Below, in pieces: positions 1 to 64,000 of a stretch of 64,000 bases of DNA (its first letter is position 1; the number at the start of each line of letters is the position of its first letter). Position numbers and translations under genes: made by a program. A model generated the notes under the pieces. That model was not told the origin of the DNA, did no database searches, and saw only the letters and a program-made list of their open reading frames with translations. Source of the stretch: Egibacter rhizosphaerae (lineage in GTDB: Bacteria > Actinomycetota > Nitriliruptoria > Euzebyales > Egibacteraceae); assembly GCF_004322855.1 (NCBI RefSeq), contig NZ_CP036402.1, positions 1,488,001-1,552,000 on the forward strand, read 5' to 3'.

Positions 1-59
1 CAGCCTACTGCGATCCCCACCATCGGCAAGCTCGGAACGGTGCGTGCCGGCGGCGTCCT

Positions 60-2444
<2,385 letters not shown>

Positions 2445-2490
2445 GGACCAACTCCCTCAGTTGGGCTGGTTCGAACGGTCGCTGCACCAG

Positions 2491-2790
2491 TCACGGAGCC
2501 TGCAAGGCCGCGGGGTCAGCGCCGATCTCAGTCAAGGGCTCCTCGACCGCCGTCGGCAGCGGCTCGGAGATGGACAGCTGCCAACCGACGCTCCCGCCAC
2601 ACACTACGAAGGGTATGAGGCGTACTACGAAAGGTAGCCATACGCGCAGCAGAGCAAACCACACGCACGGCGGACCCCAGTCGGACTCGGAGCCGTAGAC
2701 CAGGACGAACAGGCAACCCCGGTCGGCGCGGTGCGCGTCCAGCAGTGTTCGGTAGGTCCGGCCGGACTCGCGCTCGATATCGGCGAGCAC
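2491..2790 (-). pseudogene. Possible gene remnant (short hypothetical ORF)
   Basis: I do not recognise this protein. Reading leftward from a GTG at 2790, the first 45 or so codons have a strongly G/C third position like neighbouring genes, and the same frame stays open further upstream without a good start. After about 2655 the codon pattern decays into Val/Phe/Leu-rich sequence. This looks like the broken end of a former gene rather than an intact one. The rest of 2445-2914 shows no other convincing gene. Confidence 0.25.
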
Positions 2791-2855
2791 GGGACGGTGC
2801 TCCCGAGGCGGCGAGTCATGCCAGCACTCGCGCCCCCGGCTCGACGAGAAGCGTC

Positions 2856-2882
2856 GGTCACAATCTGGCCGCGACCGGTGTC
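2856..2882 (+). promoter_or_regulatory. Candidate ECF41 sigma-factor promoter
   Basis: GGTCACA at 2856-2862 is followed after 16 bases by TGTC at 2879-2882. ECF41 factors are reported to recognise TGTCACA-N16-CGTC upstream of their partner gene, so both boxes match with one mismatch each at the right spacing. It lies 33 bases before the ATG of the CMD-family gene, consistent with autoregulation of the two-gene unit. Confidence 0.55.
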
Positions 2883-2914
2883 TTCATGTCGAGTCCACCA
2901 CATAAGGAGGCGAC

Positions 2915-3505
2915 ATGACCAGCGCGACTCGCGTTCCCCCGGCCGAGGTCACCGGCCCGTTCGGGGCGATGCTGAAGCGGTCCAGTCGGAGGAGGTTCGG
3001 CGAGGTCCCGGAAGCGCTCGGGGTGATGTGGCACAGCAAGGCCGTACTGAAGGCGTTCTTCGGGCTCATGGGCAAGGCCCGGAAGTGGGACACGTGCGAC
3101 CCGCAACTGAAGTCGTTCGCCCACATGGCCACGGTGTCGATCGTGGGCTGCAGCCTCTGCCTGGATCTGGGGTACTTCGAGGCCTACAACGAGAACCTCG
3201 ACCTCAAGAAGGCCCGCGAGGTGCCCCGGTGGCGGGAGTCCGACCTCTTCACACCGCTGGAGCGGGAGGTGATGGCGTACGCTGAGGCGATGAGCCAGAC
3301 CCCGCCAACGGTCGACGACGAGCTCTCCGCACGATTGCGAGAGCAACTCGGCGACACGGCGCTGGTGGAGCTCACCGCGTTCATCGGAGCGGCGAACCTG
3401 GCGGCCCGTACCAACGTCGCGCTCGGTCTCACGTCACAAGGCTTGGCGGCTTCGTGCGGGCTACCCCCGCTCGTCGATCCGAGCGGCATCGCGTCGGCTT
3501 CATGA
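2915..3505 (+). CDS. Carboxymuconolactone decarboxylase (AhpD-like) family protein, ECF41 partner
   Basis: The 196-residue protein has the CMD/AhpD fold signature. The redox-type CxxC lies in the segment VGCSLCLDLG (about residue 75), preceded by a helix that normally carries the proton relay. The start is set by AAGGAGG at 2904-2910. The stop TGA overlaps the ATG of the sigma-factor gene (ATGA at 3502-3505), so the two are translationally coupled. CMD-family genes are one of the conserved partner classes (with oxidoreductases and epimerases) adjacent to ECF41 sigma factors. The protein is cytoplasmic and its substrate is unknown. It is probably the main target of the downstream sigma factor. 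Confidence 0.85.
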   Translation: MTSATRVPPAEVTGPFGAMLKRSSRRRFGEVPEALGVMWHSKAVLKAFFGLMGKARKWDTCDPQLKSFAHMATVSIVGCSLCLDLGYFEAYNENLDLKKAREVPRWRESDLFTPLEREVMAYAEAMSQTPPTVDDELSARLREQLGDTALVELTAFIGAANLAARTNVALGLTSQGLAASCGLPPLVDPSGIASAS

Positions 3506-4371
3506 GCGACGACCCGTTCATCACCCACCGCAGCCTGCTGTTCACGGTCGCCTACGAGATGCTCGGCTCGGCGGCGGACGCCGAGGACGTGGTCCAGGAG
3601 GTGTGGCTGCGGTGGGCGGACGTCGACCAGGCGAGGGTGCGCGACGCGCGCGCCTACCTCGTCCGGGTCGTCACCCGGCAGGCACTCAACCGACTCCGCA
3701 CGCTGAGCAGGCGCCGCGAGGAGTACGTCGGGCCGTGGCTTCCGGAGCCGCTGCTCACCAGCCCCGACGTGGCCGAGGACGTCGAGCTCGCCGAGAGCGT
3801 CTCCATCGCGATGCTCACGGTCCTGGAGACGCTCGGTCCGACGGAGCGCGCGGTGCTCGTGCTGCGCGAGGTCTTCGACACGCCGTACGACGAGATCGCC
3901 GTGGCGCTGGACAAGTCCCCGTCGGCGATCCGTCAGATCGCCCATCGGGCCCGGAAGCACGTGGCCGCCCGACGACCGCGGATGGAGGTGAGCACGACCG
4001 AGCAGCAAGCCGTGGTGGAGCGGTTGCTGGCAGCGCTTCACACGGGGGACCTCCAGGGTCTGCTCGACGTGCTGGCGCCCGACGTGCTGGCGGTCGCCGA
4101 CGGCGGGGGTCTGGCGCCCGCGGTTCGTCATCCCGTCACCGGCGCTGATCGGGTGGCTCACCTCCTGACCCGCTTCACGGAGCTCGCGCCGGGCGCCCGA
4201 CTGGCCACCACGTGGCTGAACGGCGCCCCGGCGGTCCGGATAGATCTCGACGGCGAGCTCCACGCCGTGGTCAGCCTCGTCATCGACGACGGACGCATCA
4301 CCCGTATCTACGCGGTCAACAACCCGCAGAAGCTGGGCGGGCTCGAGGAGCCGGCCCGGCTTTCCAAGTGA
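3502..4371 (+). CDS. ECF41-type RNA polymerase sigma factor with SnoaL-like C-terminal domain
   Basis: The 289-residue protein has sigma region 2 (AYEMLGSAADAEDVVQEVWLRW, about 16-40) and region 4 (about 110-165, with the DEIAVALDKSPSAIRQIAHRAR helix-turn-helix). A C-terminal SnoaL/NTF2-like extension (about 175-289) follows. The diagnostic ECF41 motifs are visible: WLPEPL in the linker, DGGG in the extension and an NPxKL-type NPQKL near the C-terminus. In this family the extension modulates activity in place of a separate anti-sigma factor. I prefer the ATG at 3502 (overlapping the CMD stop) over the in-frame start at 3454, because it gives the usual family N-terminus. Confidence 0.92.
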   Translation: MSDDPFITHRSLLFTVAYEMLGSAADAEDVVQEVWLRWADVDQARVRDARAYLVRVVTRQALNRLRTLSRRREEYVGPWLPEPLLTSPDVAEDVELAESVSIAMLTVLETLGPTERAVLVLREVFDTPYDEIAVALDKSPSAIRQIAHRARKHVAARRPRMEVSTTEQQAVVERLLAALHTGDLQGLLDVLAPDVLAVADGGGLAPAVRHPVTGADRVAHLLTRFTELAPGARLATTWLNGAPAVRIDLDGELHAVVSLVIDDGRITRIYAVNNPQKLGGLEEPARLSK

Positions 4372-4408
4372 GCCGGCCCCGGCTCCGCGACGTCGCGGGT
4401 CGGCTCAC
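4368..4408. terminator. Bidirectional terminator containing both stop codons
   Basis: A 12-bp stem (4368-4379 with 4397-4408, one G-T pair) joins the converging sigma-factor and GGDEF-EAL genes. The TGA of the sigma gene (4369-4371) and the TGA of the GGDEF-EAL gene (4405-4407 on the other strand) both lie inside the arms. Confidence 0.6.
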
Positions 4409-6966
4409 CCGCCGCGCAGATCGCGCAGCGCTGCGACGATCCGGGCGGCGGGCAGTGGCCTGCTCCAGTGATAGCCCTGACCGGCCCCACAGCCGAGCGC
4501 ACGCAGCGCTTGGAGTTGTGCCTCGGTCTCGACCCCCTCCCCGACGCAGAGCAGGTCGAGCGTGCCGGCCAGACCGATGACGGCCTGGATGATCTCTCGA
4601 TGGCTGCCGGGATCCGGTAGAGGCGACACGAAGGACCGGTCGATCTTGATGGTGTCGATCGGGAACTGCGTGAGATGGGTGAGTGACGAGTAGCCGGTGC
4701 CGAAGTCGTCCAGCGCGATCCGCACACCCAGCCCCTGCAGTTGCTGGAGGGTGAGCAGCGCCTCGTGGGGATCGTCGATCATGGCGCTCTCGGTGATCTC
4801 CAGGCACAGCCGCTCCGGAGGCAGCCCGCTGCTGTGCAGCACCTCCTCCACGGTGCCGATCAGGCCCGATTCCACCAGTTGCCGTGGGGACAGGTTGACT
4901 GCCAGCCCTGGCGGCTGGCCCCCAACGCCGGGGAACATGTCGACCACTTCCTGACAGGCGCGGGAGAGAACCCACGCGCCCAGCTCGCCGATGAGCCCCA
5001 CTTCCTCGGCCAGCGGCAGGAACTCCCCTGGCCCGCGCGTCCCCTTCTCGCGGTGCTGCCACCGCAGCAGCGCCTCGAGGCCCACGACCTCGCCCGTGCC
5101 GAGATCGATCTGGGGCTGGTAGACGACGAAGAACTCGCCCTCGTGATACGCGTGACGCAGCTCGTTGGCCAGTTGCAGTCGCTCGTAGGAGCGGGTGCGC
5201 ATCTCCTCGTCGAAGACCGCCACCCGACCGGGCGCGTCCTGCTTCGCCCGGTCCATCGCCGCGTCGGCCTCGCGAACGAGGTCGAGGGGATCGTCGTCAC
5301 CCTTGTTCAGGGTCGCACCGATGGTCGCGGTCACGTGGATCTCGCCGTCGGACAGCTCGTAGTGCCCGTCCAGCCCGGCGTTCACGCGGTCGGCCAGATC
5401 CAACGTTTGCTGCAATGCCGCGGCCTGACCGGCCGGCAGATCCTCGCAGACCACCACGAACTCGTCGCCCCCCACGCGGGCGACGGTGTCCCCGGCGCGG
5501 ACGCTCGACCGCAGCCGCTCGGCCACCGCGGTCAACAGCTCGTCGCCGGCGTGGTGGCCCCAGCTGTCGTTGACGAGCTTGAACCGGTCGATGTCGATGA
5601 AGAGCACCGCCACCCGTGCGGGCTCGTAGCGGGCGCGAGCCAGCGCGCCCGCCAGCCGGTCGCGGAGCAGCGTGCGGTTGGAGAGCCGCGTGAGGGGGTC
5701 ATACAGCGCGAGCCGCTCGTGTGCGGCCGCGGCAGCGTCCCGATCGATCGCCGAACCGACGATGTTCGCGACGCTGCGCAGGAACGCCGTGTCGTCGTCG
5801 GTGAAGTCCCGGGCGCGTCGACTGTGCACCCCGAGCACGCCGTAGACACGGCCGTCGCCGAGGGAGATCTGGGTGCTCATCCCGCTGTCGACGCCGTGCT
5901 CGACGAGGAGCCTGGGGGCGGTGAACCGCTCCTCGAGCCCGAAGTCGCTCACGACCACGGGCTTGTCGACCAGCAACGTGTAGCCGGCCTGTGAGCCGGC
6001 GTCGTTCGGGACGACCGCCTCACGAACCACCTCCTCGTCCCATCCGGTGCCAGCACGCAAGTGCATGTGTCCCGCCTCGCGATCGAGCTCGAGCACCTTG
6101 CACAGCTCCGCGTCGAGCACGTCGGCGACGCACACGCACACTCGGCGCAGGAAGACGTCGATGTCCGGTGTGTCCAGGGCCTCCTGGCCCAAGCGGGCGA
6201 CCGCGCTCTGCTGGGCGATGCGACGCTGTGCCTCCTGTTGCGCACGGCGGAGATCGCTGATGTCGGTCGCCACCCCCAGGATTCCCGCCAGGCTTCCGTG
6301 CTCGTCGATGTAGGGGCTGTTGGTGATCAGGGCCGGGATGACGCGCCCGTCGCGGTGGCGGATCGTGAACTCCCCCGACCACTGCTCGCCGCGTCGGAGA
6401 GCCGCGAAGATCTCGCGTCCGCGGGCCGCGTCGAGTTCGCTCGCCGTCACCTCGACGACGTCCCGACCCAGGACCTCCTCGGAACTCCACCCGTACAACC
6501 GCTCGGCGGCGGCGTTCCAGTACTCGATGCGCCCCTCGAGGTCGGCGGCGACGATCGCGTCGCCGACCGCGTCGAGCAGCCCCGCTTGGTACCGCAGCCG
6601 AGCTTCGAGCTCGCGGGTGTCGCGCCGGTCGCGAAAGATGAGCAGCAGCGCCGCCAGCGAGCCGCCGGCGTCGCGGTGCGCGATGACCGTCTGCCATCCG
6701 GGTACCTCGCTGCCGTCCTGCGCCAGGAGCGCGGATTCTCCCCGCCAGACACCATCGTTGATCGCGGCGGGGATCGCCTCCTCGTGCAGCACCCGCGCCG
6801 CCCACTCGGGACAGAAGGCGGAGAACTGCTCGGGGAGCTGCTCGCCCAAACCGCAGAGGCGGCGCCCTGGCGAGTTCACCCAGCGCGGCCGGCCCGACGT
6901 GTCCATCGCGGCAACGAACGAGGTCGCCGCCTCGATGATCGCCTCGAGCTGATCGGCGTCGGCCAT
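4405..6966 (-). CDS. PAS-PAS-GAF-GGDEF-EAL cyclic-di-GMP signalling protein
   Basis: The 853-residue cytoplasmic protein has two PAS modules (about 5-118 and 120-240), a GAF domain (about 255-410), a GGDEF domain (about 420-590) and an EAL domain (about 600-850). The GGDEF motif is intact at 499-503, with the inhibitory RxxD site exactly five residues before it (RAGD, 490-493). EAL is intact (631-633), and the ITES, LDDFGTGYSSL and KIDRSF motifs of active phosphodiesterases are present. It may therefore be bifunctional, making and degrading c-di-GMP in response to a ligand or redox signal. I chose the ATG at 6966 because of the upstream GAGGGTG; the frame opens to 7083 but that extension is Arg/Pro-rich. 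It is not obviously in an operon. Confidence 0.92.
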   Translation of the reverse strand: MADADQLEAIIEAATSFVAAMDTSGRPRWVNSPGRRLCGLGEQLPEQFSAFCPEWAARVLHEEAIPAAINDGVWRGESALLAQDGSEVPGWQTVIAHRDAGGSLAALLLIFRDRRDTRELEARLRYQAGLLDAVGDAIVAADLEGRIEYWNAAAERLYGWSSEEVLGRDVVEVTASELDAARGREIFAALRRGEQWSGEFTIRHRDGRVIPALITNSPYIDEHGSLAGILGVATDISDLRRAQQEAQRRIAQQSAVARLGQEALDTPDIDVFLRRVCVCVADVLDAELCKVLELDREAGHMHLRAGTGWDEEVVREAVVPNDAGSQAGYTLLVDKPVVVSDFGLEERFTAPRLLVEHGVDSGMSTQISLGDGRVYGVLGVHSRRARDFTDDDTAFLRSVANIVGSAIDRDAAAAAHERLALYDPLTRLSNRTLLRDRLAGALARARYEPARVAVLFIDIDRFKLVNDSWGHHAGDELLTAVAERLRSSVRAGDTVARVGGDEFVVVCEDLPAGQAAALQQTLDLADRVNAGLDGHYELSDGEIHVTATIGATLNKGDDDPLDLVREADAAMDRAKQDAPGRVAVFDEEMRTRSYERLQLANELRHAYHEGEFFVVYQPQIDLGTGEVVGLEALLRWQHREKGTRGPGEFLPLAEEVGLIGELGAWVLSRACQEVVDMFPGVGGQPPGLAVNLSPRQLVESGLIGTVEEVLHSSGLPPERLCLEITESAMIDDPHEALLTLQQLQGLGVRIALDDFGTGYSSLTHLTQFPIDTIKIDRSFVSPLPDPGSHREIIQAVIGLAGTLDLLCVGEGVETEAQLQALRALGCGAGQGYHWSRPLPAARIVAALRDLRGG

Positions 6967-7107
6967 CACACCCTCACACGAGGTTCGCCGTCGCTGGGGG
7001 CGACGGGCAGACACCACGTCCGTCGGCGGCAAACGTGGCGGCTCCACCCTAATCGCTCGGACGCCCGTGACCCGGGCACCCATACGCGAGTCGGCGCCCC
7101 TTGCCGC

Positions 7108-10100
7108 TCACGCGCCGAGACGACGGAGCGGGCCGGGGTCGAGCCGGTCGGCGATCGCCTCCTCGGTGTCCGCGGTGATCACAGCGGAGCCTCCGATCAG
7201 ATCGGCGCTGCTCACCGCCTCACCATGGCGGTCGAACCACGCCTCGGTGCCCGGTGCCAAGCCGGACCCGTCGCCGTTGACGAGCACCAGCACCCCCGGG
7301 GCCGAGCCGGCCACCAGCCCGTCGGGCCAGTGCTCACCGGTCGCGACGAGGAGGCGCTCCGCGGCAAGGCCTCGCTCGACGGTCTCCTCGGCGAGCAGCG
7401 CCGAGGTCTCGTAGCGATCCTCACCCGCGATGCGGGACACGCTCCCGGCAACGCGGTCGAGTTCGGCCGCCGCGGACTCCCCGACGACAGCGCTACCACC
7501 GATGATCGTGGCAGTGGCCCCGGCCGCGGCCTCCGCGGTCGCGGCGGCCAGGCCGTCGCCACCGGTGAGCAGCACCGGTGAGCCGGTCTCCGCAGCGAGG
7601 GCCGACGCGCCGAGCGCATCCGGCCAGCCCTCATGACCGTCGGCGAAGAACACCTCGTCAGTGGACCCCATCTCGTCGGCCACCGCCGCGGCGGTCTGGT
7701 ACCGGTCGTCGCCGGCGACCCGCGACACCTCGATGCCGAGGTCACCGACCTGCTCGACCACCGTGTCCGAGACGGCAGCCTCGCCGCCGAGCACGATCAC
7801 CCGGTTGGCCCCCAGGCGCTCGAGCTCCTCGGCGACGCGGTCCGGCAACGTGTCGGCGTGGGTCAGGAGCATGGGCCCTTCCTGCACGCCGGCCAGGCCG
7901 GCTCCGGCCAGAGCGTCGGCGGGATCGTCGGCCCGTGCGAGGACGGCCGTGTGCGAGCCCTCGAACCCGTCGGCGCTGAGCTCCACGGCCGTCTCGATCC
8001 GGTCCTCGCCGGCCAAGCGCTGCACGGAAGCGCCGACGTCGTCGGCCTCGGGGGCCGCAGCATCCGGGTCGGATCCAGCGTCCGCGCCCGGTTCGGCGTC
8101 CTCGTCGGAACCGTCGTCCTCGCCCGGCGAGCGGTCACCGTCGGTGTCGTAATCACCACCGCCGTCGTCGCCACCGCCGGTGTCATCACCACCGCCGTCG
8201 TCGTCGTCACCACCGCCGTCGTCGTCACCTCCATCGTCGTGGCCTCCGCCGTCACCGTGGCCTCCGTCGTCACCGTGGCCTCCGTCGTCGTCGCCTCCCC
8301 CGGCGTCGCCGCCCTCCTCGGGCTCGACGACGGTCAGGTGGGCGTCACCGGCGAGTTCCTGCTCGACGTCGGCGTCGGCGTCGGTCACCGTCCCGTGGAG
8401 GTGGTAGTCACCGGCCGACAGGTTGGGGGATGAGGCGACGGTGTAGTCGATGGTGACGAACTCGCCCTCCTCGACGTCCTCCCAATCGATCGTCCACGTC
8501 CCGGCGTCGTCGTACTCGGCCGGAACGGAGCCGTCCCAGTCCTGGACCGGCCAACCGAGCCCGACCTCCTCGCCACCGACCTCGTCGGCCTCCGACGCCG
8601 CGACGGACTCGTGCAGTTCGAGATCGCCGTCACCCGGCGCCTCGAAGGTCACGCTCACGTCGAGGGCGTCCCCGGCCTCGATCGCATCGGTCGAGAGCTC
8701 CCGCGTCGGGAACGTCACGCCGTCCCATGTGTCGAGTTCGCCGCTCCACGGGCCGGTGTCGAGGTCCAACTCGATCTCGTACGTACCGGGCTCGACCTCC
8801 TCGGTGTAGTCGAGCAGGTCGCGGGTGAACGAACGGTCGTCCCAGTCCGCAAGGCCCAAGTTGAGCAGGTCGCCGTCGGGATCGTGGAGCCCGAGCTCGA
8901 CGTTCACGGGGTCGAGGCCCTGCAAGGGCTCCGGGGCCGCGCCCATGTCGGTCACCCGATCGAGGTCGGCGAACGGCTCCAGTGGCGACTCCGAGATGCC
9001 GTCGAACGCGATGCCGTGACCGTCGACGACGTCCCAGGCGACGTCGAACTCGGTGCCCTCGCCGGCCTCGGTCGCGATCTCGGCGTGGGCTTCGCCGCCG
9101 AACGAGAGCTCGTAGTCGACCGGCCCGACCCACTCGAGGCCGGTCACCGTCTCGGACTCGAAGAGGTAGTCGTGCGGGACCGTTTCCAGCTCGTGCAGCG
9201 CCTGGAAGCGGTAGATGTCGGGGGACACCACGACCTCGCCGGGAGCGAACCCGTAGCCGTAGGGCTCGGTGAACTCGCCACTGAGCCGCGCCACGGCCTC
9301 GTGGCTCTCATCGACCGGCTCGAGGTTGAGGTCGGCCACCGCCGCGAAGTGGTAGCGGTCGTCGGCCGTGGGGCCGTCGAGATCCGCGGAGGTGTACGGG
9401 GCCAGCTCCAGCCACCGGTCGTCGGCGATGGTGAGATCCTCGGTGAGCAGGTACTGCTCAGGGATTTCCGGGTCCTCGCCGAGCCCGTCGCCCGCGGCCG
9501 AGCGCGTCACGATGAGCGTGACGTCGCTGACCACGTCCGGAGCCTCGAACTCGAGCTCGCCGTCCGTGTCGGTGGTGCCCATCGGGATGAGCTCGCCGTC
9601 GTGGAGCACGTCCACGTCGGCGTGCGCGAGCGGGCCCGGCTCGGGCAGACCCTCGCCACCGAGCTCCAGGACCGAGAGCGACACGCTCGGGGCGCGGACC
9701 CGGAACGCATCGGTGAGCGGACCGATCCGCACGTCGTACGTACCGAGCTCGCTGCGGGTGACGGGGAAGTCGAGCTCCTCGGTCTCGCCCGGAGCGAGCG
9801 TCACCTCGACCTCGTCCTCGACCTCACCGTCGATCAGCAGCTCGGACGTGTGCGCCCCCTCGGACCCTCCGACGTTGGTGACGTCGACGGTCACCTCGAC
9901 CTCCTCGTCGGACATGACGAGGTCGGGCTCCACCTCGAGGCCGCTGTGCACGAAGACCGGGGGGTCCTCCTCCGGCTCGCGGGCGACCCAGTCCACCGTG
10001 TTGTCGAACAGCGTCGACGCGTCGTCGGTCCAGTCCTCGGGCCCGCGGGTGGAGGACGACCCGTGGCTCGAGAGGAGCGCGTGGCGGTGATCGCCCGTGT

Positions 10101-12624
10101 CGTGGACACCGATGCCGCCGCCGTAGATCTCCTCGTCGCTGTCACGACCCATGTCGGCGATGGTCGTGCGATCGCCGTCCTCGTAGCCATCGAACCAGGC
10201 CATCCACTTGGTCTGGGAGCTGTCGTCGAGCGTGATGCGGTCGCCGGGCTCGACGCCGAGCCCCTCGAAGAGCGGGTGGTCCGGCTCGTCGGTCACCTCG
10301 TAGAAGGAGGTGTCCGCGTCCGCGGACGTCGTCGTGCTGTCGGTGCTCTCCGGCTGCCCGGTGACCTCGGAGAGCACCCGCAGCCCGTTGCTCGAGGAGA
10401 AGGCGTGGTCGAGGAACAACAGGCCCGTGCCGACGTCGGCGGTCTCATCCAGGAACGCGTGGAACTCCTCGTCGCTCGGCGTGACGGTGTCGTACCCCCA
10501 GCCGATCGCGAGGTAGTTGTCGGCGTCGACCTCGGTGAGCTCGTTGCCGCGGTAGAAGTCGACGTCGATACCGCGTTCGTCGAAGTAGTCCGCGAACTGG
10601 TCGCCGGGGTCGGAGCTCACCATCGCGACCTCGCCGACCGGGGCCTCCAGCTCGAAATCGGCCGTGGCGACGTCGTCGGCCTCCACCTCGACGGTGACGG
10701 GATCGGGTCCCGACAGCTCCGGGTGGGTGGCCGCCACCTCGTACGTGCCGACCGGCACCTCCGTGATGGAGTACTCCCCGTCGAGACCGGTCTCGTCGCG
10801 GAAGGCCACCGGCACGTCGAGCACCTCGCCGGTGACTCCGGGGATCGGCTCGCCGCTGTCGGCCAGGGTCGCGGTCCCGGCGATCTCCCCGGTGTCCTCG
10901 AGCGGGAGCGCGGCCGTCGCCTGGGTGAACTCCTCGTCGACGACCTCGATCCCCTCGACCGAGACCTCCTCGTAGCCGAACGCGTCGACGTCGAGATCGT
11001 AGGTCCCCAGCTCGAGGCGGACGGTGAACTCGCCGTCCTCGCCGGTGCGAACGACGCGATCGGTCCCGGCGACCTCCACGCGCGCGTCCTCGATCGCCTC
11101 CCCGGCCTCGTCGTCGCTGACCGTGCCGGTGATGCCGCTGTCGATGGCCACTCGGGCGGTGGCCTCGAACGCGTTGATCCGGCCCTCGCCGAACCGGACG
11201 TCCGGCGGCTCGTCGTCGTAACGATCGTCCCAGAACGCGGTGTCGACGAGGGTCCGCTCGAGCTGGTCGACCCCGAGGTCCGGAGCGGCCGAGAGCAGGA
11301 GCGCGGCCGTCCCCGCCGCGTGGGGTGCGGCCATCGACGTCCCGTTGGCGTAGCGGTAGCCACCCCCGGGCGCGGCGGACCACGTGCTGACGCCGGGTGC
11401 GGAGAGGTCGGGCTTGACGTACGAGGCGGGCCACTGGCTCGGCGGGTCGGTCCAGTCGTCCCGGTCGATGGTCGTGCCCGACGAGAAGGCCGCGACATCG
11501 TCGTCCGCGTCGGTCGCCCCGACGCCGACGGCCTCGTGGACCGCCGCGGGACTGCCGATGGTGCCCTCGCCGTCGTTGCCCGTCGCGAAGGCCGGGAACA
11601 CACCGGCGGCGCGCATGTTCCGCGTGGGCTCGATCATCTCGTCCGCCAGGCCGGTTGCGCTGAGCGACATGTTGACGACGTCGGCGGGCTCGCCGGCGGG
11701 ATTGCCGTCGGCGTCGGTGGGATCGATGGCCCACTGCATACCGGCGGCCACCTGCGTGAAGGTCCCCCCACCGCCCGGGATGACGAGACCGTGCATCATG
11801 TCGGATTCGGGTGCGGCCCCGATCGCGACGTCGGACTCGTCGCCCCCGTGGATCGTGCCCGCCACGTGGGTCCCGTGATCCGAGCTGTCGGCGGGCTGGG
11901 ACTCGACGAGCCCACCGTCGCCATCGAACTCCATCCACCCACCCGGATACGTGGGATCGTTGGGGTCGTCGCTGACCATTTTCCCCTCGAGGTCCGGATG
12001 GTCGATGTCGACGCCGGTGTCGAGCGTCGCGACCCGGGCGCCCTGGCCGTCGATGCCGAGCTCCTCCCACACGCGGTCCGCTTCGATGCGGTCGAGGCCC
12101 CACGTGATCTCGTCGTCGACGATCGCCGCGTCCGGCTCCTCACCGCCGGGCTGCGGATCCGGCGCCTCGACCTCGAAGTTCGGCACGAGGCGGTCGACAC
12201 CCTCGAAGGTGGCAAGGGTCGTGGCCTGGCCGAGCTCGGTCAGCTCGACCAGGACCATGTTCTGGATCCAGAAGCGGTTGACGACCTCGAGGTCGCCGAT
12301 CTCCTCGGCACGCTGCTCGATCTGCTCGTCGAGTGCGCCCTGGGCGGCTGCGGCGCTGGCGCGCAACTCGGCGACCACGTCGTCCCGGTCACCGGCGACC
12401 GCCGCGACGTCATCGTCGGCGTCCAGCACGACGAGCGCCTGTACAGGATCTGTCTCGGTCACCCCGGGCTCGGCCAACTCGGCCTCGAGATCGGGGTGGA
12501 TGTCGGCGGCTCCGTCGGGTTCCCCGTGCGCGGTCGCGGCGGGGAGGGCCAGCACCACCGCCGCGAATCCGGCGAGCACCGCGAGGGGGGCCCAAACCCG
12601 AGCGGGCAAGGTCAGTGCGTTCAT
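7108..12624 (-). CDS. Very large secreted S8 serine protease with carboxypeptidase-regulatory-like, CARDB and CWB2 domains
   Basis: The protein is 1838 residues when started at ATG 12624, which has AGGAAGGAA just upstream and gives a clean signal peptide ending ATAHG. An I9-like prodomain is followed by the S8 domain with Asp in ATLDTGVDIDHPDLEG, His in SSDHGTHVAGT and Ser in NGTSMAAPHAAG. After this come carboxypeptidase-regulatory-like repeats (GTVSDDEAGEAIEDA, GTATLADSGEPIPGV), a glutamine-amidotransferase-like segment, CARDB-like beta domains, a low-complexity Gly-Asp-His linker (about 1455-1530) and three CWB2 repeats at the C-terminus. By family it is an exported, wall-anchored protease. 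It is divergent from the regulator at about 13-14 kb, which may control it (inference). Confidence 0.92.
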   Translation of the reverse strand: MNALTLPARVWAPLAVLAGFAAVVLALPAATAHGEPDGAADIHPDLEAELAEPGVTETDPVQALVVLDADDDVAAVAGDRDDVVAELRASAAAAQGALDEQIEQRAEEIGDLEVVNRFWIQNMVLVELTELGQATTLATFEGVDRLVPNFEVEAPDPQPGGEEPDAAIVDDEITWGLDRIEADRVWEELGIDGQGARVATLDTGVDIDHPDLEGKMVSDDPNDPTYPGGWMEFDGDGGLVESQPADSSDHGTHVAGTIHGGDESDVAIGAAPESDMMHGLVIPGGGGTFTQVAAGMQWAIDPTDADGNPAGEPADVVNMSLSATGLADEMIEPTRNMRAAGVFPAFATGNDGEGTIGSPAAVHEAVGVGATDADDDVAAFSSGTTIDRDDWTDPPSQWPASYVKPDLSAPGVSTWSAAPGGGYRYANGTSMAAPHAAGTAALLLSAAPDLGVDQLERTLVDTAFWDDRYDDEPPDVRFGEGRINAFEATARVAIDSGITGTVSDDEAGEAIEDARVEVAGTDRVVRTGEDGEFTVRLELGTYDLDVDAFGYEEVSVEGIEVVDEEFTQATAALPLEDTGEIAGTATLADSGEPIPGVTGEVLDVPVAFRDETGLDGEYSITEVPVGTYEVAATHPELSGPDPVTVEVEADDVATADFELEAPVGEVAMVSSDPGDQFADYFDERGIDVDFYRGNELTEVDADNYLAIGWGYDTVTPSDEEFHAFLDETADVGTGLLFLDHAFSSSNGLRVLSEVTGQPESTDSTTTSADADTSFYEVTDEPDHPLFEGLGVEPGDRITLDDSSQTKWMAWFDGYEDGDRTTIADMGRDSDEEIYGGGIGVHDTGDHRHALLSSHGSSSTRGPEDWTDDASTLFDNTVDWVAREPEEDPPVFVHSGLEVEPDLVMSDEEVEVTVDVTNVGGSEGAHTSELLIDGEVEDEVEVTLAPGETEELDFPVTRSELGTYDVRIGPLTDAFRVRAPSVSLSVLELGGEGLPEPGPLAHADVDVLHDGELIPMGTTDTDGELEFEAPDVVSDVTLIVTRSAAGDGLGEDPEIPEQYLLTEDLTIADDRWLELAPYTSADLDGPTADDRYHFAAVADLNLEPVDESHEAVARLSGEFTEPYGYGFAPGEVVVSPDIYRFQALHELETVPHDYLFESETVTGLEWVGPVDYELSFGGEAHAEIATEAGEGTEFDVAWDVVDGHGIAFDGISESPLEPFADLDRVTDMGAAPEPLQGLDPVNVELGLHDPDGDLLNLGLADWDDRSFTRDLLDYTEEVEPGTYEIELDLDTGPWSGELDTWDGVTFPTRELSTDAIEAGDALDVSVTFEAPGDGDLELHESVAASEADEVGGEEVGLGWPVQDWDGSVPAEYDDAGTWTIDWEDVEEGEFVTIDYTVASSPNLSAGDYHLHGTVTDADADVEQELAGDAHLTVVEPEEGGDAGGGDDDGGHGDDGGHGDGGGHDDGGDDDGGGDDDDGGGDDTGGGDDGGGDYDTDGDRSPGEDDGSDEDAEPGADAGSDPDAAAPEADDVGASVQRLAGEDRIETAVELSADGFEGSHTAVLARADDPADALAGAGLAGVQEGPMLLTHADTLPDRVAEELERLGANRVIVLGGEAAVSDTVVEQVGDLGIEVSRVAGDDRYQTAAAVADEMGSTDEVFFADGHEGWPDALGASALAAETGSPVLLTGGDGLAAATAEAAAGATATIIGGSAVVGESAAAELDRVAGSVSRIAGEDRYETSALLAEETVERGLAAERLLVATGEHWPDGLVAGSAPGVLVLVNGDGSGLAPGTEAWFDRHGEAVSSADLIGGSAVITADTEEAIADRLDPGPLRRLGA

Positions 12625-12951
12625 GGGTCCGTTCCTTCCTCCGTGGCGGTGGTGCCCGGGGAGCGCCACCGGTGGGACAGCGGTCACCGGCCATGGGAGG
12701 GCGTCGGGACCTTGAAGGGTCGAGCCTCGACTCCCGTTGCCGGCGGACCGACTCGTGCGACGGAACGTATGGACGAGGGCGCGCACCGTCGTGTCCGCCT
12801 CCGGCCAGCGGCCTCAGGCGGACAGCGAGGCTCCCCTTGCCGGAGGTGGTACGGCCCCTCGATCGAGGGAGCGGGATATCCCACACCCGCGGGTGGATTG
12901 CCACGAAAACTATTCGGGACTTGCGTCGGATCATGAAGCCATCCACGCTGA
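12625..12951. other. Intergenic region, divergent promoters
   Basis: About 330 bases separate the large protease from the regulator. I find no convincing gene here, only frame shadows. It must hold the promoter for the protease. I could not assign -10/-35 boxes with confidence. Confidence 0.4.
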
Positions 12952-13326
12952 GTCGTCCAGCGATTACCCGTCGCGACTCGGGGGGGATGCAAGATCTCGC
13001 TGTCGCGCGTCGGTCTCGACGCACTCGAGGAGCGTTGTTACCGCCTACTGGTCCGCACGCAGGCGGCTGACATCACGGAGCTCGCGGACACGCTCGGTGC
13101 GGCCGCCACCGATGTTGCGCTCGCCCTGGGACGGCTCGAGGAACGCGGGCTGGCTCACCGCACCACGCACCGCGCCGCCTTCCGGGCCGCGCCACCGGAA
13201 CTGGCGGTCGAGTCGCTCATCCGGGAGCGCGAGCTCGCTCTCGAGCAGGTCAGGATCGAGGCTGCACAGCTCGGCCAGGAGTTCCAGGAACGGGTCACGA
13301 GCGACGAGACCGGCGGGCTCGTCGAG

Positions 13327-14040
13327 GTGATCCACGGCCGTGACGCGGTCATGCAACGGTTCGCGCAGCTTCAGGCCAGCAGCACCCGGGAGATCCGGAT
13401 GTTCACGCGCATGCCGTACCTCACGCCACCCGAGATGCAGAACGAGCACGAGCGGCGCGTGCTGGCCCGCAACGTGCGGTTCCGGGCGGTGTACGAGGCC
13501 GCGGCGCTCGACGACGACGCGATCCTCGCCCACGTGAGGACCCAGGCCGGCGACGGCGAGGAGGCGAGGGTGGCCGAGCACCTCCCGCTCAAGCTCGCCA
13601 TCGCGGACGACGACCGCGCCTTGGTGCCGCTCGACAACGGACCCCATGACGCCGGCTGCGAGAGCGCGGTGGTCCTCAGCGCGTGCGGCCTTCTGGACGC
13701 CCTGTGCACCCTGTTCGAATCGGTCTGGTTGCGGGCCTACCCGTTGGTGCTCGACGGCGCGGCCGCCCGGCCAGGATCCGGGCTATCCGCGGACGACCAG
13801 CAGCTGCTGCACCTCCTGCAGGCGGGGCTCTCGGACCGCGCGATCGCACGCCAGATGGGGATCGCACAACGCACGTTGCGCCGGCGCGTCCAGCGGCTGA
13901 TGGAGCAGACCGGCGCGACGACCCGCTTCCAGCTGGGCGCACGCGCGACCGACCTCGGGTGGCTGCCCTGCTCGACGGAGCCGGTCGAGCAGATCGTCGA
14001 CGTGGCACGAGCGGAAGCCGCGGACCCGCACCTCGCGTGA
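13327..14040 (+). CDS. TrmB/LuxR-type transcriptional regulator; N-terminal part lacks a canonical start
   Basis: From GTG 13327 the 237-residue protein has a sensor-like middle domain and a C-terminal LuxR-type helix-turn-helix (about 165-225: LSADDQQLLHLLQAGLSDRAIARQMG). The same frame is open back to 12952. The stretch 12994-13326 encodes an obvious TrmB-like winged helix (about 50 residues reading LDALEERCYRLLVRTQAADI onward) plus a coiled-coil linker, so the functional protein almost certainly starts near 12990. That frame has no ATG, GTG or TTG, only CTG at 13000. An ATG at 12987 after seven Gs lies one base out of frame. Either a non-ATG start, a frameshift or a sequencing indel is involved. 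A DNA-binding role is likely; its targets are unknown. Confidence 0.75.
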   Translation: MIHGRDAVMQRFAQLQASSTREIRMFTRMPYLTPPEMQNEHERRVLARNVRFRAVYEAAALDDDAILAHVRTQAGDGEEARVAEHLPLKLAIADDDRALVPLDNGPHDAGCESAVVLSACGLLDALCTLFESVWLRAYPLVLDGAAARPGSGLSADDQQLLHLLQAGLSDRAIARQMGIAQRTLRRRVQRLMEQTGATTRFQLGARATDLGWLPCSTEPVEQIVDVARAEAADPHLA

Positions 14041-14061
14041 CACTGACGGCACGCCGCGGCA

Positions 14062-14655
14062 GTGGGGGGAGCCTCAACGCAGCTGTCGCGGTTCGCGAGC
14101 GCATCGGAGCTCACGCGCTATCGTGCCGCTCCCGACATCCTTGCGATCGAAGGGCACTTGAGCGCATCCGAGCGGTGTGACGATCGTCCCCACGCACAGG
14201 CCGCGTGGGACGGCGAGGCGGGACCGAGCCTGCTCGCAGCCGCACTCGAAGCCGAGCATCGTCGCTGGCAGGAGCAACTGGACCGTCGCCTCGCGCAGAC
14301 GACGTCGCCGACCGCCCGGGTTCTGGCTGTGTTCGACGCGTACATTGATGCCGACCTGCCGGCGGAGCCGACCGGACGGGCCCTGCTGGGGATCGGCAGC
14401 GACACGTGCGAGCACCCGGCGATGCGTCCGGTCGTCCGCGCGCACCACCATCAGGCGGCCGAGCTCCTCGAGGCCCAGGTGCGGGCCACCGGAGTCGACG
14501 ATCCCGAAGCCCTCGCCGCGCATCTCGGGATGCTGCTTCAGGGAGGCCTCACCGCGAGCATCCTGACCGGAGACCGCGCCCGGCTCGAGGCCGCCCGCAC
14601 GCTGGCGGCGGGCGTGCTCGGGACCGCGTCGGACGCCCGCCCCGAAGCCGACTGA
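14062..14655 (+). pseudogene. TetR-family regulator remnant (C-terminal ligand domain only)
   Basis: From about residue 50 onward the product matches the TetR regulator pattern that follows the helix-turn-helix: LLAAALEAEHRRWQEQLDRRL, then FDAYIDADLP, then a C-terminal helical ligand domain ending LAAGVLG. The DNA-binding domain that should precede it is missing. The first 50 codons are atypical, and traces of a TetR-like start (RERIGAHAL) appear in another frame around 14095, suggesting frameshift decay. The GTG at 14062 is only the first start in frame. It may be a hypothetical protein without DNA-binding activity. Confidence 0.5.
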
Positions 14656-14755
14656 CCGTCGCCGCCTCGCGCGACCCTCGTCACGACGGCAACCTGGTGA
14701 ACGCAAGGGGCGGAGCGACGTCCGATCGCGCCACGCCAGGATCCCGAGGGCAGAA

Positions 14756-15691
14756 ATGACCGTGTACGTCCTGCACGAGAACCCCACGTGGTTCGGACCG
14801 TTCGCAGAGGCCCTCGAGGCCGAGGGCCTCGCCTGGGAGGACTGGCATCTCGACGGGGGGTCGCTGAACCTCGATGCGCCTCCCCCCGAGGGGGTGTTCT
14901 GGTCCCGCATGAGCGCGAGCGCCGCCACCCGCGGCCACGACCGAGCCATCGCCCACACGCGCACCGTCCTCGACTGGCTCGAGGCCCACGGTCGCCGGGT
15001 CGTCAACGGTCGCCGGGCACTCGAGCTGGAGGTCAGCAAGGCCGCCCAGCACGTCGCCCTGCGGGCCGCCGGCATCGCGACGCCCAGAAGTGCCGCCATC
15101 GCGGGGGAGGATCCCGACGACGTGGCGCGCAGTGCGGCCGACGTGCCCGCCCCCTTGGTCGTCAAGCCGAACCGTGGCGGCACCGGCTGGGGCGTGGTCA
15201 CGTTCGACGACCACGAATCGCTCGCCTCGGCAGCCGCCGCGGGCGAGCTGCCGGCGTCGCCCGACGGGGTGCGCCTGGTGCAGGAGTACGTCACCGCACC
15301 CCGGCCGCTCATCACCCGGGTCGAGCTCGTCGGCGGGCGGTTGCTCTACGCGGTCGACGTGGACACGAGCGAGGGCTTCGAGCTGTGCCCGGCCGACGCC
15401 TGCCGCGCCGACGGGAGCTCGCTGTTCACGCTGCGCCACGAGGTGGATCCGGCGCTGGTGGCTCGGTACGAGGCGTTCGCCGCGCAGCACGCCATCGAGG
15501 TGGTCGCCTTCGAGTACGTGGAGACCGCCGACGGACGGCTGCTGACCTACGACGTCAACACCAACACGAACTACAACGGCGACGTCGAACGCGTCGCGCC
15601 ACGCTCCGGCCCCCGGGAGGTCGCACGACTTCTGCGGACCGTGAGCGACGTGCGCGACCCGGTTCCCGCCGCGCAGCCCTCCCCGCACTGA
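14756..15691 (+). CDS. ATP-grasp (RimK-like) ligase family protein
   Basis: The 311-residue cytoplasmic protein has an ATP-grasp fold. A pre-ATP-grasp N-terminal domain (about 1-90) is followed by the nucleotide-binding lysine segment VVKPNRGGTGWG (about 138-150), the VQEYV adenine-pocket strand (about 180) and a metal-binding end FEYVETADGRLLTYDVNTNTNYN (about 248-275). Such enzymes join a carboxylate to an amine via an acyl phosphate; the substrate cannot be told from the sequence. The ATG at 14756 has a weak GAGGGCAG upstream. It is not clearly coupled to its neighbours. Confidence 0.78.
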   Translation: MTVYVLHENPTWFGPFAEALEAEGLAWEDWHLDGGSLNLDAPPPEGVFWSRMSASAATRGHDRAIAHTRTVLDWLEAHGRRVVNGRRALELEVSKAAQHVALRAAGIATPRSAAIAGEDPDDVARSAADVPAPLVVKPNRGGTGWGVVTFDDHESLASAAAAGELPASPDGVRLVQEYVTAPRPLITRVELVGGRLLYAVDVDTSEGFELCPADACRADGSSLFTLRHEVDPALVARYEAFAAQHAIEVVAFEYVETADGRLLTYDVNTNTNYNGDVERVAPRSGPREVARLLRTVSDVRDPVPAAQPSPH

Positions 15692-15844
15692 GCACCGCCT
15701 CCCACGGGCGGCCCTCCTCGCCTCGCCCGCCGCCGACGGGCGTCGTCGAGTGCGCCAAGAGATTTCGCGCTCGCAACGCTTCGCGAACGCTCGACGGCGC
15801 ACCGTGCCCTCACTGACCGGGACGACCGACAGGAGGGACTCACC

Positions 15845-17236
15845 ATGCAGCGGACCACGAGCACGGCCGAAGCCGCGATCACGGAGCTGGAAGCCGGTCT
15901 GCGAGGCACGTTGATTCGCCCGGCCCATGAGGGCTATGACGCGGCACGGGCGGTCCACAACGGGATGGTCGACCGGAAGCCCGCGGCGATCGCCCAGTGC
16001 GCGGACGTCGCGGACGTCCGCAAGGCCGTCCGCGCGGCGCGAGCGCACGACCTGCTCGTCGCGGTCCGCGGTGGCGGCCACAACGGCGCCGGCCTCGGGG
16101 TGTGCGACGACGGGCTCGTCATCGACCTCTCGCGGATGCGCGGTGTCCGCGTCGACCCGGACGCGCGGACCGTCGTCGTCGAGGGCGGCGCCACATGGGG
16201 CGACGTCGACCACGCCACCCATGACTTCGGGCTCGCGACCCCCTCGGGGGTCATCTCCACCACGGGCGTCGGCGGACTCACGCTCGGCGGCGGGCTGGGC
16301 CACCTCACCCGTCGTCACGGACTCACGATCGACAACCTTCTCGAGGCCGACGTCGTCCTCGCCGACGGGAGGCTGGTCACCGCGAGCGACAACGAGCATG
16401 CCGACCTGTTCTGGGCTCTGCGCGGGGGCGGTGGGAACTTCGGCGTCGTCACCGCGTTCACGTTCCGGTGTCACCCGGTCGCCACGGTGATCGCGGGCCC
16501 GGTGCTCCACGACGTCGCCGACACGGGGGACGTCCTGCGTTGGTACCGGGAGTTCCTGCCCGCTGCCCCGAGGGAGCTCAACGGGTTCTTCATGGTCGGC
16601 ACGGTGCCGCCTGCGCCGCCGCTCCCCGAGGAGCTGCACGGGCACCACGTCTGCGGGGTGGTGTGGGTGTACACGGGTCCGCAGGAGCAGGCCGAGCAGA
16701 CCCTGGCCCCCGTGCGCGCGTTCGGTTCACCGCTGATCGACGGGATCCACGAGGTGCCATTCCCGGCCCTGCAGTCCGTGTTCGATCCCTTGTACCCGCC
16801 GGGGCTGCAGATGTACTGGCGTGGCGACTTCTGTGCGGACATCCCCGACGAGGCGGTCGTGGCGCACGAGACGTTCGCCAAGGTCCCCACGCCGCTCTCC
16901 ACGATGCACCTGTATCCGATCGACGGAGCCGCGCACCACGTCGGCCCTGAGGAGACCGCGTTCTCGCACCGCGACGCGACGTGGGCGGCGGTGTTCCTCG
17001 GCGCCGATCCGGACGCCGGGAACGCCGATCGCGTCCGCGACTGGGTCGTGGACTACTGGGAGGCCTTGCAATCCAGCTCGAGCGGCGGGGGGTACGTCAA
17101 CTTCATGATGGACGAGGGCGCCGATCGGGTGCGCGCCACGTACCGCGACAACTTCGAGCCGCTCACGCGAGTCAAGGCGGCGTACGACCCGGACAACTTC
17201 TTCCGCGTGAACCAGAACATCCCGCCGGCCGGCTAG
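15845..17236 (+). CDS. FAD-binding berberine/BBE-type oxidoreductase
   Basis: The 463-residue protein has a PCMH-type FAD domain. RGGGHNGAG (about 75) carries the His used for 8-alpha-histidyl-FAD. GGGLGHLTRRHGLTIDN (about 150-168) lacks the second, cysteinyl attachment found in bicovalent members. The C-terminal BBE motif YDPDNFFRVNQNI is intact. These enzymes oxidise sugars, alkaloid-like or phenolic substrates with O2; the substrate here is unknown. AGGAGGG at 15831-15837 sets the start. It is followed after about 70 bases by a BTAD-AAA regulator, a common pairing that suggests regulation by that gene. Confidence 0.88.
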   Translation: MQRTTSTAEAAITELEAGLRGTLIRPAHEGYDAARAVHNGMVDRKPAAIAQCADVADVRKAVRAARAHDLLVAVRGGGHNGAGLGVCDDGLVIDLSRMRGVRVDPDARTVVVEGGATWGDVDHATHDFGLATPSGVISTTGVGGLTLGGGLGHLTRRHGLTIDNLLEADVVLADGRLVTASDNEHADLFWALRGGGGNFGVVTAFTFRCHPVATVIAGPVLHDVADTGDVLRWYREFLPAAPRELNGFFMVGTVPPAPPLPEELHGHHVCGVVWVYTGPQEQAEQTLAPVRAFGSPLIDGIHEVPFPALQSVFDPLYPPGLQMYWRGDFCADIPDEAVVAHETFAKVPTPLSTMHLYPIDGAAHHVGPEETAFSHRDATWAAVFLGADPDAGNADRVRDWVVDYWEALQSSSSGGGYVNFMMDEGADRVRATYRDNFEPLTRVKAAYDPDNFFRVNQNIPPAG

Positions 17237-17309
17237 CACGGCTGCCCGCGGTCGACGCCGTTCCCCCCTGCGTCCCTCGGGTGTAGCCTCACCCCGGAGG
17301 GGGCTCGGC

Positions 17310-20300
17310 ATGCTCGAGGTCAACCTGCTCGGCGAACAGCGCGTGGCGCTCGACGGGACACTCATCGAGGAACTGCGATCGCCACGGACCCTCGGTGTGC
17401 TGGCCTACCTGGCGGTGCACGAGGGGGCACCGCAGCTGCGGCAGCACCTGGCCGGGGTGTTCTGGCCGGACACCTCGGACGCACAAGCGCGAACGAACTT
17501 GCGCCGCGAGCTCCATCGGTTGCGTGGCGCGTTGCCGGATCTCGATCAGTGGCTGGTGATCGATCCGACCAGCGTGTGCTGGCGCGCGGAGGCGCCGGGC
17601 ACGGTCGACGTCGTCGTGTTCCAGCGCGCGGCCGCGGAGGCCGAGGCCGCCGCGGCCGCCGGCGACGACGCGGGCTTCCGGATCGCCGCCGACGGCGCGG
17701 TGCGCGCCTACGACGGTGAACTCCTGCCCGCCTTCTACGACGACTGGGTGCTCGCCGAGCGGGAGCGGCTCCACCGCGTCTGCATCACCTTGTTGGAGCG
17801 ACTGGTGGCCACCCACACGGAGCGGGGCGACACCGCGACGGCACTGCTGCACGCGCGGCACCGCGTCGAACTCGAGCCGCTGGAGGAGGCCGGCTATCGC
17901 ACCGTGATGACGCTCGAGGCCGAGACCGGGGACCGTGCCGCCGCGCTGCGCACCTTCCACCGCTGCGCCGCCGTCCTCGCCCGCGAGCTGGGGATCCAGC
18001 CCTCGCCGGAGACCTTGACGGTCTACGAGGAGCTCGTCGCCCGCTCCGTCGCCCCCGTGCCCGCTGCCCCCGAGTGGCGAGCCGACGTCCCGCTGGTCGG
18101 CAGGGCCGACGAGCTGGCCCGGCTGCACGGCGACTGGGGGCAGACGACCACCCAGCCGCACATGGTGCTGGTCGCTGGCGAGGCCGGGGTCGGCAAGACC
18201 CGTGTCGCGGCCGAGTTCGCCGAGGCCGTCGACCGCGGCGGCGGGAGGGTCGCACGGGCCCGGTGCTTCCCATCCAGGGGCCGCCTCGCGCTCGCGCCCG
18301 TGGCGGAATGGTTGCGCGCCCCGGGGCTTCACCGCGATCTCTCCGAGCTGGATCGGGAATCCCGTGTCGCCGTCGGGCGCCTCCTGCCCGAGCTCGGCGC
18401 GGAGGCCGACGAGGGGCGCCCGGAACCGCTGGCCGACGCCTGGCGGCGGCGCCACTTCTTCGAGGGGTTGGCCAGCGCCGTGCTCGCCGTCCCGGAAGCC
18501 ACCTTGCTCGTGCTCGACGACCTCCAGTGGTGCGACGGTGAGACGCTCGCGTGGCTCGAGATCCTACTCCACGCCACGGTGGATGCCCCCCTCCTCGTGC
18601 TGGCCACGCTGCGCAGCGAGGAGCTCGCCGATCACCCCGATCTCGCCGCTTGGTGCCGACGACTTCGTGCCGAGGGGATCCTGCGCGATCTCGAACTCAC
18701 ACCCCTCTCAGCCGACGAAACCGCGGACCTCGTCGAGATGCTGCGCGGCCTCCCCCTCCCCCGGGAGGACCGCCACCGGCTGCAGGCCGATACCGGAGGC
18801 TTCCCACTGTTGATGGTCGAATCCTCGCGCCACGGGCCCCACCGGTCGGCCCGCGTGGACGCGGTGCTCGCCGGGCGCCTCGCCCAGCTCGGCCCCGAGG
18901 CCGACGAGCTCGTCGGCCTGGCCTCAACGGTCGGCCGCGACTTCTCCTTCGAACTCTTGGCCGCCGCCGGCGACTTCGATGACGCGACGCTCATCGCGGC
19001 GATCGACGAGCTGTGGCGGCGCCGGCTCCTGCGCGAACACAGCTCCACCACCTTCGACTTCACCCACGACCTGCTACGGGACGCCGCCTACGCACGTCTG
19101 ACCCCACCGCACCGCAAGCTGTGGCACCGCCGCGTCGCGGTCGCGCTCGAGCAGCTGTACGGCGACCGCCTCGAGAGCGTGGCCGCGGAACTGGCGGAGC
19201 AGTGGGAGCAGGGAGGACAGGCTGAGCGGGCCATCCGCTATCACACGATCGCCGCGGACGCCGCCACGGCGGTGTTCGCGCTCGACGACGCCGTGCGCCA
19301 TTACGACCGGGCCCTCGAGCTCCTGGCTGATGTTCCGCCGAGCTCCTCGCGCGACCGATGGGAACTCGAGGTGCGCGAGGCGCTCGTGCCCCCGCTGCTG
19401 GCCCGTCGCGGGTACGCGGCACCGGAGCTCGGCACGACGCTCGCGAGGTCCGCGGAACTGGGCGAACGGCTCGGCCAGATGAGCGTCGCGCTGCGCAGCC
19501 ACGGGGCGCGATGGGGCCACCTGTTCGCCCGGGGTCGGGTCGCGGACTCATTGGCCCTGACCGAGCGCCTGATGGTCCGAGCTGCGGACTATCCCGACCA
19601 GGCGCGCCAGCTTGGGCTCGCCAGCGCCGGCTCCCTGACCAGCCTCGGGCGTCCCCGTGACGCGTTGGCGCGTTTCGCGGGGATCGAGGAGCAGGTCGAC
19701 GCCGAGGGGGCCTTCCTCTACGGCTTTCGATTCGAGATCATGGCGCGAGCATGGAGGGCGCACGCTCTGTGGCTGAGCGGTGCGACGTCCGAGGCGGCGG
19801 CCAGCGCCGCGATGGCGATCGAGTTGGCCGCCGGTACCGACCGCCCCTTCGACCGGACGATCGCGCAGGCCTACGGGGCGATCACCCGCTACCTGCTCGG
19901 AGATCTCGAGGGTTGTGGCGCGGTCGCGGCCGCTGTCCGGGAGCTCTGCGACCGCTACGGCTTCGCCTACTACGGCGAGTGGGGCCGAATCCTCGCGGGG
20001 CGAGCCCGTGGGGGACCGGCCGGCGAGGCCGAGATCCGCGAGGGCATCGACCGTCTGCGTGCACAGCACGCGGGCACCCGCATGCCCTTCTGGTGGTCCC
20101 TGCTCGCCGAGGTGCTGGCCGAGACGGGTCGCCGGCAGGAGGCCTCGCGGGTTCTGGGAATGGCCCGCGAGACCGCTGCAGCCCACGGAGACCGCTTCTG
20201 GATCGCCGAGCTTTGGCGGCTCGACGGGATCCTGCACTCCGACCCCGTGGGGCGCGAGCTCCTCAAGCAGGCGCTCGAGGTCGCCGCCGGACAGCGGGCA

Positions 20301-20468
20301 CTGGCGCTGGAACTGCGCGCTGCGATCGACCTGGCACGCCGGTACGCCGATGCCGGGGATCTCCGGGGGGCCGTTCGCTGTCTCGGCCCCGTCCGCCCCC
20401 GCGCCAGCGGCTGCAACCCCGACGATGTCGCGGCCGCAGACGCCCTCCTGGAGGCCACCTCCGATTGA
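17310..20468 (+). CDS. BTAD-domain transcriptional activator with AAA ATPase and TPR-like region
   Basis: The 1052-residue regulator has an N-terminal OmpR-like winged helix (about 1-90), a bacterial transcriptional activator domain (about 95-245, ARELGIQPSPET) and a STAND/AAA ATPase with Walker A GEAGVGKT at about 287-294 and a Walker-B-like LLVLDDLQWCD near 405. A long alpha-helical repeat region (about 600-1040) follows. GGAGGGGGC before ATG 17310 serves as ribosome site. It resembles SARP/AfsR-like activators. It probably controls the flavoenzyme gene just upstream (inference from position). Confidence 0.87.
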   Translation: MLEVNLLGEQRVALDGTLIEELRSPRTLGVLAYLAVHEGAPQLRQHLAGVFWPDTSDAQARTNLRRELHRLRGALPDLDQWLVIDPTSVCWRAEAPGTVDVVVFQRAAAEAEAAAAAGDDAGFRIAADGAVRAYDGELLPAFYDDWVLAERERLHRVCITLLERLVATHTERGDTATALLHARHRVELEPLEEAGYRTVMTLEAETGDRAAALRTFHRCAAVLARELGIQPSPETLTVYEELVARSVAPVPAAPEWRADVPLVGRADELARLHGDWGQTTTQPHMVLVAGEAGVGKTRVAAEFAEAVDRGGGRVARARCFPSRGRLALAPVAEWLRAPGLHRDLSELDRESRVAVGRLLPELGAEADEGRPEPLADAWRRRHFFEGLASAVLAVPEATLLVLDDLQWCDGETLAWLEILLHATVDAPLLVLATLRSEELADHPDLAAWCRRLRAEGILRDLELTPLSADETADLVEMLRGLPLPREDRHRLQADTGGFPLLMVESSRHGPHRSARVDAVLAGRLAQLGPEADELVGLASTVGRDFSFELLAAAGDFDDATLIAAIDELWRRRLLREHSSTTFDFTHDLLRDAAYARLTPPHRKLWHRRVAVALEQLYGDRLESVAAELAEQWEQGGQAERAIRYHTIAADAATAVFALDDAVRHYDRALELLADVPPSSSRDRWELEVREALVPPLLARRGYAAPELGTTLARSAELGERLGQMSVALRSHGARWGHLFARGRVADSLALTERLMVRAADYPDQARQLGLASAGSLTSLGRPRDALARFAGIEEQVDAEGAFLYGFRFEIMARAWRAHALWLSGATSEAAASAAMAIELAAGTDRPFDRTIAQAYGAITRYLLGDLEGCGAVAAAVRELCDRYGFAYYGEWGRILAGRARGGPAGEAEIREGIDRLRAQHAGTRMPFWWSLLAEVLAETGRRQEASRVLGMARETAAAHGDRFWIAELWRLDGILHSDPVGRELLKQALEVAAGQRALALELRAAIDLARRYADAGDLRGAVRCLGPVRPRASGCNPDDVAAADALLEATSD

Positions 20469-20476
20469 GCGCGGTG

Positions 20477-20502
20477 GCCGTGGGGCGACGGGCCCACGGT
20501 CC
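20477..20502. terminator. Putative bidirectional terminator
   Basis: CCGTGGG (20479-20485) pairs with CCCACGG (20494-20500), extendable by two weaker pairs, between the convergent BTAD regulator and the flavoprotein gene. There is no T-tract, which is usual in this GC range. Confidence 0.4.
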
Positions 20503-20567
20503 GGGCGGTCACGAACGGCGGCAGAACGCGTCGCAGGCCGCGCTCGGTGGGCCGCCTCCGGAACCGG

Positions 20568-21968
20568 TCAGAGGCCGGCCTGCTCGAGCAAGCGCAGCCA
20601 CACCTCGCTGACGGTCGGGAAGGCGGGCACCGCGTGCCACAACCGGTCGATGGGCACCTCCCCCGCGACCGCGATCGTGGCCGCGTGCAACATCTCACCC
20701 ACGCCGGGACCGGTGAACGTCGCGCCGACTATCACGTCGCGCTCGGTGTCGACCACCAGTCGACTCGTCCCCGGCGTGTCCTTGCCGAGCAGCGCGCCCC
20801 CGGCGTTCGCGCCGGTCGGGACCTCGAGCACGCGGGTCGCGAACCCGACCCGTTTCGCCTCCGCGGCGGTGAGCCCGACCGCGGCGACCTGCGGATCGGT
20901 GAAGACCACGCGCACGTTCGCGGTGTGGTCGGCCCACGCCGTGACGTCACGGCCGGCAATGACGTCCGCGGCCATGCGGGCCTGATACTTGCCCATGTGA
21001 GTCAGCAGGTTGCGTCCGTTGACGTCGCCCGCGGCGTACAGCCAGTCGCCCGCCACGGCGGTGGCGCGCAGCCGGTCATCGGTCTCGATGTAGCGGCCCG
21101 GTTCGAGGCCGACCTGCTCGAGGCCGATGTCGGTCGTGCGCGGGCGCCGCCCGACGGCGACGAGCAGTTCGTCGGCCTCGACCTTGGCGCCATCGGACAC
21201 CTCGAGCGCGACGCTGCCGTCGTCCCGTCGCGACACCGAGCTCACGTGCGCACCGAGGCGCACATCGACGCCATCGGCGGCCAGCGCCTCGGTGATCTGC
21301 TCCGCGACGAACGGTTCCTCACCGCCGAGCAACGCGTCCTCGGCCTCGAGCAACGTGACCTCGGCACCGAGCCGCACGAACGCCTGAGCCAACTCGACGC
21401 CTACGACCCCGCCACCGAGCACGGCGAGCCGCCGCGGCACCTCGGTCGCCTGCGTCGCCTCCCGGTTGGTCCAGGGCTGCGCCTCCCGGAGACCCTCGAT
21501 CGGCGGGATGGCCGCGCTCGTGCCGGTCGCGACCACCACGGCACGCCGAGCCGTTACGCGGGTCACCGCCCCGTCGTCGGCCGTGACGGCCACCCGCCGC
21601 TCTCCCTCGAGCCGCCCACGACCGCGCACCAGGTGGACCCCTGCGGACTCGACCCACTCCTCCTGACCCGTGTCGTCGGGCGTGGCGAGGAGGTCGCGGG
21701 TGCGCAGGGTCGCCGCCGCATCGACGCCGCCGGTGACCGCGGGGGCCGCGCCGGGGACCGCGCGGGCGGCCGCGAGCACCTCGCCGGGCCGCAACAACGC
21801 CTTGCTCGGCATGCACGCCCAGTACGAGCACTCACCTCCCAGCAGCTCGCTCTCCACCAGCGCGGCGTCGAGCCCCCGCTCGACCGCGCGCCCTGCGGCG
21901 TTCTCCCCCGTGGAGCCCCCGCCGATGACGATGACGTCGAATTCCCGTGCCGGCTCGTCGTTGCTCAT
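20568..21968 (-). CDS. Pyridine nucleotide-disulfide oxidoreductase (dihydrolipoyl dehydrogenase/mercuric reductase-like)
   Basis: The 466-residue protein starts at ATG 21968 behind GAGGGGG. It has the FAD Rossmann motif VIGGGSTGENAA (about 13-24), a redox pair in GGECSYWACMPSKAL (CxxxxC, about 44-58), an NAD(P) motif LGGGVVGVELAQA (about 175) and an FAD GDVNGRNLLTHMG segment (about 320). The dimerisation domain ends AVPAFPTVSEVWLRLLE, where classical lipoamide dehydrogenases have HPTxSE: Phe replaces the catalytic His. The true substrate may therefore not be lipoamide. It stands alone and is divergent from the NlpC gene. Confidence 0.88.
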   Translation of the reverse strand: MSNDEPAREFDVIVIGGGSTGENAAGRAVERGLDAALVESELLGGECSYWACMPSKALLRPGEVLAAARAVPGAAPAVTGGVDAAATLRTRDLLATPDDTGQEEWVESAGVHLVRGRGRLEGERRVAVTADDGAVTRVTARRAVVVATGTSAAIPPIEGLREAQPWTNREATQATEVPRRLAVLGGGVVGVELAQAFVRLGAEVTLLEAEDALLGGEEPFVAEQITEALAADGVDVRLGAHVSSVSRRDDGSVALEVSDGAKVEADELLVAVGRRPRTTDIGLEQVGLEPGRYIETDDRLRATAVAGDWLYAAGDVNGRNLLTHMGKYQARMAADVIAGRDVTAWADHTANVRVVFTDPQVAAVGLTAAEAKRVGFATRVLEVPTGANAGGALLGKDTPGTSRLVVDTERDVIVGATFTGPGVGEMLHAATIAVAGEVPIDRLWHAVPAFPTVSEVWLRLLEQAGL

Positions 21969-22488
21969 CCCAACCCCCTCTTGTTTCGGCAGCCGGCTCA
22001 TCGCCTGCGCCAGACTCGGGATCAACGCCCGCGCCACGCGTTTCAGCCGGGCTCGTCACTCGGGTTGCCGAGTGACGCTCGCGACCCTCCCCCGACCGCG
22101 GACGATCAACGCCTGGCCGTGACCTCGGGGCGAGGAACCGGCGTATAACCACTTCGGCGCGTAACGACACCTAGACCACGCGTGGTTTCCCAACCCAGAT
22201 TTCGCCGAATCCGGCATACACCTGTCCGAAAGGGCATCCCACGACCCGACAAATCGGTCATACCAGCGATCTAGTAGGGCGCAAGGGTCCACGAGGGCGA
22301 TGCGTCAGAGCCCACGAGCCGTCCCGGACGTCACCACCCCTGTGGCGTCGGGGCGACAAGGCAGCGCGGCACCCCCCGGGCGGCGACAGCCGCTCAGACA
22401 CGAAGCGCCACCCGCACCGGGTGGCCACAACCCCCACCACCCCCACTTCCCCCACAACAACCCCCATGATCCCCAGGAGGTCCCCCAC
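21969..22488. other. 520-base divergent regulatory region
   Basis: There is no gene here. It contains a perfect 10-bp stem with a GTTG loop (22054-22077), a perfect 12-bp palindrome ACCACGCGTGGT (22175-22186) and, next to the right-hand gene, AGGAGG at 22475-22480. The hairpin would lie in the leader of the flavoprotein; the palindrome is operator-like. Confidence 0.5.
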
Positions 22489-23892
22489 GTGGTTGCTCTC
22501 GTGCGTCGATTCACGATCCTGACCGTATTGAGCACATTCTCGGTCGTCGCCCTCACCGGCATCGCTGCCGCCGACGAGCCCGAGCGCATTGCCGGCGACA
22601 GCCGGATCCAGACGTCCGTCGAGGCCTCCGAGCACGGATGGGACGCTGCGGGCCACGTCATCGTGGCGACCTCGTCGGACTACGCGGACGCGCTCGGCGG
22701 TGCGGCGCTCGCGGCCTCCGAGGACGCACCCCTGCTGCTCACCGATGCCGGTGGTCTGCCCGCCGCGGTCGGCGACGAGATCGAACGGCTCGGGGCCGAG
22801 AAGGTGACGATCCTCGGAGGCGAGGACGCCGTCGCGGGAGGCGTCGCCAACGACATCGCGGCGCTCCCTGGTGAGCCGCAGGTGGAACGTCTCGGCGGTG
22901 AGACCCGCTACGAGACCGCCGAGGCCATCGCCGAACACCTGCCCGCCGACGAGGTGCTGGTCGTCGCGGGCCGGGACTTCCCCGACGCGATCAGCGCGAC
23001 CGCCCTCGCGACGGCCAACGGGGCGCCCGTGCTGCTCACCCCGAACGACGACCTGCATCCGACGGTGGTCGACACGATCGAGACTCTGGGCGCGGAGCGC
23101 GCCACCGTCGTCGGCGGGCCGGCGGCAGTGGCCGACGCGGTCGTCGACGACCTGCAGAACCACGTCGTTGACGTCACGCGCATCTCCGGCGCCGACCGTT
23201 ACGCAACGTCCGCCGAGGTCGCCAGGATGGCCCTCGAGCTGCGCGGCGGTGAGCAAGCGACGCCGGTCTTCGCCACCGGCGAGGCGTTCGCTGACGCGGT
23301 CATCGCGGCCCCCTTGTCGGCCCGCATCGACGGCACGCTCCTGCTCACGCGTCCCCACCAACCACACGAGCCCACCGACGCCTTCCTGCGCGAGCACGTC
23401 GACCGCTGGAACGGTTCGGTGCACGTGGGCGGCAACGGCTCGCTCAACGGCGAGACGCTCGAGGCCCTCGGCATCTCCCTTCGCGGCGAGGAGCACCCCG
23501 AGCCCGAGCCCGAGCCGGAGCCCGAGCCGGAGCCCGAGCCGTCCATCGGCGAGCGCGTCGTCGAGCACGCCCGCAGCCAGCTCGGAACGCCCTACGTGTA
23601 CGGCGGCAGCACGCCGAGCGGGTTCGACTGCTCCGGGCTGACGAGCTGGGCCTGGGCCCAGGAGGGCGTGTCGATCCCGCGCACCTCGAGCGCCCAGTTC
23701 TCGAACCTCCAGCGGGTCTCGACCGATGACGCCCAGCCCGGCGACATCGCCGCGTTCCGCAACCCGGTCGGCCACGTGGCGATCTACGCCGGCAACGGCA
23801 AGATGATCGAGGCGTCCCGGACGGGGATCCCCGTGCGCGAGGTCAGCGTGTGGCGTAGCGACCTGCGCGGGTTCGTCCGACCCGCCGAGTAG
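22489..23892 (+). CDS. Secreted NlpC/P60 peptidoglycan endopeptidase with CWB2 repeats
   Basis: The protein is 467 residues from GTG 22489, eight bases after AGGAGG and at the start of a typical signal peptide (cleavage near AAA-DEPE). Three CWB2 repeats (about 28-325) precede a Glu-Pro linker (about 335-350) and a C-terminal NlpC/P60 domain. The catalytic Cys lies in GFDCSGLTSW, the His in PVGHVAIYAG, and a third polar residue follows in the GNGKMIEA segment. By family it cleaves D-Glu-diamino-acid bonds in stem peptides. The frame is open further upstream to 22300, but that part is low complexity. The EP linker matches the one in the protease at the left end. Confidence 0.92.
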   Translation: MVALVRRFTILTVLSTFSVVALTGIAAADEPERIAGDSRIQTSVEASEHGWDAAGHVIVATSSDYADALGGAALAASEDAPLLLTDAGGLPAAVGDEIERLGAEKVTILGGEDAVAGGVANDIAALPGEPQVERLGGETRYETAEAIAEHLPADEVLVVAGRDFPDAISATALATANGAPVLLTPNDDLHPTVVDTIETLGAERATVVGGPAAVADAVVDDLQNHVVDVTRISGADRYATSAEVARMALELRGGEQATPVFATGEAFADAVIAAPLSARIDGTLLLTRPHQPHEPTDAFLREHVDRWNGSVHVGGNGSLNGETLEALGISLRGEEHPEPEPEPEPEPEPEPSIGERVVEHARSQLGTPYVYGGSTPSGFDCSGLTSWAWAQEGVSIPRTSSAQFSNLQRVSTDDAQPGDIAAFRNPVGHVAIYAGNGKMIEASRTGIPVREVSVWRSDLRGFVRPAE

Positions 23893-23913
23893 GCGCGGCA
23901 CCAGCGCACCACG

Positions 23914-23945
23914 GCGGGGCCCGGCACCATGGTGCCGGGCCCCGC
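23914..23945. terminator. Perfect 32-bp palindromic terminator
   Basis: A fully self-complementary 32-base sequence (centre between 23929 and 23930) lies between the convergent NlpC/P60 and UspA genes and is followed rightward by TTGTG. It should serve both directions. Confidence 0.75.
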
Positions 23946-23973
23946 TTGTGCGCGGGCACCACCGGGTCGCGCG

Positions 23974-24459
23974 CTACGGCTGCGGCACCAGCACGACCGG
24001 AATCGTGGACTGGGCCACGACGCTCTGGCCCACCGAGCCCAGCAGCATCCCGCGGAAACCACCGAGCCCGCGGGTGCCCAGGACGATCAGGTGCGCGCGC
24101 TCGGCAGCCTCGAGGATCTCGGTCGACGGGCGACCACGTCGCACTTCGACCTCCGCTCCGAGGGCTTCGAGCTCGGGCACCTCGGCGACCACCCCGTCGA
24201 GCAGTTCCTGGGCGCCCTGACGGGTCTCCTCCTCGACCTGCTGGCGCAGCGCGCCGCCGTCGAGGGTCTGGTAGGGATAGGCGGCGGACATCGGCTGATA
24301 CACGTGCACCACCGACAGGCTGGCCCCACGGGAGCGGGCCTCGGTCGCTGCCCAGCGCAACGCTGCGCGAGCCGTGTCCGACCCGTCCACCGCGACCACG
24401 ATGTGGCCCACCTCACCGAACGCTGCGGCTTCGCGGGCGCCTTCCGTATTCGTTCCCAT
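23974..24459 (-). CDS. Universal stress protein (UspA family)
   Basis: The 161-residue single-domain protein starts at ATG 24459 behind AAGGAGAG. It has the N-terminal VVAVDGSDTARAAL strand and the ATP-type signature GTRGLGGFRGMLLGSVGQSV near the C-terminus (G-2x-G-9x-G-S), indicating an ATP-binding Usp. It is cytoplasmic with a general stress role. The frame extends upstream to 24552 but without ribosome site or family similarity. Confidence 0.92.
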   Translation of the reverse strand: MGTNTEGAREAAAFGEVGHIVVAVDGSDTARAALRWAATEARSRGASLSVVHVYQPMSAAYPYQTLDGGALRQQVEEETRQGAQELLDGVVAEVPELEALGAEVEVRRGRPSTEILEAAERAHLIVLGTRGLGGFRGMLLGSVGQSVVAQSTIPVVLVPQP

Positions 24460-24703
24460 AACGCTCTCCTTCCCGTCGGGCCTGCGGCATCCCGACCCGG
24501 GTACGGGCCGTCCGCGACGCCCCGGCGCGTGGCGACGCGGGTCTCGCCACATCCAGCATCATTCCCCTCGCGACGCGTACGCCGCCCCGGCGAGCGGCCC
24601 ACCGCGGGCGGGACCAAGGACCCTCACCACCGCCGCCCGGGATGTCCCGTCGTTTCCCCGCACCCGATCCCGGGCAGCGTGGCTTCGAAAGGGGTGATGT
24701 GTC

Positions 24704-25006
24704 GTGACCAGCGAGTCGGACGACCAGCGCAGCGAGAACCGCCACAAGGGCAGCGGCAAGCAGTTCGCCAACAGCCACCGGGAGGCACCGCCCGAGCGCC
24801 AACCGCGCGAGGGCAGCGGGAAGCAGTGGGTGCCCGGCGAGACCGCCGACGATCCCGAGCGCGAACGCACCACTGGGAGCGGCAAGCAGTGGGAGCCCGG
24901 TGAGACAGCCGAGGGCGAGGTGGAGGACACCGGCTCCGGCAAGCAGTGGGCCTGGCACGAGGACGACGCGGCCGACGAGGACGAGGGCGAGGGGGGCCGC
25001 TCGTAG
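24704..25006 (+). CDS. Small, highly charged protein with four GSGKQ(W/F) repeats
   Basis: The 100-residue protein is not one I recognise. It has no hydrophobic core, no signal peptide and no Cys, and is dominated by Glu, Asp, Arg, Gly and Lys. GSGKQ recurs four times at roughly 20-residue spacing: GSGKQF, GSGKQW, GSGKQW, GSGKQW. Two of the repeats are extended to GSGKQW(V/E)PGETA. Codon choice matches neighbouring genes, supporting real coding. The GTG start at 24704 follows AAAGGGGTG. It is divergent from uspA. It is probably intrinsically disordered; a nucleic-acid, polyphosphate or desiccation-related role would be speculation. Confidence 0.75.
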   Translation: MTSESDDQRSENRHKGSGKQFANSHREAPPERQPREGSGKQWVPGETADDPERERTTGSGKQWEPGETAEGEVEDTGSGKQWAWHEDDAADEDEGEGGRS

Positions 25007-25075
25007 CTCGACCGCCGGTCAGGGCCACGCGCGGCGATGCGGGGACGGCGTGTCGTCGCGCCCGAGCCTCATCGC

Positions 25076-25924
25076 TCACAGCGGGCGTGAGGCGACCTCG
25101 TCGGCCGTCCCCGCGGTCGGCGGCGGCGGGTCGGCCTCCTCGCTCGCGCTCCAGCGGAACCAGATGCGCGCGATGCGTACCCACAGCAGCAACCCCGCGA
25201 CGACCTTCATCGCGAGGCCGGCGAACCGCTGATCCATCGTGGCGTCGAAGCCGTGCACCGGTGGCGCCAGCTCGTACACCTCGTAGAGCGGGAACGCAGC
25301 GAACGTGAGGAACGAGGCGGGGATCGTCGGCAGTACCGACTGTCCGAACAGGTAGGCCATCTGCGCAGGAGGCGACAGACGCGGCACCTCGGGCAGAGGA
25401 CTGAGGACGGGCATCCACAGCACGATCGCGGCGAGGATCCACGCGAGGTCGATCACCAGCTTGGCCACCTGGCTCTCGAGGGACGGGTCCAGCAGCAGCG
25501 GGCTGTGCGTGGCGAGCAGCGTCCCGTTGAATATCGCCAGCGCCGGCAGCGGCCGGGCCAGCCACCGGGCGACCGCGATCCCGCCCGAACGCAGGACCCG
25601 GCGGGCGAGCCATGCCGGCACGCCCGCGAGCAGCAGCGGCATCGCGACGAACGAGATCAGGATGAACTGGACCACGTGCGCGCTCGCGAGGTAGCCCCCG
25701 CCGAGGGCCGCGATCGGCCAGTCGGTGGCGAGGTGGAGCGCCACCACGCCCCCGACGAACGACGCGATCTGGCGTCGCGACGGGGCGCCGTCACGAGGGG
25801 GCGCGAGACGGGCCCGCGCGAGGAAGTACCAGGCCAGCAGTGCTGCTGACAGCAGCCAGGCCCCCAGGTACGGCCTGGGGGTCCAGGACCACGGCTCGTA
25901 CGTCGCCGAGCACCAGAAGTCCAC
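25076..25924 (-). CDS. CtaG-type cytochrome c oxidase assembly protein (membrane)
   Basis: The 282-residue protein starts at GTG 25924, eight bases after AGGAGG. About seven transmembrane helices are visible. Conserved histidines in the membrane (LHLATDWP, SAHVVQF, ATHSPLL) are typical of the caa3/CtaG family that helps insert copper into cytochrome oxidase. The C-terminus is short and cytosolic. No oxidase genes are next to it. An annotation starting at 26032 would add an Arg-rich, non-family N-terminus. Confidence 0.82.
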   Translation of the reverse strand: MDFWCSATYEPWSWTPRPYLGAWLLSAALLAWYFLARARLAPPRDGAPSRRQIASFVGGVVALHLATDWPIAALGGGYLASAHVVQFILISFVAMPLLLAGVPAWLARRVLRSGGIAVARWLARPLPALAIFNGTLLATHSPLLLDPSLESQVAKLVIDLAWILAAIVLWMPVLSPLPEVPRLSPPAQMAYLFGQSVLPTIPASFLTFAAFPLYEVYELAPPVHGFDATMDQRFAGLAMKVVAGLLLWVRIARIWFRWSASEEADPPPPTAGTADEVASRPL

Positions 25925-26172
25925 CGCGCGTGCCTCCTCGCGTGACCATGACCGCGTCCGGCGATCGGCAACCCGACCCGCGATCCTGGCGCGACGGTAG
26001 CAGTCCGGGCCCCGGGCGGACGTTCGAGCCACGGAGCGGATCAGCGTTCTCGTGCGACGACGGTCATCCTCGTCGCGGTGCGTGGTCCGTGATCGGCCGC
26101 GCGCTGTCAGGCGCGGCGGCTTCCGGTTATCGTCGTTGCGGACAACCCGCCGTCGACCTTCGTGAGCCCCAC

Positions 26173-27645
26173 GTGTCCCATCTCTACCTGGCCGGCGAGT
26201 GGCGCGGCGCCGAGGCCGGCGCCCGCCGCGACGTCATCAACCCCTACGACGCCTCCGTCGTGCGCACCGTCGACGAGGGCGACGACCGCGATGTCCGAGC
26301 GGCCATCGCCGCCGCACGCGAGGCCTTCGACCGAGGTGAGTGGCCCCACCTGCCGGGCGCCGACCGCGGGCGGGTGGTCGCCCACATCGCCGACCTCATC
26401 GAGCGCGACCGCGAGGAGCTGGCACAGCTCGAGACCTCCGACACCGGCAAGACGCTGGTGGAGTCCCGCATGGACATGGACGACATCGCGAGCGTCTTCC
26501 GGTACTACGCCGGGCTCGCCGACAAGGAGGCGGGCGAGGTCGTCGACGCGCCGGTCGCGAGCGTGCGCAGCGTCGTTCACCGCGAGCCGATCGGCGTCGT
26601 GGGCCAGATCAGCCCGTGGAACTTCCCGTTGCTGCAGGCCTCCTGGAAGCTCGCACCGGCGCTCGCCGCGGGGTGCGCCCTCGTGGCCAAGCCGAGCGAG
26701 CTCACGCCGCTCTCCACGATCAAGGTCTTCGAGCTGATCGACGAGGCGGGCGTCCCCCCGGGGGTCGCGAACCTCGTGCTCGGGCCCGGCGACCCGGTCG
26801 GCGCCGAGCTCGCCGCGAGCCACGACGTCGACCTCATCAGCTTCACCGGCGGCATCGGGACCGGGCGCAGGATCATGGAAGCCGCCGCCGGCAACGTGAA
26901 GAAGGTCGCGCTGGAGCTCGGCGGCAAGAACCCGAACGTCGTCTTCGCGGACGCCGATCTCGACACCGCGGTCGACTACGCGCTGCTCGCGGTGTTCCTC
27001 CACGCCGGGCAGGTCTGCTCGGCGGGGGCACGGTTGCTCGTCGAGCGCCCGGTCGCCGACGAGGTGACCGAGCGGCTGATCGAACGCACCCGCCGGATCC
27101 GCCTCGGCCGCGGCACCGAGCCCGACACCGAGATGGGGCCGCTGATCTCGGCCGCCCACCGGGACAAGGTCGAGGCGTTCGTGGAGGAGGCGCGCGCCGA
27201 GGGCTGCGAGATCCCCGTCGGGGGCCGCCGTCCGGACCACCCCGAGCTGCAGAAGGGCTTCTTCTACGAGCCGACGATCGTGCTCGGCTGCGCCCCCGAT
27301 CAGCGGATCATCACCGAGGAGGTCTTCGGCCCCGTCCTGACCGTCGAGACCTTCGACACCGAGCAGGAGGCGCTCGAGCTCGCGAACGGAACCACCTACG
27401 GCCTCGCGGGCGCCGCCTGGACCCGCGATGTCGCCCGGGCCGAGCGTATGGCGCGCGGGCTGAGGCTGGGGACCGTCTGGATCAACGACTACCACCCCTA
27501 CTACCCGCAGGCCCCCTGGGGCGGCTACAAGCAGTCGGGCATCGGCCGGGAGAACGGCCGACTCGGCCTCGAGGAGTACCAGGAGGTCAAGCACGTCAGC
27601 ACCAACCTCGCACCCGAGGCCACCGGGTGGTTCGGTTCCGCATGA
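26173..27645 (+). CDS. betB: Betaine-aldehyde dehydrogenase (aldehyde dehydrogenase superfamily)
   Basis: The 490-residue NAD(P)-dependent enzyme has the glycine motif FTGGIGTGRRI (about 232), catalytic Glu in LELGGKNPNVVF (about 253) and catalytic Cys in HAGQVCSAGARLLVE (about 286). The QVCSAG context is that of betaine-aldehyde dehydrogenases. The start is taken at GTG 26173 (VSHLYLAGEW). Its TGA overlaps the next gene's ATG (ATGA), so it is coupled to a glycine-betaine ABC transporter, which supports a role in turning imported choline-derived betaine aldehyde into the osmoprotectant. No choline dehydrogenase is present here. Confidence 0.87.
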   Translation: MSHLYLAGEWRGAEAGARRDVINPYDASVVRTVDEGDDRDVRAAIAAAREAFDRGEWPHLPGADRGRVVAHIADLIERDREELAQLETSDTGKTLVESRMDMDDIASVFRYYAGLADKEAGEVVDAPVASVRSVVHREPIGVVGQISPWNFPLLQASWKLAPALAAGCALVAKPSELTPLSTIKVFELIDEAGVPPGVANLVLGPGDPVGAELAASHDVDLISFTGGIGTGRRIMEAAAGNVKKVALELGGKNPNVVFADADLDTAVDYALLAVFLHAGQVCSAGARLLVERPVADEVTERLIERTRRIRLGRGTEPDTEMGPLISAAHRDKVEAFVEEARAEGCEIPVGGRRPDHPELQKGFFYEPTIVLGCAPDQRIITEEVFGPVLTVETFDTEQEALELANGTTYGLAGAAWTRDVARAERMARGLRLGTVWINDYHPYYPQAPWGGYKQSGIGRENGRLGLEEYQEVKHVSTNLAPEATGWFGSA

Positions 27646-28748
27646 GCATCGATCAGCGTGCTGCCACGACCCCTCCCCCGGACCCCGCGCACGGATTGCT
27701 GCCCGAGGGGACGGAGACCGCGATCCGCTGCCGTGGACTGTGGAAGGTCTTCGGGCCACGCCCCGAGCGGATCGTCGGCTCCCCCGACGCCGACCTCTCC
27801 CGCGTGGAGCTGCTGGAGCGGACCGGGTGCGTCGTCGCGTGCCAGGAGGTCACCTTCGACGTCGGCGTCGGCGAGATCTTCGTCGTGATGGGCCTGTCGG
27901 GCAGCGGGAAATCGACGCTGGTGCGGTGCCTCTCGCGGCTCATCGAGCCGACCGCGGGCAGCGTGGAGATCGCGGGCGGGTCGCTGCTGGACGCCGACGC
28001 CGCGCAGCTGCGGGAGCTCCGCCGGCACACGATCAGCATGGTCTTCCAGCACTTCGGGCTGCTGCCGAACCGCAACGTCCGGGACAACATCGCCTACGGC
28101 CTCGAGATCCAGGGCGTCGACCGTGCGACCCGACGCGGCAAGGCGGAGGAGGTCATCGAACTGGTGGGGCTGCAGGGCTTCGCCGACCGGTTCCCCGACG
28201 AGCTGTCGGGGGGTATGAAGCAGCGCGTCGGCCTCGCCCGAGCCCTCGCGAACGATCCCGACATCCTGCTGCTCGACGAGCCGTTCAGCGCGCTGGACCC
28301 GCTGATCCGGGCCGAGATGCAGGAGGAGGCCATCCGCCTTCAGCGCGAACTCGGCGTCACGATGGTGTTCATCACCCACGACCTCCAGGAGGCGTTGCGC
28401 CTCGGCGACCGGGTCGCGGTGATGCGCGACGGGGAGGTCGTGCAGATCGGCACCGCCGCACAGCTCCTCGAACGCCCGGCCGACCACTACGTGCGTGACT
28501 TCACCAAGGAGGTGCCGCGGGCGCTCGTACTCACCGCGGGCGACATCGCGACACCGACGGACGAGGCGCGGCCGGGTACCACGCCCGCCCTCGAGGTCGA
28601 GGCGACGACCCTGCTGCGGGACTGCATCCCCGCCATCGCCGGGGATCGGCCCATCACGGTGACCGACGATGGCCGCATCGTCGGCTCGTTGGAGCCCCAG
28701 GCCGTGCTCGCGGCCATCTACGGCGGCAGCCTGCCGGACCCGTCATGA
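27642..28748 (+). CDS. proV: Glycine betaine/proline ABC transporter ATPase (ProV/OpuA type)
   Basis: The 368-residue protein has Walker A GLSGSGKST (about 84-92), the signature LSGGMKQRVGLARAL (about 187), Walker B ILLLDEPFSALD (about 210) and the switch His in VFITHDLQEAL. An N-terminal extension (WKVFGPRPERI) typical of ProV precedes the core, and a CBS-like tail follows (about 310-368). The CBS pair of full-length ProV/OpuAA looks shortened to a single module. It is coupled on both sides by ATGA overlaps. Confidence 0.93.
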   Translation: MSIDQRAATTPPPDPAHGLLPEGTETAIRCRGLWKVFGPRPERIVGSPDADLSRVELLERTGCVVACQEVTFDVGVGEIFVVMGLSGSGKSTLVRCLSRLIEPTAGSVEIAGGSLLDADAAQLRELRRHTISMVFQHFGLLPNRNVRDNIAYGLEIQGVDRATRRGKAEEVIELVGLQGFADRFPDELSGGMKQRVGLARALANDPDILLLDEPFSALDPLIRAEMQEEAIRLQRELGVTMVFITHDLQEALRLGDRVAVMRDGEVVQIGTAAQLLERPADHYVRDFTKEVPRALVLTAGDIATPTDEARPGTTPALEVEATTLLRDCIPAIAGDRPITVTDDGRIVGSLEPQAVLAAIYGGSLPDPS

Positions 28749-30688
28749 GCGCTACGACCGACGGCACCACCCGTCGGGTCCCCGTCGGGGGGGCCGCCAA
28801 CGGGCCGCTCTGGGGCGGGCTGGCGGTGCTCGTCCTCCTCGTGCTCGCGGGCCTCGGCGGCTTCGGACGCGAGTTCCCCGAGATCGTGCGGATCGACCTC
28901 GTCGGCTGGGTGGATGCGGTCGACGACTGGGCCGTCGCCAACCGCCAGGAGCACTGGCTGTTCGTGTCGGTGCTCGGACCGATCGCGCGTGCGGTCGCCC
29001 TGGGACTCGCGGAGATCAACGGCTGGCTCGACTGGCTGGGGTGGCCCGGGGTGATGATCTTCGTGGCCGTGATCGCCCACCTCGCGGCCGGCTGGCGCAT
29101 CGCGATCGTCACCGTTGCCGCACTGGCAGCGATCGGCATGATCGGCCAGTGGGAAGCGGCGATGTTCACGCTGGCACAGATGACCGTGGCCGTGGCCGCG
29201 AGCGTCGCGATCGGCGTCCCGATCGGGGTCCTCGCCGGCCGCGTGGAGGCCGTGCAGCGCGTCGTACGCCCCGTGCTCGACGCGATGCAGACGACGCCGG
29301 CCTACGTGTACCTCGTACCGCTCATCGTGCTGTTCGGCATCGGCCAGGCACCCGCGATCATCGCCACGATGATCTACGCGATCCCCCCGGTCGTCCGCCT
29401 CACCGCGCTCGGGATCCGCACCGTCCCGAGCGAGTCCCTCGAGGTCGGCACGTCGCTCGGCACCACCGGTCCGCAACTGCTGCGCACCATCCAGCTGCCG
29501 CAGGCCATGCCGTCCATCCGCGTCGGCATCAACCAGACGATCATGATGGCGCTCGCGATGGTCGTGATCGTCGCGTTGATCGGCGGTGGCGGGCTCGGCA
29601 ACGAGGTGTTCAGCGGTCTGCGGACCGTCGACGTGCCGGCCGCGGCGGTACCGGGCGTCGCGATCGTGCTCATCGCGGTCGTCCTGGACCGCATCACGTT
29701 CGGGGCGGGTGCGATCCGGGGCCGTCGCCTTCCGAGGTGGGCGTGGCCGGCGGGGCTGCTCGGTGGGCTCGCGCTGGGCCTGCTTCTCGGGCGTCTGCCC
29801 GGGGCCGCCACGTTCCCCTTTCCGGAGGCGATCCCGCTCGCCGAGTGGATCGGTGTCGTCAACGACTACGTACAGCAGGAGTGGCGCTCGGCGACACGGG
29901 CTTTCAGCGACTTCGTGCTGATCTGGGGCCTCAACCCGTTGCGCGACGACCTTCTGCTCTGGCTGCCGTGGTGGGCGATCACCGGTCTGTCGGCCCTGGC
30001 GGCCTGGCGGACCGTCGGTGGAGGCCTCGCCCTCTACGCCGTGGTCGCCTGGACGATCGTCGGCGCGATCGGCCTCTGGGAGCCCGCGGTGGACACCGCG
30101 AGCCAGGTCGCGCTCGCCACGGCGCTCACCGTCGCCCTCGGCCTCCCCCTGGGCATCGCGGGCGGACTGTGGGACAAGGCGCAGACGGCTCTACGGCCGG
30201 TGCTCGACACGATGCAGACCCTCCCCGCGTTCGTCTACCTCGTTCCCGTGGTGGTGCTGTTCCAGGTCGGACGCGTCCCCGGGATCATCGCGAGCGTCAT
30301 CTACGCGATGCCGCCGATCGTGAGGCTCACCAGTGCGGGGATCCGCCAGGTCCCCGAGGAGACCCTGGAGGCCGCCCGCGCCACGGGAGCGACCCGTTGG
30401 CAGCTCCTGCGCACCGTGCAGCTGCCCCTGGCGAAACGCTCGATCCTCATGGGTGTCAACCAGACGACGATGATGGTGCTCGCCACGGTCATCATCGCCG
30501 GCCTCATCGGCGCCGGCGCTCTCGGCATCGAAGCGGTCGACGGCTTGACGCGGCGCGAGGTGGGGGGTGGGATCGCCGCTGGTCTCGCGATCGTGCTGCT
30601 CGGGATCCTCGTCGACCGCATCACCCAGGCGCTCGGCGGCGGGGGTCAGGAGGCCGAGCGCCAGCGGGCGACGATGAAGACCGCGTAG
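28745..30688 (+). CDS. proW: Glycine betaine ABC transporter permease, two ProW-like domains fused in tandem
   Basis: The 647-residue membrane protein contains two complete binding-protein-dependent permease domains. The EAA-type cytoplasmic loops are both visible: SLEVGTSLGTTGPQLLRTIQL (about 236) and TLEAARATGATRWQLLRTVQL (about 539), each followed by GINQTIMM or GVNQTTMM. Normal ProW has about 300-350 residues with one domain and works as a homodimer, so this is an in-frame duplication and fusion giving a covalent heterodimer. ATGA overlap with the ATPase gene indicates coupling. Confidence 0.92.
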   Translation: MSATTDGTTRRVPVGGAANGPLWGGLAVLVLLVLAGLGGFGREFPEIVRIDLVGWVDAVDDWAVANRQEHWLFVSVLGPIARAVALGLAEINGWLDWLGWPGVMIFVAVIAHLAAGWRIAIVTVAALAAIGMIGQWEAAMFTLAQMTVAVAASVAIGVPIGVLAGRVEAVQRVVRPVLDAMQTTPAYVYLVPLIVLFGIGQAPAIIATMIYAIPPVVRLTALGIRTVPSESLEVGTSLGTTGPQLLRTIQLPQAMPSIRVGINQTIMMALAMVVIVALIGGGGLGNEVFSGLRTVDVPAAAVPGVAIVLIAVVLDRITFGAGAIRGRRLPRWAWPAGLLGGLALGLLLGRLPGAATFPFPEAIPLAEWIGVVNDYVQQEWRSATRAFSDFVLIWGLNPLRDDLLLWLPWWAITGLSALAAWRTVGGGLALYAVVAWTIVGAIGLWEPAVDTASQVALATALTVALGLPLGIAGGLWDKAQTALRPVLDTMQTLPAFVYLVPVVVLFQVGRVPGIIASVIYAMPPIVRLTSAGIRQVPEETLEAARATGATRWQLLRTVQLPLAKRSILMGVNQTTMMVLATVIIAGLIGAGALGIEAVDGLTRREVGGGIAAGLAIVLLGILVDRITQALGGGGQEAERQRATMKTA

Positions 30689-30748
30689 CCCGCCACATTC
30701 ACACGACCTGAACGGCTATCGAACCGGCAAGCGGAAAGGACCCACACG

Positions 30749-31834
30749 ATGCACACCAGACCTTGGATCATGTTCGCCCTCGTCCTGGCGCTCGCGACGC
30801 TGCTCGCGGCATGTGCCGCCGACGAGGACGCGATCGAGGACGACGTCGCCGACGACCCGGACGAGGAACCGGACGGCGACGAACCGGAGGAGGACCCGGA
30901 GGACGAGGCGGACGAGGCGGACGAGGACCCGGAGGACGAGGCGGACGAGGACATCGACGACCCCGACCTCGAGACACCCGGCGACGGCGAGGTGACGCTC
31001 GCGGCCAACCCCTGGCCGGGCTCGTTCGCGAACGCCCACGTGGCCGCGATCATCCTCGAGGACGAGATGGGCTACGACGTCGAGGTCATCGAGATCGACG
31101 AGAACGCCCAGTGGACCGGCCTGGCGGATGGCGACATCAGCGCGGTGCTCGAGGTCTGGCCCTCGGGGCACGAGGACAACCTCCAGACCTACGTCGAGGA
31201 TCAGGGCACCGTCGCCGAGCTCGGCGAGCTCGGCGCCCTCGGACAGATCGGCTGGTTCACGCCCCAGTACGTGATCGACGAGAACCCGGAGATGGAGACC
31301 TGGGAGGGTCTCGAGGGCAACGAGGAGATGTTCTCGACCGCCGAGACCGGCGATAGCGGCCGGTTCCTTGCCGCTGATCCCAGCTTCGTGCAGTTCGACG
31401 AGCACATCATCGACAACCTCGGCCTCGACTTCGAGATCGTCCAGTCGGGCTCGGAAGCCGCACAGCTCTCGGAGGTCGAGACCGCGATCGACAACGAGGA
31501 GCCGGTTCTCTTCTACTTCTACACGCCGCACTGGATGCACGCGCAGGAGGACCTCGCGATGGTCGAGCTCCCCGAGCCGACCGACGAGTGCCTCGAGGCC
31601 CCCGAGGAGGAACGCGACTGCGGCTATCCCGAGGACGTGCTCCTCAAGGTGGCCAACGCCGACCTCGCCGACGAGGAGCCGGACGCCCACGCGTTCCTCG
31701 AGAGCTTCACGATGGAGAACGAGTGGCAGGACGAGATCACGTTCCGCATCGACGTCGAGGGCGAGTCGGAGCGTGACGCGGCCCAGTGGTGGGTCGACGA
31801 GCGCGAGGACGTGTGGCAGGACTGGCTGCCGTAG
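30749..31834 (+). CDS. proX: Glycine betaine-binding lipoprotein (ProX/OpuAC)
   Basis: The 361-residue protein has a lipoprotein signal ending LLAAC (lipidated Cys near residue 22) and then a linker of about 45 residues that is nearly all Asp and Glu. An OpuAC-type periplasmic-binding fold follows (about 75-361). Aromatic residues suited to a quaternary-amine cage are present (WPGSF, GWFTPQYV, FYTPHWM). The ribosome site is GGAAAGGA. It closes the operon and is followed by a stem-loop. The acidic linker fits life at high salt (inference). Confidence 0.9.
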   Translation: MHTRPWIMFALVLALATLLAACAADEDAIEDDVADDPDEEPDGDEPEEDPEDEADEADEDPEDEADEDIDDPDLETPGDGEVTLAANPWPGSFANAHVAAIILEDEMGYDVEVIEIDENAQWTGLADGDISAVLEVWPSGHEDNLQTYVEDQGTVAELGELGALGQIGWFTPQYVIDENPEMETWEGLEGNEEMFSTAETGDSGRFLAADPSFVQFDEHIIDNLGLDFEIVQSGSEAAQLSEVETAIDNEEPVLFYFYTPHWMHAQEDLAMVELPEPTDECLEAPEEERDCGYPEDVLLKVANADLADEEPDAHAFLESFTMENEWQDEITFRIDVEGESERDAAQWWVDEREDVWQDWLP

Positions 31835-31864
31835 GCAGTCACCCACGCGTTCGGAACCAGCGAG

Positions 31865-31885
31865 GGGCCGCCCCGGGGGCGGTCC
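31865..31885 (+). terminator. Operon terminator
   Basis: GGGCCGCCC (31865-31873) pairs with GGGCGGTCC (31877-31885, one G-T), followed by TTCGCTTG, 30 bases after the betaine-binding protein gene. Confidence 0.6.
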
Positions 31886-32198
31886 TTCGCTTGCCCCGTG
31901 TGTTGACCGACTGACGAGGTGCGCGCCATGGCCACCACGGCAGCGGTTCCGCCAGCGCTGAGCCGAATCCGACCGTCTGCTGCCCTTCCCGAGTCGCAGC
32001 CGAGCGGGTACCGGAGGTCCCGCCACCTCGGGACCAACGGCCCGGCCGGCGCGAATCGCCGAGGGCATTCTGAGGGTCCAGCAACACGCAAGGCCCGCCG
32101 CGCCGGGGATGGCGTGGCATTCCCGGCGGGCAGCGGCCCAGCCCCGCCGCGCGGCACCCTCCCAACCCCTCGGTCGCGCGGCGGGGCGATACCCCGCC
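31886..32198. other. Intergenic region without a recognisable gene
   Basis: About 310 bases separate the betaine operon from the polymerase delta' gene. The open frames here are Arg/Pro/Ala-rich shadows with no homology I recognise. No tRNA-like T-arm or other RNA gene was seen. Confidence 0.5.
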
Positions 32199-33380
32199 TC
32201 ACCGCCCTGCGGTCGGTGGCCCGATTCGGTGGGTGAGCATCAGCGCTGCGACGTCCAGGAAGAGCGCCTCGAGGGCGAGCCTCGGCGTGATCGCGGTCTC
32301 CAACCGATCGCGCGTGGCCAGCACCGCTTCGAGGCTCTCGAGCGCCCCGGCGGGCGCGAGGGCATCCGCATCCTCGCGGAGCTCGGCGACCGCGTCGGCG
32401 TGCACGGCCTGCGAGGGATCACCCCCCGTCTGTACCAGCAACACGTCGCGGTACCACGCGGCGAGGTCGTCGAGCGCCGCCTCGGCGGCGGAGGTGCGCA
32501 GTTCCCGACGGCGCCGGTCACGCCGTTCGGTCAGGGCGCGCTCGAGGGAGCGGGGCGGCGATTCCCCGTGGGCGGTGCGCAGCGCCTCGAGTGCCTCGTC
32601 GTACTCGTCGTCAGCGACCTTCTCGGCCTGCCCGAGCTCATCGGTGATCTCCTTGGCCGCGACGAGCGCCTGCCCCGCGCCGTGCTCGCGCAACCGAGCG
32701 AGCAACGCGCGGTGGCGACGCACGGGCTCGAGTCCCGTCGTCGCGAGCGATCCCAGTCGGGCCGGCTCACCCAGGCAGACACGGGCCGCGAGCGCCGCGT
32801 CGGTCGGATCTGCAAGCCCGACGCGGGCGGCCTCGGCCTCGAGCGTGGCAACCCCCAGGGGCACGAAGCGCAACGTCCGGCAGCGCGAGAGGACCGTGTC
32901 CGGCAGCGCCTGAGGGTCCGTGATCTCCAGCAGCCACAGTGTGCGCGGCGGCGGCTCCTCGAGCCCTTTGAGGAACGCGTTCGCCGCCGCATCGGTCATG
33001 CGGTCGGCGTCGGGGATACGCAGCACCTTCCAGTCCGCCGAGCTGCGGAAGGCCGCGGGGAGCCAGCGCTCGCGCACGTCGTCGACCCGGTGCGCCGATC
33101 CCGTCGGAGGGAACTCCTGCAGCGCGGCATGCACGCCCCGCAATGCCTGATCGCACCCGGGGCAGGCGCCGCACGGAGCTGCGTCCGACGCGCACACCAG
33201 TGTGGCCGTCAGGGCGCGCACCGCGGTGTCCTGGCCGACCCCGCGGGGCCCCACGAACGCCCAGGCGTGTCCCGGCTCTCGCTGCTTCGCGGCTTCGCGG
33301 AGCACGCCGGCGGCCCGGTCCTGGCCGGGGATCACCCAGGGGTCGTCCTCGCTGGGCAACAGCGTTTCGTTGCAGGTCAT
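32199..33380 (-). CDS. holB: DNA polymerase III delta' subunit (clamp-loader AAA+ protein)
   Basis: The 393-residue clamp-loader subunit has a P-loop-like FVGPRGVGQDTAV (about 42-54) with Gln where an active ATPase has Lys. This fits delta', which is a non-hydrolysing stator. The zinc-binding cysteines CASDAAPCGACPGC (about 63-76), the FLKGLEEPPPRTLWLL sensor segment and SRCRTLRF (the SRC arginine-finger motif) are present. Its ATG overlaps the stop of the thymidylate kinase gene (ATGA), the common tmk-holB order. Confidence 0.9.
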   Translation of the reverse strand: MTCNETLLPSEDDPWVIPGQDRAAGVLREAAKQREPGHAWAFVGPRGVGQDTAVRALTATLVCASDAAPCGACPGCDQALRGVHAALQEFPPTGSAHRVDDVRERWLPAAFRSSADWKVLRIPDADRMTDAAANAFLKGLEEPPPRTLWLLEITDPQALPDTVLSRCRTLRFVPLGVATLEAEAARVGLADPTDAALAARVCLGEPARLGSLATTGLEPVRRHRALLARLREHGAGQALVAAKEITDELGQAEKVADDEYDEALEALRTAHGESPPRSLERALTERRDRRRRELRTSAAEAALDDLAAWYRDVLLVQTGGDPSQAVHADAVAELREDADALAPAGALESLEAVLATRDRLETAITPRLALEALFLDVAALMLTHRIGPPTAGR

Positions 33381-35566
33381 GGACGCCTCTCGTCGGTGGC
33401 GGCGGGCTCCTCGTCGTGCGGGGGGACGCGATCATCGGCGTTGATGGCACTGCGCTCCTGCTCCACCGCGCTGTTGCCTTCATCGTGCGCGCCTGCCGCG
33501 GCAGACGGCGCGCTGTCCGGAACGTGCTCACCGGCCACGTCCGTTGTCTCGTCGAGTTCCGGCAGCGGCAGCCACCGGTGCAGCCCAGTGCGGACCTGAC
33601 GGGCCACGACCTCGTGTGGCGAGCTGGCGTCGATCACCACGAAGCGCCGGTTGTGCACCTTCGCGAGGCGCAGGTAGCCGCTCGCCACCGTTCGATGGAA
33701 GTCGAGGCGCTCCTGCTCCAACCGGTCGGCCGAGCTCCCGGTGCCCTCGAGCTCGACGCGGCGCGCATGGGCCCGGGCCAATCCCTCGGCCGGGTCGAGC
33801 CGCAACAGGACGACCGCGTCCGGAACGAGGCCCTCGATCGCCCACCGGTTGATCTCGGCCACGTCGTCCTCACCCAGACCGCGCGCGATGCCCTGGTAGA
33901 CGAGCGAGCTGTCGATGAACCGGTCGCAGATCACCACCTTCCCCTCGTCGAGCGCCGGACGGATGACCTTCCGCACGTGCTCGGCCCGCGCGCCGGCGTA
34001 CAGCAGCGCCTCGGTCCGGTCGTCCATCGCCTCGCTCTCGGGGTCGAGCAACACCTCGCGCACCCGTTCGGCGACCGGGGAACCACCGGGCTCCCGGGTC
34101 ACGAGCACGTCGTGCCCCTCGGCGCGCAACCGCTCCGCGAGCGTGCGCACCTGGGTGGACTTGCCCGAGCCCTCGACACCCTCGAAGGCGACGAACACCC
34201 CGTCGGTCCGCACCTCGGAGCGGCCGAGCAGCTCGATCGGGCGGCGGACGGGGCTCGCGGCCCGCCAGAGCGATCGACCGGCCAGCGCCGCGCTCACCAG
34301 GGCCACCAACGCCGCGAGGGTCATCGTGATGCGGATCCCCGACCACGTGATCAGCACCTCGCCGAGGATCAGCGTGCCGCGAACCATCACCGCGGCGACG
34401 AGCGGCGCGGCGGCAAGGGCCGCGAACATCGCGAGACGCGTCCCCGTGTAGAACGCCGCGAACGTCTTGCCGCGCAGGTCGTCCGGCGTGTGGGTGTGCA
34501 GCAGGGTGTAGCCGAGCACGAAGCTGAAGCCCACCATGCTGCCGAGCACCGCGCCCCCGCCCAGGACGATCGTGAAGTTCGACTGGGTGGCGGTCACGAG
34601 CGCGGCGATCGGGACCAGCACGAGCCCCATCGCGAACGCGCGCTCGCTGGAGAGCCGCTTGGTGATGGCCGGCGCCAACCCGATGCCGACGACGAGTCCG
34701 ATGCCGAGCGAGGTCATCAGGATGAACCAGTCGGCCTCCACCCGCTCGAGCGTCTGCGTCACGAACGCCGGGCCGAGCGACACGAAGGCCCCCGCACCGA
34801 ACGCGACGCCCACCACGCCGGTGATGAGCGCCCGGATCACCGGCAGCTCCCGGATGAAGCGCAGCCCCTCACGGAGCTCGGCGACGAGGCCCGCGCGCTC
34901 CTCGGGGGCGGCGCGACGCTCCTGCCGCGGCAGGTGGAGTCGGCTGAGGAGCGTCCCGGCGAGCAGGAACGTCGTCGCGTTCAGCAGCAACGCGATGATC
35001 ACCGGGTCCGCGTCCTCGAGCCCGATCACCTCGAGGAGCCCGGCGAACCAGATCATCACGGTCGCGACCGACGCCCCGGCCGGCAGTGTCCCGTAGGTCA
35101 CCAGGAGATTGAGCTGGTTCGCCTCCTTGAGGTGCCGTCGGTCGACGATCGTGGGCAGGGAGGCGTCCTTGGCGGACAGGAAGAGCAGCGACAGGAACTC
35201 GACCAGCAGGGTCAGCGTGAACAGCGCGATCAGATCACCGCTGAACGCAATGAGCACGAAGATGGTGCCGCGGCCGAGGTGGGTGAACACCATGAGCCGC
35301 TTGCGGTCGTAGCGATCGGCGAAGACCCCGGCGACCGGGCCGACCAACAGACTCGGCAGCAGCCGCGCCATCATGATCCCGCTCAGGGCGAACAGCTGCA
35401 GGCGGGCCTCCCCCGCGTCCGCGAAGAGGCCCGCGACGAGGGTTTGCAGCGCCACCAGCCCGATCCAGTCGCCCAGACCCGAGAGCAGGGCCGACGAGAA
35501 CCACACGCGGTAGTTCCGGTTGCGGAGGAGGTGGCGGTACGCCGACCTGGAGGCGCCGCTGGTCAC
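33377..35566 (-). CDS. tmk: MFS transporter-thymidylate kinase fusion
   Basis: Residues 1-435 form a 12-helix MFS-like membrane domain (motif GVFADRYDRKRLMV near 80). Residues 455-660 are a complete dTMP kinase: P-loop FEGVEGSGKST (461-471), DR(F/Y/H) motif in CDRFIDSSLVYQG, and a LID-type arginine segment. A disordered acidic tail of about 65 residues follows. The kinase makes dTDP for DNA synthesis; the role of the transporter half is unknown, although this fusion occurs in other actinobacteria. I start at GTG 35566, which begins the MFS fold. The frame stays open to 35980, but the added part is Arg-rich and would collide with the divergent gene. It is coupled to holB. Confidence 0.87.
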   Translation of the reverse strand: MTSGASRSAYRHLLRNRNYRVWFSSALLSGLGDWIGLVALQTLVAGLFADAGEARLQLFALSGIMMARLLPSLLVGPVAGVFADRYDRKRLMVFTHLGRGTIFVLIAFSGDLIALFTLTLLVEFLSLLFLSAKDASLPTIVDRRHLKEANQLNLLVTYGTLPAGASVATVMIWFAGLLEVIGLEDADPVIIALLLNATTFLLAGTLLSRLHLPRQERRAAPEERAGLVAELREGLRFIRELPVIRALITGVVGVAFGAGAFVSLGPAFVTQTLERVEADWFILMTSLGIGLVVGIGLAPAITKRLSSERAFAMGLVLVPIAALVTATQSNFTIVLGGGAVLGSMVGFSFVLGYTLLHTHTPDDLRGKTFAAFYTGTRLAMFAALAAAPLVAAVMVRGTLILGEVLITWSGIRITMTLAALVALVSAALAGRSLWRAASPVRRPIELLGRSEVRTDGVFVAFEGVEGSGKSTQVRTLAERLRAEGHDVLVTREPGGSPVAERVREVLLDPESEAMDDRTEALLYAGARAEHVRKVIRPALDEGKVVICDRFIDSSLVYQGIARGLGEDDVAEINRWAIEGLVPDAVVLLRLDPAEGLARAHARRVELEGTGSSADRLEQERLDFHRTVASGYLRLAKVHNRRFVVIDASSPHEVVARQVRTGLHRWLPLPELDETTDVAGEHVPDSAPSAAAGAHDEGNSAVEQERSAINADDRVPPHDEEPAATDERRP

Positions 35567-35777
35567 GATGGGACCCAGTGCCGCGCCACTCGCGTCCGAC
35601 TCCCGGGTGATGACAGCCCCCTTGCGACCGCGCGGCCTTCGCGCTCCGGGCAAGCGTACCGATGCGGATCGATGACCGACCCACGGGACGCGCCGCGCCG
35701 GCCAGCACCCACGAGGTGGGTCGGGAGGTCGAGACCGTCGGCGCGCTCGCGCGCGGCGCGCACGATACCGTGCCCGC

Positions 35778-36701
35778 ATGCGGTCGCCTATCTCGCACCC
35801 GGGTCTGCCCGATACGGCGCCACCCGATCTGCGCGGACTTCCCACCGCGCTCGAAGAGGTGACGCCCACCCTCGAGACCGTCGCGGCCGCCCGCCGGGGC
35901 CTCGAGGGCACCACCAACGAGGACGGCGGCGATCCGTCGACGCACGGCGACACTCGCCTCCTGGCCCGCCACCTGTCCAACTACCTGGCGGCGGTGGACC
36001 TCGCGTCACGGCGGCCCTGTCGCGACGTCGTCGACGTGGGGGGCGGCACGGGAGCGTTCGCGCACTGGGCGGCAGGGCGCCTCGGCGCGGACCTCACGCT
36101 CGTCGAGCCCGACGACCCCGTCCGCGTCGTCGCGAGTCGCGCCTTCCCCGATGCCGGCCTGCTCCCCGCGACCGACGCGTTGGCGACCGCGAGCAGCGAC
36201 CTCGTGACGGCCATGGAGGTCGTGGAGCACATCCCGCCGCACGAGCAGCCGGCCTTCGTCCGTGACCTCGCCCGCCTCGTCCGTCCCGGGGGCCTGCTGG
36301 TCTGCTCGACCCCGGACGAGACCGGCTACCTCGGGCGCTGGTCGGGGTACGCGCCCCACATCGGCCCGCTCGACCATGAGGGTCTGCGGCGCCTCCTCAT
36401 CGGCGCCACGGGCGGGTGGCCACTCCAGGTGTGGCGTCTCGACGGACCGGTGTTCCGGATCGGGCCGCTACGTCGGGTCGGGGAACCGCTCGCCAATCGC
36501 GTCTGGGGCGCCGTGCGGGCGATCTCGCCGTCAGCGGTGGAACGCGCGGTCGTGCGGCTCGGCGCCGCCGCGGGCAGGCGGCGGCCGAGCGCGGGCGCGC
36601 CGGGCACGCAACGGATCGGCGCCGTTCGCGCCTACGATCAGCCGGAAGGGCCCGGTACGGGGTTACTCGCCGTCGCGCGCCGACCCGCGAGCGCGACCTA
36701 A
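35778..36701 (+). CDS. Class I SAM-dependent methyltransferase
   Basis: The 307-residue protein has motif I VVDVGGGTGAFAHW (about 77-90), an acidic post-I strand TLVEPDD, and the post-II segments VTAMEVVEHIPP and LVRPGGLLVCSTPDE typical of methyltransferases acting on small molecules. The C-terminal 90 residues are Arg-rich and variable. The ATG at 35778 has no strong ribosome site. It is divergent from the thymidylate kinase fusion. Substrate unknown. Confidence 0.77.
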   Translation: MRSPISHPGLPDTAPPDLRGLPTALEEVTPTLETVAAARRGLEGTTNEDGGDPSTHGDTRLLARHLSNYLAAVDLASRRPCRDVVDVGGGTGAFAHWAAGRLGADLTLVEPDDPVRVVASRAFPDAGLLPATDALATASSDLVTAMEVVEHIPPHEQPAFVRDLARLVRPGGLLVCSTPDETGYLGRWSGYAPHIGPLDHEGLRRLLIGATGGWPLQVWRLDGPVFRIGPLRRVGEPLANRVWGAVRAISPSAVERAVVRLGAAAGRRRPSAGAPGTQRIGAVRAYDQPEGPGTGLLAVARRPASAT

Positions 36702-36736
36702 CCAGCGCTCGGCGGGCGTTCCCCGCACGCTTCGCA

Positions 36737-36878
36737 CTGCACCGGATCGACCTCCTCATCCCCGCGCAACATCTCGCGCCAGAACGACCACCTCACCCGC
36801 GTGCAACCTGCACCGGATCGACCTCCTCATCCCCGCGCAACATCTCGCGCCAGAACGACCACCTCACCCGCGTGCAAC
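36737..36878. repeat. Perfect tandem duplication, 2 x 71 bp
   Basis: Bases 36737-36807 and 36808-36878 are identical over all 71 positions. It lies between the methyltransferase stop and the 3' end of topA. No gene crosses it convincingly. 71 is not a multiple of three, arguing against a coding repeat. Confidence 0.95.
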
Positions 36879-36894
36879 GGGGCGAGCCGGTGGA

Positions 36895-36950
36895 CATCGG
36901 GGACGAGGCCGGACGGCGCGACCATCGGGGACGAGGCCCGACGGTGCGGT
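36895..36950. repeat. Imperfect tandem repeat, 2 x 28 bp
   Basis: Two 28-base units beginning CATCGGGGACGAGGCC at 36895 and 36923 differ at about three positions. They directly follow the 71-bp duplication and end at the topA stop codon. Confidence 0.8.
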
Positions 36951-39310
36951 CAGGACGCCGCCGTCTCACGACGGCCGGGCACGTACTCCTCGGTGGTCAC
37001 CCGCTCGGGTTCGGGATCGACGGGCACCTTCTCGTCGCACTTCGCGCACTGGGCCGTCGGGTTCTTCGCGTTGCGCCGCGGCGGCTTCATGGGCCCACCG
37101 CAGTGCGGGCACGGCTGGGCGAGCGGAACGGTCCACAGCGCGAAGTCGCAGTCCGGGTAGCGGTTGCAACCGTAGAAAGGCTTGCCGTATCGGCTCATGC
37201 GCTGGACCAGCTGTCCCTGCTCGCACTTCGGGCACGAGAAGCCGATGCGCTGCTCGACGTTCACGATGCCGCGGCACTTCGGATAGTCCTGACACCCGTA
37301 GAACGGCCCGAACCGGCCCTCGCGGCGAATCGTGCCCTTGCCGCACTCGGGGCACGGAACGGACTCGTCGGGCTGGAGCTCCTCGACGCTGGTCACGTTG
37401 CCGTACTGGTCGAGTGGCAGGGTGCCGTCGCACTCGGGCCACCGGCTGCACGAGGCGAACCACTGTCGCGACTTCCCGCTGAAGACCTTCTCCATCCCGG
37501 CGCCGCACGTCGGGCACTCCACACCGTCGATCGGGATGCGGGGCCGCTCGGGCTTGCGCTCGGCGATCCAGTCGTCGACCTCGCCGAGGAACTCACTGAC
37601 CATCGGGCCCATGTGACGGCGCCCTTGGGCGACCTCGTCGAGCTCGGCCTCCATCCGCGCGGTGAACGAGACGTCGACGACCTCGCTGAAGTGCTGCTTC
37701 AGATAGGCCGTGACCACCTCACCGAGTGGTGTCGGGAAGAAGCGGCGCGACTCGAGGCGCACGTACTCGCGCTGCACGAGGACCTGGATGATCTGCGCGT
37801 ACGTCGACGGCCGACCGATGCCCTCCTCCTCGAGCACCTCGATGAGGCGCCGCTCGGTGTAGCGAGGCGGTGGCTGCGTCTCGTGCTGTTCGCTGCGCAC
37901 CTCGGCCAGCTCGAGCCCCTGGTCGTCGGCGAGCTCCGGCAGCTGCCCGCCACCGGTGGGGTCGTCCTCGTCGCGGTAGACCTTCAGGAACCCGTCGAAC
38001 TTCAGCACCTGCCCGGTCGCCCGGTAGGCGGGGCCGCGGTCGGGCTGTTCGGCGTCGACGACGTCGGCGCGCAGGTTGTCGAACACCGCCGGCGCCATCT
38101 GCGTCGCGACCGTGCGCTTCCAGATCAGGTCGTAGAGAGCGAGCTGGTCGCGGTCCAGGCGTCCGGCCACCTCACGCGGGCGACGGTCGATGCCGGTCGG
38201 ACGGATGGCCTCGTGGGCCTCCTGGGCGCCCTTCGCGTTGCGGGTGAAGCGGCGCGGCTGGTCGAGCGCGTACCGCTCACCGTACTCGCGCCGGACGAGC
38301 TCCCCGATCTCGCCGAGGGCGCTGGCCGCGAGGTTGACCGAGTCGGTCCGCATGTAGGTGATGAGGCCGACGGTCTCGTCACCGAGGTTGATGCCCTCGT
38401 AGAGCTGCTGGGCCACGCGCATCGTCTTCTGCGCCGTGAAACCGAGCTTGCTGGAGGCCTCGCCCTGCAGGGTCGACGTGATGAAGGGGGGCTGCGGGTT
38501 GCGCCGGGTCTCCCGACGGGTCGTCCCGGTCACCGTCCACGACGGGATCGCCCGCGTGCGGGCCTCCACCTCGCGGGCGCTCGCCTGGTCGCCGAGCACG
38601 ACCACGCGGTCCGACGTGCCCTTGTCCTCCCGCTCGTCGCGGGTCTTGGGATCGACGACCCGGCGGCCGTCGAGCGTGTGCAGCTTCGCCGTCACCCGGT
38701 TGCCGCCATCCGCGTCGAAGTCGGCCTCGAGCGTCCAGTACTCCTCGGGCACGAACGCGCGGATCTCGTCCTCGCGGTCACAGATCAGCCGCAACGCGAC
38801 AGACTGGACACGACCGGCCGAGATGCCGCTCGCAACGTTGCGCCACAGTGTCGGCGACAACCGGTACCCGACGATGCGGTCGACCGCGCGGCGGGCCTGC
38901 TGCGCATCGACGAGCGCCTCGTCGATCTCGCGCGGCTGTTCGAACGCGGCGAGAATCGCGTCGCGAGTGATCTCGCTGAAGACCACGCGGTTCGCCGCGT
39001 CGGTCGACACCTCCGCGAGCTCGGCGACGTGCCACGCGATCGCCTCGCCCTCGCGGTCGAGGTCGGTGGCGAGGAAGACGTTGTCGGCCTTGTCGATCTC
39101 GCGCTTGAGGGTACCGACCACCTTCTCGGCGGACTTGGGCACCTCGTAGCGCAACGACGCATCTCCGCCGTTCACGTCGACCGCGAAGTCGCTGCGTGGC
39201 AGGTCGCGGACGTGACCGTACGAGGCGACGACCTTGTAGTCGTCGCCCAGGTACTTCTCGATCGTCTTCGCCTTCGACGGCGACTCGACGATGACCACGT
39301 TCTTCGCCAC
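36950..39310 (-). CDS. topA: DNA topoisomerase I (type IA)
   Basis: The 786-residue protein starts at GTG 39310 behind GGAAGG, giving the family N-terminus VAKNVVIVESPSKAKTIEKY (Toprim domain with acidic metal site). The active-site Tyr lies in GLITYMRTDS (about residue 305). The TRRAVDRIVGYRLSP region and the gate domains are intact. The C-terminus carries three clear four-Cys zinc modules plus a fourth CPHCG...CAKC unit. It relaxes negative supercoils and is essential. The frame continues to 39640, but that part lacks family similarity. Confidence 0.95.
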   Translation of the reverse strand: MAKNVVIVESPSKAKTIEKYLGDDYKVVASYGHVRDLPRSDFAVDVNGGDASLRYEVPKSAEKVVGTLKREIDKADNVFLATDLDREGEAIAWHVAELAEVSTDAANRVVFSEITRDAILAAFEQPREIDEALVDAQQARRAVDRIVGYRLSPTLWRNVASGISAGRVQSVALRLICDREDEIRAFVPEEYWTLEADFDADGGNRVTAKLHTLDGRRVVDPKTRDEREDKGTSDRVVVLGDQASAREVEARTRAIPSWTVTGTTRRETRRNPQPPFITSTLQGEASSKLGFTAQKTMRVAQQLYEGINLGDETVGLITYMRTDSVNLAASALGEIGELVRREYGERYALDQPRRFTRNAKGAQEAHEAIRPTGIDRRPREVAGRLDRDQLALYDLIWKRTVATQMAPAVFDNLRADVVDAEQPDRGPAYRATGQVLKFDGFLKVYRDEDDPTGGGQLPELADDQGLELAEVRSEQHETQPPPRYTERRLIEVLEEEGIGRPSTYAQIIQVLVQREYVRLESRRFFPTPLGEVVTAYLKQHFSEVVDVSFTARMEAELDEVAQGRRHMGPMVSEFLGEVDDWIAERKPERPRIPIDGVECPTCGAGMEKVFSGKSRQWFASCSRWPECDGTLPLDQYGNVTSVEELQPDESVPCPECGKGTIRREGRFGPFYGCQDYPKCRGIVNVEQRIGFSCPKCEQGQLVQRMSRYGKPFYGCNRYPDCDFALWTVPLAQPCPHCGGPMKPPRRNAKNPTAQCAKCDEKVPVDPEPERVTTEEYVPGRRETAAS

Positions 39311-39641
39311 GGCGTACCTTCCGCAGTCGCGGATCGTGCGGCTTCTCGTACCGATGCGGACCGATACCGGGACGGCGGCCGGATCGTGCGGGCGCCGGCT
39401 CGGCTGCCGACCACCCCTCGCAGGGTGCCACCGTGATCCGGTTTCACACTGACCGAACACGGCCCCCAGCTCGACGGGACAGCGCGAGCATGCCCGCACC
39501 GGCCGGCACGCCGGCCACCCCGCGATGGCGTCCTGCTCGACCGGGGAGCCTGCCACGAGCGCTGCCGTTCGGCAGCACCCCACTACTACCCCTGGACGCC
39601 GTCGCCCGCCAACCGGGGTTGTGGAACCGCGATCGTCCACC
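39311..39641. other. Intergenic region between dgt and topA
   Basis: About 330 bases without a credible gene. It contains a perfect 16-base palindrome GCTGCCGTTCGGCAGC-type element at 39561-39576 (seven-base arms), which could end dgt transcription or act as an operator. The topA promoter should be here but I cannot place its boxes. Confidence 0.4.
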
Positions 39642-40667
39642 CTACCCGAGGGTACGGCGGGGCTCGTCGAAGAGGACGGGCCGGAACAACTCGTCGTGTC
39701 GGGCGAGCGCGTAGCGGTCGGTCATGCCCGCCACGTAGTCGACGACCCGGGTGGTGAGGTCGGCATCGGCGTCACGGTAGCTCTCGGGCACCTCCTGCGG
39801 GTACTCCAGGTGGTACTCGACGAGCTGGCGGATGACCTGCACGGCGGCGCTCTTGTGGGCCTCGTTCTCCGGCGACAGGTACACCTCGCGGAACATGAAG
39901 TCGCGCAGCTCCCCCATGACCTCGAGCAGCCGGGGGTCCATCGTGACCTCGCCCGCCGCAACCGAGGGATCGACGACCGCGTCGATCATCCGTTCGATCC
40001 ACTCCCGGCCCGGCTGGCCCAGATAGCGGCGCACATCGTCGGGGAACCTCTCCGGTGCCACGAGCCCTGCGCGCATCGCGTCGAGCGCGTCGTGCGACAG
40101 GTAGGCGATGCGGTCGGCGAACCGCACGACGGTGCCCTCCGGGGTCGCGGGCGGGGGATCGATCTTCCACGTGTGCCCGCGGATGCCGTCCCGCACCTCC
40201 CAGGTGAGGTTGCACGGTTCGAGACGCTCGAAGATACGCACGCCCTGCGCCGCGTGGTGCCATCCGCCGTCGACCAGCTGATCCAGGGCGTCCTCGCCGG
40301 TGTGCCCGAAGGGTGTATGCCCGCAGTCGTGCCCGAGCGCGATCGCCTCGGTCAGCGGCTCGTTGAGTGACAGCGCCGCCGCGAGCGCGCGCGCCACCTG
40401 GCTGACCTGCAGCGCGTGGGTCATCCGGGTGACGTAGTGGTCGCCCTCGGGGTTGATGAACACCTGGGTCTTGTGCTTGAGCCGCCGGAACGCTTTGGAG
40501 TGCAGGATCCGGTCGCGGTCGCGCTCGAACGAGGTGCGCAGGCGGCACGGCGGCTCCGGCTCGACGCGACCGCGGGATTCGGTCGACCGGGTCGCGATGG
40601 GGCTGAGCTGCTGTTCGGCGGCCTCGCGGGCTCCACGGTCACGGAGCTGGATCGCGGGTGGCGTCAC
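39642..40667 (-). CDS. dgt: Deoxyguanosinetriphosphate triphosphohydrolase (dGTPase-like HD protein)
   Basis: The 341-residue HD-superfamily protein has the metal-binding His/Asp motifs THALQVSQVAR (His), GHDCGHTPFGH (HD) and the later Asp in RIAYLSHDALDA. The N-terminal RDRDRILHSKAFRRLKHKTQVF is the dGTPase signature. It removes triphosphate from dNTPs. GTG 40667 overlaps the upstream permease stop (GTGA), so it is translated as the last gene of the phosphonate-type transporter operon, an unusual linkage. Confidence 0.9.
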   Translation of the reverse strand: MTPPAIQLRDRGAREAAEQQLSPIATRSTESRGRVEPEPPCRLRTSFERDRDRILHSKAFRRLKHKTQVFINPEGDHYVTRMTHALQVSQVARALAAALSLNEPLTEAIALGHDCGHTPFGHTGEDALDQLVDGGWHHAAQGVRIFERLEPCNLTWEVRDGIRGHTWKIDPPPATPEGTVVRFADRIAYLSHDALDAMRAGLVAPERFPDDVRRYLGQPGREWIERMIDAVVDPSVAAGEVTMDPRLLEVMGELRDFMFREVYLSPENEAHKSAAVQVIRQLVEYHLEYPQEVPESYRDADADLTTRVVDYVAGMTDRYALARHDELFRPVLFDEPRRTLG

Positions 40668-41542
40668 GGTGAGCTCGTCCCGTCCGGGATCTGCTGACGC
40701 TTGGCGTCCACCGACACCGGCACCCCGGCGATGAGGCGCCGGCGCAGCGCTGACGAGACGGTATCGATCAGGATCGTCACCACGACCACGACCACCAACC
40801 CGAGGCCGATGCGCTCGTAGTCGTTGAAGCGCATGGCTTCCTGCACGAAGGTCCCGATCCCCCCCATGCCGATGACGCCGAGGACCGCCGAGACCCTGAC
40901 GTTGATCTCGAAACGATAGAGCCAGAATGCCGCGATCTCCGGCATGGCCTGCGGCAACACGCCCCAGCGCACCTTGGAGAGCCAGCCACCCCCGCTGGCC
41001 TCCACGGCCTCGAGCGGGCCGCGGTCGATGTCCTCGACGATCTCGGCGGAGAGCTTGCCGAGGGTGCCGATCGAACTGATGCCCATCGCCAGTGCGGCGG
41101 TCACCGGGTCGAGGCCGAAGAAGGGCACGAAGGCGATCGCCAGCGCGATCTCGGGGATCGCGCGGAAAACGTTCAGTACCTGGCGGACCGGCTGCACGAT
41201 CCACCGCGGCACGAGGTTGTACGCGGCGAGGAAGATCAGGGGGAACGACAGGACGACGCCGATGATCGTCGCGATCCACGCGATCGCGACCGATATCCAC
41301 ATGTCTTCGAGCGCGATGAGCAGCGGGGCGAGCGAGGCGTTCTCGATCACGAGGACGAGGAACGTCCACGCCCGCTCGGGGGCCTGCAGCAGCCGTCCCC
41401 ACGCCGCGTCGACGGTGAGGGTCGACCAGAGGAAGACCCCGAGCACGACGACCGTGACGGTCCAGCGGAAACGCGCGAAGGGCTTCTCCGGCCGCACCGA
41501 CTCGCGAACGTGGCGCTCCGCGGGCGTCTCGGTCCGGCTCAT
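40664..41542 (-). CDS. phnE: Phosphonate/phosphite-type ABC transporter permease (PhnE-like, second copy)
   Basis: The 292-residue membrane protein has about six helices and one permease EAA loop (GPLEAVEASGGGWLSKVRWGVLPQ, about 180-203). PhnE-type features include NVFRAIPEIALAIAFVPFFGLDP. ATG 41542 overlaps the stop of the first permease (ATGA), and its own stop overlaps dgt (GTGA). Together with the preceding gene it forms a heterodimeric PhnE pair. Confidence 0.9.
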   Translation of the reverse strand: MSRTETPAERHVRESVRPEKPFARFRWTVTVVVLGVFLWSTLTVDAAWGRLLQAPERAWTFLVLVIENASLAPLLIALEDMWISVAIAWIATIIGVVLSFPLIFLAAYNLVPRWIVQPVRQVLNVFRAIPEIALAIAFVPFFGLDPVTAALAMGISSIGTLGKLSAEIVEDIDRGPLEAVEASGGGWLSKVRWGVLPQAMPEIAAFWLYRFEINVRVSAVLGVIGMGGIGTFVQEAMRFNDYERIGLGLVVVVVVTILIDTVSSALRRRLIAGVPVSVDAKRQQIPDGTSSP

Positions 41543-42441
41543 ATGAGCCGCCTCCGCACCCCGATCGAGATGCGTTCGATCGCGATCACGACCACGAGGA
41601 ACACGAACACGACGACCGAGACGCCCTCGAACTCGAGACGCGACCAGTAGTAGTTGAAGGCCTCCCCGATCCCACCGGCGCCGACGAACCCGAGGATCAC
41701 GGCGCCACGCAGGTTCAACTCGAAGGCGTAGAGGGAGAACGCCGCGTAGGCGGGCAGGACCTGCGGCACCACCGCGACCCGCATCGCGTTGGGGTGGCTC
41801 GCACCGACGGCGTGGGCGGCCTCCACCGGCCCCATGTCGATCCCGTCGACGGTGTCGCTGGTGAGCTTCACCACCACGCCGATGGTGAACATCGTGAGGG
41901 CGAGGATGCCGGGCAGTGCGCCGACCGAGACGAGGACCACGAAGACCGAGGCCCAGATGATGTCGGGGATCGCGCGGTTCGCGTTGTTGAGGAGTTTGAT
42001 GACCACGCGCGCCACGGGGTTCGGCGCCCCGACCTTCGAGTTCGCGATGCACAGCGGCAGAGAGATCGCGCTGCCGAGGATGGTGGCGATGACGGCGATG
42101 TGGATGGTCTCGAGCAGACCCCGGCCGATGCGCGAGTCGAACGAGATGAGCAGCGGGCTCTCGGGGTCGATGAACGCCGCGCTCAGGCGCGCGGCGTACT
42201 CGGCGCGCCACTCCGCGTCCGTGATGTTGAACAACCCTTCGACCATCTGCGGGTTCGAGTCACGGAACTCGCCGGGGATTTCGAGCGGGTTGAACCCGAT
42301 CCCGAAGGTCCAATCCCACGCGGTCACGAGCGTGAAGGCCACGAGGCCGATCATCCCGCCGATCGCGAACGGTGTGGGCGGGGGCTTGCGCGGCCGCGCC
42401 CCGCGCGCCGGTGCCTGCTGCGACGAGGCCGGGGTGGTCAC
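41539..42441 (-). CDS. phnE: Phosphonate/phosphite-type ABC transporter permease (PhnE-like, first copy)
   Basis: The 300-residue membrane protein has the EAA loop GPVEAAHAVGASHPNAMRVAVVPQVLPAY (about 190-218) and the PhnE sequence NNANRAIPDIIWASVFV. A long loop after the first helix (about 45-100) is typical of this family. GTG 42441 overlaps the phnC stop (GTGA). Confidence 0.9.
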   Translation of the reverse strand: MTTPASSQQAPARGARPRKPPPTPFAIGGMIGLVAFTLVTAWDWTFGIGFNPLEIPGEFRDSNPQMVEGLFNITDAEWRAEYAARLSAAFIDPESPLLISFDSRIGRGLLETIHIAVIATILGSAISLPLCIANSKVGAPNPVARVVIKLLNNANRAIPDIIWASVFVVLVSVGALPGILALTMFTIGVVVKLTSDTVDGIDMGPVEAAHAVGASHPNAMRVAVVPQVLPAYAAFSLYAFELNLRGAVILGFVGAGGIGEAFNYYWSRLEFEGVSVVVFVFLVVVIAIERISIGVRRRLI

Positions 42442-43214
42442 AGGGCAGCCCCGCCCTCGAGCACGTCGTCAGCGGTGAGGCTGCGCCCGTAGATCTGCTC
42501 GAAGACCTCCTCCGTCGCCTCCGATCCCGGGCCGTCGAAGACGAGTTGCCCCTCCCGCAGGCCGATCAGCCGGTCGGCGTACTTGCGCGCGAGGTCGAGG
42601 AAGTGGAGGTTGACGAGCGTGGTGATGCCGAGCCGCCGGTTGATCTCCTGGAGGTACTTCATCACCACGTGCGAGGTGGGCGGGTCGAGCGAGGCGACCG
42701 GTTCGTCGGCGAGCAGCACCGTCGGCTCCTGCGCGAGTGCGCGGGCGATCCCGACGCGCTGCTGCTGGCCCCCGGAGAGGTTGCTCGCCCGCACGTACGC
42801 CTTCTCGACGATCTCGACCAGTTCCAGGGACTGCATCGCGATCTCGACGTCCTCGCGGCCGTAGAGTCCCAGGGTGGAGCGCCAGAGCGGCACGTGGTGC
42901 AGTCGCCCCATCAGGACGTTGTTCAGCACGCTAGTGCGCTCCACCAGGTTGAACGCCTGGAAGATCATCCCCACCTCGGCCCGCAGCTGCCGGGTGCCCG
43001 CGCGCCCCAGTTGGTCGACGCGGCGGTCACCGACCGTGACCGAGCCGCCTGTGACCGGGACGAGGCCGTTCACGGTGCGGATCATCGTCGACTTCCCGGC
43101 GCCGGACAGGCCGACGATGACGACGAACTCACCCTCGGGGATCTCCAGGCTGAGCCCGTCGAGCGCCCGCACGCCCCCGGGGTAGACGACCGTGGCGTCG
43201 TCGAAGGTGATCAT
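42438..43214 (-). CDS. phnC: Phosphonate/phosphite-type ABC transporter ATPase (PhnC)
   Basis: The 258-residue protein has Walker A GLSGAGKST (about 35-43), signature LSGGQQQRVGIARAL, Walker B VLLADEPVASLDP and the PhnC-typical NLHFLDLARKYADR in place of a plain H-loop. ATG 43214 follows GGTGGGAG. It powers import of phosphonate, phosphite or phosphate esters; no C-P lyase or phosphonatase genes are nearby, so the substrate is open. Confidence 0.93.
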   Translation of the reverse strand: MITFDDATVVYPGGVRALDGLSLEIPEGEFVVIVGLSGAGKSTMIRTVNGLVPVTGGSVTVGDRRVDQLGRAGTRQLRAEVGMIFQAFNLVERTSVLNNVLMGRLHHVPLWRSTLGLYGREDVEIAMQSLELVEIVEKAYVRASNLSGGQQQRVGIARALAQEPTVLLADEPVASLDPPTSHVVMKYLQEINRRLGITTLVNLHFLDLARKYADRLIGLREGQLVFDGPGSEATEEVFEQIYGRSLTADDVLEGGAAL

Positions 43215-43245
43215 CTCGCTCCCACCTGCCAAGCGGCGACGAGCA

Positions 43246-43274
43246 GGGGCGGACGGCATCGTACCGTCCGCCCC
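43246..43274 (-). terminator. Intercistronic stem-loop between phnD and phnC
   Basis: A perfect 11-bp GC stem (43246-43256 with 43264-43274) with a 7-base loop lies just after the phnD stop and before phnC. Such stems often stabilise the binding-protein message or terminate part of the transcripts, giving excess PhnD over PhnC and PhnE. Confidence 0.65.
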
Positions 43275-43291
43275 GGTGCCTTCGTACGCGG

Positions 43292-44443
43292 CTACTCGTC
43301 GATGATGTCGTCGAGCTCCTCGCGAGCCGCCCGGATGACGTCGAACGCCTCCTCGTCCACCTCGGTCAGCCCGTCGATGTTGTAGAGATTGTCGAGGGTC
43401 TCCTGACCGTCCGGATCGTCGGCGAAGTCCAGGAGGGCCTGGGTGATGGCGTCCTGGAGATCCTCCGGCAGCTGGCTGTTCACCGCGAACCCGTCGTTCG
43501 GGATCGGATCGGACCACGCGAAGACCACGGTCTCCTCCCCGACGTCGTCGAAGACGTCGACCTCGTCCTCCCGCGCGTCGTTGTAGGACACGCCGAGGTC
43601 GGCGTCGCCCTCGTAGACGGCGGTGACGGCGTTGTCGTGACCGCCGGCGAACAGCGGCTCGACGTCCTCCATCGGGTCGAGGCCGGCCTCGAGCAGCTGC
43701 AGCGCCGGATACACGAAGCCCGAGGTGGAGCCCTCCTCCACGTAGGCCATCGTCGCGCCGTCGGCGTTCGCGAGCGCGTCCTCTCCGATCGGCCCGGCCT
43801 CGGAGTCCTCGGCCTCGTCGACCCCGTTGCAGAACAGCATCGAGTACTCCTCACCGTCCTCCTCGTACGGGACGTCGACGGGCTCGTCCTCGCAGTAGGT
43901 GTCGGGGTCGTTGGTGAACCACTGCGAGACGTAGACGTACTCGCCGAACCGCTCGGACTGCAGGATCAGGTTCGCGCCGGCGTCGTCCTCGGCCTGGGTC
44001 ATCTGCACCGGTCCGAGCCCGCCGGAGACGTCGGCCTCGCCCGAACCCAGCGCGACGATCACGCCCGCGTAGTCGGTCGGAACCTGGGACTCGACCTCGA
44101 TGCCCAGGGACTCCTCGAGGGCTTCGGCCAGCGGTTCGGCGTCGTCGATCAGCGCCTGCGCGTCCTGCGAGGGCGTGAGGGTCAGCGTGATCTCGTCCGG
44201 CCAGTCCTCCCCCGGCTCGGCGGCGGCGTCCTCCTCGTCCTCGTCGGGAGCATCGTCCTCGGGATCGTCGTCGTCCGGGTCGTCCTCATCGTCTTCGTCG
44301 TCCTCATCGTCCTCGTCGTCGACGGGCTCTTCCTCGTCGTCGTCGGGCTCGTCGGCGATGTCCTCGTCCTCCTCGGCACACGCGGCGACAACCAGGCCGA
44401 GGGCGAGCAACAGGAGCAACAGTCGCCTCATCATGATCTCCAT
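43292..44443 (-). CDS. phnD: Phosphate/phosphite/phosphonate-binding lipoprotein (PhnD-like)
   Basis: The 383-residue protein has a lipoprotein signal ending VVAAC (Cys about 22). A linker of about 50 residues is almost entirely Asp/Glu. The PhnD fold follows, with ALGSGEADVSGGLGPVQM, a ligand-site stretch GSTSGFVYPALQL and ADLGVSYNDA. It would capture the oxyanion outside the membrane and hand it to the two permeases. The ATG at 44443 is preferred; ATG codons at 44434 and 44431 are alternatives closer to a GGAG. Confidence 0.9.
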   Translation of the reverse strand: MEIMMRRLLLLLLALGLVVAACAEEDEDIADEPDDDEEEPVDDEDDEDDEDDEDDPDDDDPEDDAPDEDEEDAAAEPGEDWPDEITLTLTPSQDAQALIDDAEPLAEALEESLGIEVESQVPTDYAGVIVALGSGEADVSGGLGPVQMTQAEDDAGANLILQSERFGEYVYVSQWFTNDPDTYCEDEPVDVPYEEDGEEYSMLFCNGVDEAEDSEAGPIGEDALANADGATMAYVEEGSTSGFVYPALQLLEAGLDPMEDVEPLFAGGHDNAVTAVYEGDADLGVSYNDAREDEVDVFDDVGEETVVFAWSDPIPNDGFAVNSQLPEDLQDAITQALLDFADDPDGQETLDNLYNIDGLTEVDEEAFDVIRAAREELDDIIDE

Positions 44444-44861
44444 GTCCTAGCGGAAGGTCCTCGCGAAATGTACTAGCGGAGTAGTCCGCGGGGAACAGCG
44501 GCACCGTGATCGCGTGACGGGCGCACGATAACCGGGCGAGGGTGGGGGAGGTGGCCCCGCGACGGTACCGCACGAACGGTGTCGACGCGCGCTTTCCGAG
44601 ACCGAACGGAGCAGTCGGGTTCACCCCGCCGGCACCGGGCGGTCGGCGTCGGTTGGCCGCGACCGGCCGCCCTGGGTATCCTGCATCGCGGTCCAGCCCG
44701 CAGGTGCGGACACTGCGCGCCTCGCGCGGGTATCGCAACCCCGACGGAGACCCTCGCTGCGCCTGCACGCGACACACACCGGTTTCGCGCAGGGCGCGCG
44801 GCGGCCCGACGGACGTGACCTCCGTACCGACCCCTAGCCCCGACCCTCAGTTGGAGCCGAC
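44444..44861. promoter_or_regulatory. Divergent regulatory region phnD/hppA with direct repeat
   Basis: About 420 bases without a gene. Next to phnD, GTCCTAGCGG (44444-44453) and GTACTAGCGG (44470-44479) form a direct repeat with 26-base period, one copy touching the phnD start codon. This is operator-like, but does not match the known actinobacterial PHO box. Confidence 0.4.
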
Positions 44862-46970
44862 ATGGACGGTGTTCAGGATCTGATCCCCACCTTCGCTGTG
44901 ATCGCAGCGCTGGCTGGCCTCGTGCTGGCCTACGTGTTCTTCGGCATCGTGCGCAGCGCCGACCCCGGCAGCGACCGGATGGTCGAGCTGATGGGCGACA
45001 TCCAGAAGGGCGCGCGCGCGTTTCTGCGCCGCGAGTACACCTGGATCGCGGTGTTCGTCGTCGTCCTCGCGATCATCATCTTCATCGCGCTGCCCTGGGG
45101 CCGCCCCTGGGGTTCGATCGCCTACATCCTGGGCGCGGTGACCTCGGGCCTGGCCGGGTTCATCGGCATGACCGTGGCCACGATGGCGAACGCGCGCACC
45201 GCGGAGGCCGCGAAGACCGGGCCCCAGCTCGCGCTGCCGCTGGCCTTCCGCGGCGGCGCGGTGATGGGCTTCTCGGTCGCCGGGCTGAGCCTGCTGGGGG
45301 TGGCGATCTCCTACATCGTCTTCCACCAGTGGCTCGCCGTGGAGGACTCGCTCCAGGTCGTCACGGCGTTCACCCTCGGGGCGAGCTCGATCGCCCTCTT
45401 CGCCCGTATCGGTGGAGGTATCTACACCAAGGCCGCCGACATGGGCGCGGACCTCTCCGGCAAGGTCGAGGCCGGGATCCCCGAGGACGACCCCCGCAAC
45501 CCCGCGACGATCGCGGACAACGTCGGCGACAACGTCGGGGACGTCGCCGGGATGGGCGCAGACCTGTTCGAGTCCTACGCCGGGTCGATCATCGCCCCGA
45601 TCGCGCTCGCGGGCTTCGCCTTCGCGGGCCTCGCGATCCAGGGTCCGGCGCTGGTCTTCCCGCTGGCGATCGCCGCCTTCGGGATGCTTGCCGCGATCCT
45701 GGGGGCGTTCACCGTCAAGGCCAAGCCCGACATCGAAAGCAAGGAGCTCTCCAAGGCGCTGACCCGCGGCACCAAGGTCGCGGCCGTGATCACGGTCGTG
45801 CTCGCCTTCGTGCTGGCGTGGTGGCTGTTCAGCGGCGTTGAGGACGTGGAGAACTGGCTCGGCTTCCCGATCGCGGTCGTCGCGGGCCTGCTGGTCGGGC
45901 TCGGCATCGGCCACCTCGCCGAGTACTTCACGAGCGACCACTACAAGCCGACCCAGGACATCGCCAAGACCTCCCAGACGGGCACCGCGACCAACATCGT
46001 CGCGGGCGTGGCCACCGGCAAGCTCTCGGTGGCCGGTTCGGTGCTCATGATCGTGGCCGCCATCGGTGTCGCGTTCTTCGCCGGCCAGTGGGCCGCTCCG
46101 GACGTGCCCGAGGCCGGGACCTACGGCATCGCCCTCACGGCGATCGGCATGCTCGCCACGCTCGGCGTGGTGGTGTCGACCGACGCCTACGGTCCGATCG
46201 CCGACAACGCGGGTGGCATCGCCGAGATGGCCCACCTCGACCCGGAGGTCCGCGAGGTCACCGACAGCCTCGACTCGCTCGGCAACACGATGGCCGCGGT
46301 GGCGAAGGGCTTCGCGATCGGCTCCGCGGCCGTCACCGCCCTGGCGCTGTTCCGGTCGTTCGAGCAAGCCGTCATCGCGGCGGGCGGCGAGATCATGATG
46401 GACATCAGCCAGGTCGACGCGTTCGTCGGGCTGTTCATCGGCGCGATGGTGCCGTTCCTGTTCGCCGCCCTGACGATGCAGGCCGTCGGCCGGGCCGCCG
46501 ACAAGATGATCATCGAGGTGCGCCGCCAGTTCAACGAGATCCCGGGGCTGCGCGAGGGGCAGGTGCAGGCCAAGCCCGACTACGCCCGCTGCGTCGACAT
46601 CTCGACCCAGGGCGCGCTGAAGGAGATGGTGCTGCCGGGCTCGCTCGCGGTCTTCGTCCCCATCATCATCGGGCTCATCAGCGTGAACGCCCTCGGTGGT
46701 TTCCTCGCCGGCGCCCTGGTCACCGGCTTCGCGATCGCCATCTACATGGCGAACGCGGGTGGCGCGTGGGACAACGCGAAGAAGTACATCGAGGCCGGCA
46801 ACTTCGGCGGCAAGGGCACCGATACCCACGCCGCGGCGGTCGTGGGCGACACGGTCGGCGACCCGTTCAAGGACACGAGCGGGCCAGCCATGAACATCCT
46901 CATCAAGGTCATGACGATCGTGTCCTTGATCTTCGCGACCGCGTTCGTGGACTTCGGCATCTTCTCGTAA
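44862..46970 (+). CDS. hppA: Membrane-bound proton/sodium-translocating pyrophosphatase
   Basis: The 702-residue protein has about 16 transmembrane helices. It carries the substrate motifs DDPRNPATIADNVGDNVGDVAG (about 205-227) and a C-terminal THAAAVVGDTVGDPFKDTSGP. At the site that separates subfamilies, the sequence reads GNTMAAVAKGFAIGSA, with Ala rather than Lys, which points to the potassium-dependent group. That group includes both H+ and Na+ pumps. It couples PPi hydrolysis to ion export, useful under salt or energy stress. It is monocistronic, followed by a strong stem-loop. Confidence 0.94.
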   Translation: MDGVQDLIPTFAVIAALAGLVLAYVFFGIVRSADPGSDRMVELMGDIQKGARAFLRREYTWIAVFVVVLAIIIFIALPWGRPWGSIAYILGAVTSGLAGFIGMTVATMANARTAEAAKTGPQLALPLAFRGGAVMGFSVAGLSLLGVAISYIVFHQWLAVEDSLQVVTAFTLGASSIALFARIGGGIYTKAADMGADLSGKVEAGIPEDDPRNPATIADNVGDNVGDVAGMGADLFESYAGSIIAPIALAGFAFAGLAIQGPALVFPLAIAAFGMLAAILGAFTVKAKPDIESKELSKALTRGTKVAAVITVVLAFVLAWWLFSGVEDVENWLGFPIAVVAGLLVGLGIGHLAEYFTSDHYKPTQDIAKTSQTGTATNIVAGVATGKLSVAGSVLMIVAAIGVAFFAGQWAAPDVPEAGTYGIALTAIGMLATLGVVVSTDAYGPIADNAGGIAEMAHLDPEVREVTDSLDSLGNTMAAVAKGFAIGSAAVTALALFRSFEQAVIAAGGEIMMDISQVDAFVGLFIGAMVPFLFAALTMQAVGRAADKMIIEVRRQFNEIPGLREGQVQAKPDYARCVDISTQGALKEMVLPGSLAVFVPIIIGLISVNALGGFLAGALVTGFAIAIYMANAGGAWDNAKKYIEAGNFGGKGTDTHAAAVVGDTVGDPFKDTSGPAMNILIKVMTIVSLIFATAFVDFGIFS

Positions 46971-46991
46971 CCGAGCCCGCCCCAGTCACGA

Positions 46992-47016
46992 GGCCCCGCC
47001 GGCTACCGGCGGGGCC
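46992..47016. terminator. Bidirectional terminator after hppA
   Basis: A perfect 11-bp stem (46992-47002 with 47006-47016) with a 3-base loop lies between the convergent hppA and methyltransferase genes. Confidence 0.7.
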
Positions 47017-47041
47017 GTCGCATATCACGGGGTCAACGGGA

Positions 47042-47686
47042 TCACGTGCCCGGGGCCCCGAACAGCCCCCAACCGTGGAGCCAGGCGACCTCGCGCCGCT
47101 CGAGCGGGTCGGGGCGACGCTCGACCTCGACGTCCCGGTACCCCTGGTCGATCAGCAGCGCCTTCAGTTCGGCCTCCCGCAGCGTCGTGGCGTAAACCTC
47201 CCCCACGGGGGGGTCATCGACGCGCTCGAGATCCCCGTCACCCTCGCGAAAGGTCACGAAGATCGGTCCCCGCGCGTGGACCCGGCGCAACTCGCCGAAG
47301 GCCCGACGCAACTCTCCGCGGGGCAGGTGCTGCAGTGCCGCGTGCGCCCAGATGCCACCGAAGGTGTCGTCAGCGAACGGCAGCGCCCGCAGGTCCCACA
47401 CGGCCAGGGGTCGCTTGGGGAACAAGTGGAGGCCGAGGCGCATCGCTTCCATCGACCGATCGCCAGCGACGACGCTGAGGCCGACGTCGCGGAGCCCACG
47501 GACGTCGAGCGCGGGCCCACTCGCGACGTCGAGAACGATCGCGCCCCGGCCGGCCGACCGGGCGAACCGCCGCACCGCGTCGAGCGGTCGGCGATCCCAC
47601 CAATGGTCGTGGTAGGCACGAGCCGCGGCGTCGTAGGCATCGATGCTGTGGCGTGTGCGCGCGTCCACCCGTTGCCCCCGCTCCAA
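47042..47686 (-). CDS. Class I SAM-dependent methyltransferase
   Basis: The 214-residue protein has a slightly degenerate motif I (VLDVASGPALDVRGL, about 51-65), acidic GDRSMEAM and a motif II-like ALPFADDTFGGIWAHAALQHLP. The start is either TTG 47686 or GTG 47668 (VDARTRHSIDAYD); both follow a G-rich stretch. The substrate is unknown. It is convergent with hppA. Confidence 0.75.
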   Translation of the reverse strand: MERGQRVDARTRHSIDAYDAAARAYHDHWWDRRPLDAVRRFARSAGRGAIVLDVASGPALDVRGLRDVGLSVVAGDRSMEAMRLGLHLFPKRPLAVWDLRALPFADDTFGGIWAHAALQHLPRGELRRAFGELRRVHARGPIFVTFREGDGDLERVDDPPVGEVYATTLREAELKALLIDQGYRDVEVERRPDPLERREVAWLHGWGLFGAPGT

Positions 47687-47805
47687 AGCCGGCCGCGGTC
47701 ATCGGTTCACCCGTGCGGGTGAGCGGCTCGTCAGCGACGTCGCCGCCACCGGGCAGGCTAGCGAGCGGACGACACCGCGCGAGCGTCGAGTCGGTCGACG
47801 CGGCG

Positions 47806-48303
47806 TCAGCCGCTGGAGTCGCCTCGTGGGAACGCGGACCCGGCGGGGGAACCGTCCCCGTCGGGAGAACCGTTCCCGTCGGACGCGCCGTCGTGGTTGT
47901 CCAGTTCGACCGAGAACTTCATGTCGACACACGTCCCCCGCTCACGGACGAACATCACCTCGTCGGCGAGACCCCGGATGACGGTGACTCCGAGGCCACC
48001 TTCCTGCGTCCAGTCACGGGTGTCCGGGTCGTCGGGAGGCGGCGGCTCGAACCCGGGTCCCGTGTCGCGGATGAGCACCTGGAATTGTCCGGCCTCGGGA
48101 CCGAAGGCGAGCACGATCGGTTGCTCCTCCTCGACCCGCTGGTGGGCGAGGATCGCGTTCGTCGTCGCCTCGCTCACGGCGATCTTGAGATCCTCGGCGC
48201 GGGCATCGTCGAGGCCGTGGCGGCGAGCCGCGGCCGTGACGACGAGGCGTGCGATCCCGACGTAGGCGACGTCGGGCGGCAGGCGTAGCTCGACTTCGTT
48301 CAT
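47806..48303 (-). CDS. RsbW-like anti-sigma factor serine kinase (HATPase)
   Basis: The 165-residue protein is a GHKL ATPase with N-box [11 protein letters not shown] (about 45-55) and G-boxes IRDTGPGF and [15 protein letters not shown]. The C-terminal 30 residues are a disordered Gly/Ser/Asp repeat. ATG 48303 overlaps the STAS gene stop (ATGA). By family it phosphorylates the partner STAS protein and inhibits a sigma factor. The sigma factor is not in this neighbourhood. Confidence 0.9.
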
Positions 48304-48641
48304 TCCCCGTCCTGCAGCGCCTCGCTGAGTGAATCGTGGATCGGGAACACCTTGGTGAGCCCGGTGATCCGAAAGATCTTGAGGATCCGCTCCTGGTCGC
48401 AGACGAGCGCGAGCGACCCGTCGTGGGAGCGCACCCGCTTGAGGCCTCCGACGAGCACGCCCAACCCCGTCGAGTCGAGGAACTCGACCTTCGTCATGTC
48501 GACGATGATGTCGTGATGGCCGTCGCTCACCAACTCGACGAGCTGCTCGCGCAGCTTCGGGGCGGTGTAGACATCGACCTCGCCGCCGACCTCGAGGACT
48601 GTACGCGTGCCTTGGGTGTAATGATTGAGGGACAGCTCCAC
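48300..48641 (-). CDS. STAS-domain anti-sigma factor antagonist (RsbV-like)
   Basis: The 113-residue single STAS domain has the phospho-acceptor Ser in [13 protein letters not shown] (about residue 57). GTG 48641 follows GGAGCAGG. It is translationally coupled to the kinase gene, making a partner-switching pair. It is divergent from the DECH helicase. Confidence 0.92.
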
Positions 48642-48829
48642 TGAACCTGCTCCTTCGTCCGCGCCTCGCCCGGACGATCGGCTCTCGCACCCGGAACCGT
48701 CCGGGTACCCGGGTGTGCTCGACGCTTGCAGGGGCGGCTGGGGGATGCCGCGCCACTCTCCTTTGGTGCCCGACTGTCGCGCCCGGCAAACCTGCGGGAA
48801 CCGAAGGAACCGCGTGCGAGGATGGGAAC

Positions 48830-51151
48830 GTGGACGCCGCCCGAGCCCTCGACGCCATCGCGGGCGACCTCACCGAGCGCCATCCGCCGGTTCCGGACGC
48901 CGATCGCACGATCGCGCCTCGGATCGCGGCGAGCCACCGGCTGCCCGCCCGCCCCGCGCGGACCGTGCCCCTGCCGGACGATCTTCCCCCCGTTCTGAGG
49001 CAGCGCCTCGCCGACGCGAACGTGGCGCAGCTGTTCACGCACCAAGCGGAGGCGCACGCCCGTTTGCGGGCCGGGCGGCACACCGTCGTCGCGACCGGGA
49101 CCGCCAGCGGCAAGAGCCTCTGCTACCAGCTACCGCTGCTCGAGCGGCTCACGGGCGACGATCGGGCGACGGCGCTGTACCTCGCCCCGACGAAAGCACT
49201 GGCGCGCGACCAGCTGCGCGCGCTGCGCGACTTCCGGCTTCCCCACGTGCGCGCCGCGGCCTACGACGGGGACACGCCGCGCCACGAACGCGACGCGGTT
49301 CGACGTACCGCGAACGTGGTGCTCACGAACCCCGACATGCTGCACACCGGTCTGCTTCCCCATCACCGCCGCTGGGCGGACTTCCTCCACCGGCTCGAAT
49401 TCGTCGTGATCGACGAGTTGCACACCGCTCGCGGGGTCTTCGGCGCCCATGTCGCGGCCGTCCTGCGCCGCCTGCGCCGCGTGGCCGAGCGGTACGGTGC
49501 CGCACCCACGTTCGCGTTCGCGAGCGCGACCATCGCGAACCCCGGCGAGCACGCCCACCACCTCACCGGGCTCGACGTCGACGAGATCACGGTCGATGGC
49601 TCACCGCGTCCCGCAGTGACCTTGTCGCTCTGGGACCCACCCCTGACCGACCCGGACGCCGGCACGCGTCGGTCGACGCTCGCCGAAACCTCGGACCTGC
49701 TGAGCGGCATGGTGCAAGCGGGCCCCGCCACGCTGGCGTTCGTGAAGTCGCGCAAGGCCGCCGAGCTGGTGGCCGCTGCGGCCCGGGAACGCGTCGGTGA
49801 TCGCGTCCTCGCCTACCGAGCGGGGCTGCTGCCAGAGGAGCGGCGCCACGTGGAACGGGGCCTGACCGACGGGTCGTTGCGGGGGGTCGCGGCCACCGAC
49901 GCGCTCGAACTCGGCGTGGACGTCGGCAACCTCGATGCCGTGGTGATCGCGGGATGGCCCGGAACCGCCGCTTCGCTCTGGCAGCAGGCCGGTCGCGCCG
50001 GCCGCCGGGACCGCGAGGCGGTCGTGGTGTTCGTCGCCGACGACGATCCCCTCGACCGGTACCTGCTGCGGCACCCCGAGCATCTCTGGAGCCGTCCGCT
50101 GGAGGCCGCCACCGCCGATGTGTCGAACCCGCACGTGCTCGCGCCGCACGTGCGATGCGCGGCCTTCGAGCTGCCGGTGGCCGACGAGGAGGAGGCCTGC
50201 CTGCTCGGGACCGATGCACGGGCGGTGCTCGCCGCCGAGGAGGAGGCCGGGCGGCTGCGCCGCAGGGGCGACAAGCGGTACTGGGCCGGACGCGGGTCGC
50301 CGGCGGGCAACGTCGCCATCCGCTCGGCCGGCGGCGAGCCCTTCCGCATCGTGCACGCGGCCACGGGGGAGTTGATCGGCGACGTCGACGAGGCGCGTGC
50401 GTTCCGGACGGTGCACCCGGGAGCGGTGTACGTGCACCAGGGCGCGGTGTACGCGGTGGACGACCTCGACCTCGACGACCGCATCGCGGCGGTCTCGCCG
50501 TACGACGGAGACGTGACCACCCACCCTCGTGTCGACACCGACGTAACCGTCGCGGATGTCGCCGAGGAGGAGGCTTGGGGGCGGTGCGGCCTCGCGCGTG
50601 GCCGCGTCGAGGTCACGACCCAGGTGCTCGCCTACGAGCGGCGGCGGCTGTTCACCGGCGAGTCCCTGGGCGTCGTCGACCTCGACCTGCCGCGCTCGCG
50701 CCTGGACACCCGAGCATTCTGGTTGACGATTGCGGCCGACGTGCTCGCCGAGGCCGGGCTCCCCAACAACGAGCGCGCGGTGGCGGGAGCCGCCCACGCG
50801 GCCGAGCACGCGGCGATCGGACTACTGCCGCTCACCACCATGTGCGACCGCTGGGACGTCGGCGGTCTGTCGACGCCCTGGCACCCCGACACGGGCGCGG
50901 CGACGATCTTCGTCTACGACGGTTATCCCGGCGGCGCCGGGATCGCCGACCGGGCGTTCAGGGCGGGCGTGACGCACTTGGTCGCGACCCGCGACGCCGT
51001 CGCGGGATGCGGGTGCACCGAGGGATGTCCCTCCTGTGTGCAATCACCGAAGTGCGGCAACGGCAACGAGCCGTTGGACAAGGCCGGCGCGGTGCGACTG
51101 CTCTCGGCGGTACTGGACGAGCTCGCCGAGCCGAGCGAGTCCGCCGGATGA
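48830..51151 (+). CDS. DECH-type DEAD/DEAH helicase of the helicase/secretion neighbourhood (DUF1998-type C-terminus)
   Basis: The 773-residue superfamily 2 helicase has Walker [14 protein letters not shown] (about 88-100), motif [12 protein letters not shown], motif [12 protein letters not shown], and the C-terminal four-Cys cluster [16 protein letters not shown] shared with MrfA/YprA proteins that act in DNA repair. In actinobacteria this helicase is conserved next to tad pilus genes, and here it faces two TadE-like genes. I start at GTG 48830, preceded by GAGGATGGGAAC; the frame is open to 48713. Its last 194 bases overlap the antisense TadE-like gene. Confidence 0.9.
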
Positions 51152-51680
51152 CTCCCGGCGTCGCCCGAGACGCGGCTCTTGGGGATCTGCCGTGACCGAC
51201 GGCCGCCGCGGCCGGTCCCCCGTCCGCGGGGGGATCCGGGGTCGACTCGGGCGGGGAGAGCTCGGCGCTGGCACGCGAGCGCACCTCCGGGGTGACGAGT
51301 CGGGTGAGCTCGGCGGTCGGCTCGGCCGCGACGACGACGGTCGCCGAGAGCAGGTCGGCATCGAGGTCGCGCAACCGGGCGCCGTTGGCCCTCGCCAGTC
51401 GTCGCGCGGCCACCTCGGCATCCCCCGTTCCCCCTGCCAGCGGAGAGGCACCCGCAGCGGCCAGCGCCGCGGCGTCCGCAGCCGTTTGCGCGCGGGCGTG
51501 CGCGAGCGCCAGGTCGGCGAGCGCGACGCACGACACGAGCAGGGCCGGCAGGAGTGCCAGCATGGAGCCCACGAGCAGGACGGCCACACTGCCCTCGTCG
51601 TCCCCGCTCGTCGGTGGACGACCCGTTGGCGCACGTCCCCCTGCGTCGAAGCCTCGCGATCGTCGTTGCGGCGCTCTCAC
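50958..51680 (-). CDS. TadE-like protein of the helicase/secretion neighbourhood, extended C-terminus
   Basis: The 240-residue protein has a short Arg-rich N-terminus, one membrane helix (EGSVAVLLVGSMLALLPALL, about 29-48) and the ADAAALAAAG motif of pilus-associated TadE/TadG-like proteins. The usual member is only 110-140 residues. Here the frame runs on through about 100 Arg/Pro-rich residues, overlapping the 3' end of the helicase by 194 bases. The extension may be non-functional read-through after loss of the native stop. GTG 51680 overlaps the preceding gene's stop (GTGA). Confidence 0.7.
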   Translation of the reverse strand: MRAPQRRSRGFDAGGRAPTGRPPTSGDDEGSVAVLLVGSMLALLPALLVSCVALADLALAHARAQTAADAAALAAAGASPLAGGTGDAEVAARRLARANGARLRDLDADLLSATVVVAAEPTAELTRLVTPEVRSRASAELSPPESTPDPPADGGPAAAAVGHGRSPRAASRATPGVIRRTRSARRARPVPPRAVAPRRPCPTARCRCRTSVIAHRRDIPRCTRIPRRRRGSRPSASRPP

Positions 51681-52090
51681 GGGGGCTCCTCGACCTGCAT
51701 CGTCGCCTCGACCTCGGGCAGCCACGCGGGTCCGAACGGCTCGGGCAGCACCCGGGCCTGCAGCCGAACCCTCGCGGTGACCGGTTGGCCGGGTTGCGGA
51801 CTCGCCGGCTCCACGACGAGCTCGTAGGGGGCCGGCGCGGCGTCCGCGACCGCCTGCTCCGCCGCAGCGGTATCGCCGACCGCGGCGTGACGCGCCGCGT
51901 CACGCGCGAGGGTCTGCGCGGCGACCACGTCGGCACCGACGACCGCGGAGAGTGCGACGGCAACCGCGAGCAGCACGACGACGGGCAACAAGAGGGCGAG
52001 CTCGACGGCCTGGCTGCCCCGTTCCGCCCACCGGTGGTCGCGTCGGGGGACGCGCCTGCGCGCGTCCCCCGACCGGGAGCTCAGAACCAT
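51677..52090 (-). CDS. TadE-like pilus assembly pseudopilin
   Basis: The 137-residue protein has an Arg-rich cytosolic N-terminus, then ERGSQAVELALLLPVVVLLAV (about 20-42). This is the TadE signature, with Glu at the +5-like position of a pseudopilin helix, followed by a mostly beta extracytoplasmic domain. ATG 52090 overlaps the end of the pilin fragment by 10 bases and its stop overlaps the next TadE-like gene, so this was one operon. Confidence 0.82.
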   Translation of the reverse strand: MVLSSRSGDARRRVPRRDHRWAERGSQAVELALLLPVVVLLAVAVALSAVVGADVVAAQTLARDAARHAAVGDTAAAEQAVADAAPAPYELVVEPASPQPGQPVTARVRLQARVLPEPFGPAWLPEVEATMQVEEPP

Positions 52091-52221
52091 CCGCCGACGG
52101 TGTCGCCGAGCGTGTCGACCACCGCATCGACGATGATCCGCAGCACGTCGGGCTCGGTGAAGATCTCCACCAGCCCGCCACACGCAGCGGCGCTCACACC
52201 GCCCAGCATCGCGTACTCCAC
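52081..52221 (-). pseudogene. 3' remnant of a DUF4244-type Tad pilin gene, cut by the phage element
   Basis: From GTG 52221 to TGA 52081 the 46 codons read VEYAMLGGVSAAACGGL and onward, ending in a short amphipathic tail. This is the core helix and C-terminus of the actinobacterial DUF4244 pilin that normally precedes the two TadE-like genes. The leader, the Gly cleavage site and the residues normally just before VEYA are missing. Upstream sequence is unrelated, and phage genes replace the expected tadA, tadB and tadC. It is too short for typical gene callers. Confidence 0.65.
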
Positions 52222-52225
52222 ACCT

Positions 52226-52308
52226 ACGGGATGGCCTTGTGCGTGGCACTGGCTGGACTGGTTTGTTGCTGGTCTCGGGGCTTGTGGAGTTCACGGGGTG
52301 GCCTTGTG
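52226..52308. repeat. Junction near-repeat, candidate att region
   Basis: Two 16-base copies with one mismatch (52226-52241 and 52293-52308), spaced by 67 bases, sit between the pilin remnant and the first phage gene. The att core itself cannot be defined without the other end. Confidence 0.4.
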
Positions 52309-52358
52309 TTGCCACGTGGCGGGTTGTTCGTGGCAGTACGGTGGCAGCACGGGCGGTC

Positions 52359-52913
52359 TCACGAGGCCGCCTCGGTGAGCGCGAGGTACCACCTGCGGAC
52401 CCAGCGGGCGTCGCCGAGGGCGGTGTGCCGCTCGTCGTCGCTGACTGGTTCGACGCCGCAGGCGCGCGCGAGGTCATCCGAGCGCCACGGCAGCGGCAGG
52501 TCCGGCATCGGCTCCCCGCAGTCGGCCCGCCCGTTGAGGTAGCCGACGGCCATCGCCTCCACGTCGATCAAGTGATAGTGCCACGCAGGCGCCTGGCCCC
52601 AGTCGCGCAGGAACCGGTCAAGGAACGCAGCATCGAAGCTCGGCACCGCGCCGACGAGGTGCGCGCCCGCGAGCACCGGCGCGATCCGATCCGCTACGTG
52701 GGGCGGGTACTCCCACGTCCACTCGAAGGTCTCTGTGCGGTGGTAGAAGCCGGTCATGCGCAGCGCGGTAGGGTCCGCGGTCCTCAGTGAGGGCTTCGGT
52801 CGGTAGACGCGCTCGTCGGATTCGCCGTCGACGATGAGGGCGATCTCCCACGGCTCGTGGCGGTCCGGGTCGAGCCCGGTGGTTTCGATGTCGAGGAACA
52901 CGAGGCGGCTCAT
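52359..52913 (-). CDS. Phage DEDDh 3'-5' exonuclease (DnaQ/RNase T-like)
   Basis: The 184-residue protein has ExoI FLDIETTGLD (Asp8, Glu10), ExoII-type GAVPSFDAAFLDR (Asp about 93) and ExoIII-type RHTALGDARW (His about 163, Asp about 168), so all four DEDD acids plus His are present. GAAAGGA precedes ATG 52913. In the leftward early block next to a sliding clamp, it may proofread or process DNA during phage replication. No polymerase is visible in the window. Confidence 0.85.
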   Translation of the reverse strand: MSRLVFLDIETTGLDPDRHEPWEIALIVDGESDERVYRPKPSLRTADPTALRMTGFYHRTETFEWTWEYPPHVADRIAPVLAGAHLVGAVPSFDAAFLDRFLRDWGQAPAWHYHLIDVEAMAVGYLNGRADCGEPMPDLPLPWRSDDLARACGVEPVSDDERHTALGDARWVRRWYLALTEAAS

Positions 52914-52951
52914 GGCGCGCGTCCTTTCGTGCGTCGAGCGTGTCGGTCGGC

Positions 52952-53371
52952 CTAGGGGCTGTCGCCATTGGCGAGGCGGACGAGCTGTTCGGCGTCTGTG
53001 ACCGTGCTGGCAATGGCGACGGGAGCGGTTCCGGGGGCCTGCCCATAGATGACCGCGCCGACGTTGCGGAACGAGGCCCGGAGGTCCGTGCGAGTGGGAA
53101 CAGCAGCACGCACGATCGACCCCCTAGGCAGCCAGCGGAGCCGGTCTAGCGAGTAGTTGGCGACTGGGGAGACCTCCTCCCACGAGTCACCGAAGATCAC
53201 GTCGCCGGCATGGTCGAACATCGGGTCGTCGGCGAGTCGGATGAAGCCGAAGTCGGTGCCGGCCCACACGTAGTCGCCCGCGCGCAGCTCCTCGACGGGC
53301 AGCAGCACGGTCCGCGTGCCCGTCGGCGCCTCGATCTCGTCTTCTGGCGATTCCATCGAATCCGGGTGCAT
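52952..53371 (-). CDS. Phage hypothetical protein
   Basis: The 139-residue protein is not recognised. It is acidic at the N-terminus, then beta-rich (RTVLLPVEELRAGDYVWAG and onward), with no membrane helix or Cys motif. The LRAGDYV stretch resembles a small beta-barrel entry. ATG 53371 follows GGAGGGA, the shared leader type of this block. It lies between the exonuclease and clamp genes. Confidence 0.7.
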   Translation of the reverse strand: MHPDSMESPEDEIEAPTGTRTVLLPVEELRAGDYVWAGTDFGFIRLADDPMFDHAGDVIFGDSWEEVSPVANYSLDRLRWLPRGSIVRAAVPTRTDLRASFRNVGAVIYGQAPGTAPVAIASTVTDAEQLVRLANGDSP

Positions 53372-53406
53372 CGTCGTCCCTCCATCCACGATCGACCGAT
53401 TAGGGC

Positions 53407-53460
53407 GGCTGGCCCGCCGGTCCGGTCCCCTTCCCCAAAGACCATCCCGGCGGGCCAGCC
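53407..53460. terminator. Large intercistronic stem-loop downstream of the clamp gene
   Basis: A perfect 14-bp stem (53407-53420 with 53447-53460) with a 26-base loop lies between the clamp stop and the next gene's ribosome site. It may reduce read-through or protect the clamp message. Confidence 0.6.
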
Positions 53461-53477
53461 TCGGATGCCCGCCCGCG

Positions 53478-54575
53478 CTATACGCGGACCGGCATCAACA
53501 AGTACCCGAACTCATCACCCCCCTCCGCGTCTCGGATCACTGCGGGCTTCACCTCGTCGCGAAGTTCGACGGTCACCCGGTCTCCGTCGAGCATCCCGAG
53601 CCCACCGGTGAGGTAGCGCGGGTTGAACGCGATCCGTTCGGGGGGCTCGCCGCCTGTCTCGACTGCGACCGATTCGCTGGCCTCGCCGGTCTCGCCCGTG
53701 CCGCCCTCAACCGTGAGTCGGCCGCTGTCGATCGCGAGGACGACGGGCTGCGTTCCGGTGAGCGAGCCGATCCGGTCGACGACCTTGCGCAGTCGCTGGC
53801 GGTCGACGGTGACCGCGCCCTCGGTCTTGTCGGGCCAGAACTGCGGGTAGTCGGGGAACTTGCCGACGATGGTGCGCGAGTGCCACGTGAGCGTGAGTCG
53901 GCCGGTCGCCCCGTGGAACCACGCAGCCTGCAGTCCCGCGCCGGGATTGTCGGCCCCCGGGGCGGCGGTCAGCGTCTTGACCTTCGACTTGCGGACCGCG
54001 TCGAGCGCGCGGCTCGGCACGAGGCGGTGCAGGTGCGACGAGGTGGCGGCCCACGCGAGCCGGTAGCTGTCGGTCGCCACGATCCCGTCGTCACCGAACC
54101 ACACCCCGGTGAGAACCGGCCGCGCGTCGTCCGAGCTGGCGGTCTCGACCATCGCCGCGAACCATGCGAGGTGGTCCGAGTGGTCGCGCCAGTCGACCCC
54201 GTCGGGCTGCGGCAGCGGCGGGTAGTCGTCGGCCGGCATCGTCCGCAGCGACACGTCCGCGTCGCCCGAGACGATGCGGAGCCGGTCGGGGTCGCCGTTG
54301 ACGTGCAGCGTCACCGTGTCGCCGTCAACTTTGCGCGCGATCTTGTCGAGCGCGGCGAACGGCACGAGCGCGTGGCCGTCGTCGAGCGCGTCGGCAGTGT
54401 CGACGCGCGCCCACGTGGTGAGTTCGAGGTCGGTTGTGGCGAGCGTGACGCCGTCGATGCTGTCGACGGTGACGCGGACCCCGGAAAGTGCGGGTAGGTT
54501 TGCGCGGTTGCCGAGGCTGCGCTTGGTTTCGGCGAGCGCGGTTTTCAGGTCGCGCGTGGCGAGTGTGGCTTTCAT
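53478..54575 (-). CDS. dnaN: Phage-borne DNA polymerase III beta sliding clamp homologue
   Basis: The 365-residue protein matches the three-domain DnaN length. Recognisable segments are an N-terminal LPALSGVRV, the domain-1 strand ATTDLELTTWARV, TGVWFGDDGIVATDSYRLAWA (the conserved clamp TDSYRLA), FNPRYLTGGL, and the C-terminal end YLLMPVRV, equivalent to YL(V/I)MPM(R/K)L. It would encircle DNA and tether a polymerase. Host dnaN normally sits beside dnaA and gyrB. Here the gene is inside the phage early block, behind the shared GGAGGGATCAGCGATG leader, so it is a phage version that could recruit or replace host replication. Confidence 0.9.
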   Translation of the reverse strand: MKATLATRDLKTALAETKRSLGNRANLPALSGVRVTVDSIDGVTLATTDLELTTWARVDTADALDDGHALVPFAALDKIARKVDGDTVTLHVNGDPDRLRIVSGDADVSLRTMPADDYPPLPQPDGVDWRDHSDHLAWFAAMVETASSDDARPVLTGVWFGDDGIVATDSYRLAWAATSSHLHRLVPSRALDAVRKSKVKTLTAAPGADNPGAGLQAAWFHGATGRLTLTWHSRTIVGKFPDYPQFWPDKTEGAVTVDRQRLRKVVDRIGSLTGTQPVVLAIDSGRLTVEGGTGETGEASESVAVETGGEPPERIAFNPRYLTGGLGMLDGDRVTVELRDEVKPAVIRDAEGGDEFGYLLMPVRV

Positions 54576-54629
54576 CGCTGATCCCTCCGTGTTGGCGGTA
54601 CAGGGCTAGGTGGCCTCGTTGGGCTATGG

Positions 54630-54694
54630 GGCCACCGGGACGCCCACACCTCCCCCGCCTGGTGGGTGTGGGCGCCGCGCTGGCACCTAGCTCG
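54630..54694. repeat. Intercistronic hairpin repeat, copy A
   Basis: A perfect 10-bp stem (54641-54650 with 54665-54674) is flanked by the shared GGCACC/CTAG sequence. It lies between the LPD29 gene stop and the clamp leader. Confidence 0.6.
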
Positions 54695-55247
54695 CGGATC
54701 GCATCACCTCCTTGTTCGTCGGTCGTATCTGGCCGTTTCGGATCTCGATCTCCGCTGCGCACTCGATCGAGCACGCCCACACGCGCTCGCCGTCTCGGCC
54801 GCGCGCGCCCCATCCCGGATCGTCGAATCCGCGGGCGGCACATCCGCGCCCGTAGCATCCGATCCCGTTCCCCCCGATCACCTGCCGCCCCTGGTGCGCG
54901 ATGAAGTCCTTAGCGGCACGCACGAACTCGGGAGATAGCTGGCGGTGGGTGAAGATGAAGTCCGCGCCGTGGTGCACGGCCTCAACGGTGCCGTCCTGGT
55001 GCGCGAGGATGGAATCTCGGTAGTGCTTGCAGTCGGTCATGCCGTCGAAGTCGGCGCCCTCGTATAGCGAGGTGGCCGCGCGGACTTCGTCGTCGGTGGG
55101 CCCGTCGGTCCATGAGACTCGGAGGCTTGCCCCTCCGGCGTACTTGCTCGTGCGGACGCTGAACTTGGCGCTGGGAAAGGTGGCGCGGAGGTGTTTGCGT
55201 AGCAGCTTGGCGGTCTCGGTTGGGGCGAGGTATCGGCGGTGCGTCAT
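54687..55247 (-). CDS. LPD29-domain phage/mobile-element protein
   Basis: The 186-residue protein matches the large-polyvalent-protein-associated domain 29 pattern: TAKLLRKHLRATFPSAKFSVR, YAGGASLRVSWTDGPT, FDGMTDCKHY and HHGADFIFTHRQLS. A C-terminal part has a Cys cluster (GCYGRGCAARGF, WACSIECAAEIE). LPD domains occur on phages and conjugative elements, and their biochemical role is unknown. ATG 55247 is behind GGAGGGATCAGCC, and a good promoter lies just upstream (55280-55309). Confidence 0.65.
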   Translation of the reverse strand: MTHRRYLAPTETAKLLRKHLRATFPSAKFSVRTSKYAGGASLRVSWTDGPTDDEVRAATSLYEGADFDGMTDCKHYRDSILAHQDGTVEAVHHGADFIFTHRQLSPEFVRAAKDFIAHQGRQVIGGNGIGCYGRGCAARGFDDPGWGARGRDGERVWACSIECAAEIEIRNGQIRPTNKEVMRSAS

Positions 55248-55279
55248 GGCTGATCCCTCCTATGTGGGCTGACGGGTAC

Positions 55280-55309
55280 AGGGTACACCCGTTGCGGGTA
55301 CGGTGTCAA
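55280..55309 (-). promoter_or_regulatory. Early promoter PL1 (sigma-70 type)
   Basis: On the minus strand TTGACA (55304-55309) is followed after 18 bases by TACCCT (55280-55285), then by the LPD29 gene. The -35 lies inside TAACAGGTTGAC (55305-55316), an exact 12-base match to the other early promoter. Confidence 0.7.
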
Positions 55310-55313
55310 CCTG

Positions 55314-55547
55314 TTATGTGAGGCGCGCCTCATCGATGCCCGGCCAGGGGACCGAGGCAGACGACAACGGCGAGGGATACGGGCGATGCTCCACAACCTC
55401 GCCCCACTCGCCCTGGCCGGCACATCCGCGCGTATCGTCCTCGGCCCACCACGAAGTGTGGGTTTGCCCGTCGGCGGCCTCGTCGGTCTCGTATGTGATC
55501 GCGAGGCCGCAGTAACGGCACCGCGAGACAGGTGCAGCTTCCATCAC
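55314..55547 (-). CDS. Phage small hypothetical protein with CxxC
   Basis: The 77-residue protein has an N-terminal CRYCG and a later single Cys (TRGCAGQG), resembling a tiny zinc-binding protein. GTG 55547 overlaps the preceding stop (GTGA), with ATG 55544 as an alternative. Its TAA stop is also the first three bases of the TAACAGGTTGAC promoter element. Confidence 0.6.
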   Translation of the reverse strand: MMEAAPVSRCRYCGLAITYETDEAADGQTHTSWWAEDDTRGCAGQGEWGEVVEHRPYPSPLSSASVPWPGIDEARLT

Positions 55548-55744
55548 CGACTCCCTCCGGTCGACTGCCCATCAAAGTGCACGCTGACGTGCCCGTAGGT
55601 CTCCGCCCCGTAGTGCACATCGCGGAGACCGTGCTCCCTGCGGATCGCCCAGCCGATCACGCGGCCCCAGTCGTCGGACCAGAACACGCGGCCGCGGTCG
55701 CTGACCTCGAACGTGGCGCCGTCGATCGTGACTTGTGTTGCCAT
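55544..55744 (-). CDS. Phage small hypothetical protein
   Basis: The 66-residue soluble protein is beta-strand-like (TIDGATFEVSDRGRVFWSDD), with no motif I recognise. It sits behind the standard leader GGAGGGATCAGCGATG and is coupled to the next gene. Confidence 0.65.
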   Translation of the reverse strand: MATQVTIDGATFEVSDRGRVFWSDDWGRVIGWAIRREHGLRDVHYGAETYGHVSVHFDGQSTGGSR

Positions 55745-55774
55745 CGCTGATCCCTCCCATTGGCGCCTCGGGCT

Positions 55775-55835
55775 AGTGGCACCGTCGAGCCCACACGCCG
55801 CACCGTGGCGCGTATGGGCTCTGCGCTGCCGCTAC
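55775..55835. repeat. Intercistronic hairpin repeat, copy B
   Basis: GAGCCCA (55787-55793) pairs with TGGGCTC (55815-55821), with further inner pairing. The flanks CTAGTGGCACCG and GCGCTGCCGCTA match the other copies. Confidence 0.6.
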
Positions 55836-56131
55836 TCGAAGGCGATCCGGGCGGCCGCGCGCTCGCACGCCACCGCCTCACGCTCGCGACCGTTCGCGGC
55901 CAACACCTCCGACTCATGCATCAACCGAGCCGACGCCTCCACGGGCCCCAACGGCGACGAGCTGCCCGCCGCCGCGGCGATCTTGTCGGCCGTGGTGCGC
56001 ATGTTGTGCGCGCGGATCCGCGCGAGCGTGCCCGCCTCCGACACCTCCACGGCATCGGCCGCGCGGTGCAGGTCGTCGGCGAGCTGGTCGACGCGCACGC
56101 GCGCCTCGGTGAGAGTGGTCACAGTGTCCAT
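55832..56131 (-). CDS. Phage small helical hypothetical protein
   Basis: The 99-residue protein is almost entirely alpha-helical and Ala/Glu/Arg-rich, consistent with a coiled-coil or helical bundle. It has no known domain. ATG 56131 follows AAGGGATCAGCG, a variant of the shared leader. Confidence 0.65.
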   Translation of the reverse strand: MDTVTTLTEARVRVDQLADDLHRAADAVEVSEAGTLARIRAHNMRTTADKIAAAAGSSSPLGPVEASARLMHESEVLAANGREREAVACERAAARIAFE

Positions 56132-56165
56132 CGCTGATCCCTTCTGATCCGTCCTACAGGGGTGG

Positions 56166-56220
56166 CGCCTAGCGGCACCGAGACGCCCACGCGCGAGGCA
56201 TGAGCGCCGCGCTGCAGCTA
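56166..56220. repeat. Intercistronic hairpin repeat, copy C
   Basis: Weaker arms GACGCCCA (56182-56189) and TGAGCGCC (56201-56208) are embedded in CTAGCGGCACCG and GCGCTGCAGCTA flanks like copies A and B. Confidence 0.5.
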
Positions 56221-56382
56221 CTCCGCCTCCCGCTCGTGGCGTCCCGCGTCCGCCCGCGCGACGGCGAGAACGTCGATATCCCCGCCGTCGCGCTCCGGCC
56301 CGTGCGAGCCGCACGTGACACACTCCGCACGCGTGACCTGCCGCCCGTCACGATCGAACGTGCGTACCCGTGTCGCGTGCAC
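56218..56382 (-). CDS. Phage small hypothetical protein with CxxC (54 residues)
   Basis: GTG 56382 directly follows the stop of the upstream gene, with GAGGTGG as ribosome site. The product starts VHATRVRTFDRDGRQVTRAEC and holds a CVTCGSHGPERDG zinc-ribbon-like half-site. Codon choice fits the block. It is below the size cut-off of most callers. Confidence 0.55.
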   Translation of the reverse strand: MHATRVRTFDRDGRQVTRAECVTCGSHGPERDGGDIDVLAVARADAGRHEREAE

Positions 56383-56598
56383 CTAGACCACCTCCCGCTC
56401 GCCCCACGCGCGCTCCGCCTCCGCGCGCGCCGCATCCCGCGCCGCAGCGAACGCATCACCGCGCAACGCCTGAGCAGTCCCGTCGAACGGCTCACCGCTC
56501 GCATCGAACAACGCCACCAGCCCACTGCCACGCATCGACACCCGCACGAGGCCGTTGCGCATCGCCTCCGCACGAGCCCTACCAACCATCGTCCGCAT
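56383..56598 (-). CDS. Phage small hypothetical protein
   Basis: The 71-residue basic-then-acidic protein (MRTMVGRARAEAMRNGLVRV onward) has a predicted short beta hairpin and a C-terminal helix. ATG 56598 lies behind GGAGGGATTGGCG, the leader variant. It is the first gene after early promoter PL2. Confidence 0.6.
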   Translation of the reverse strand: MRTMVGRARAEAMRNGLVRVSMRGSGLVALFDASGEPFDGTAQALRGDAFAAARDAARAEAERAWGEREVV

Positions 56599-56647
56599 CG
56601 CCAATCCCTCCCTAGCTCCACAAGGCCAACCTGTACCGTGCGACCGC

Positions 56648-56676
56648 ATCGTAACCCCCGAGCGCAACAGGGTCAA
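56648..56676 (-). promoter_or_regulatory. Early promoter PL2 (sigma-70 type)
   Basis: On the minus strand TTGACC (56671-56676) and TACGAT (56648-56653) are separated by 17 bases. The -35 is within TAACAGGTTGAC (56672-56683), identical to PL1. It should drive the leftward small-gene block. Confidence 0.7.
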
Positions 56677-56695
56677 CCTGTTACCGGCACGGGGT

Positions 56696-57293
56696 GCACC
56701 CACCGCACACCCAAACCCAACCAACCCAACCACCCCCACCCACCAACCACAACCAGTCAAACCTGACAGCCATCGTCGGCGAGCGTGAGCGGATAGGGGG
56801 TGGGGGGTTGCTCATCGAGGCAACCGGCCGATGTGCCGACCCCCCACCCCCCGCTCACGCCCTGACTGTGGGGTTGTGGGTGTGGTGGACGGTGGGGGTT
56901 GTGGTGGTGTTGTGGGGGTCACTAGGCGGGTGGCTGGTGGGTTGGGGGGGGTGTTGTTGGGGGTGTGTGCTGGGGTTTTGGGGTGGGTGGGGTTCGGCGG
57001 TTGGCCCTACGTCCCCGCCGCCCGCCCGCCGGTCCGTTTTTTCGCAGCGATCTCCTGCGTGGTGTCTTCGCGCCCGGGGCTTCTGGTATGGCGCGTGGTT
57101 TTGTGCCCCCCGTTCTGAGCCCTAAAGGATCGCAGGCCGTTCTTTGTCTCACGCTAGGGGCGTCACTCCGACCTTGAGGCCCCCCGACTCGCCGTAGCCC
57201 GCTGCGCTCGTCCACCTGCTGTGGGTGCTGTCCAGCGGTACGCGTGCGGGTCTGGGGGCCGTGGCTTGTCTCTTAGCTCACAGTTCCGGCCGG
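56696..57293. other. Non-coding strand-asymmetric quasi-palindrome with G-quadruplex motifs
   Basis: No convincing gene lies between 56599 and 57293. The top strand is almost only C and A at 56696-56760, then has an inverted repeat (GTGAGCGG at 56785-56792, ending CCGCTCAC at 56851-56858, with G- and C-runs inside). It is then almost only G and T at 56866-56998. The two flanks are roughly reverse complements. A canonical four-tract G-quadruplex motif is at 56972-56992. It is a candidate phage origin or regulatory centre. Confidence 0.5.
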
Positions 57294-57593
57294 TTACGTT
57301 TCCCTAGCGGGCTGCCATCGGTTGCCCCGCTCCTCGCCGGGACGCGCGCCGGCAGCAGCGCGCTGTTTCGGGCATCGCGCGTGTTCCCAGCGGTAGCCGG
57401 GTTCGCTGATGCCTGAGCCTTGGATGAGTTGCCCGGTTGCGATGCGGTGTTCGCACGCGGGGCAGGCGCCCGGGTGTCGTGCTCGGGTGACGCCGGGCGC
57501 GTATTCGAGGTCGCGGGAGGGCGCGTAGGCAGGTGAGCCGCGTCGGCCGCGTTCGCGGCTGCGCGCCTTCTCCCAGTCGAGCCCCTTCGCCAT
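57294..57593 (-). CDS. Phage zinc-finger-like small protein
   Basis: The 99-residue basic protein has a Cys/His module HPGACPACEHRIATGQLIQG then YRWEHARCPKQ (CxxC...HxxC), resembling treble-clef or HNH-associated zinc modules found in actinophage proteins. No nuclease His-Asn-His core is visible. ATG 57593 has a weak ribosome site. It probably belongs to a three-gene leftward unit with the next two. Confidence 0.6.
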   Translation of the reverse strand: MAKGLDWEKARSRERGRRGSPAYAPSRDLEYAPGVTRARHPGACPACEHRIATGQLIQGSGISEPGYRWEHARCPKQRAAAGARPGEERGNRWQPARET

Positions 57594-57603
57594 CGTGGAG
57601 CGC

Positions 57604-57798
57604 CTAGCCGCGCTTGCCGCGCCGGTAGTTGCCGCGGCTGGGCTGTCGCCTGCGCGCCCCACCCGAGTTCGTGCCGCTGCGTTGGTTGCGGCGCTGGCGG
57701 CGCGGCGGGTTGGGCTGGAACGTGTCGTAGAAGCCGCGCCCGTCGGTGCGTGGCGTGGGCGCGGCTGCGGGCGGCTGGTCGGCGTAGTGGCTAGGCAC
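57604..57798 (-). CDS. Phage small basic protein
   Basis: The 64-residue protein is Arg/Gly/Pro-rich, ending in several RG repeats (GARRRQPSRGNYRRGKRG), consistent with nucleic-acid binding and disorder. GTG 57798 overlaps the upstream gene by 8 bases. No known family. Confidence 0.5.
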   Translation of the reverse strand: MPSHYADQPPAAAPTPRTDGRGFYDTFQPNPPRRQRRNQRSGTNSGGARRRQPSRGNYRRGKRG

Positions 57799-57973
57799 GA
57801 GTCGCCTCCTCCGCGGTGGGTTGGGGGATGCGGTCGTCGAACGCGAAGAAGATCCAGATGGCGATGGCGAGGCTGGTGGGCCAGCCGATGTAGCTCGCGA
57901 GCCACGGTGCGAGGGCGGTGAGGGTGAGCACGCTGGCGGCTCGGGAGACTCGTTCGGTCGCCTTGTCGTTCAC
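57791..57973 (-). CDS. Phage small membrane protein
   Basis: The 60-residue protein has one or two short hydrophobic helices (LTLTALAPWLASYIGW and LAIAIWIFFAF) and a charged N-terminus. The size would suit a holin or superinfection-exclusion protein, but its position outside a lysis cassette leaves this open. GTG 57973 follows AAGGAGGGG. Confidence 0.6.
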   Translation of the reverse strand: MNDKATERVSRAASVLTLTALAPWLASYIGWPTSLAIAIWIFFAFDDRIPQPTAEEATRA

Positions 57974-58054
57974 AGCCCCTCCTTGTGGTCCCGTCGTCTG
58001 GGGGGCACGAGGGTGGCACAGGCTCTGGTTGTGGTCAACGACCTCGGCCATAAG

Positions 58055-58090
58055 AAAGCCCCCAGGGCCGGCGGGGACCCTGGGGGCTTT
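58055..58090. terminator. Strong stem-loop between divergent phage units
   Basis: A perfect 13-bp stem (58055-58067 with 58078-58090) with a 10-base loop ends in a short T-run on either strand (TTTCTTATG leftward). It sits upstream of both the leftward membrane-protein gene and the rightward terminase, where no annotated gene needs ending. Confidence 0.7.
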
Positions 58091-58155
58091 CACCCCAAGC
58101 GACGTCACGCACCCGAAGGGCCGTTGCGACGCGTGGGAGTGTGACAGGGCTGCGC

Positions 58156-58187
58156 TGTGTCGTCAACAGGGTGAAGGCGTGTACCCT
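58156..58187 (+). promoter_or_regulatory. Possible late promoter, perhaps leaderless
   Basis: TACCCT at 58182-58187, within GTGTACCCT (also present at early promoter PL1), ends 8 bases before the terminase ATG, which lacks a ribosome site. Transcription would start at or next to the ATG. The -35 around 58156-58164 is poor, so a phage activator may be needed. Confidence 0.35.
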
Positions 58188-58195
58188 CGCGGGCG

Positions 58196-59980
58196 ATGAG
58201 CGCGACCGACAACCTCACGCCGCACGCGCGGAACACGGCGCGGATCTCTCAGGCGGCGGAGAAACGCAAGGCCGACTGGCTGCAGTTCCGCCACGCCGGC
58301 CACACGGTGGCGGGCGCGTGCCAGGAGGTCGGTGTCGCGCTGAACACGTATCAGCGGTGGCGTCAGCGCGACCCGGAGTTCGCGGCGCGCGCCGACCTGG
58401 CGGGGCAGCGGGCGCGCGGCGACGCGTCCGGGTTCAACGGGACGTTGCAGGACTTCGAGCGCGCGTTCATCCCGAGCCCGGAGGGCGGACGGGTCGAGCA
58501 GAGTTTCTACACCGCGGCGATCCATCGCGCGCTTGAGGGCACGCGCGAGGGCGAGATCACGCTGGTGTTGTTGCCGCCGGGCGCTCGGAAGACGACGACG
58601 TTGGAGAACTGGGCGGTCGGCAAGCTCGCGACCGACCCGAATCATCGCATCCTGAACATCTCCAAGAGCCTCGACCACGCGAAGAAGTCGGTCGGGCGGA
58701 TGCAGGCGCTGCTCACCGACACGAGTTTGACGGCGGAGATGATCGCGAGGTTCGGCCCGTTCAAGGAGTACGGGCAGGAGAAGCGCGGCAAGCCGTGGGC
58801 GCAGGACCATTTCACGGTCGCCACGTCGACGCTGTCGCACCGCGACTATTCGATGACCGCGCGCGGGTGGACGTCGCAGATCTACGGGTCGCGTGCGGAC
58901 ACGATCATCATCGACGACCCGCAGACGATCGACGACGTCGACCAGACCGAGAAGAAGCTCGACAAGCTCCGCCTCGACATCTTCACTCGCCGGCCCGGTC
59001 CGGGTCGCGGGCGCGTGGTGATCTTGGGAACGCGCCTCGACCACGGCGACCTGTACGAGCGACTGATCGAGGAGGACGTCGTCGACCACTACCTCAAGTT
59101 CCCGGTGGTCGACGGCGACGGCGAGCCGGTCGACCCGGTGGTGTTCCCCAAGGAGCATCTGCCGAAGGTGCGCAAGCAGGTCGGCGAGCAGTCGTGGGCG
59201 GCGGCGTACATGATGCGCCCGAAGCTCGGCGAGAACGCGACGTTCCCCAGCGACGCGCTCGACGAGTGCAAGCAGCCGGCGATGGCGGCGGGCCCGCTGG
59301 CTGAGCACGAGCAGGCCGCGCCGGTGGTGATCGGCGTCGACCCGAACTTGGGGGCGGGCTACACGAGCTTGTGCGCGCTGGCCTATTGGCCGGATCGCGC
59401 GCGCGTGCTCGACAGTCACGAGTGGTACGGGCTGTCGCGCACCGAGGACATTCTCGACCGGTTGGAGCGGTGGGCGAGCGCGTATCGGCCGGTCGATGTG
59501 CGCATCGAGATCAACGCGTTCCAGCGGGGGTTGCAGAAGGACGAGCGGTTGCGCGCGCTCGCGCGCGAGTACGGGTTCTCGATTCGTGAGCACACGACCG
59601 ACAAGAAGAAGGTCTCCCACGACCTCGAACAGCTCGGCATCGCGACGATGGCGCGCAGCTTTTTGAAACGCGAGATCGAGGTCCCGTGGCACCGCGACGG
59701 CGAGTGCGACGTCGCGTCGTGCTCGGCGTGCCACGAGCTTCCCGATTCGCGCGAGGTCGGGTGGACGCGGCGGCGCATGGAGCCGCTGGTGCAGGAACTT
59801 GAGGCGTGGCGGCCGGTGCGCGGCTCGCGGTTGAAGCAGGACCGCGTCATGTCGTTGTGGATCGCATGGATCAGGTGGCAGCAGATGCGCCCGACCGCGC
59901 CGTCCGACGATTCGCAGTGGGACCGGCCGACCGGCTGGAAGCCGGTGGCGTACACGCCGTTGACTTCGGGGAGGCGCTGA
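58196..59980 (+). CDS. Phage terminase large subunit with N-terminal helix-turn-helix
   Basis: The 594-residue protein starts with an HTH-like region (about 20-62, HTVAGACQEVGVALNTYQRW) that resembles a small-terminase DNA-binding domain. The ATPase follows, with a P-loop-like LLPPGARKTTT (about 125) and Walker B ADTIIIDDPQ (about 234-242). The RNase-H-like nuclease has acidic residues in VVIGVDPNLGAGYT (about 379) and near VDVRIEINAFQRG. It packages DNA into the capsid. No separate small subunit is seen nearby, so the HTH may take that role. Its stop shares one base with the portal start (TGATG). Confidence 0.87.
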   Translation: MSATDNLTPHARNTARISQAAEKRKADWLQFRHAGHTVAGACQEVGVALNTYQRWRQRDPEFAARADLAGQRARGDASGFNGTLQDFERAFIPSPEGGRVEQSFYTAAIHRALEGTREGEITLVLLPPGARKTTTLENWAVGKLATDPNHRILNISKSLDHAKKSVGRMQALLTDTSLTAEMIARFGPFKEYGQEKRGKPWAQDHFTVATSTLSHRDYSMTARGWTSQIYGSRADTIIIDDPQTIDDVDQTEKKLDKLRLDIFTRRPGPGRGRVVILGTRLDHGDLYERLIEEDVVDHYLKFPVVDGDGEPVDPVVFPKEHLPKVRKQVGEQSWAAAYMMRPKLGENATFPSDALDECKQPAMAAGPLAEHEQAAPVVIGVDPNLGAGYTSLCALAYWPDRARVLDSHEWYGLSRTEDILDRLERWASAYRPVDVRIEINAFQRGLQKDERLRALAREYGFSIREHTTDKKKVSHDLEQLGIATMARSFLKREIEVPWHRDGECDVASCSACHELPDSREVGWTRRRMEPLVQELEAWRPVRGSRLKQDRVMSLWIAWIRWQQMRPTAPSDDSQWDRPTGWKPVAYTPLTSGRR

Positions 59981-61863
59981 TGGTCCGCCCGGCGCGCGAC
60001 GACAAGTTCGAGGAGATCCTGCACAAGGTGCGGACGCGCCGCGACGGCGACTCGCAGCGCATCCGCGAGATGATCGAGGTGCGCGACCGCTACGAGGGCG
60101 ATTGGAGCGTGCCGATCCCCGAGGTCGACGACGAGGAGGAGCTGGACGCGCCCGTGCCGTTCCTGCTCGCCGACGCGATCGACCAGACGGCGATGCGCGC
60201 GGCGTCGGTGATGCCGCACGTGGAGGTGCCGAAGGTCGTCGGCGACGGGGTGACGCACGAGACCGCGGCCGACTGGGCGCGTCGGCGCCGCAAGAACCTC
60301 TACTCGGCGTGGGACTACTCGGCGCTGCCGATCTTGATGGCGCGCGCGTTCCGCCACTACGCGGGCTATGGGTCGATGGCGTTCGCGGTGGTGCCCGACT
60401 TCGAGGAGCGCCGGTCGCGCATCGTGCTGCGCGATCCGCTGTCGAGCTACCCGGAGCCGCGCGACGCCGAGGAGGTCCGCGCGCCGCGCGACTGCGCGTT
60501 CGTGTACGGCAAGACGCGCGCCGAACTGCTCGCCCAGTACGGCGACGACGTGCGCGACGTGCTCGACAACTACCGCGTCAACCCCGAGTCGCAGGTGTGG
60601 GACGTGTTCGAGTGGATCGACGAGGACGAGATCGTCCTCGGGATCCTCGGGCCTCGCCAGCCCGACTGGTCGCGCACCCGCAACTTCCTGGCCGACAAGC
60701 CCGAGGTGTCCGCGCCGCTGCACCGGTGGCCGAACCGCGCGGGCCGGTGCACCGCGCACGTGCCCTACCGGGTGACGTTGAACCGCGTGATGGCGCAGGT
60801 GAAGAACGCGGTGCCGGTCTCGGACCTGTGGGCGAAGATGATGGCGCTCGACGTGAAGGCCGCCGAGAAGACCGTGTTCCAGGACCGCTACCTCGTCGGC
60901 AGCGAAAACGAGGACCCGCAGATCGTGTCGCACGACGGGAACTGGCAGCCGGGCCACACGGGCCGTATGAATCGGCTGCGCGGCGTGGCGCAGCTCGGCG
61001 TGCTGCAGGACGGGCCGGGGCCGGCGGCGCAGCCGGTGATCGACCGGTTGGAGCGCGGCGTGCGCGCGAACGCGGGCGCGTTGCCGCAGTTCCAGGGCGA
61101 GACGCCGTCGAGCCTGCGGACCGGGCGCGCGCTCGACGCGATGCAGGACATGAGCCTCGACCCGCGCATCCAAGAGATGCACACCGTCTCCGAGTACGCG
61201 CTGCGCACGGTCAACGAGATGGTGTTCGCTGTCGACGAGGGCTATTGGCCGCGGCGCAGGCACCAGCGGTTCTCGGGGTGGCCCGCCGACCGGGGCGTGT
61301 TCGCGTTCGAGCCCGCCAAGCACAACCAGACCGCCGACGGTGGCCGCAACAATGCGGTGAGCTACGCGATCGCGGGTGCCGATGTGACGCAGACGACGAC
61401 GGCGATCGGGTCGATGGTCGGCGCGAACCTGCTCGACCGCAAGACCGCGCGGATTAAGCATCCGATGATCGCCGACCACGAGGAGGCCGAGCATCAGATC
61501 CACCTCGAACGGTTGGAGGACGCGTTCGGGGTGAGCTTCGCGCAGCAGGTCGCGGGCGGCGAGATCTTGGTGCAGGACGCGGTCGAGGCGATCCGGGCGA
61601 TGCAGCGCGGCGAGTCGCAGGTCGACGCGGTGCAGCGCGCGCAGGAGGCCGCGCAGGAACGCGAGGCCGATCAGATGCAGCAGATGCAGGACGATCCGCA
61701 GGCGCCGCAGGCGCAGCCGGGGTTGCAGCCGGCCGCGCCCGCGGAGGAGGCGATGCAGGCGCGCCAGGAGGCTGCGCCGCAGCTGTCGCCGGTCGAGGGA
61801 CCGACGACGGGGCAGGAGCGGTTGCGTCAGCTCGCGACCGCGTTGCGGGCGAGCCCGAGCTAA
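59980..61863 (+). CDS. Phage portal protein (putative)
   Basis: The 627-residue protein directly follows the terminase. Its size, a mixed alpha/beta core (residues 1-480) and a long Gln/Ala-rich helical C-terminus (about 530-627) suit a portal. Residues about 390-410 (VSEYALRTVNEMVFAVDE) correspond to the stem-helix region in portals. The call is by position and architecture; I see no unique portal motif. ATG 59980 follows GGGGAGG. Confidence 0.7.
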   Translation: MVRPARDDKFEEILHKVRTRRDGDSQRIREMIEVRDRYEGDWSVPIPEVDDEEELDAPVPFLLADAIDQTAMRAASVMPHVEVPKVVGDGVTHETAADWARRRRKNLYSAWDYSALPILMARAFRHYAGYGSMAFAVVPDFEERRSRIVLRDPLSSYPEPRDAEEVRAPRDCAFVYGKTRAELLAQYGDDVRDVLDNYRVNPESQVWDVFEWIDEDEIVLGILGPRQPDWSRTRNFLADKPEVSAPLHRWPNRAGRCTAHVPYRVTLNRVMAQVKNAVPVSDLWAKMMALDVKAAEKTVFQDRYLVGSENEDPQIVSHDGNWQPGHTGRMNRLRGVAQLGVLQDGPGPAAQPVIDRLERGVRANAGALPQFQGETPSSLRTGRALDAMQDMSLDPRIQEMHTVSEYALRTVNEMVFAVDEGYWPRRRHQRFSGWPADRGVFAFEPAKHNQTADGGRNNAVSYAIAGADVTQTTTAIGSMVGANLLDRKTARIKHPMIADHEEAEHQIHLERLEDAFGVSFAQQVAGGEILVQDAVEAIRAMQRGESQVDAVQRAQEAAQEREADQMQQMQDDPQAPQAQPGLQPAAPAEEAMQARQEAAPQLSPVEGPTTGQERLRQLATALRASPS

Positions 61864-61872
61864 GGAGGCGAC

Positions 61873-62385
61873 ATGCCAAGGCGCGGACGCGGACCCGACC
61901 CGTCGCAGACCGGACGGCCGTCGGCGCAGCGCACCGACCGCAACCAGGCCGACGCGCCCGCCCAGGCGCCCGATGTGCCTGCCGGGTCGACGACCTGGGG
62001 CGAGCGGCAGCAGCTTGAGCAGCAGCAGCAGCAGATGCCCGCGCCCGACGAGCGGCAGCGGTTCCAGCAGGTCTTGCAGCGCGCGCAGCAGGCCGACGCG
62101 TCGCCGGTGATGATGAACCGTCCGTCGGATCGGCCGGGCGAGGATGTGCGCGAAGGGCTCGGCACTGGCGGGCAGGGCCTTGAGGGCATGCAGCAGATGC
62201 GTCCCGGCCAGCGCGAGGGGCTGGTCGAGATCGCGCGGCGCTTGCCGCTGTGGGAGCAGCACGCCGCGCGGCCGGGCACGTCGAACGTGTTCAAGCAGTT
62301 CGTTCGGATCATGCGGTCGCGGATGCCCGCCGATGTCGACATGAGCGAACTGCTCGGCGGCGAAGGGGGCGGAGCGAGTCGATGA
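61873..62385 (+). CDS. Phage Gln-rich protein (scaffold-like or head-completion, unknown)
   Basis: The 170-residue protein has a disordered N-terminal half with a poly-Gln stretch (RQQLEQQQQQMPAPDERQRF) and a helical C-terminal half. The ribosome site is strong (AAGGAGG, 5 bases before ATG). It is coupled to the next gene by ATGA. It could be a scaffold or head-assembly chaperone by position only. Confidence 0.65.
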   Translation: MPRRGRGPDPSQTGRPSAQRTDRNQADAPAQAPDVPAGSTTWGERQQLEQQQQQMPAPDERQRFQQVLQRAQQADASPVMMNRPSDRPGEDVREGLGTGGQGLEGMQQMRPGQREGLVEIARRLPLWEQHAARPGTSNVFKQFVRIMRSRMPADVDMSELLGGEGGGASR

Positions 62386-64000
62386 GCTACATGGGCGAGT
62401 TCGCGCGGCTGGGCCGCAATGTGCACGAGTCGCCGCCCGACCCGGACGAGGAGGTCGCCGAGTCGGCGTCGATTTGGGAGCGCGGCTGGGATCGCACCAC
62501 CGACTTCTTCGGCGGGTTGAGTCAGGGCGCGATCGAGACGGGCGGCTTCTTCGTCGACATGGCGCACGCCACCCCGATCCTGCCGGGCTTCGAGGACGAG
62601 GACTTCCACGAGTCGCTGTGGTCGATCACGCAAGAGCGTCTGCTCGAAGGCGCGATGGGCGAGATGTTCGGACCCGACCGGGGGGTGGGTGCAGCGATCG
62701 GCGCGGTGCCCGAGCGCGTGCGCGAACCAGTCGGCGAGGGCTTCGACTGGATGATGGAGAACATCTACGAGCCGTGGAACCGCGCGCACGCCGCCACCCA
62801 CCACATGCAGAACCTCTCCGAGGACCAGCGGTGGCACGAGGAGACCGAAGATCTCGGCTTGTTCGAGGGCTTGTCGAAGCAGTGGCAGGCCGCGTGGGAC
62901 CTCGCCGAGTCGGCGTCGCCGGGTCAGGCGCTCGGCGCGCGGCTGACGCGCACCGACATCACCGACCCCGACGACGTCGCCGAGCTGATGGGCTCGGACG
63001 CGTTCCGGTTCTGGTCGGGCACCTACGACGCGGTGTCGACGTTGACGTTGGAGCCCGACGTGATCGGCGCGTCGTGGATCGGCAGCGCGCGGCGTCGCTA
63101 CCTCAAACGTCCGCTCGACGCCGACCCGCAGCGACGCGCGGTGCAACGCGAGGAGTTCTTCACCGGCCGCGGCAAGGAACGCGGCGTCTTCCGCGCGTCG
63201 TGGCGCGACATGGACGACTTCATCACCCGCCGACTCGACGAGACCGGCGACGCGGCGCAGACCGCGGGGGAGATCCGCCGCCGGTTCTTCCAAGGCGACC
63301 CGCACGGCGAGTTCAAGTCGTGGGCGCTGGCGAGCTTGCCGAACAAGCAGAGCCGCGAGCAGGCGATGCGGTTGTTCATGGGCGACATGTCGCAGCTCCG
63401 CGCGCTCGACCGCTACAGCCAAGACCTCGAACTGCGCGTCGCGGAGGCCACCAGCGAGCAGCGCGACCTCTCGCGGCTGCGCGAGCAGCACGGCGCCCCG
63501 CGCCCCGGCGAGGGCGCGTTCCAGCAGCCAGCCGCCGACCGGCTGACGCAGTGGCAGGCGCAGCAGCGGCGCGTCACCGACGAGATCCAGCGGCGCATGG
63601 AGGACTACTCGTGGCCGAACGAGATCGGCGACCCGTGGTTCCGCGACCTCGCGCACGAGCGCATCAAGAACGACCAGGTCCACCAGGCCGGCCTCGACGC
63701 GGAGCTGCGCTACCTCGACGTCGAGAACGAGATGTTGCAGCAGTGGCGCCGCACCGCCGGGTCGCAGCAGCACGAGCCGCGCTTGTCGCGTCTCGGCGAC
63801 GCCCGCGACGCGGTCACGCGCGGTCGCATGTTCCAAGAGCCCGGCTCGGGACGCGTGCTGAACATGTTCACCAAGCGTCCGCATCGTCAGATCGACCTTG
63901 AGGACGGCCACCACGTGTCGACGATGGTCGAGCGGACGTTGCGGCAGGCGCGCATGTCGCGCGACGAGATCGACCGGTGGGTGGGCGCGTTCAACGAGCC
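62382..64000 (+). CDS. Very long phage virion protein, 5' part (runs off the window)
   Basis: At least 539 codons are open with no stop to the window edge. The N-terminus is acidic, with an amphipathic DFFGGLSQGAIETGGFFVDMAHATPIL segment. The rest is rich in Trp, Asp and Arg and predicted mostly helical (for example SLPNKQSREQAMRLFMGDMS). No family is recognised. Position after portal and Gln-rich protein, the length and the composition suggest an internal or DNA-ejection protein or a large minor head protein. Confidence 0.7.
   Translation, partial: MSYMGEFARLGRNVHESPPDPDEEVAESASIWERGWDRTTDFFGGLSQGAIETGGFFVDMAHATPILPGFEDEDFHESLWSITQERLLEGAMGEMFGPDRGVGAAIGAVPERVREPVGEGFDWMMENIYEPWNRAHAATHHMQNLSEDQRWHEETEDLGLFEGLSKQWQAAWDLAESASPGQALGARLTRTDITDPDDVAELMGSDAFRFWSGTYDAVSTLTLEPDVIGASWIGSARRRYLKRPLDADPQRRAVQREEFFTGRGKERGVFRASWRDMDDFITRRLDETGDAAQTAGEIRRRFFQGDPHGEFKSWALASLPNKQSREQAMRLFMGDMSQLRALDRYSQDLELRVAEATSEQRDLSRLREQHGAPRPGEGAFQQPAADRLTQWQAQQRRVTDEIQRRMEDYSWPNEIGDPWFRDLAHERIKNDQVHQAGLDAELRYLDVENEMLQQWRRTAGSQQHEPRLSRLGDARDAVTRGRMFQEPGSGRVLNMFTKRPHRQIDLEDGHHVSTMVERTLRQARMSRDEIDRWVGAFNE

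Follow-up and report, generated by a model that had tools for sequence, protein, structure and literature searches.

A noncoding element in a prophage of Egibacter rhizosphaerae combines a central hairpin with a C/A-rich arm on its left and a G/T-rich arm on its right, and in several lineages of distant phages an element of this architecture, though not of this sequence, occupies the equivalent position. The hairpin is strong, and since unrelated-looking sequences of this shape are found at that position in distant phages, the element is probably a phage control site (start or end point) for copying or packaging phage DNA. We infer, with a probability of roughly 0.45, that it is a cis-acting site for starting the copying of phage DNA or forming genome ends, set in noncoding DNA where the early and late genes meet. 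The window analyzed here is a 64,000-nucleotide stretch of the genome (contig NZ_CP036402.1, positions 1,488,001 to 1,552,000), and coordinates are counted from its first letter, including those beyond its right end (Table 1).

Table 1. Features of the prophage element, its surroundings and the related phage loci (window coordinates unless a locus is named)
Feature	Coordinates	Strand	Basis or remark
Leftward phage genes	52359..56598	-	small ORFs, LPD29-domain protein, DnaN-like clamp, DnaQ-like exonuclease
Operator-like palindrome ACAAGGCCAACCTGT	56620..56634		just downstream of PL2
Promoter-like TTGACC-N17-TACGAT (PL2)	56648..56676	-	σ70-like, 9/12 match; heads the leftward genes
Operator-like palindrome ACAGGGTCAACCTGT	56667..56681		overlaps the PL2 -35 box
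Left arm, C/A	56697..56755	+	58/59 bases A or C on the top strand; outward minus strand G/T
Canonical G-quadruplex motif, outward strand of left arm	56710..56741	-	motif scan
Central quasi-palindrome, ~78 bases, between the arms	56784..56859		inverted repeat and RNA folding
Outer stem of hairpin, CGTGAGCG with CGCTCACG	56784-56791 with 56852-56859		8 bp
Inner stem of hairpin, GGGGGTGGGGGGT with ACCCCCCACCCCC	56796-56808 with 56839-56851		13 bp, perfect, G/C runs
Right arm, G/T	56867..57004	+	127/138 bases G or T on the top strand
Canonical G3+ G-quadruplex motifs, right arm	56939-56963 and 56972-56992	+	motif scan
Fourth canonical G3+ G-quadruplex motif	57005-57027	-	motif scan
Three small leftward genes right of the element	57294..57973	-	membrane-type ORF, 64-aa ORF, phrog_1581-like ORF (57294-57593); ribosome-binding sites seen in the sequence
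Terminator-like hairpin, T runs on both sides	58053..58091		strong; between the small leftward genes and terminase
Terminase large subunit, first late gene	58196..59980	+	phrog_38, 2.6e-50; query for relatives
Loci with arm pairs			L185/L188, L189, L209, L211/L212, L214, L217/L218, L220
Copies of conserved noncoding element	L181:1306-1430, L189:1316-1440, L217:957-1101, L209:3322-3413, L163:3171-3291		among others

On the top strand, the left arm contains 22 A, 36 C, 1 G and 0 T, and the right arm 84 G, 43 T, 8 C and 3 A. The sequence-only reading of this DNA had described a strand-asymmetric quasi-palindrome here, and the asymmetry proved real: the segment score is 55 for the left arm and 94 for the right, whereas 20 first-order shuffles of 124 kb never exceeded 21, and both arms are the most extreme runs of their kind in the 4.64 Mb genome. 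When this single-contig genome was scanned on both strands for 40-nt A/C runs with at most two mismatches, near-pure runs were found in the two arms, in one CAA repeat and at window position 22425, and nowhere else. The run at 22425-22466, A/C-pure over 42 nt, lies outside the prophage and directly 5' of a start codon (GTGGTTGCTCTC...). The same reading had taken the flanks for approximate reverse complements, which holds for their composition but not for their base order, because shuffling each arm with its dinucleotide content preserved gave equally good alignments 15-25% of the time; a true inverted duplication as the origin of the arms is ruled out on the same ground. As had also been stated, nothing coding explains the element: open reading frames running through it gave no PHROG match and a single Pfam match below the cut-off.

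Between the arms, the two stems of the quasi-palindrome are separated by a 4-nt bulge (GATA) and enclose a partly paired loop of 30 nt. The predicted RNA minimum free energy is -62 to -63 kcal/mol, with a z-score of about -6.7 on either strand, and the hairpin ranks 1/200 among the surrounding 120-nt windows. Four of the 14 canonical G3+ G-quadruplex (G4) motifs in 124 kb fall at the element; besides the one at 56972-56992 pointed out in the earlier reading, the scan returned three more, two of them on the minus strand. An Rfam search of the element region gave no real match, the miRNA matches being chance pairing with the long hairpin, and no iterons were found at the element.

The prophage extends from ~52.3 to 97.4 kb and contains the element. 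Its integrase gene (96174-97364) has two HTH regulators beside it, an early operon runs leftward from 95 to 85 kb, and the late genes run rightward from the terminase gene to an endolysin gene at 85170. The element is noncoding and lies between leftward dnaQ/dnaN-type genes and these rightward late genes. Since three small leftward genes and a terminator-like hairpin come before terminase, it is placed between two leftward gene groups, and transcription in the prophage diverges at ~57.98-58.19 kb, not exactly at the element. A search with the small gene at 57294 gave no phage match. The prophage encodes DnaN-like and DnaQ-like proteins (53478-54575 and 52359-52913, respectively), and no DNA polymerase was recognised among the prophage proteins searched; together these suggest, judging by protein sequence, that the prophage may reuse the host replicase.

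On its left, the element adjoins the early promoter PL2, in agreement with the sequence-only reading, and PL2 is the sole σ70-like site in 7.7 kb, where 0.2 would be expected. Two operator-like palindromes overlap or closely follow it, and similar ones (ACAGGGNNNACCTGT type) flank repressor genes 39 kb away, at 95486 and 95588. The latter (L005:11486-11500 and 11588-11602) lie between the genes of the two HTH regulators, and one further palindrome of this type (L005:8361-8375) is in the early operon. These putative operators likely mark a prophage repressor regulon.

The cumulative GC skew of the prophage has its minimum at 56774, between the arms, and its maximum at 85461, close to where the late operon ends, so that the inflection named earlier as a check on an origin is present. 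With the element masked (56690-57005), the GC-skew minimum falls at 57216, still in the same gap, and the keto minimum shifts to the left end of the prophage. This outcome indicates that the inflection belongs to the early/late boundary and is sharpened by the arms. Two near-complete relatives, G429 and G430, have their GC-skew minimum at most 20 bp from the switch between the arms (21279 vs 21269/21288 and 5373 vs 5373/5381, respectively). The minimum is therefore at the site in all three genomes, a match confounded with gene direction; as skew also tracks gene direction, the minimum alone is no proof of an origin. In the divergent early operon of G430, one protein reads as a single-strand DNA-binding protein on sequence inspection alone.

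The element had no DNA homologue in 50,697 phage records, and searches with the terminase, clamp or portal protein alone gave no close relatives. Among host genomes of the same class, the terminase was found in its own genome only, and the A/C runs seen in other genomes of the class were discarded, being mostly contig-end artefacts or single runs. Distant relatives were reached in IMG/VR with a terminase alignment, and loci were picked by terminase only, blind to the arms. With an arm pair defined as both arms within 350 bp, and with arm thresholds set after the window had been seen, 15 pairs with the C/A arm on the left and the G/T arm on the right were found in the 84 closer terminase loci (784 kb), vs 0 of the opposite polarity. 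All 15 lie upstream of terminase and come from ten loci, representing about five independent lineages of distant phages with 30-40% terminase identity. No arm pair was found in 42 farther terminase relatives or in 400 kb of host chromosome. As a reverse-complemented locus would give the same test result, the observed polarity implies G/T-rich outward strands on both sides. Conservation in related phages, on which the earlier proposal had been made to depend, is thus seen in the architecture and not in the sequence.

In these relatives, the C/A arm comes first upstream of terminase and the G/T arm follows, usually with a hairpin in between; genes on the left of the switch run leftward and terminase runs rightward. 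The hairpin at the switch is in the top few percent or better of its surroundings in 6/8 cases, the window included (L185, 1/110; L217, 2/111; L211, 2/115; L209, 4/152; L220, 9/174); stems are of mixed sequence in L185 and L220, and the switch hairpins of L189 and L214 are weak. Many relatives have no arms, for example L074, L079-L081, G423 and G428, so the trait is recurrent and not universal. The hubs of L211/L212 and of L217/L218 are identical (0 differences) across separate metagenome assemblies; as, in addition, the host genome is one contig, we judged a sequencing artefact unlikely. L212 has an imperfect inverted repeat of ~800 bp (72%) around its switch region, at about -4130 to -3326 vs -3001 to -2229 from terminase. 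The early/late gap of a related Actinomycetota MAG contig (L073:6725-6886) has an inverted repeat with 22-nt arms (86%) and several CCGAACCG-type repeats, and no A/C and G/T arms.

Other noncoding features were noticed in the relatives. In marine and freshwater phages, a conserved element of ~120 nt (alignment A5, model R1) lies 5' of terminase, to the right of the G/T arm, its consensus ending in GCCCCTCTGACGGGCGAAC. An Rfam scan of the relatives' loci gave no family for it, and it is a candidate new phage RNA family. A resemblance through TCACTCCGACCTTGAGG had hinted at this leader RNA in the window, and failed the covariance-model test. A core GATGTGCC common to the window and relatives is suggestive only, the window having no following -10 box, and the fuller pattern GATGTGCCGACCC..CACCCCC is absent from all viral contigs searched. 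An 82-nt tmRNA match (72 bits) on the phage contig L185 (1777-1858, minus strand), in which 14 nt replace 306 model positions, reads as a tRNA-like domain without the message part. Predicted Pistol ribozymes lie near a tRNA gene in two related phage contigs (L209:245-310 and L214:2497-2559, both minus strand).

For the prophage element, we propose that the palindrome, which could extrude as a cruciform or hairpin, would form the recognition or structural core, and that the outward G/T strands on both sides would keep the flanks open or mark them. These strands could fold into G4s, and would be displaced by forks and by transcription leaving the centre. We favour a bidirectional replication start, given that the switch carries the skew minimum in three genomes, with a terminus of the short-direct-terminal-repeat type nearby as a close second; start and terminus could coincide. 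Like skew-defined bidirectional origins of phages and bacteria, the element shows a cumulative GC-skew minimum, G/T-rich outward strands and adjacent early replication-type genes. Unlike them, it has no DnaA boxes, iterons, AT-richness or recognised initiator gene, and DnaA-like boxes are not enriched upstream of terminase in the relatives either. The earlier idea of a phage origin or switch region is backed in part, by the skew minimum and the recurring architecture but not by DnaA-like boxes. The published origin of phage ICP1 was placed by read coverage (PMC7145576). Further points against the proposed function are the small leftward genes between the element and terminase, the keto minimum that moves upon masking, the many relatives without arms and the weak hairpins of L189 and L214.

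It is unlikely, although several observations point that way, that the element is in the first place part of a genome terminus, within the stretch in which concatemers are cleaved and terminal repeats arise, and that its hairpin plays the part assigned to the hairpin in the maturation model of T7/T3. In that model, hairpin-primed duplication of the terminal repeat accompanies concatemer maturation. A palindrome near the genome terminus beside packaging genes would be common to both, but the prophage is not a T7 relative and its hairpin is predicted from sequence. The closer comparison is with the Beephvirinae, Streptomyces podophages whose late genes (terminase, portal, giant internal protein) are colinear with those of the prophage (22-34% identity). 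In FlowerPower and Stella, exact direct terminal repeats (253 and 263 bp) lie between leftward early genes and terminase, the same place as the prophage element, in which three small leftward genes intervene. The sole strong pure A/C run of FlowerPower (31 nt) falls inside its terminal repeat; however, FlowerPower has no G/T arm or outstanding hairpin there, neither phage shows an A/C arm and a G/T arm paired around a hairpin, and their terminases are only ~25% identical to that of the prophage, which is known from its integrated form only. Further, 8/37 relatives' contigs longer than 25 kb end less than 1 kb upstream of terminase (1.0 expected, p ~1e-5). The excess is suggestive, but hard-to-assemble sequence can also break contigs, and these ends are 200-640 bp from terminase on its upstream side, a position that would fall right of the element in the window. 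Overlapping record ends in IMG/VR (87 and 123-127 bp) resemble assembler k-mers.

The element could also be a divergent transcription hub, its G/T arms serving as untranslated C-poor (G/U-rich) leaders, or as R-loop-prone non-template strands, of early leftward and late rightward transcripts. The outward G/T polarity, which has no exception, and the gene order of the relatives, which diverges from the switch, fit this idea, as do a promoter-like GGGGGGATGTGCC..CCCTTGG..TATNAG and the conserved leader RNA in or right of the relatives' G/T arm. We consider it distinctly unlikely, however: in the window, transcription from PL2 would begin on the far (left) side of the left arm and run away from it, the right arm leads to leftward genes and the terminator-like hairpin and only then to terminase, and leader model R1 has no match in 14 kb around the prophage element at E values up to 1.

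Quite improbable is a bidirectional Rho-type insulator, in which RNA entering from either side would be C/A-rich, G-poor and rut-like, followed by the hairpin, so that transcription is stopped both ways. Rho utilization (rut) sites such as lambda tR1 consist of C-rich, G-poor RNA followed by a hairpin. Read inward, the arms likewise give a C-rich, G-poor stretch of ~60-130 nt before the stop: RNA transcribed leftward from the small genes would be C/A-rich between 57004 and 56867 before reaching the hairpin, and rightward RNA would be C/A-rich over 56697-56755. The prophage element does sit between two leftward gene groups, and a transcript could enter it from the right (57294-57973, minus strand). 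In the relatives, however, the flanking genes run away from the switch, which means that no transcript enters. Unlike rut sites, the element is symmetric in both directions, and 135 three-prime ends of host genes show no C/A bias. The least probable account takes the bias as an unselected by-product of strand-specific deamination (C to T, A to G) on a persistently single-stranded outward strand, in line with a composition that is retained while sequence is not and with an exchange pattern in the arms of related hubs close to the composition expectation, but at odds with the strong hairpins of mixed-sequence stem at the switch in several lineages and with the 9/14 G-T differences (small numbers) in arm 1 of L209/L214.

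Returning to a replication start or genome end, it is possible, if on balance doubtful, that the element represents an undescribed type of phage control site defined by its architecture and not by its sequence, namely a hairpin with C/A and G/T arms, whose outward strands are both G/T-only, located where early and late genes meet in a broad actinophage-like lineage. A cis-acting site that keeps its shape and strand bias, and not its sequence, would escape every homology search. With such a site, it would be simple to locate where replication starts, or where the genome ends, in thousands of uncultured phages, and it becomes testable whether phage DNA replication or end formation requires the outward G/T strands and the central hairpin.
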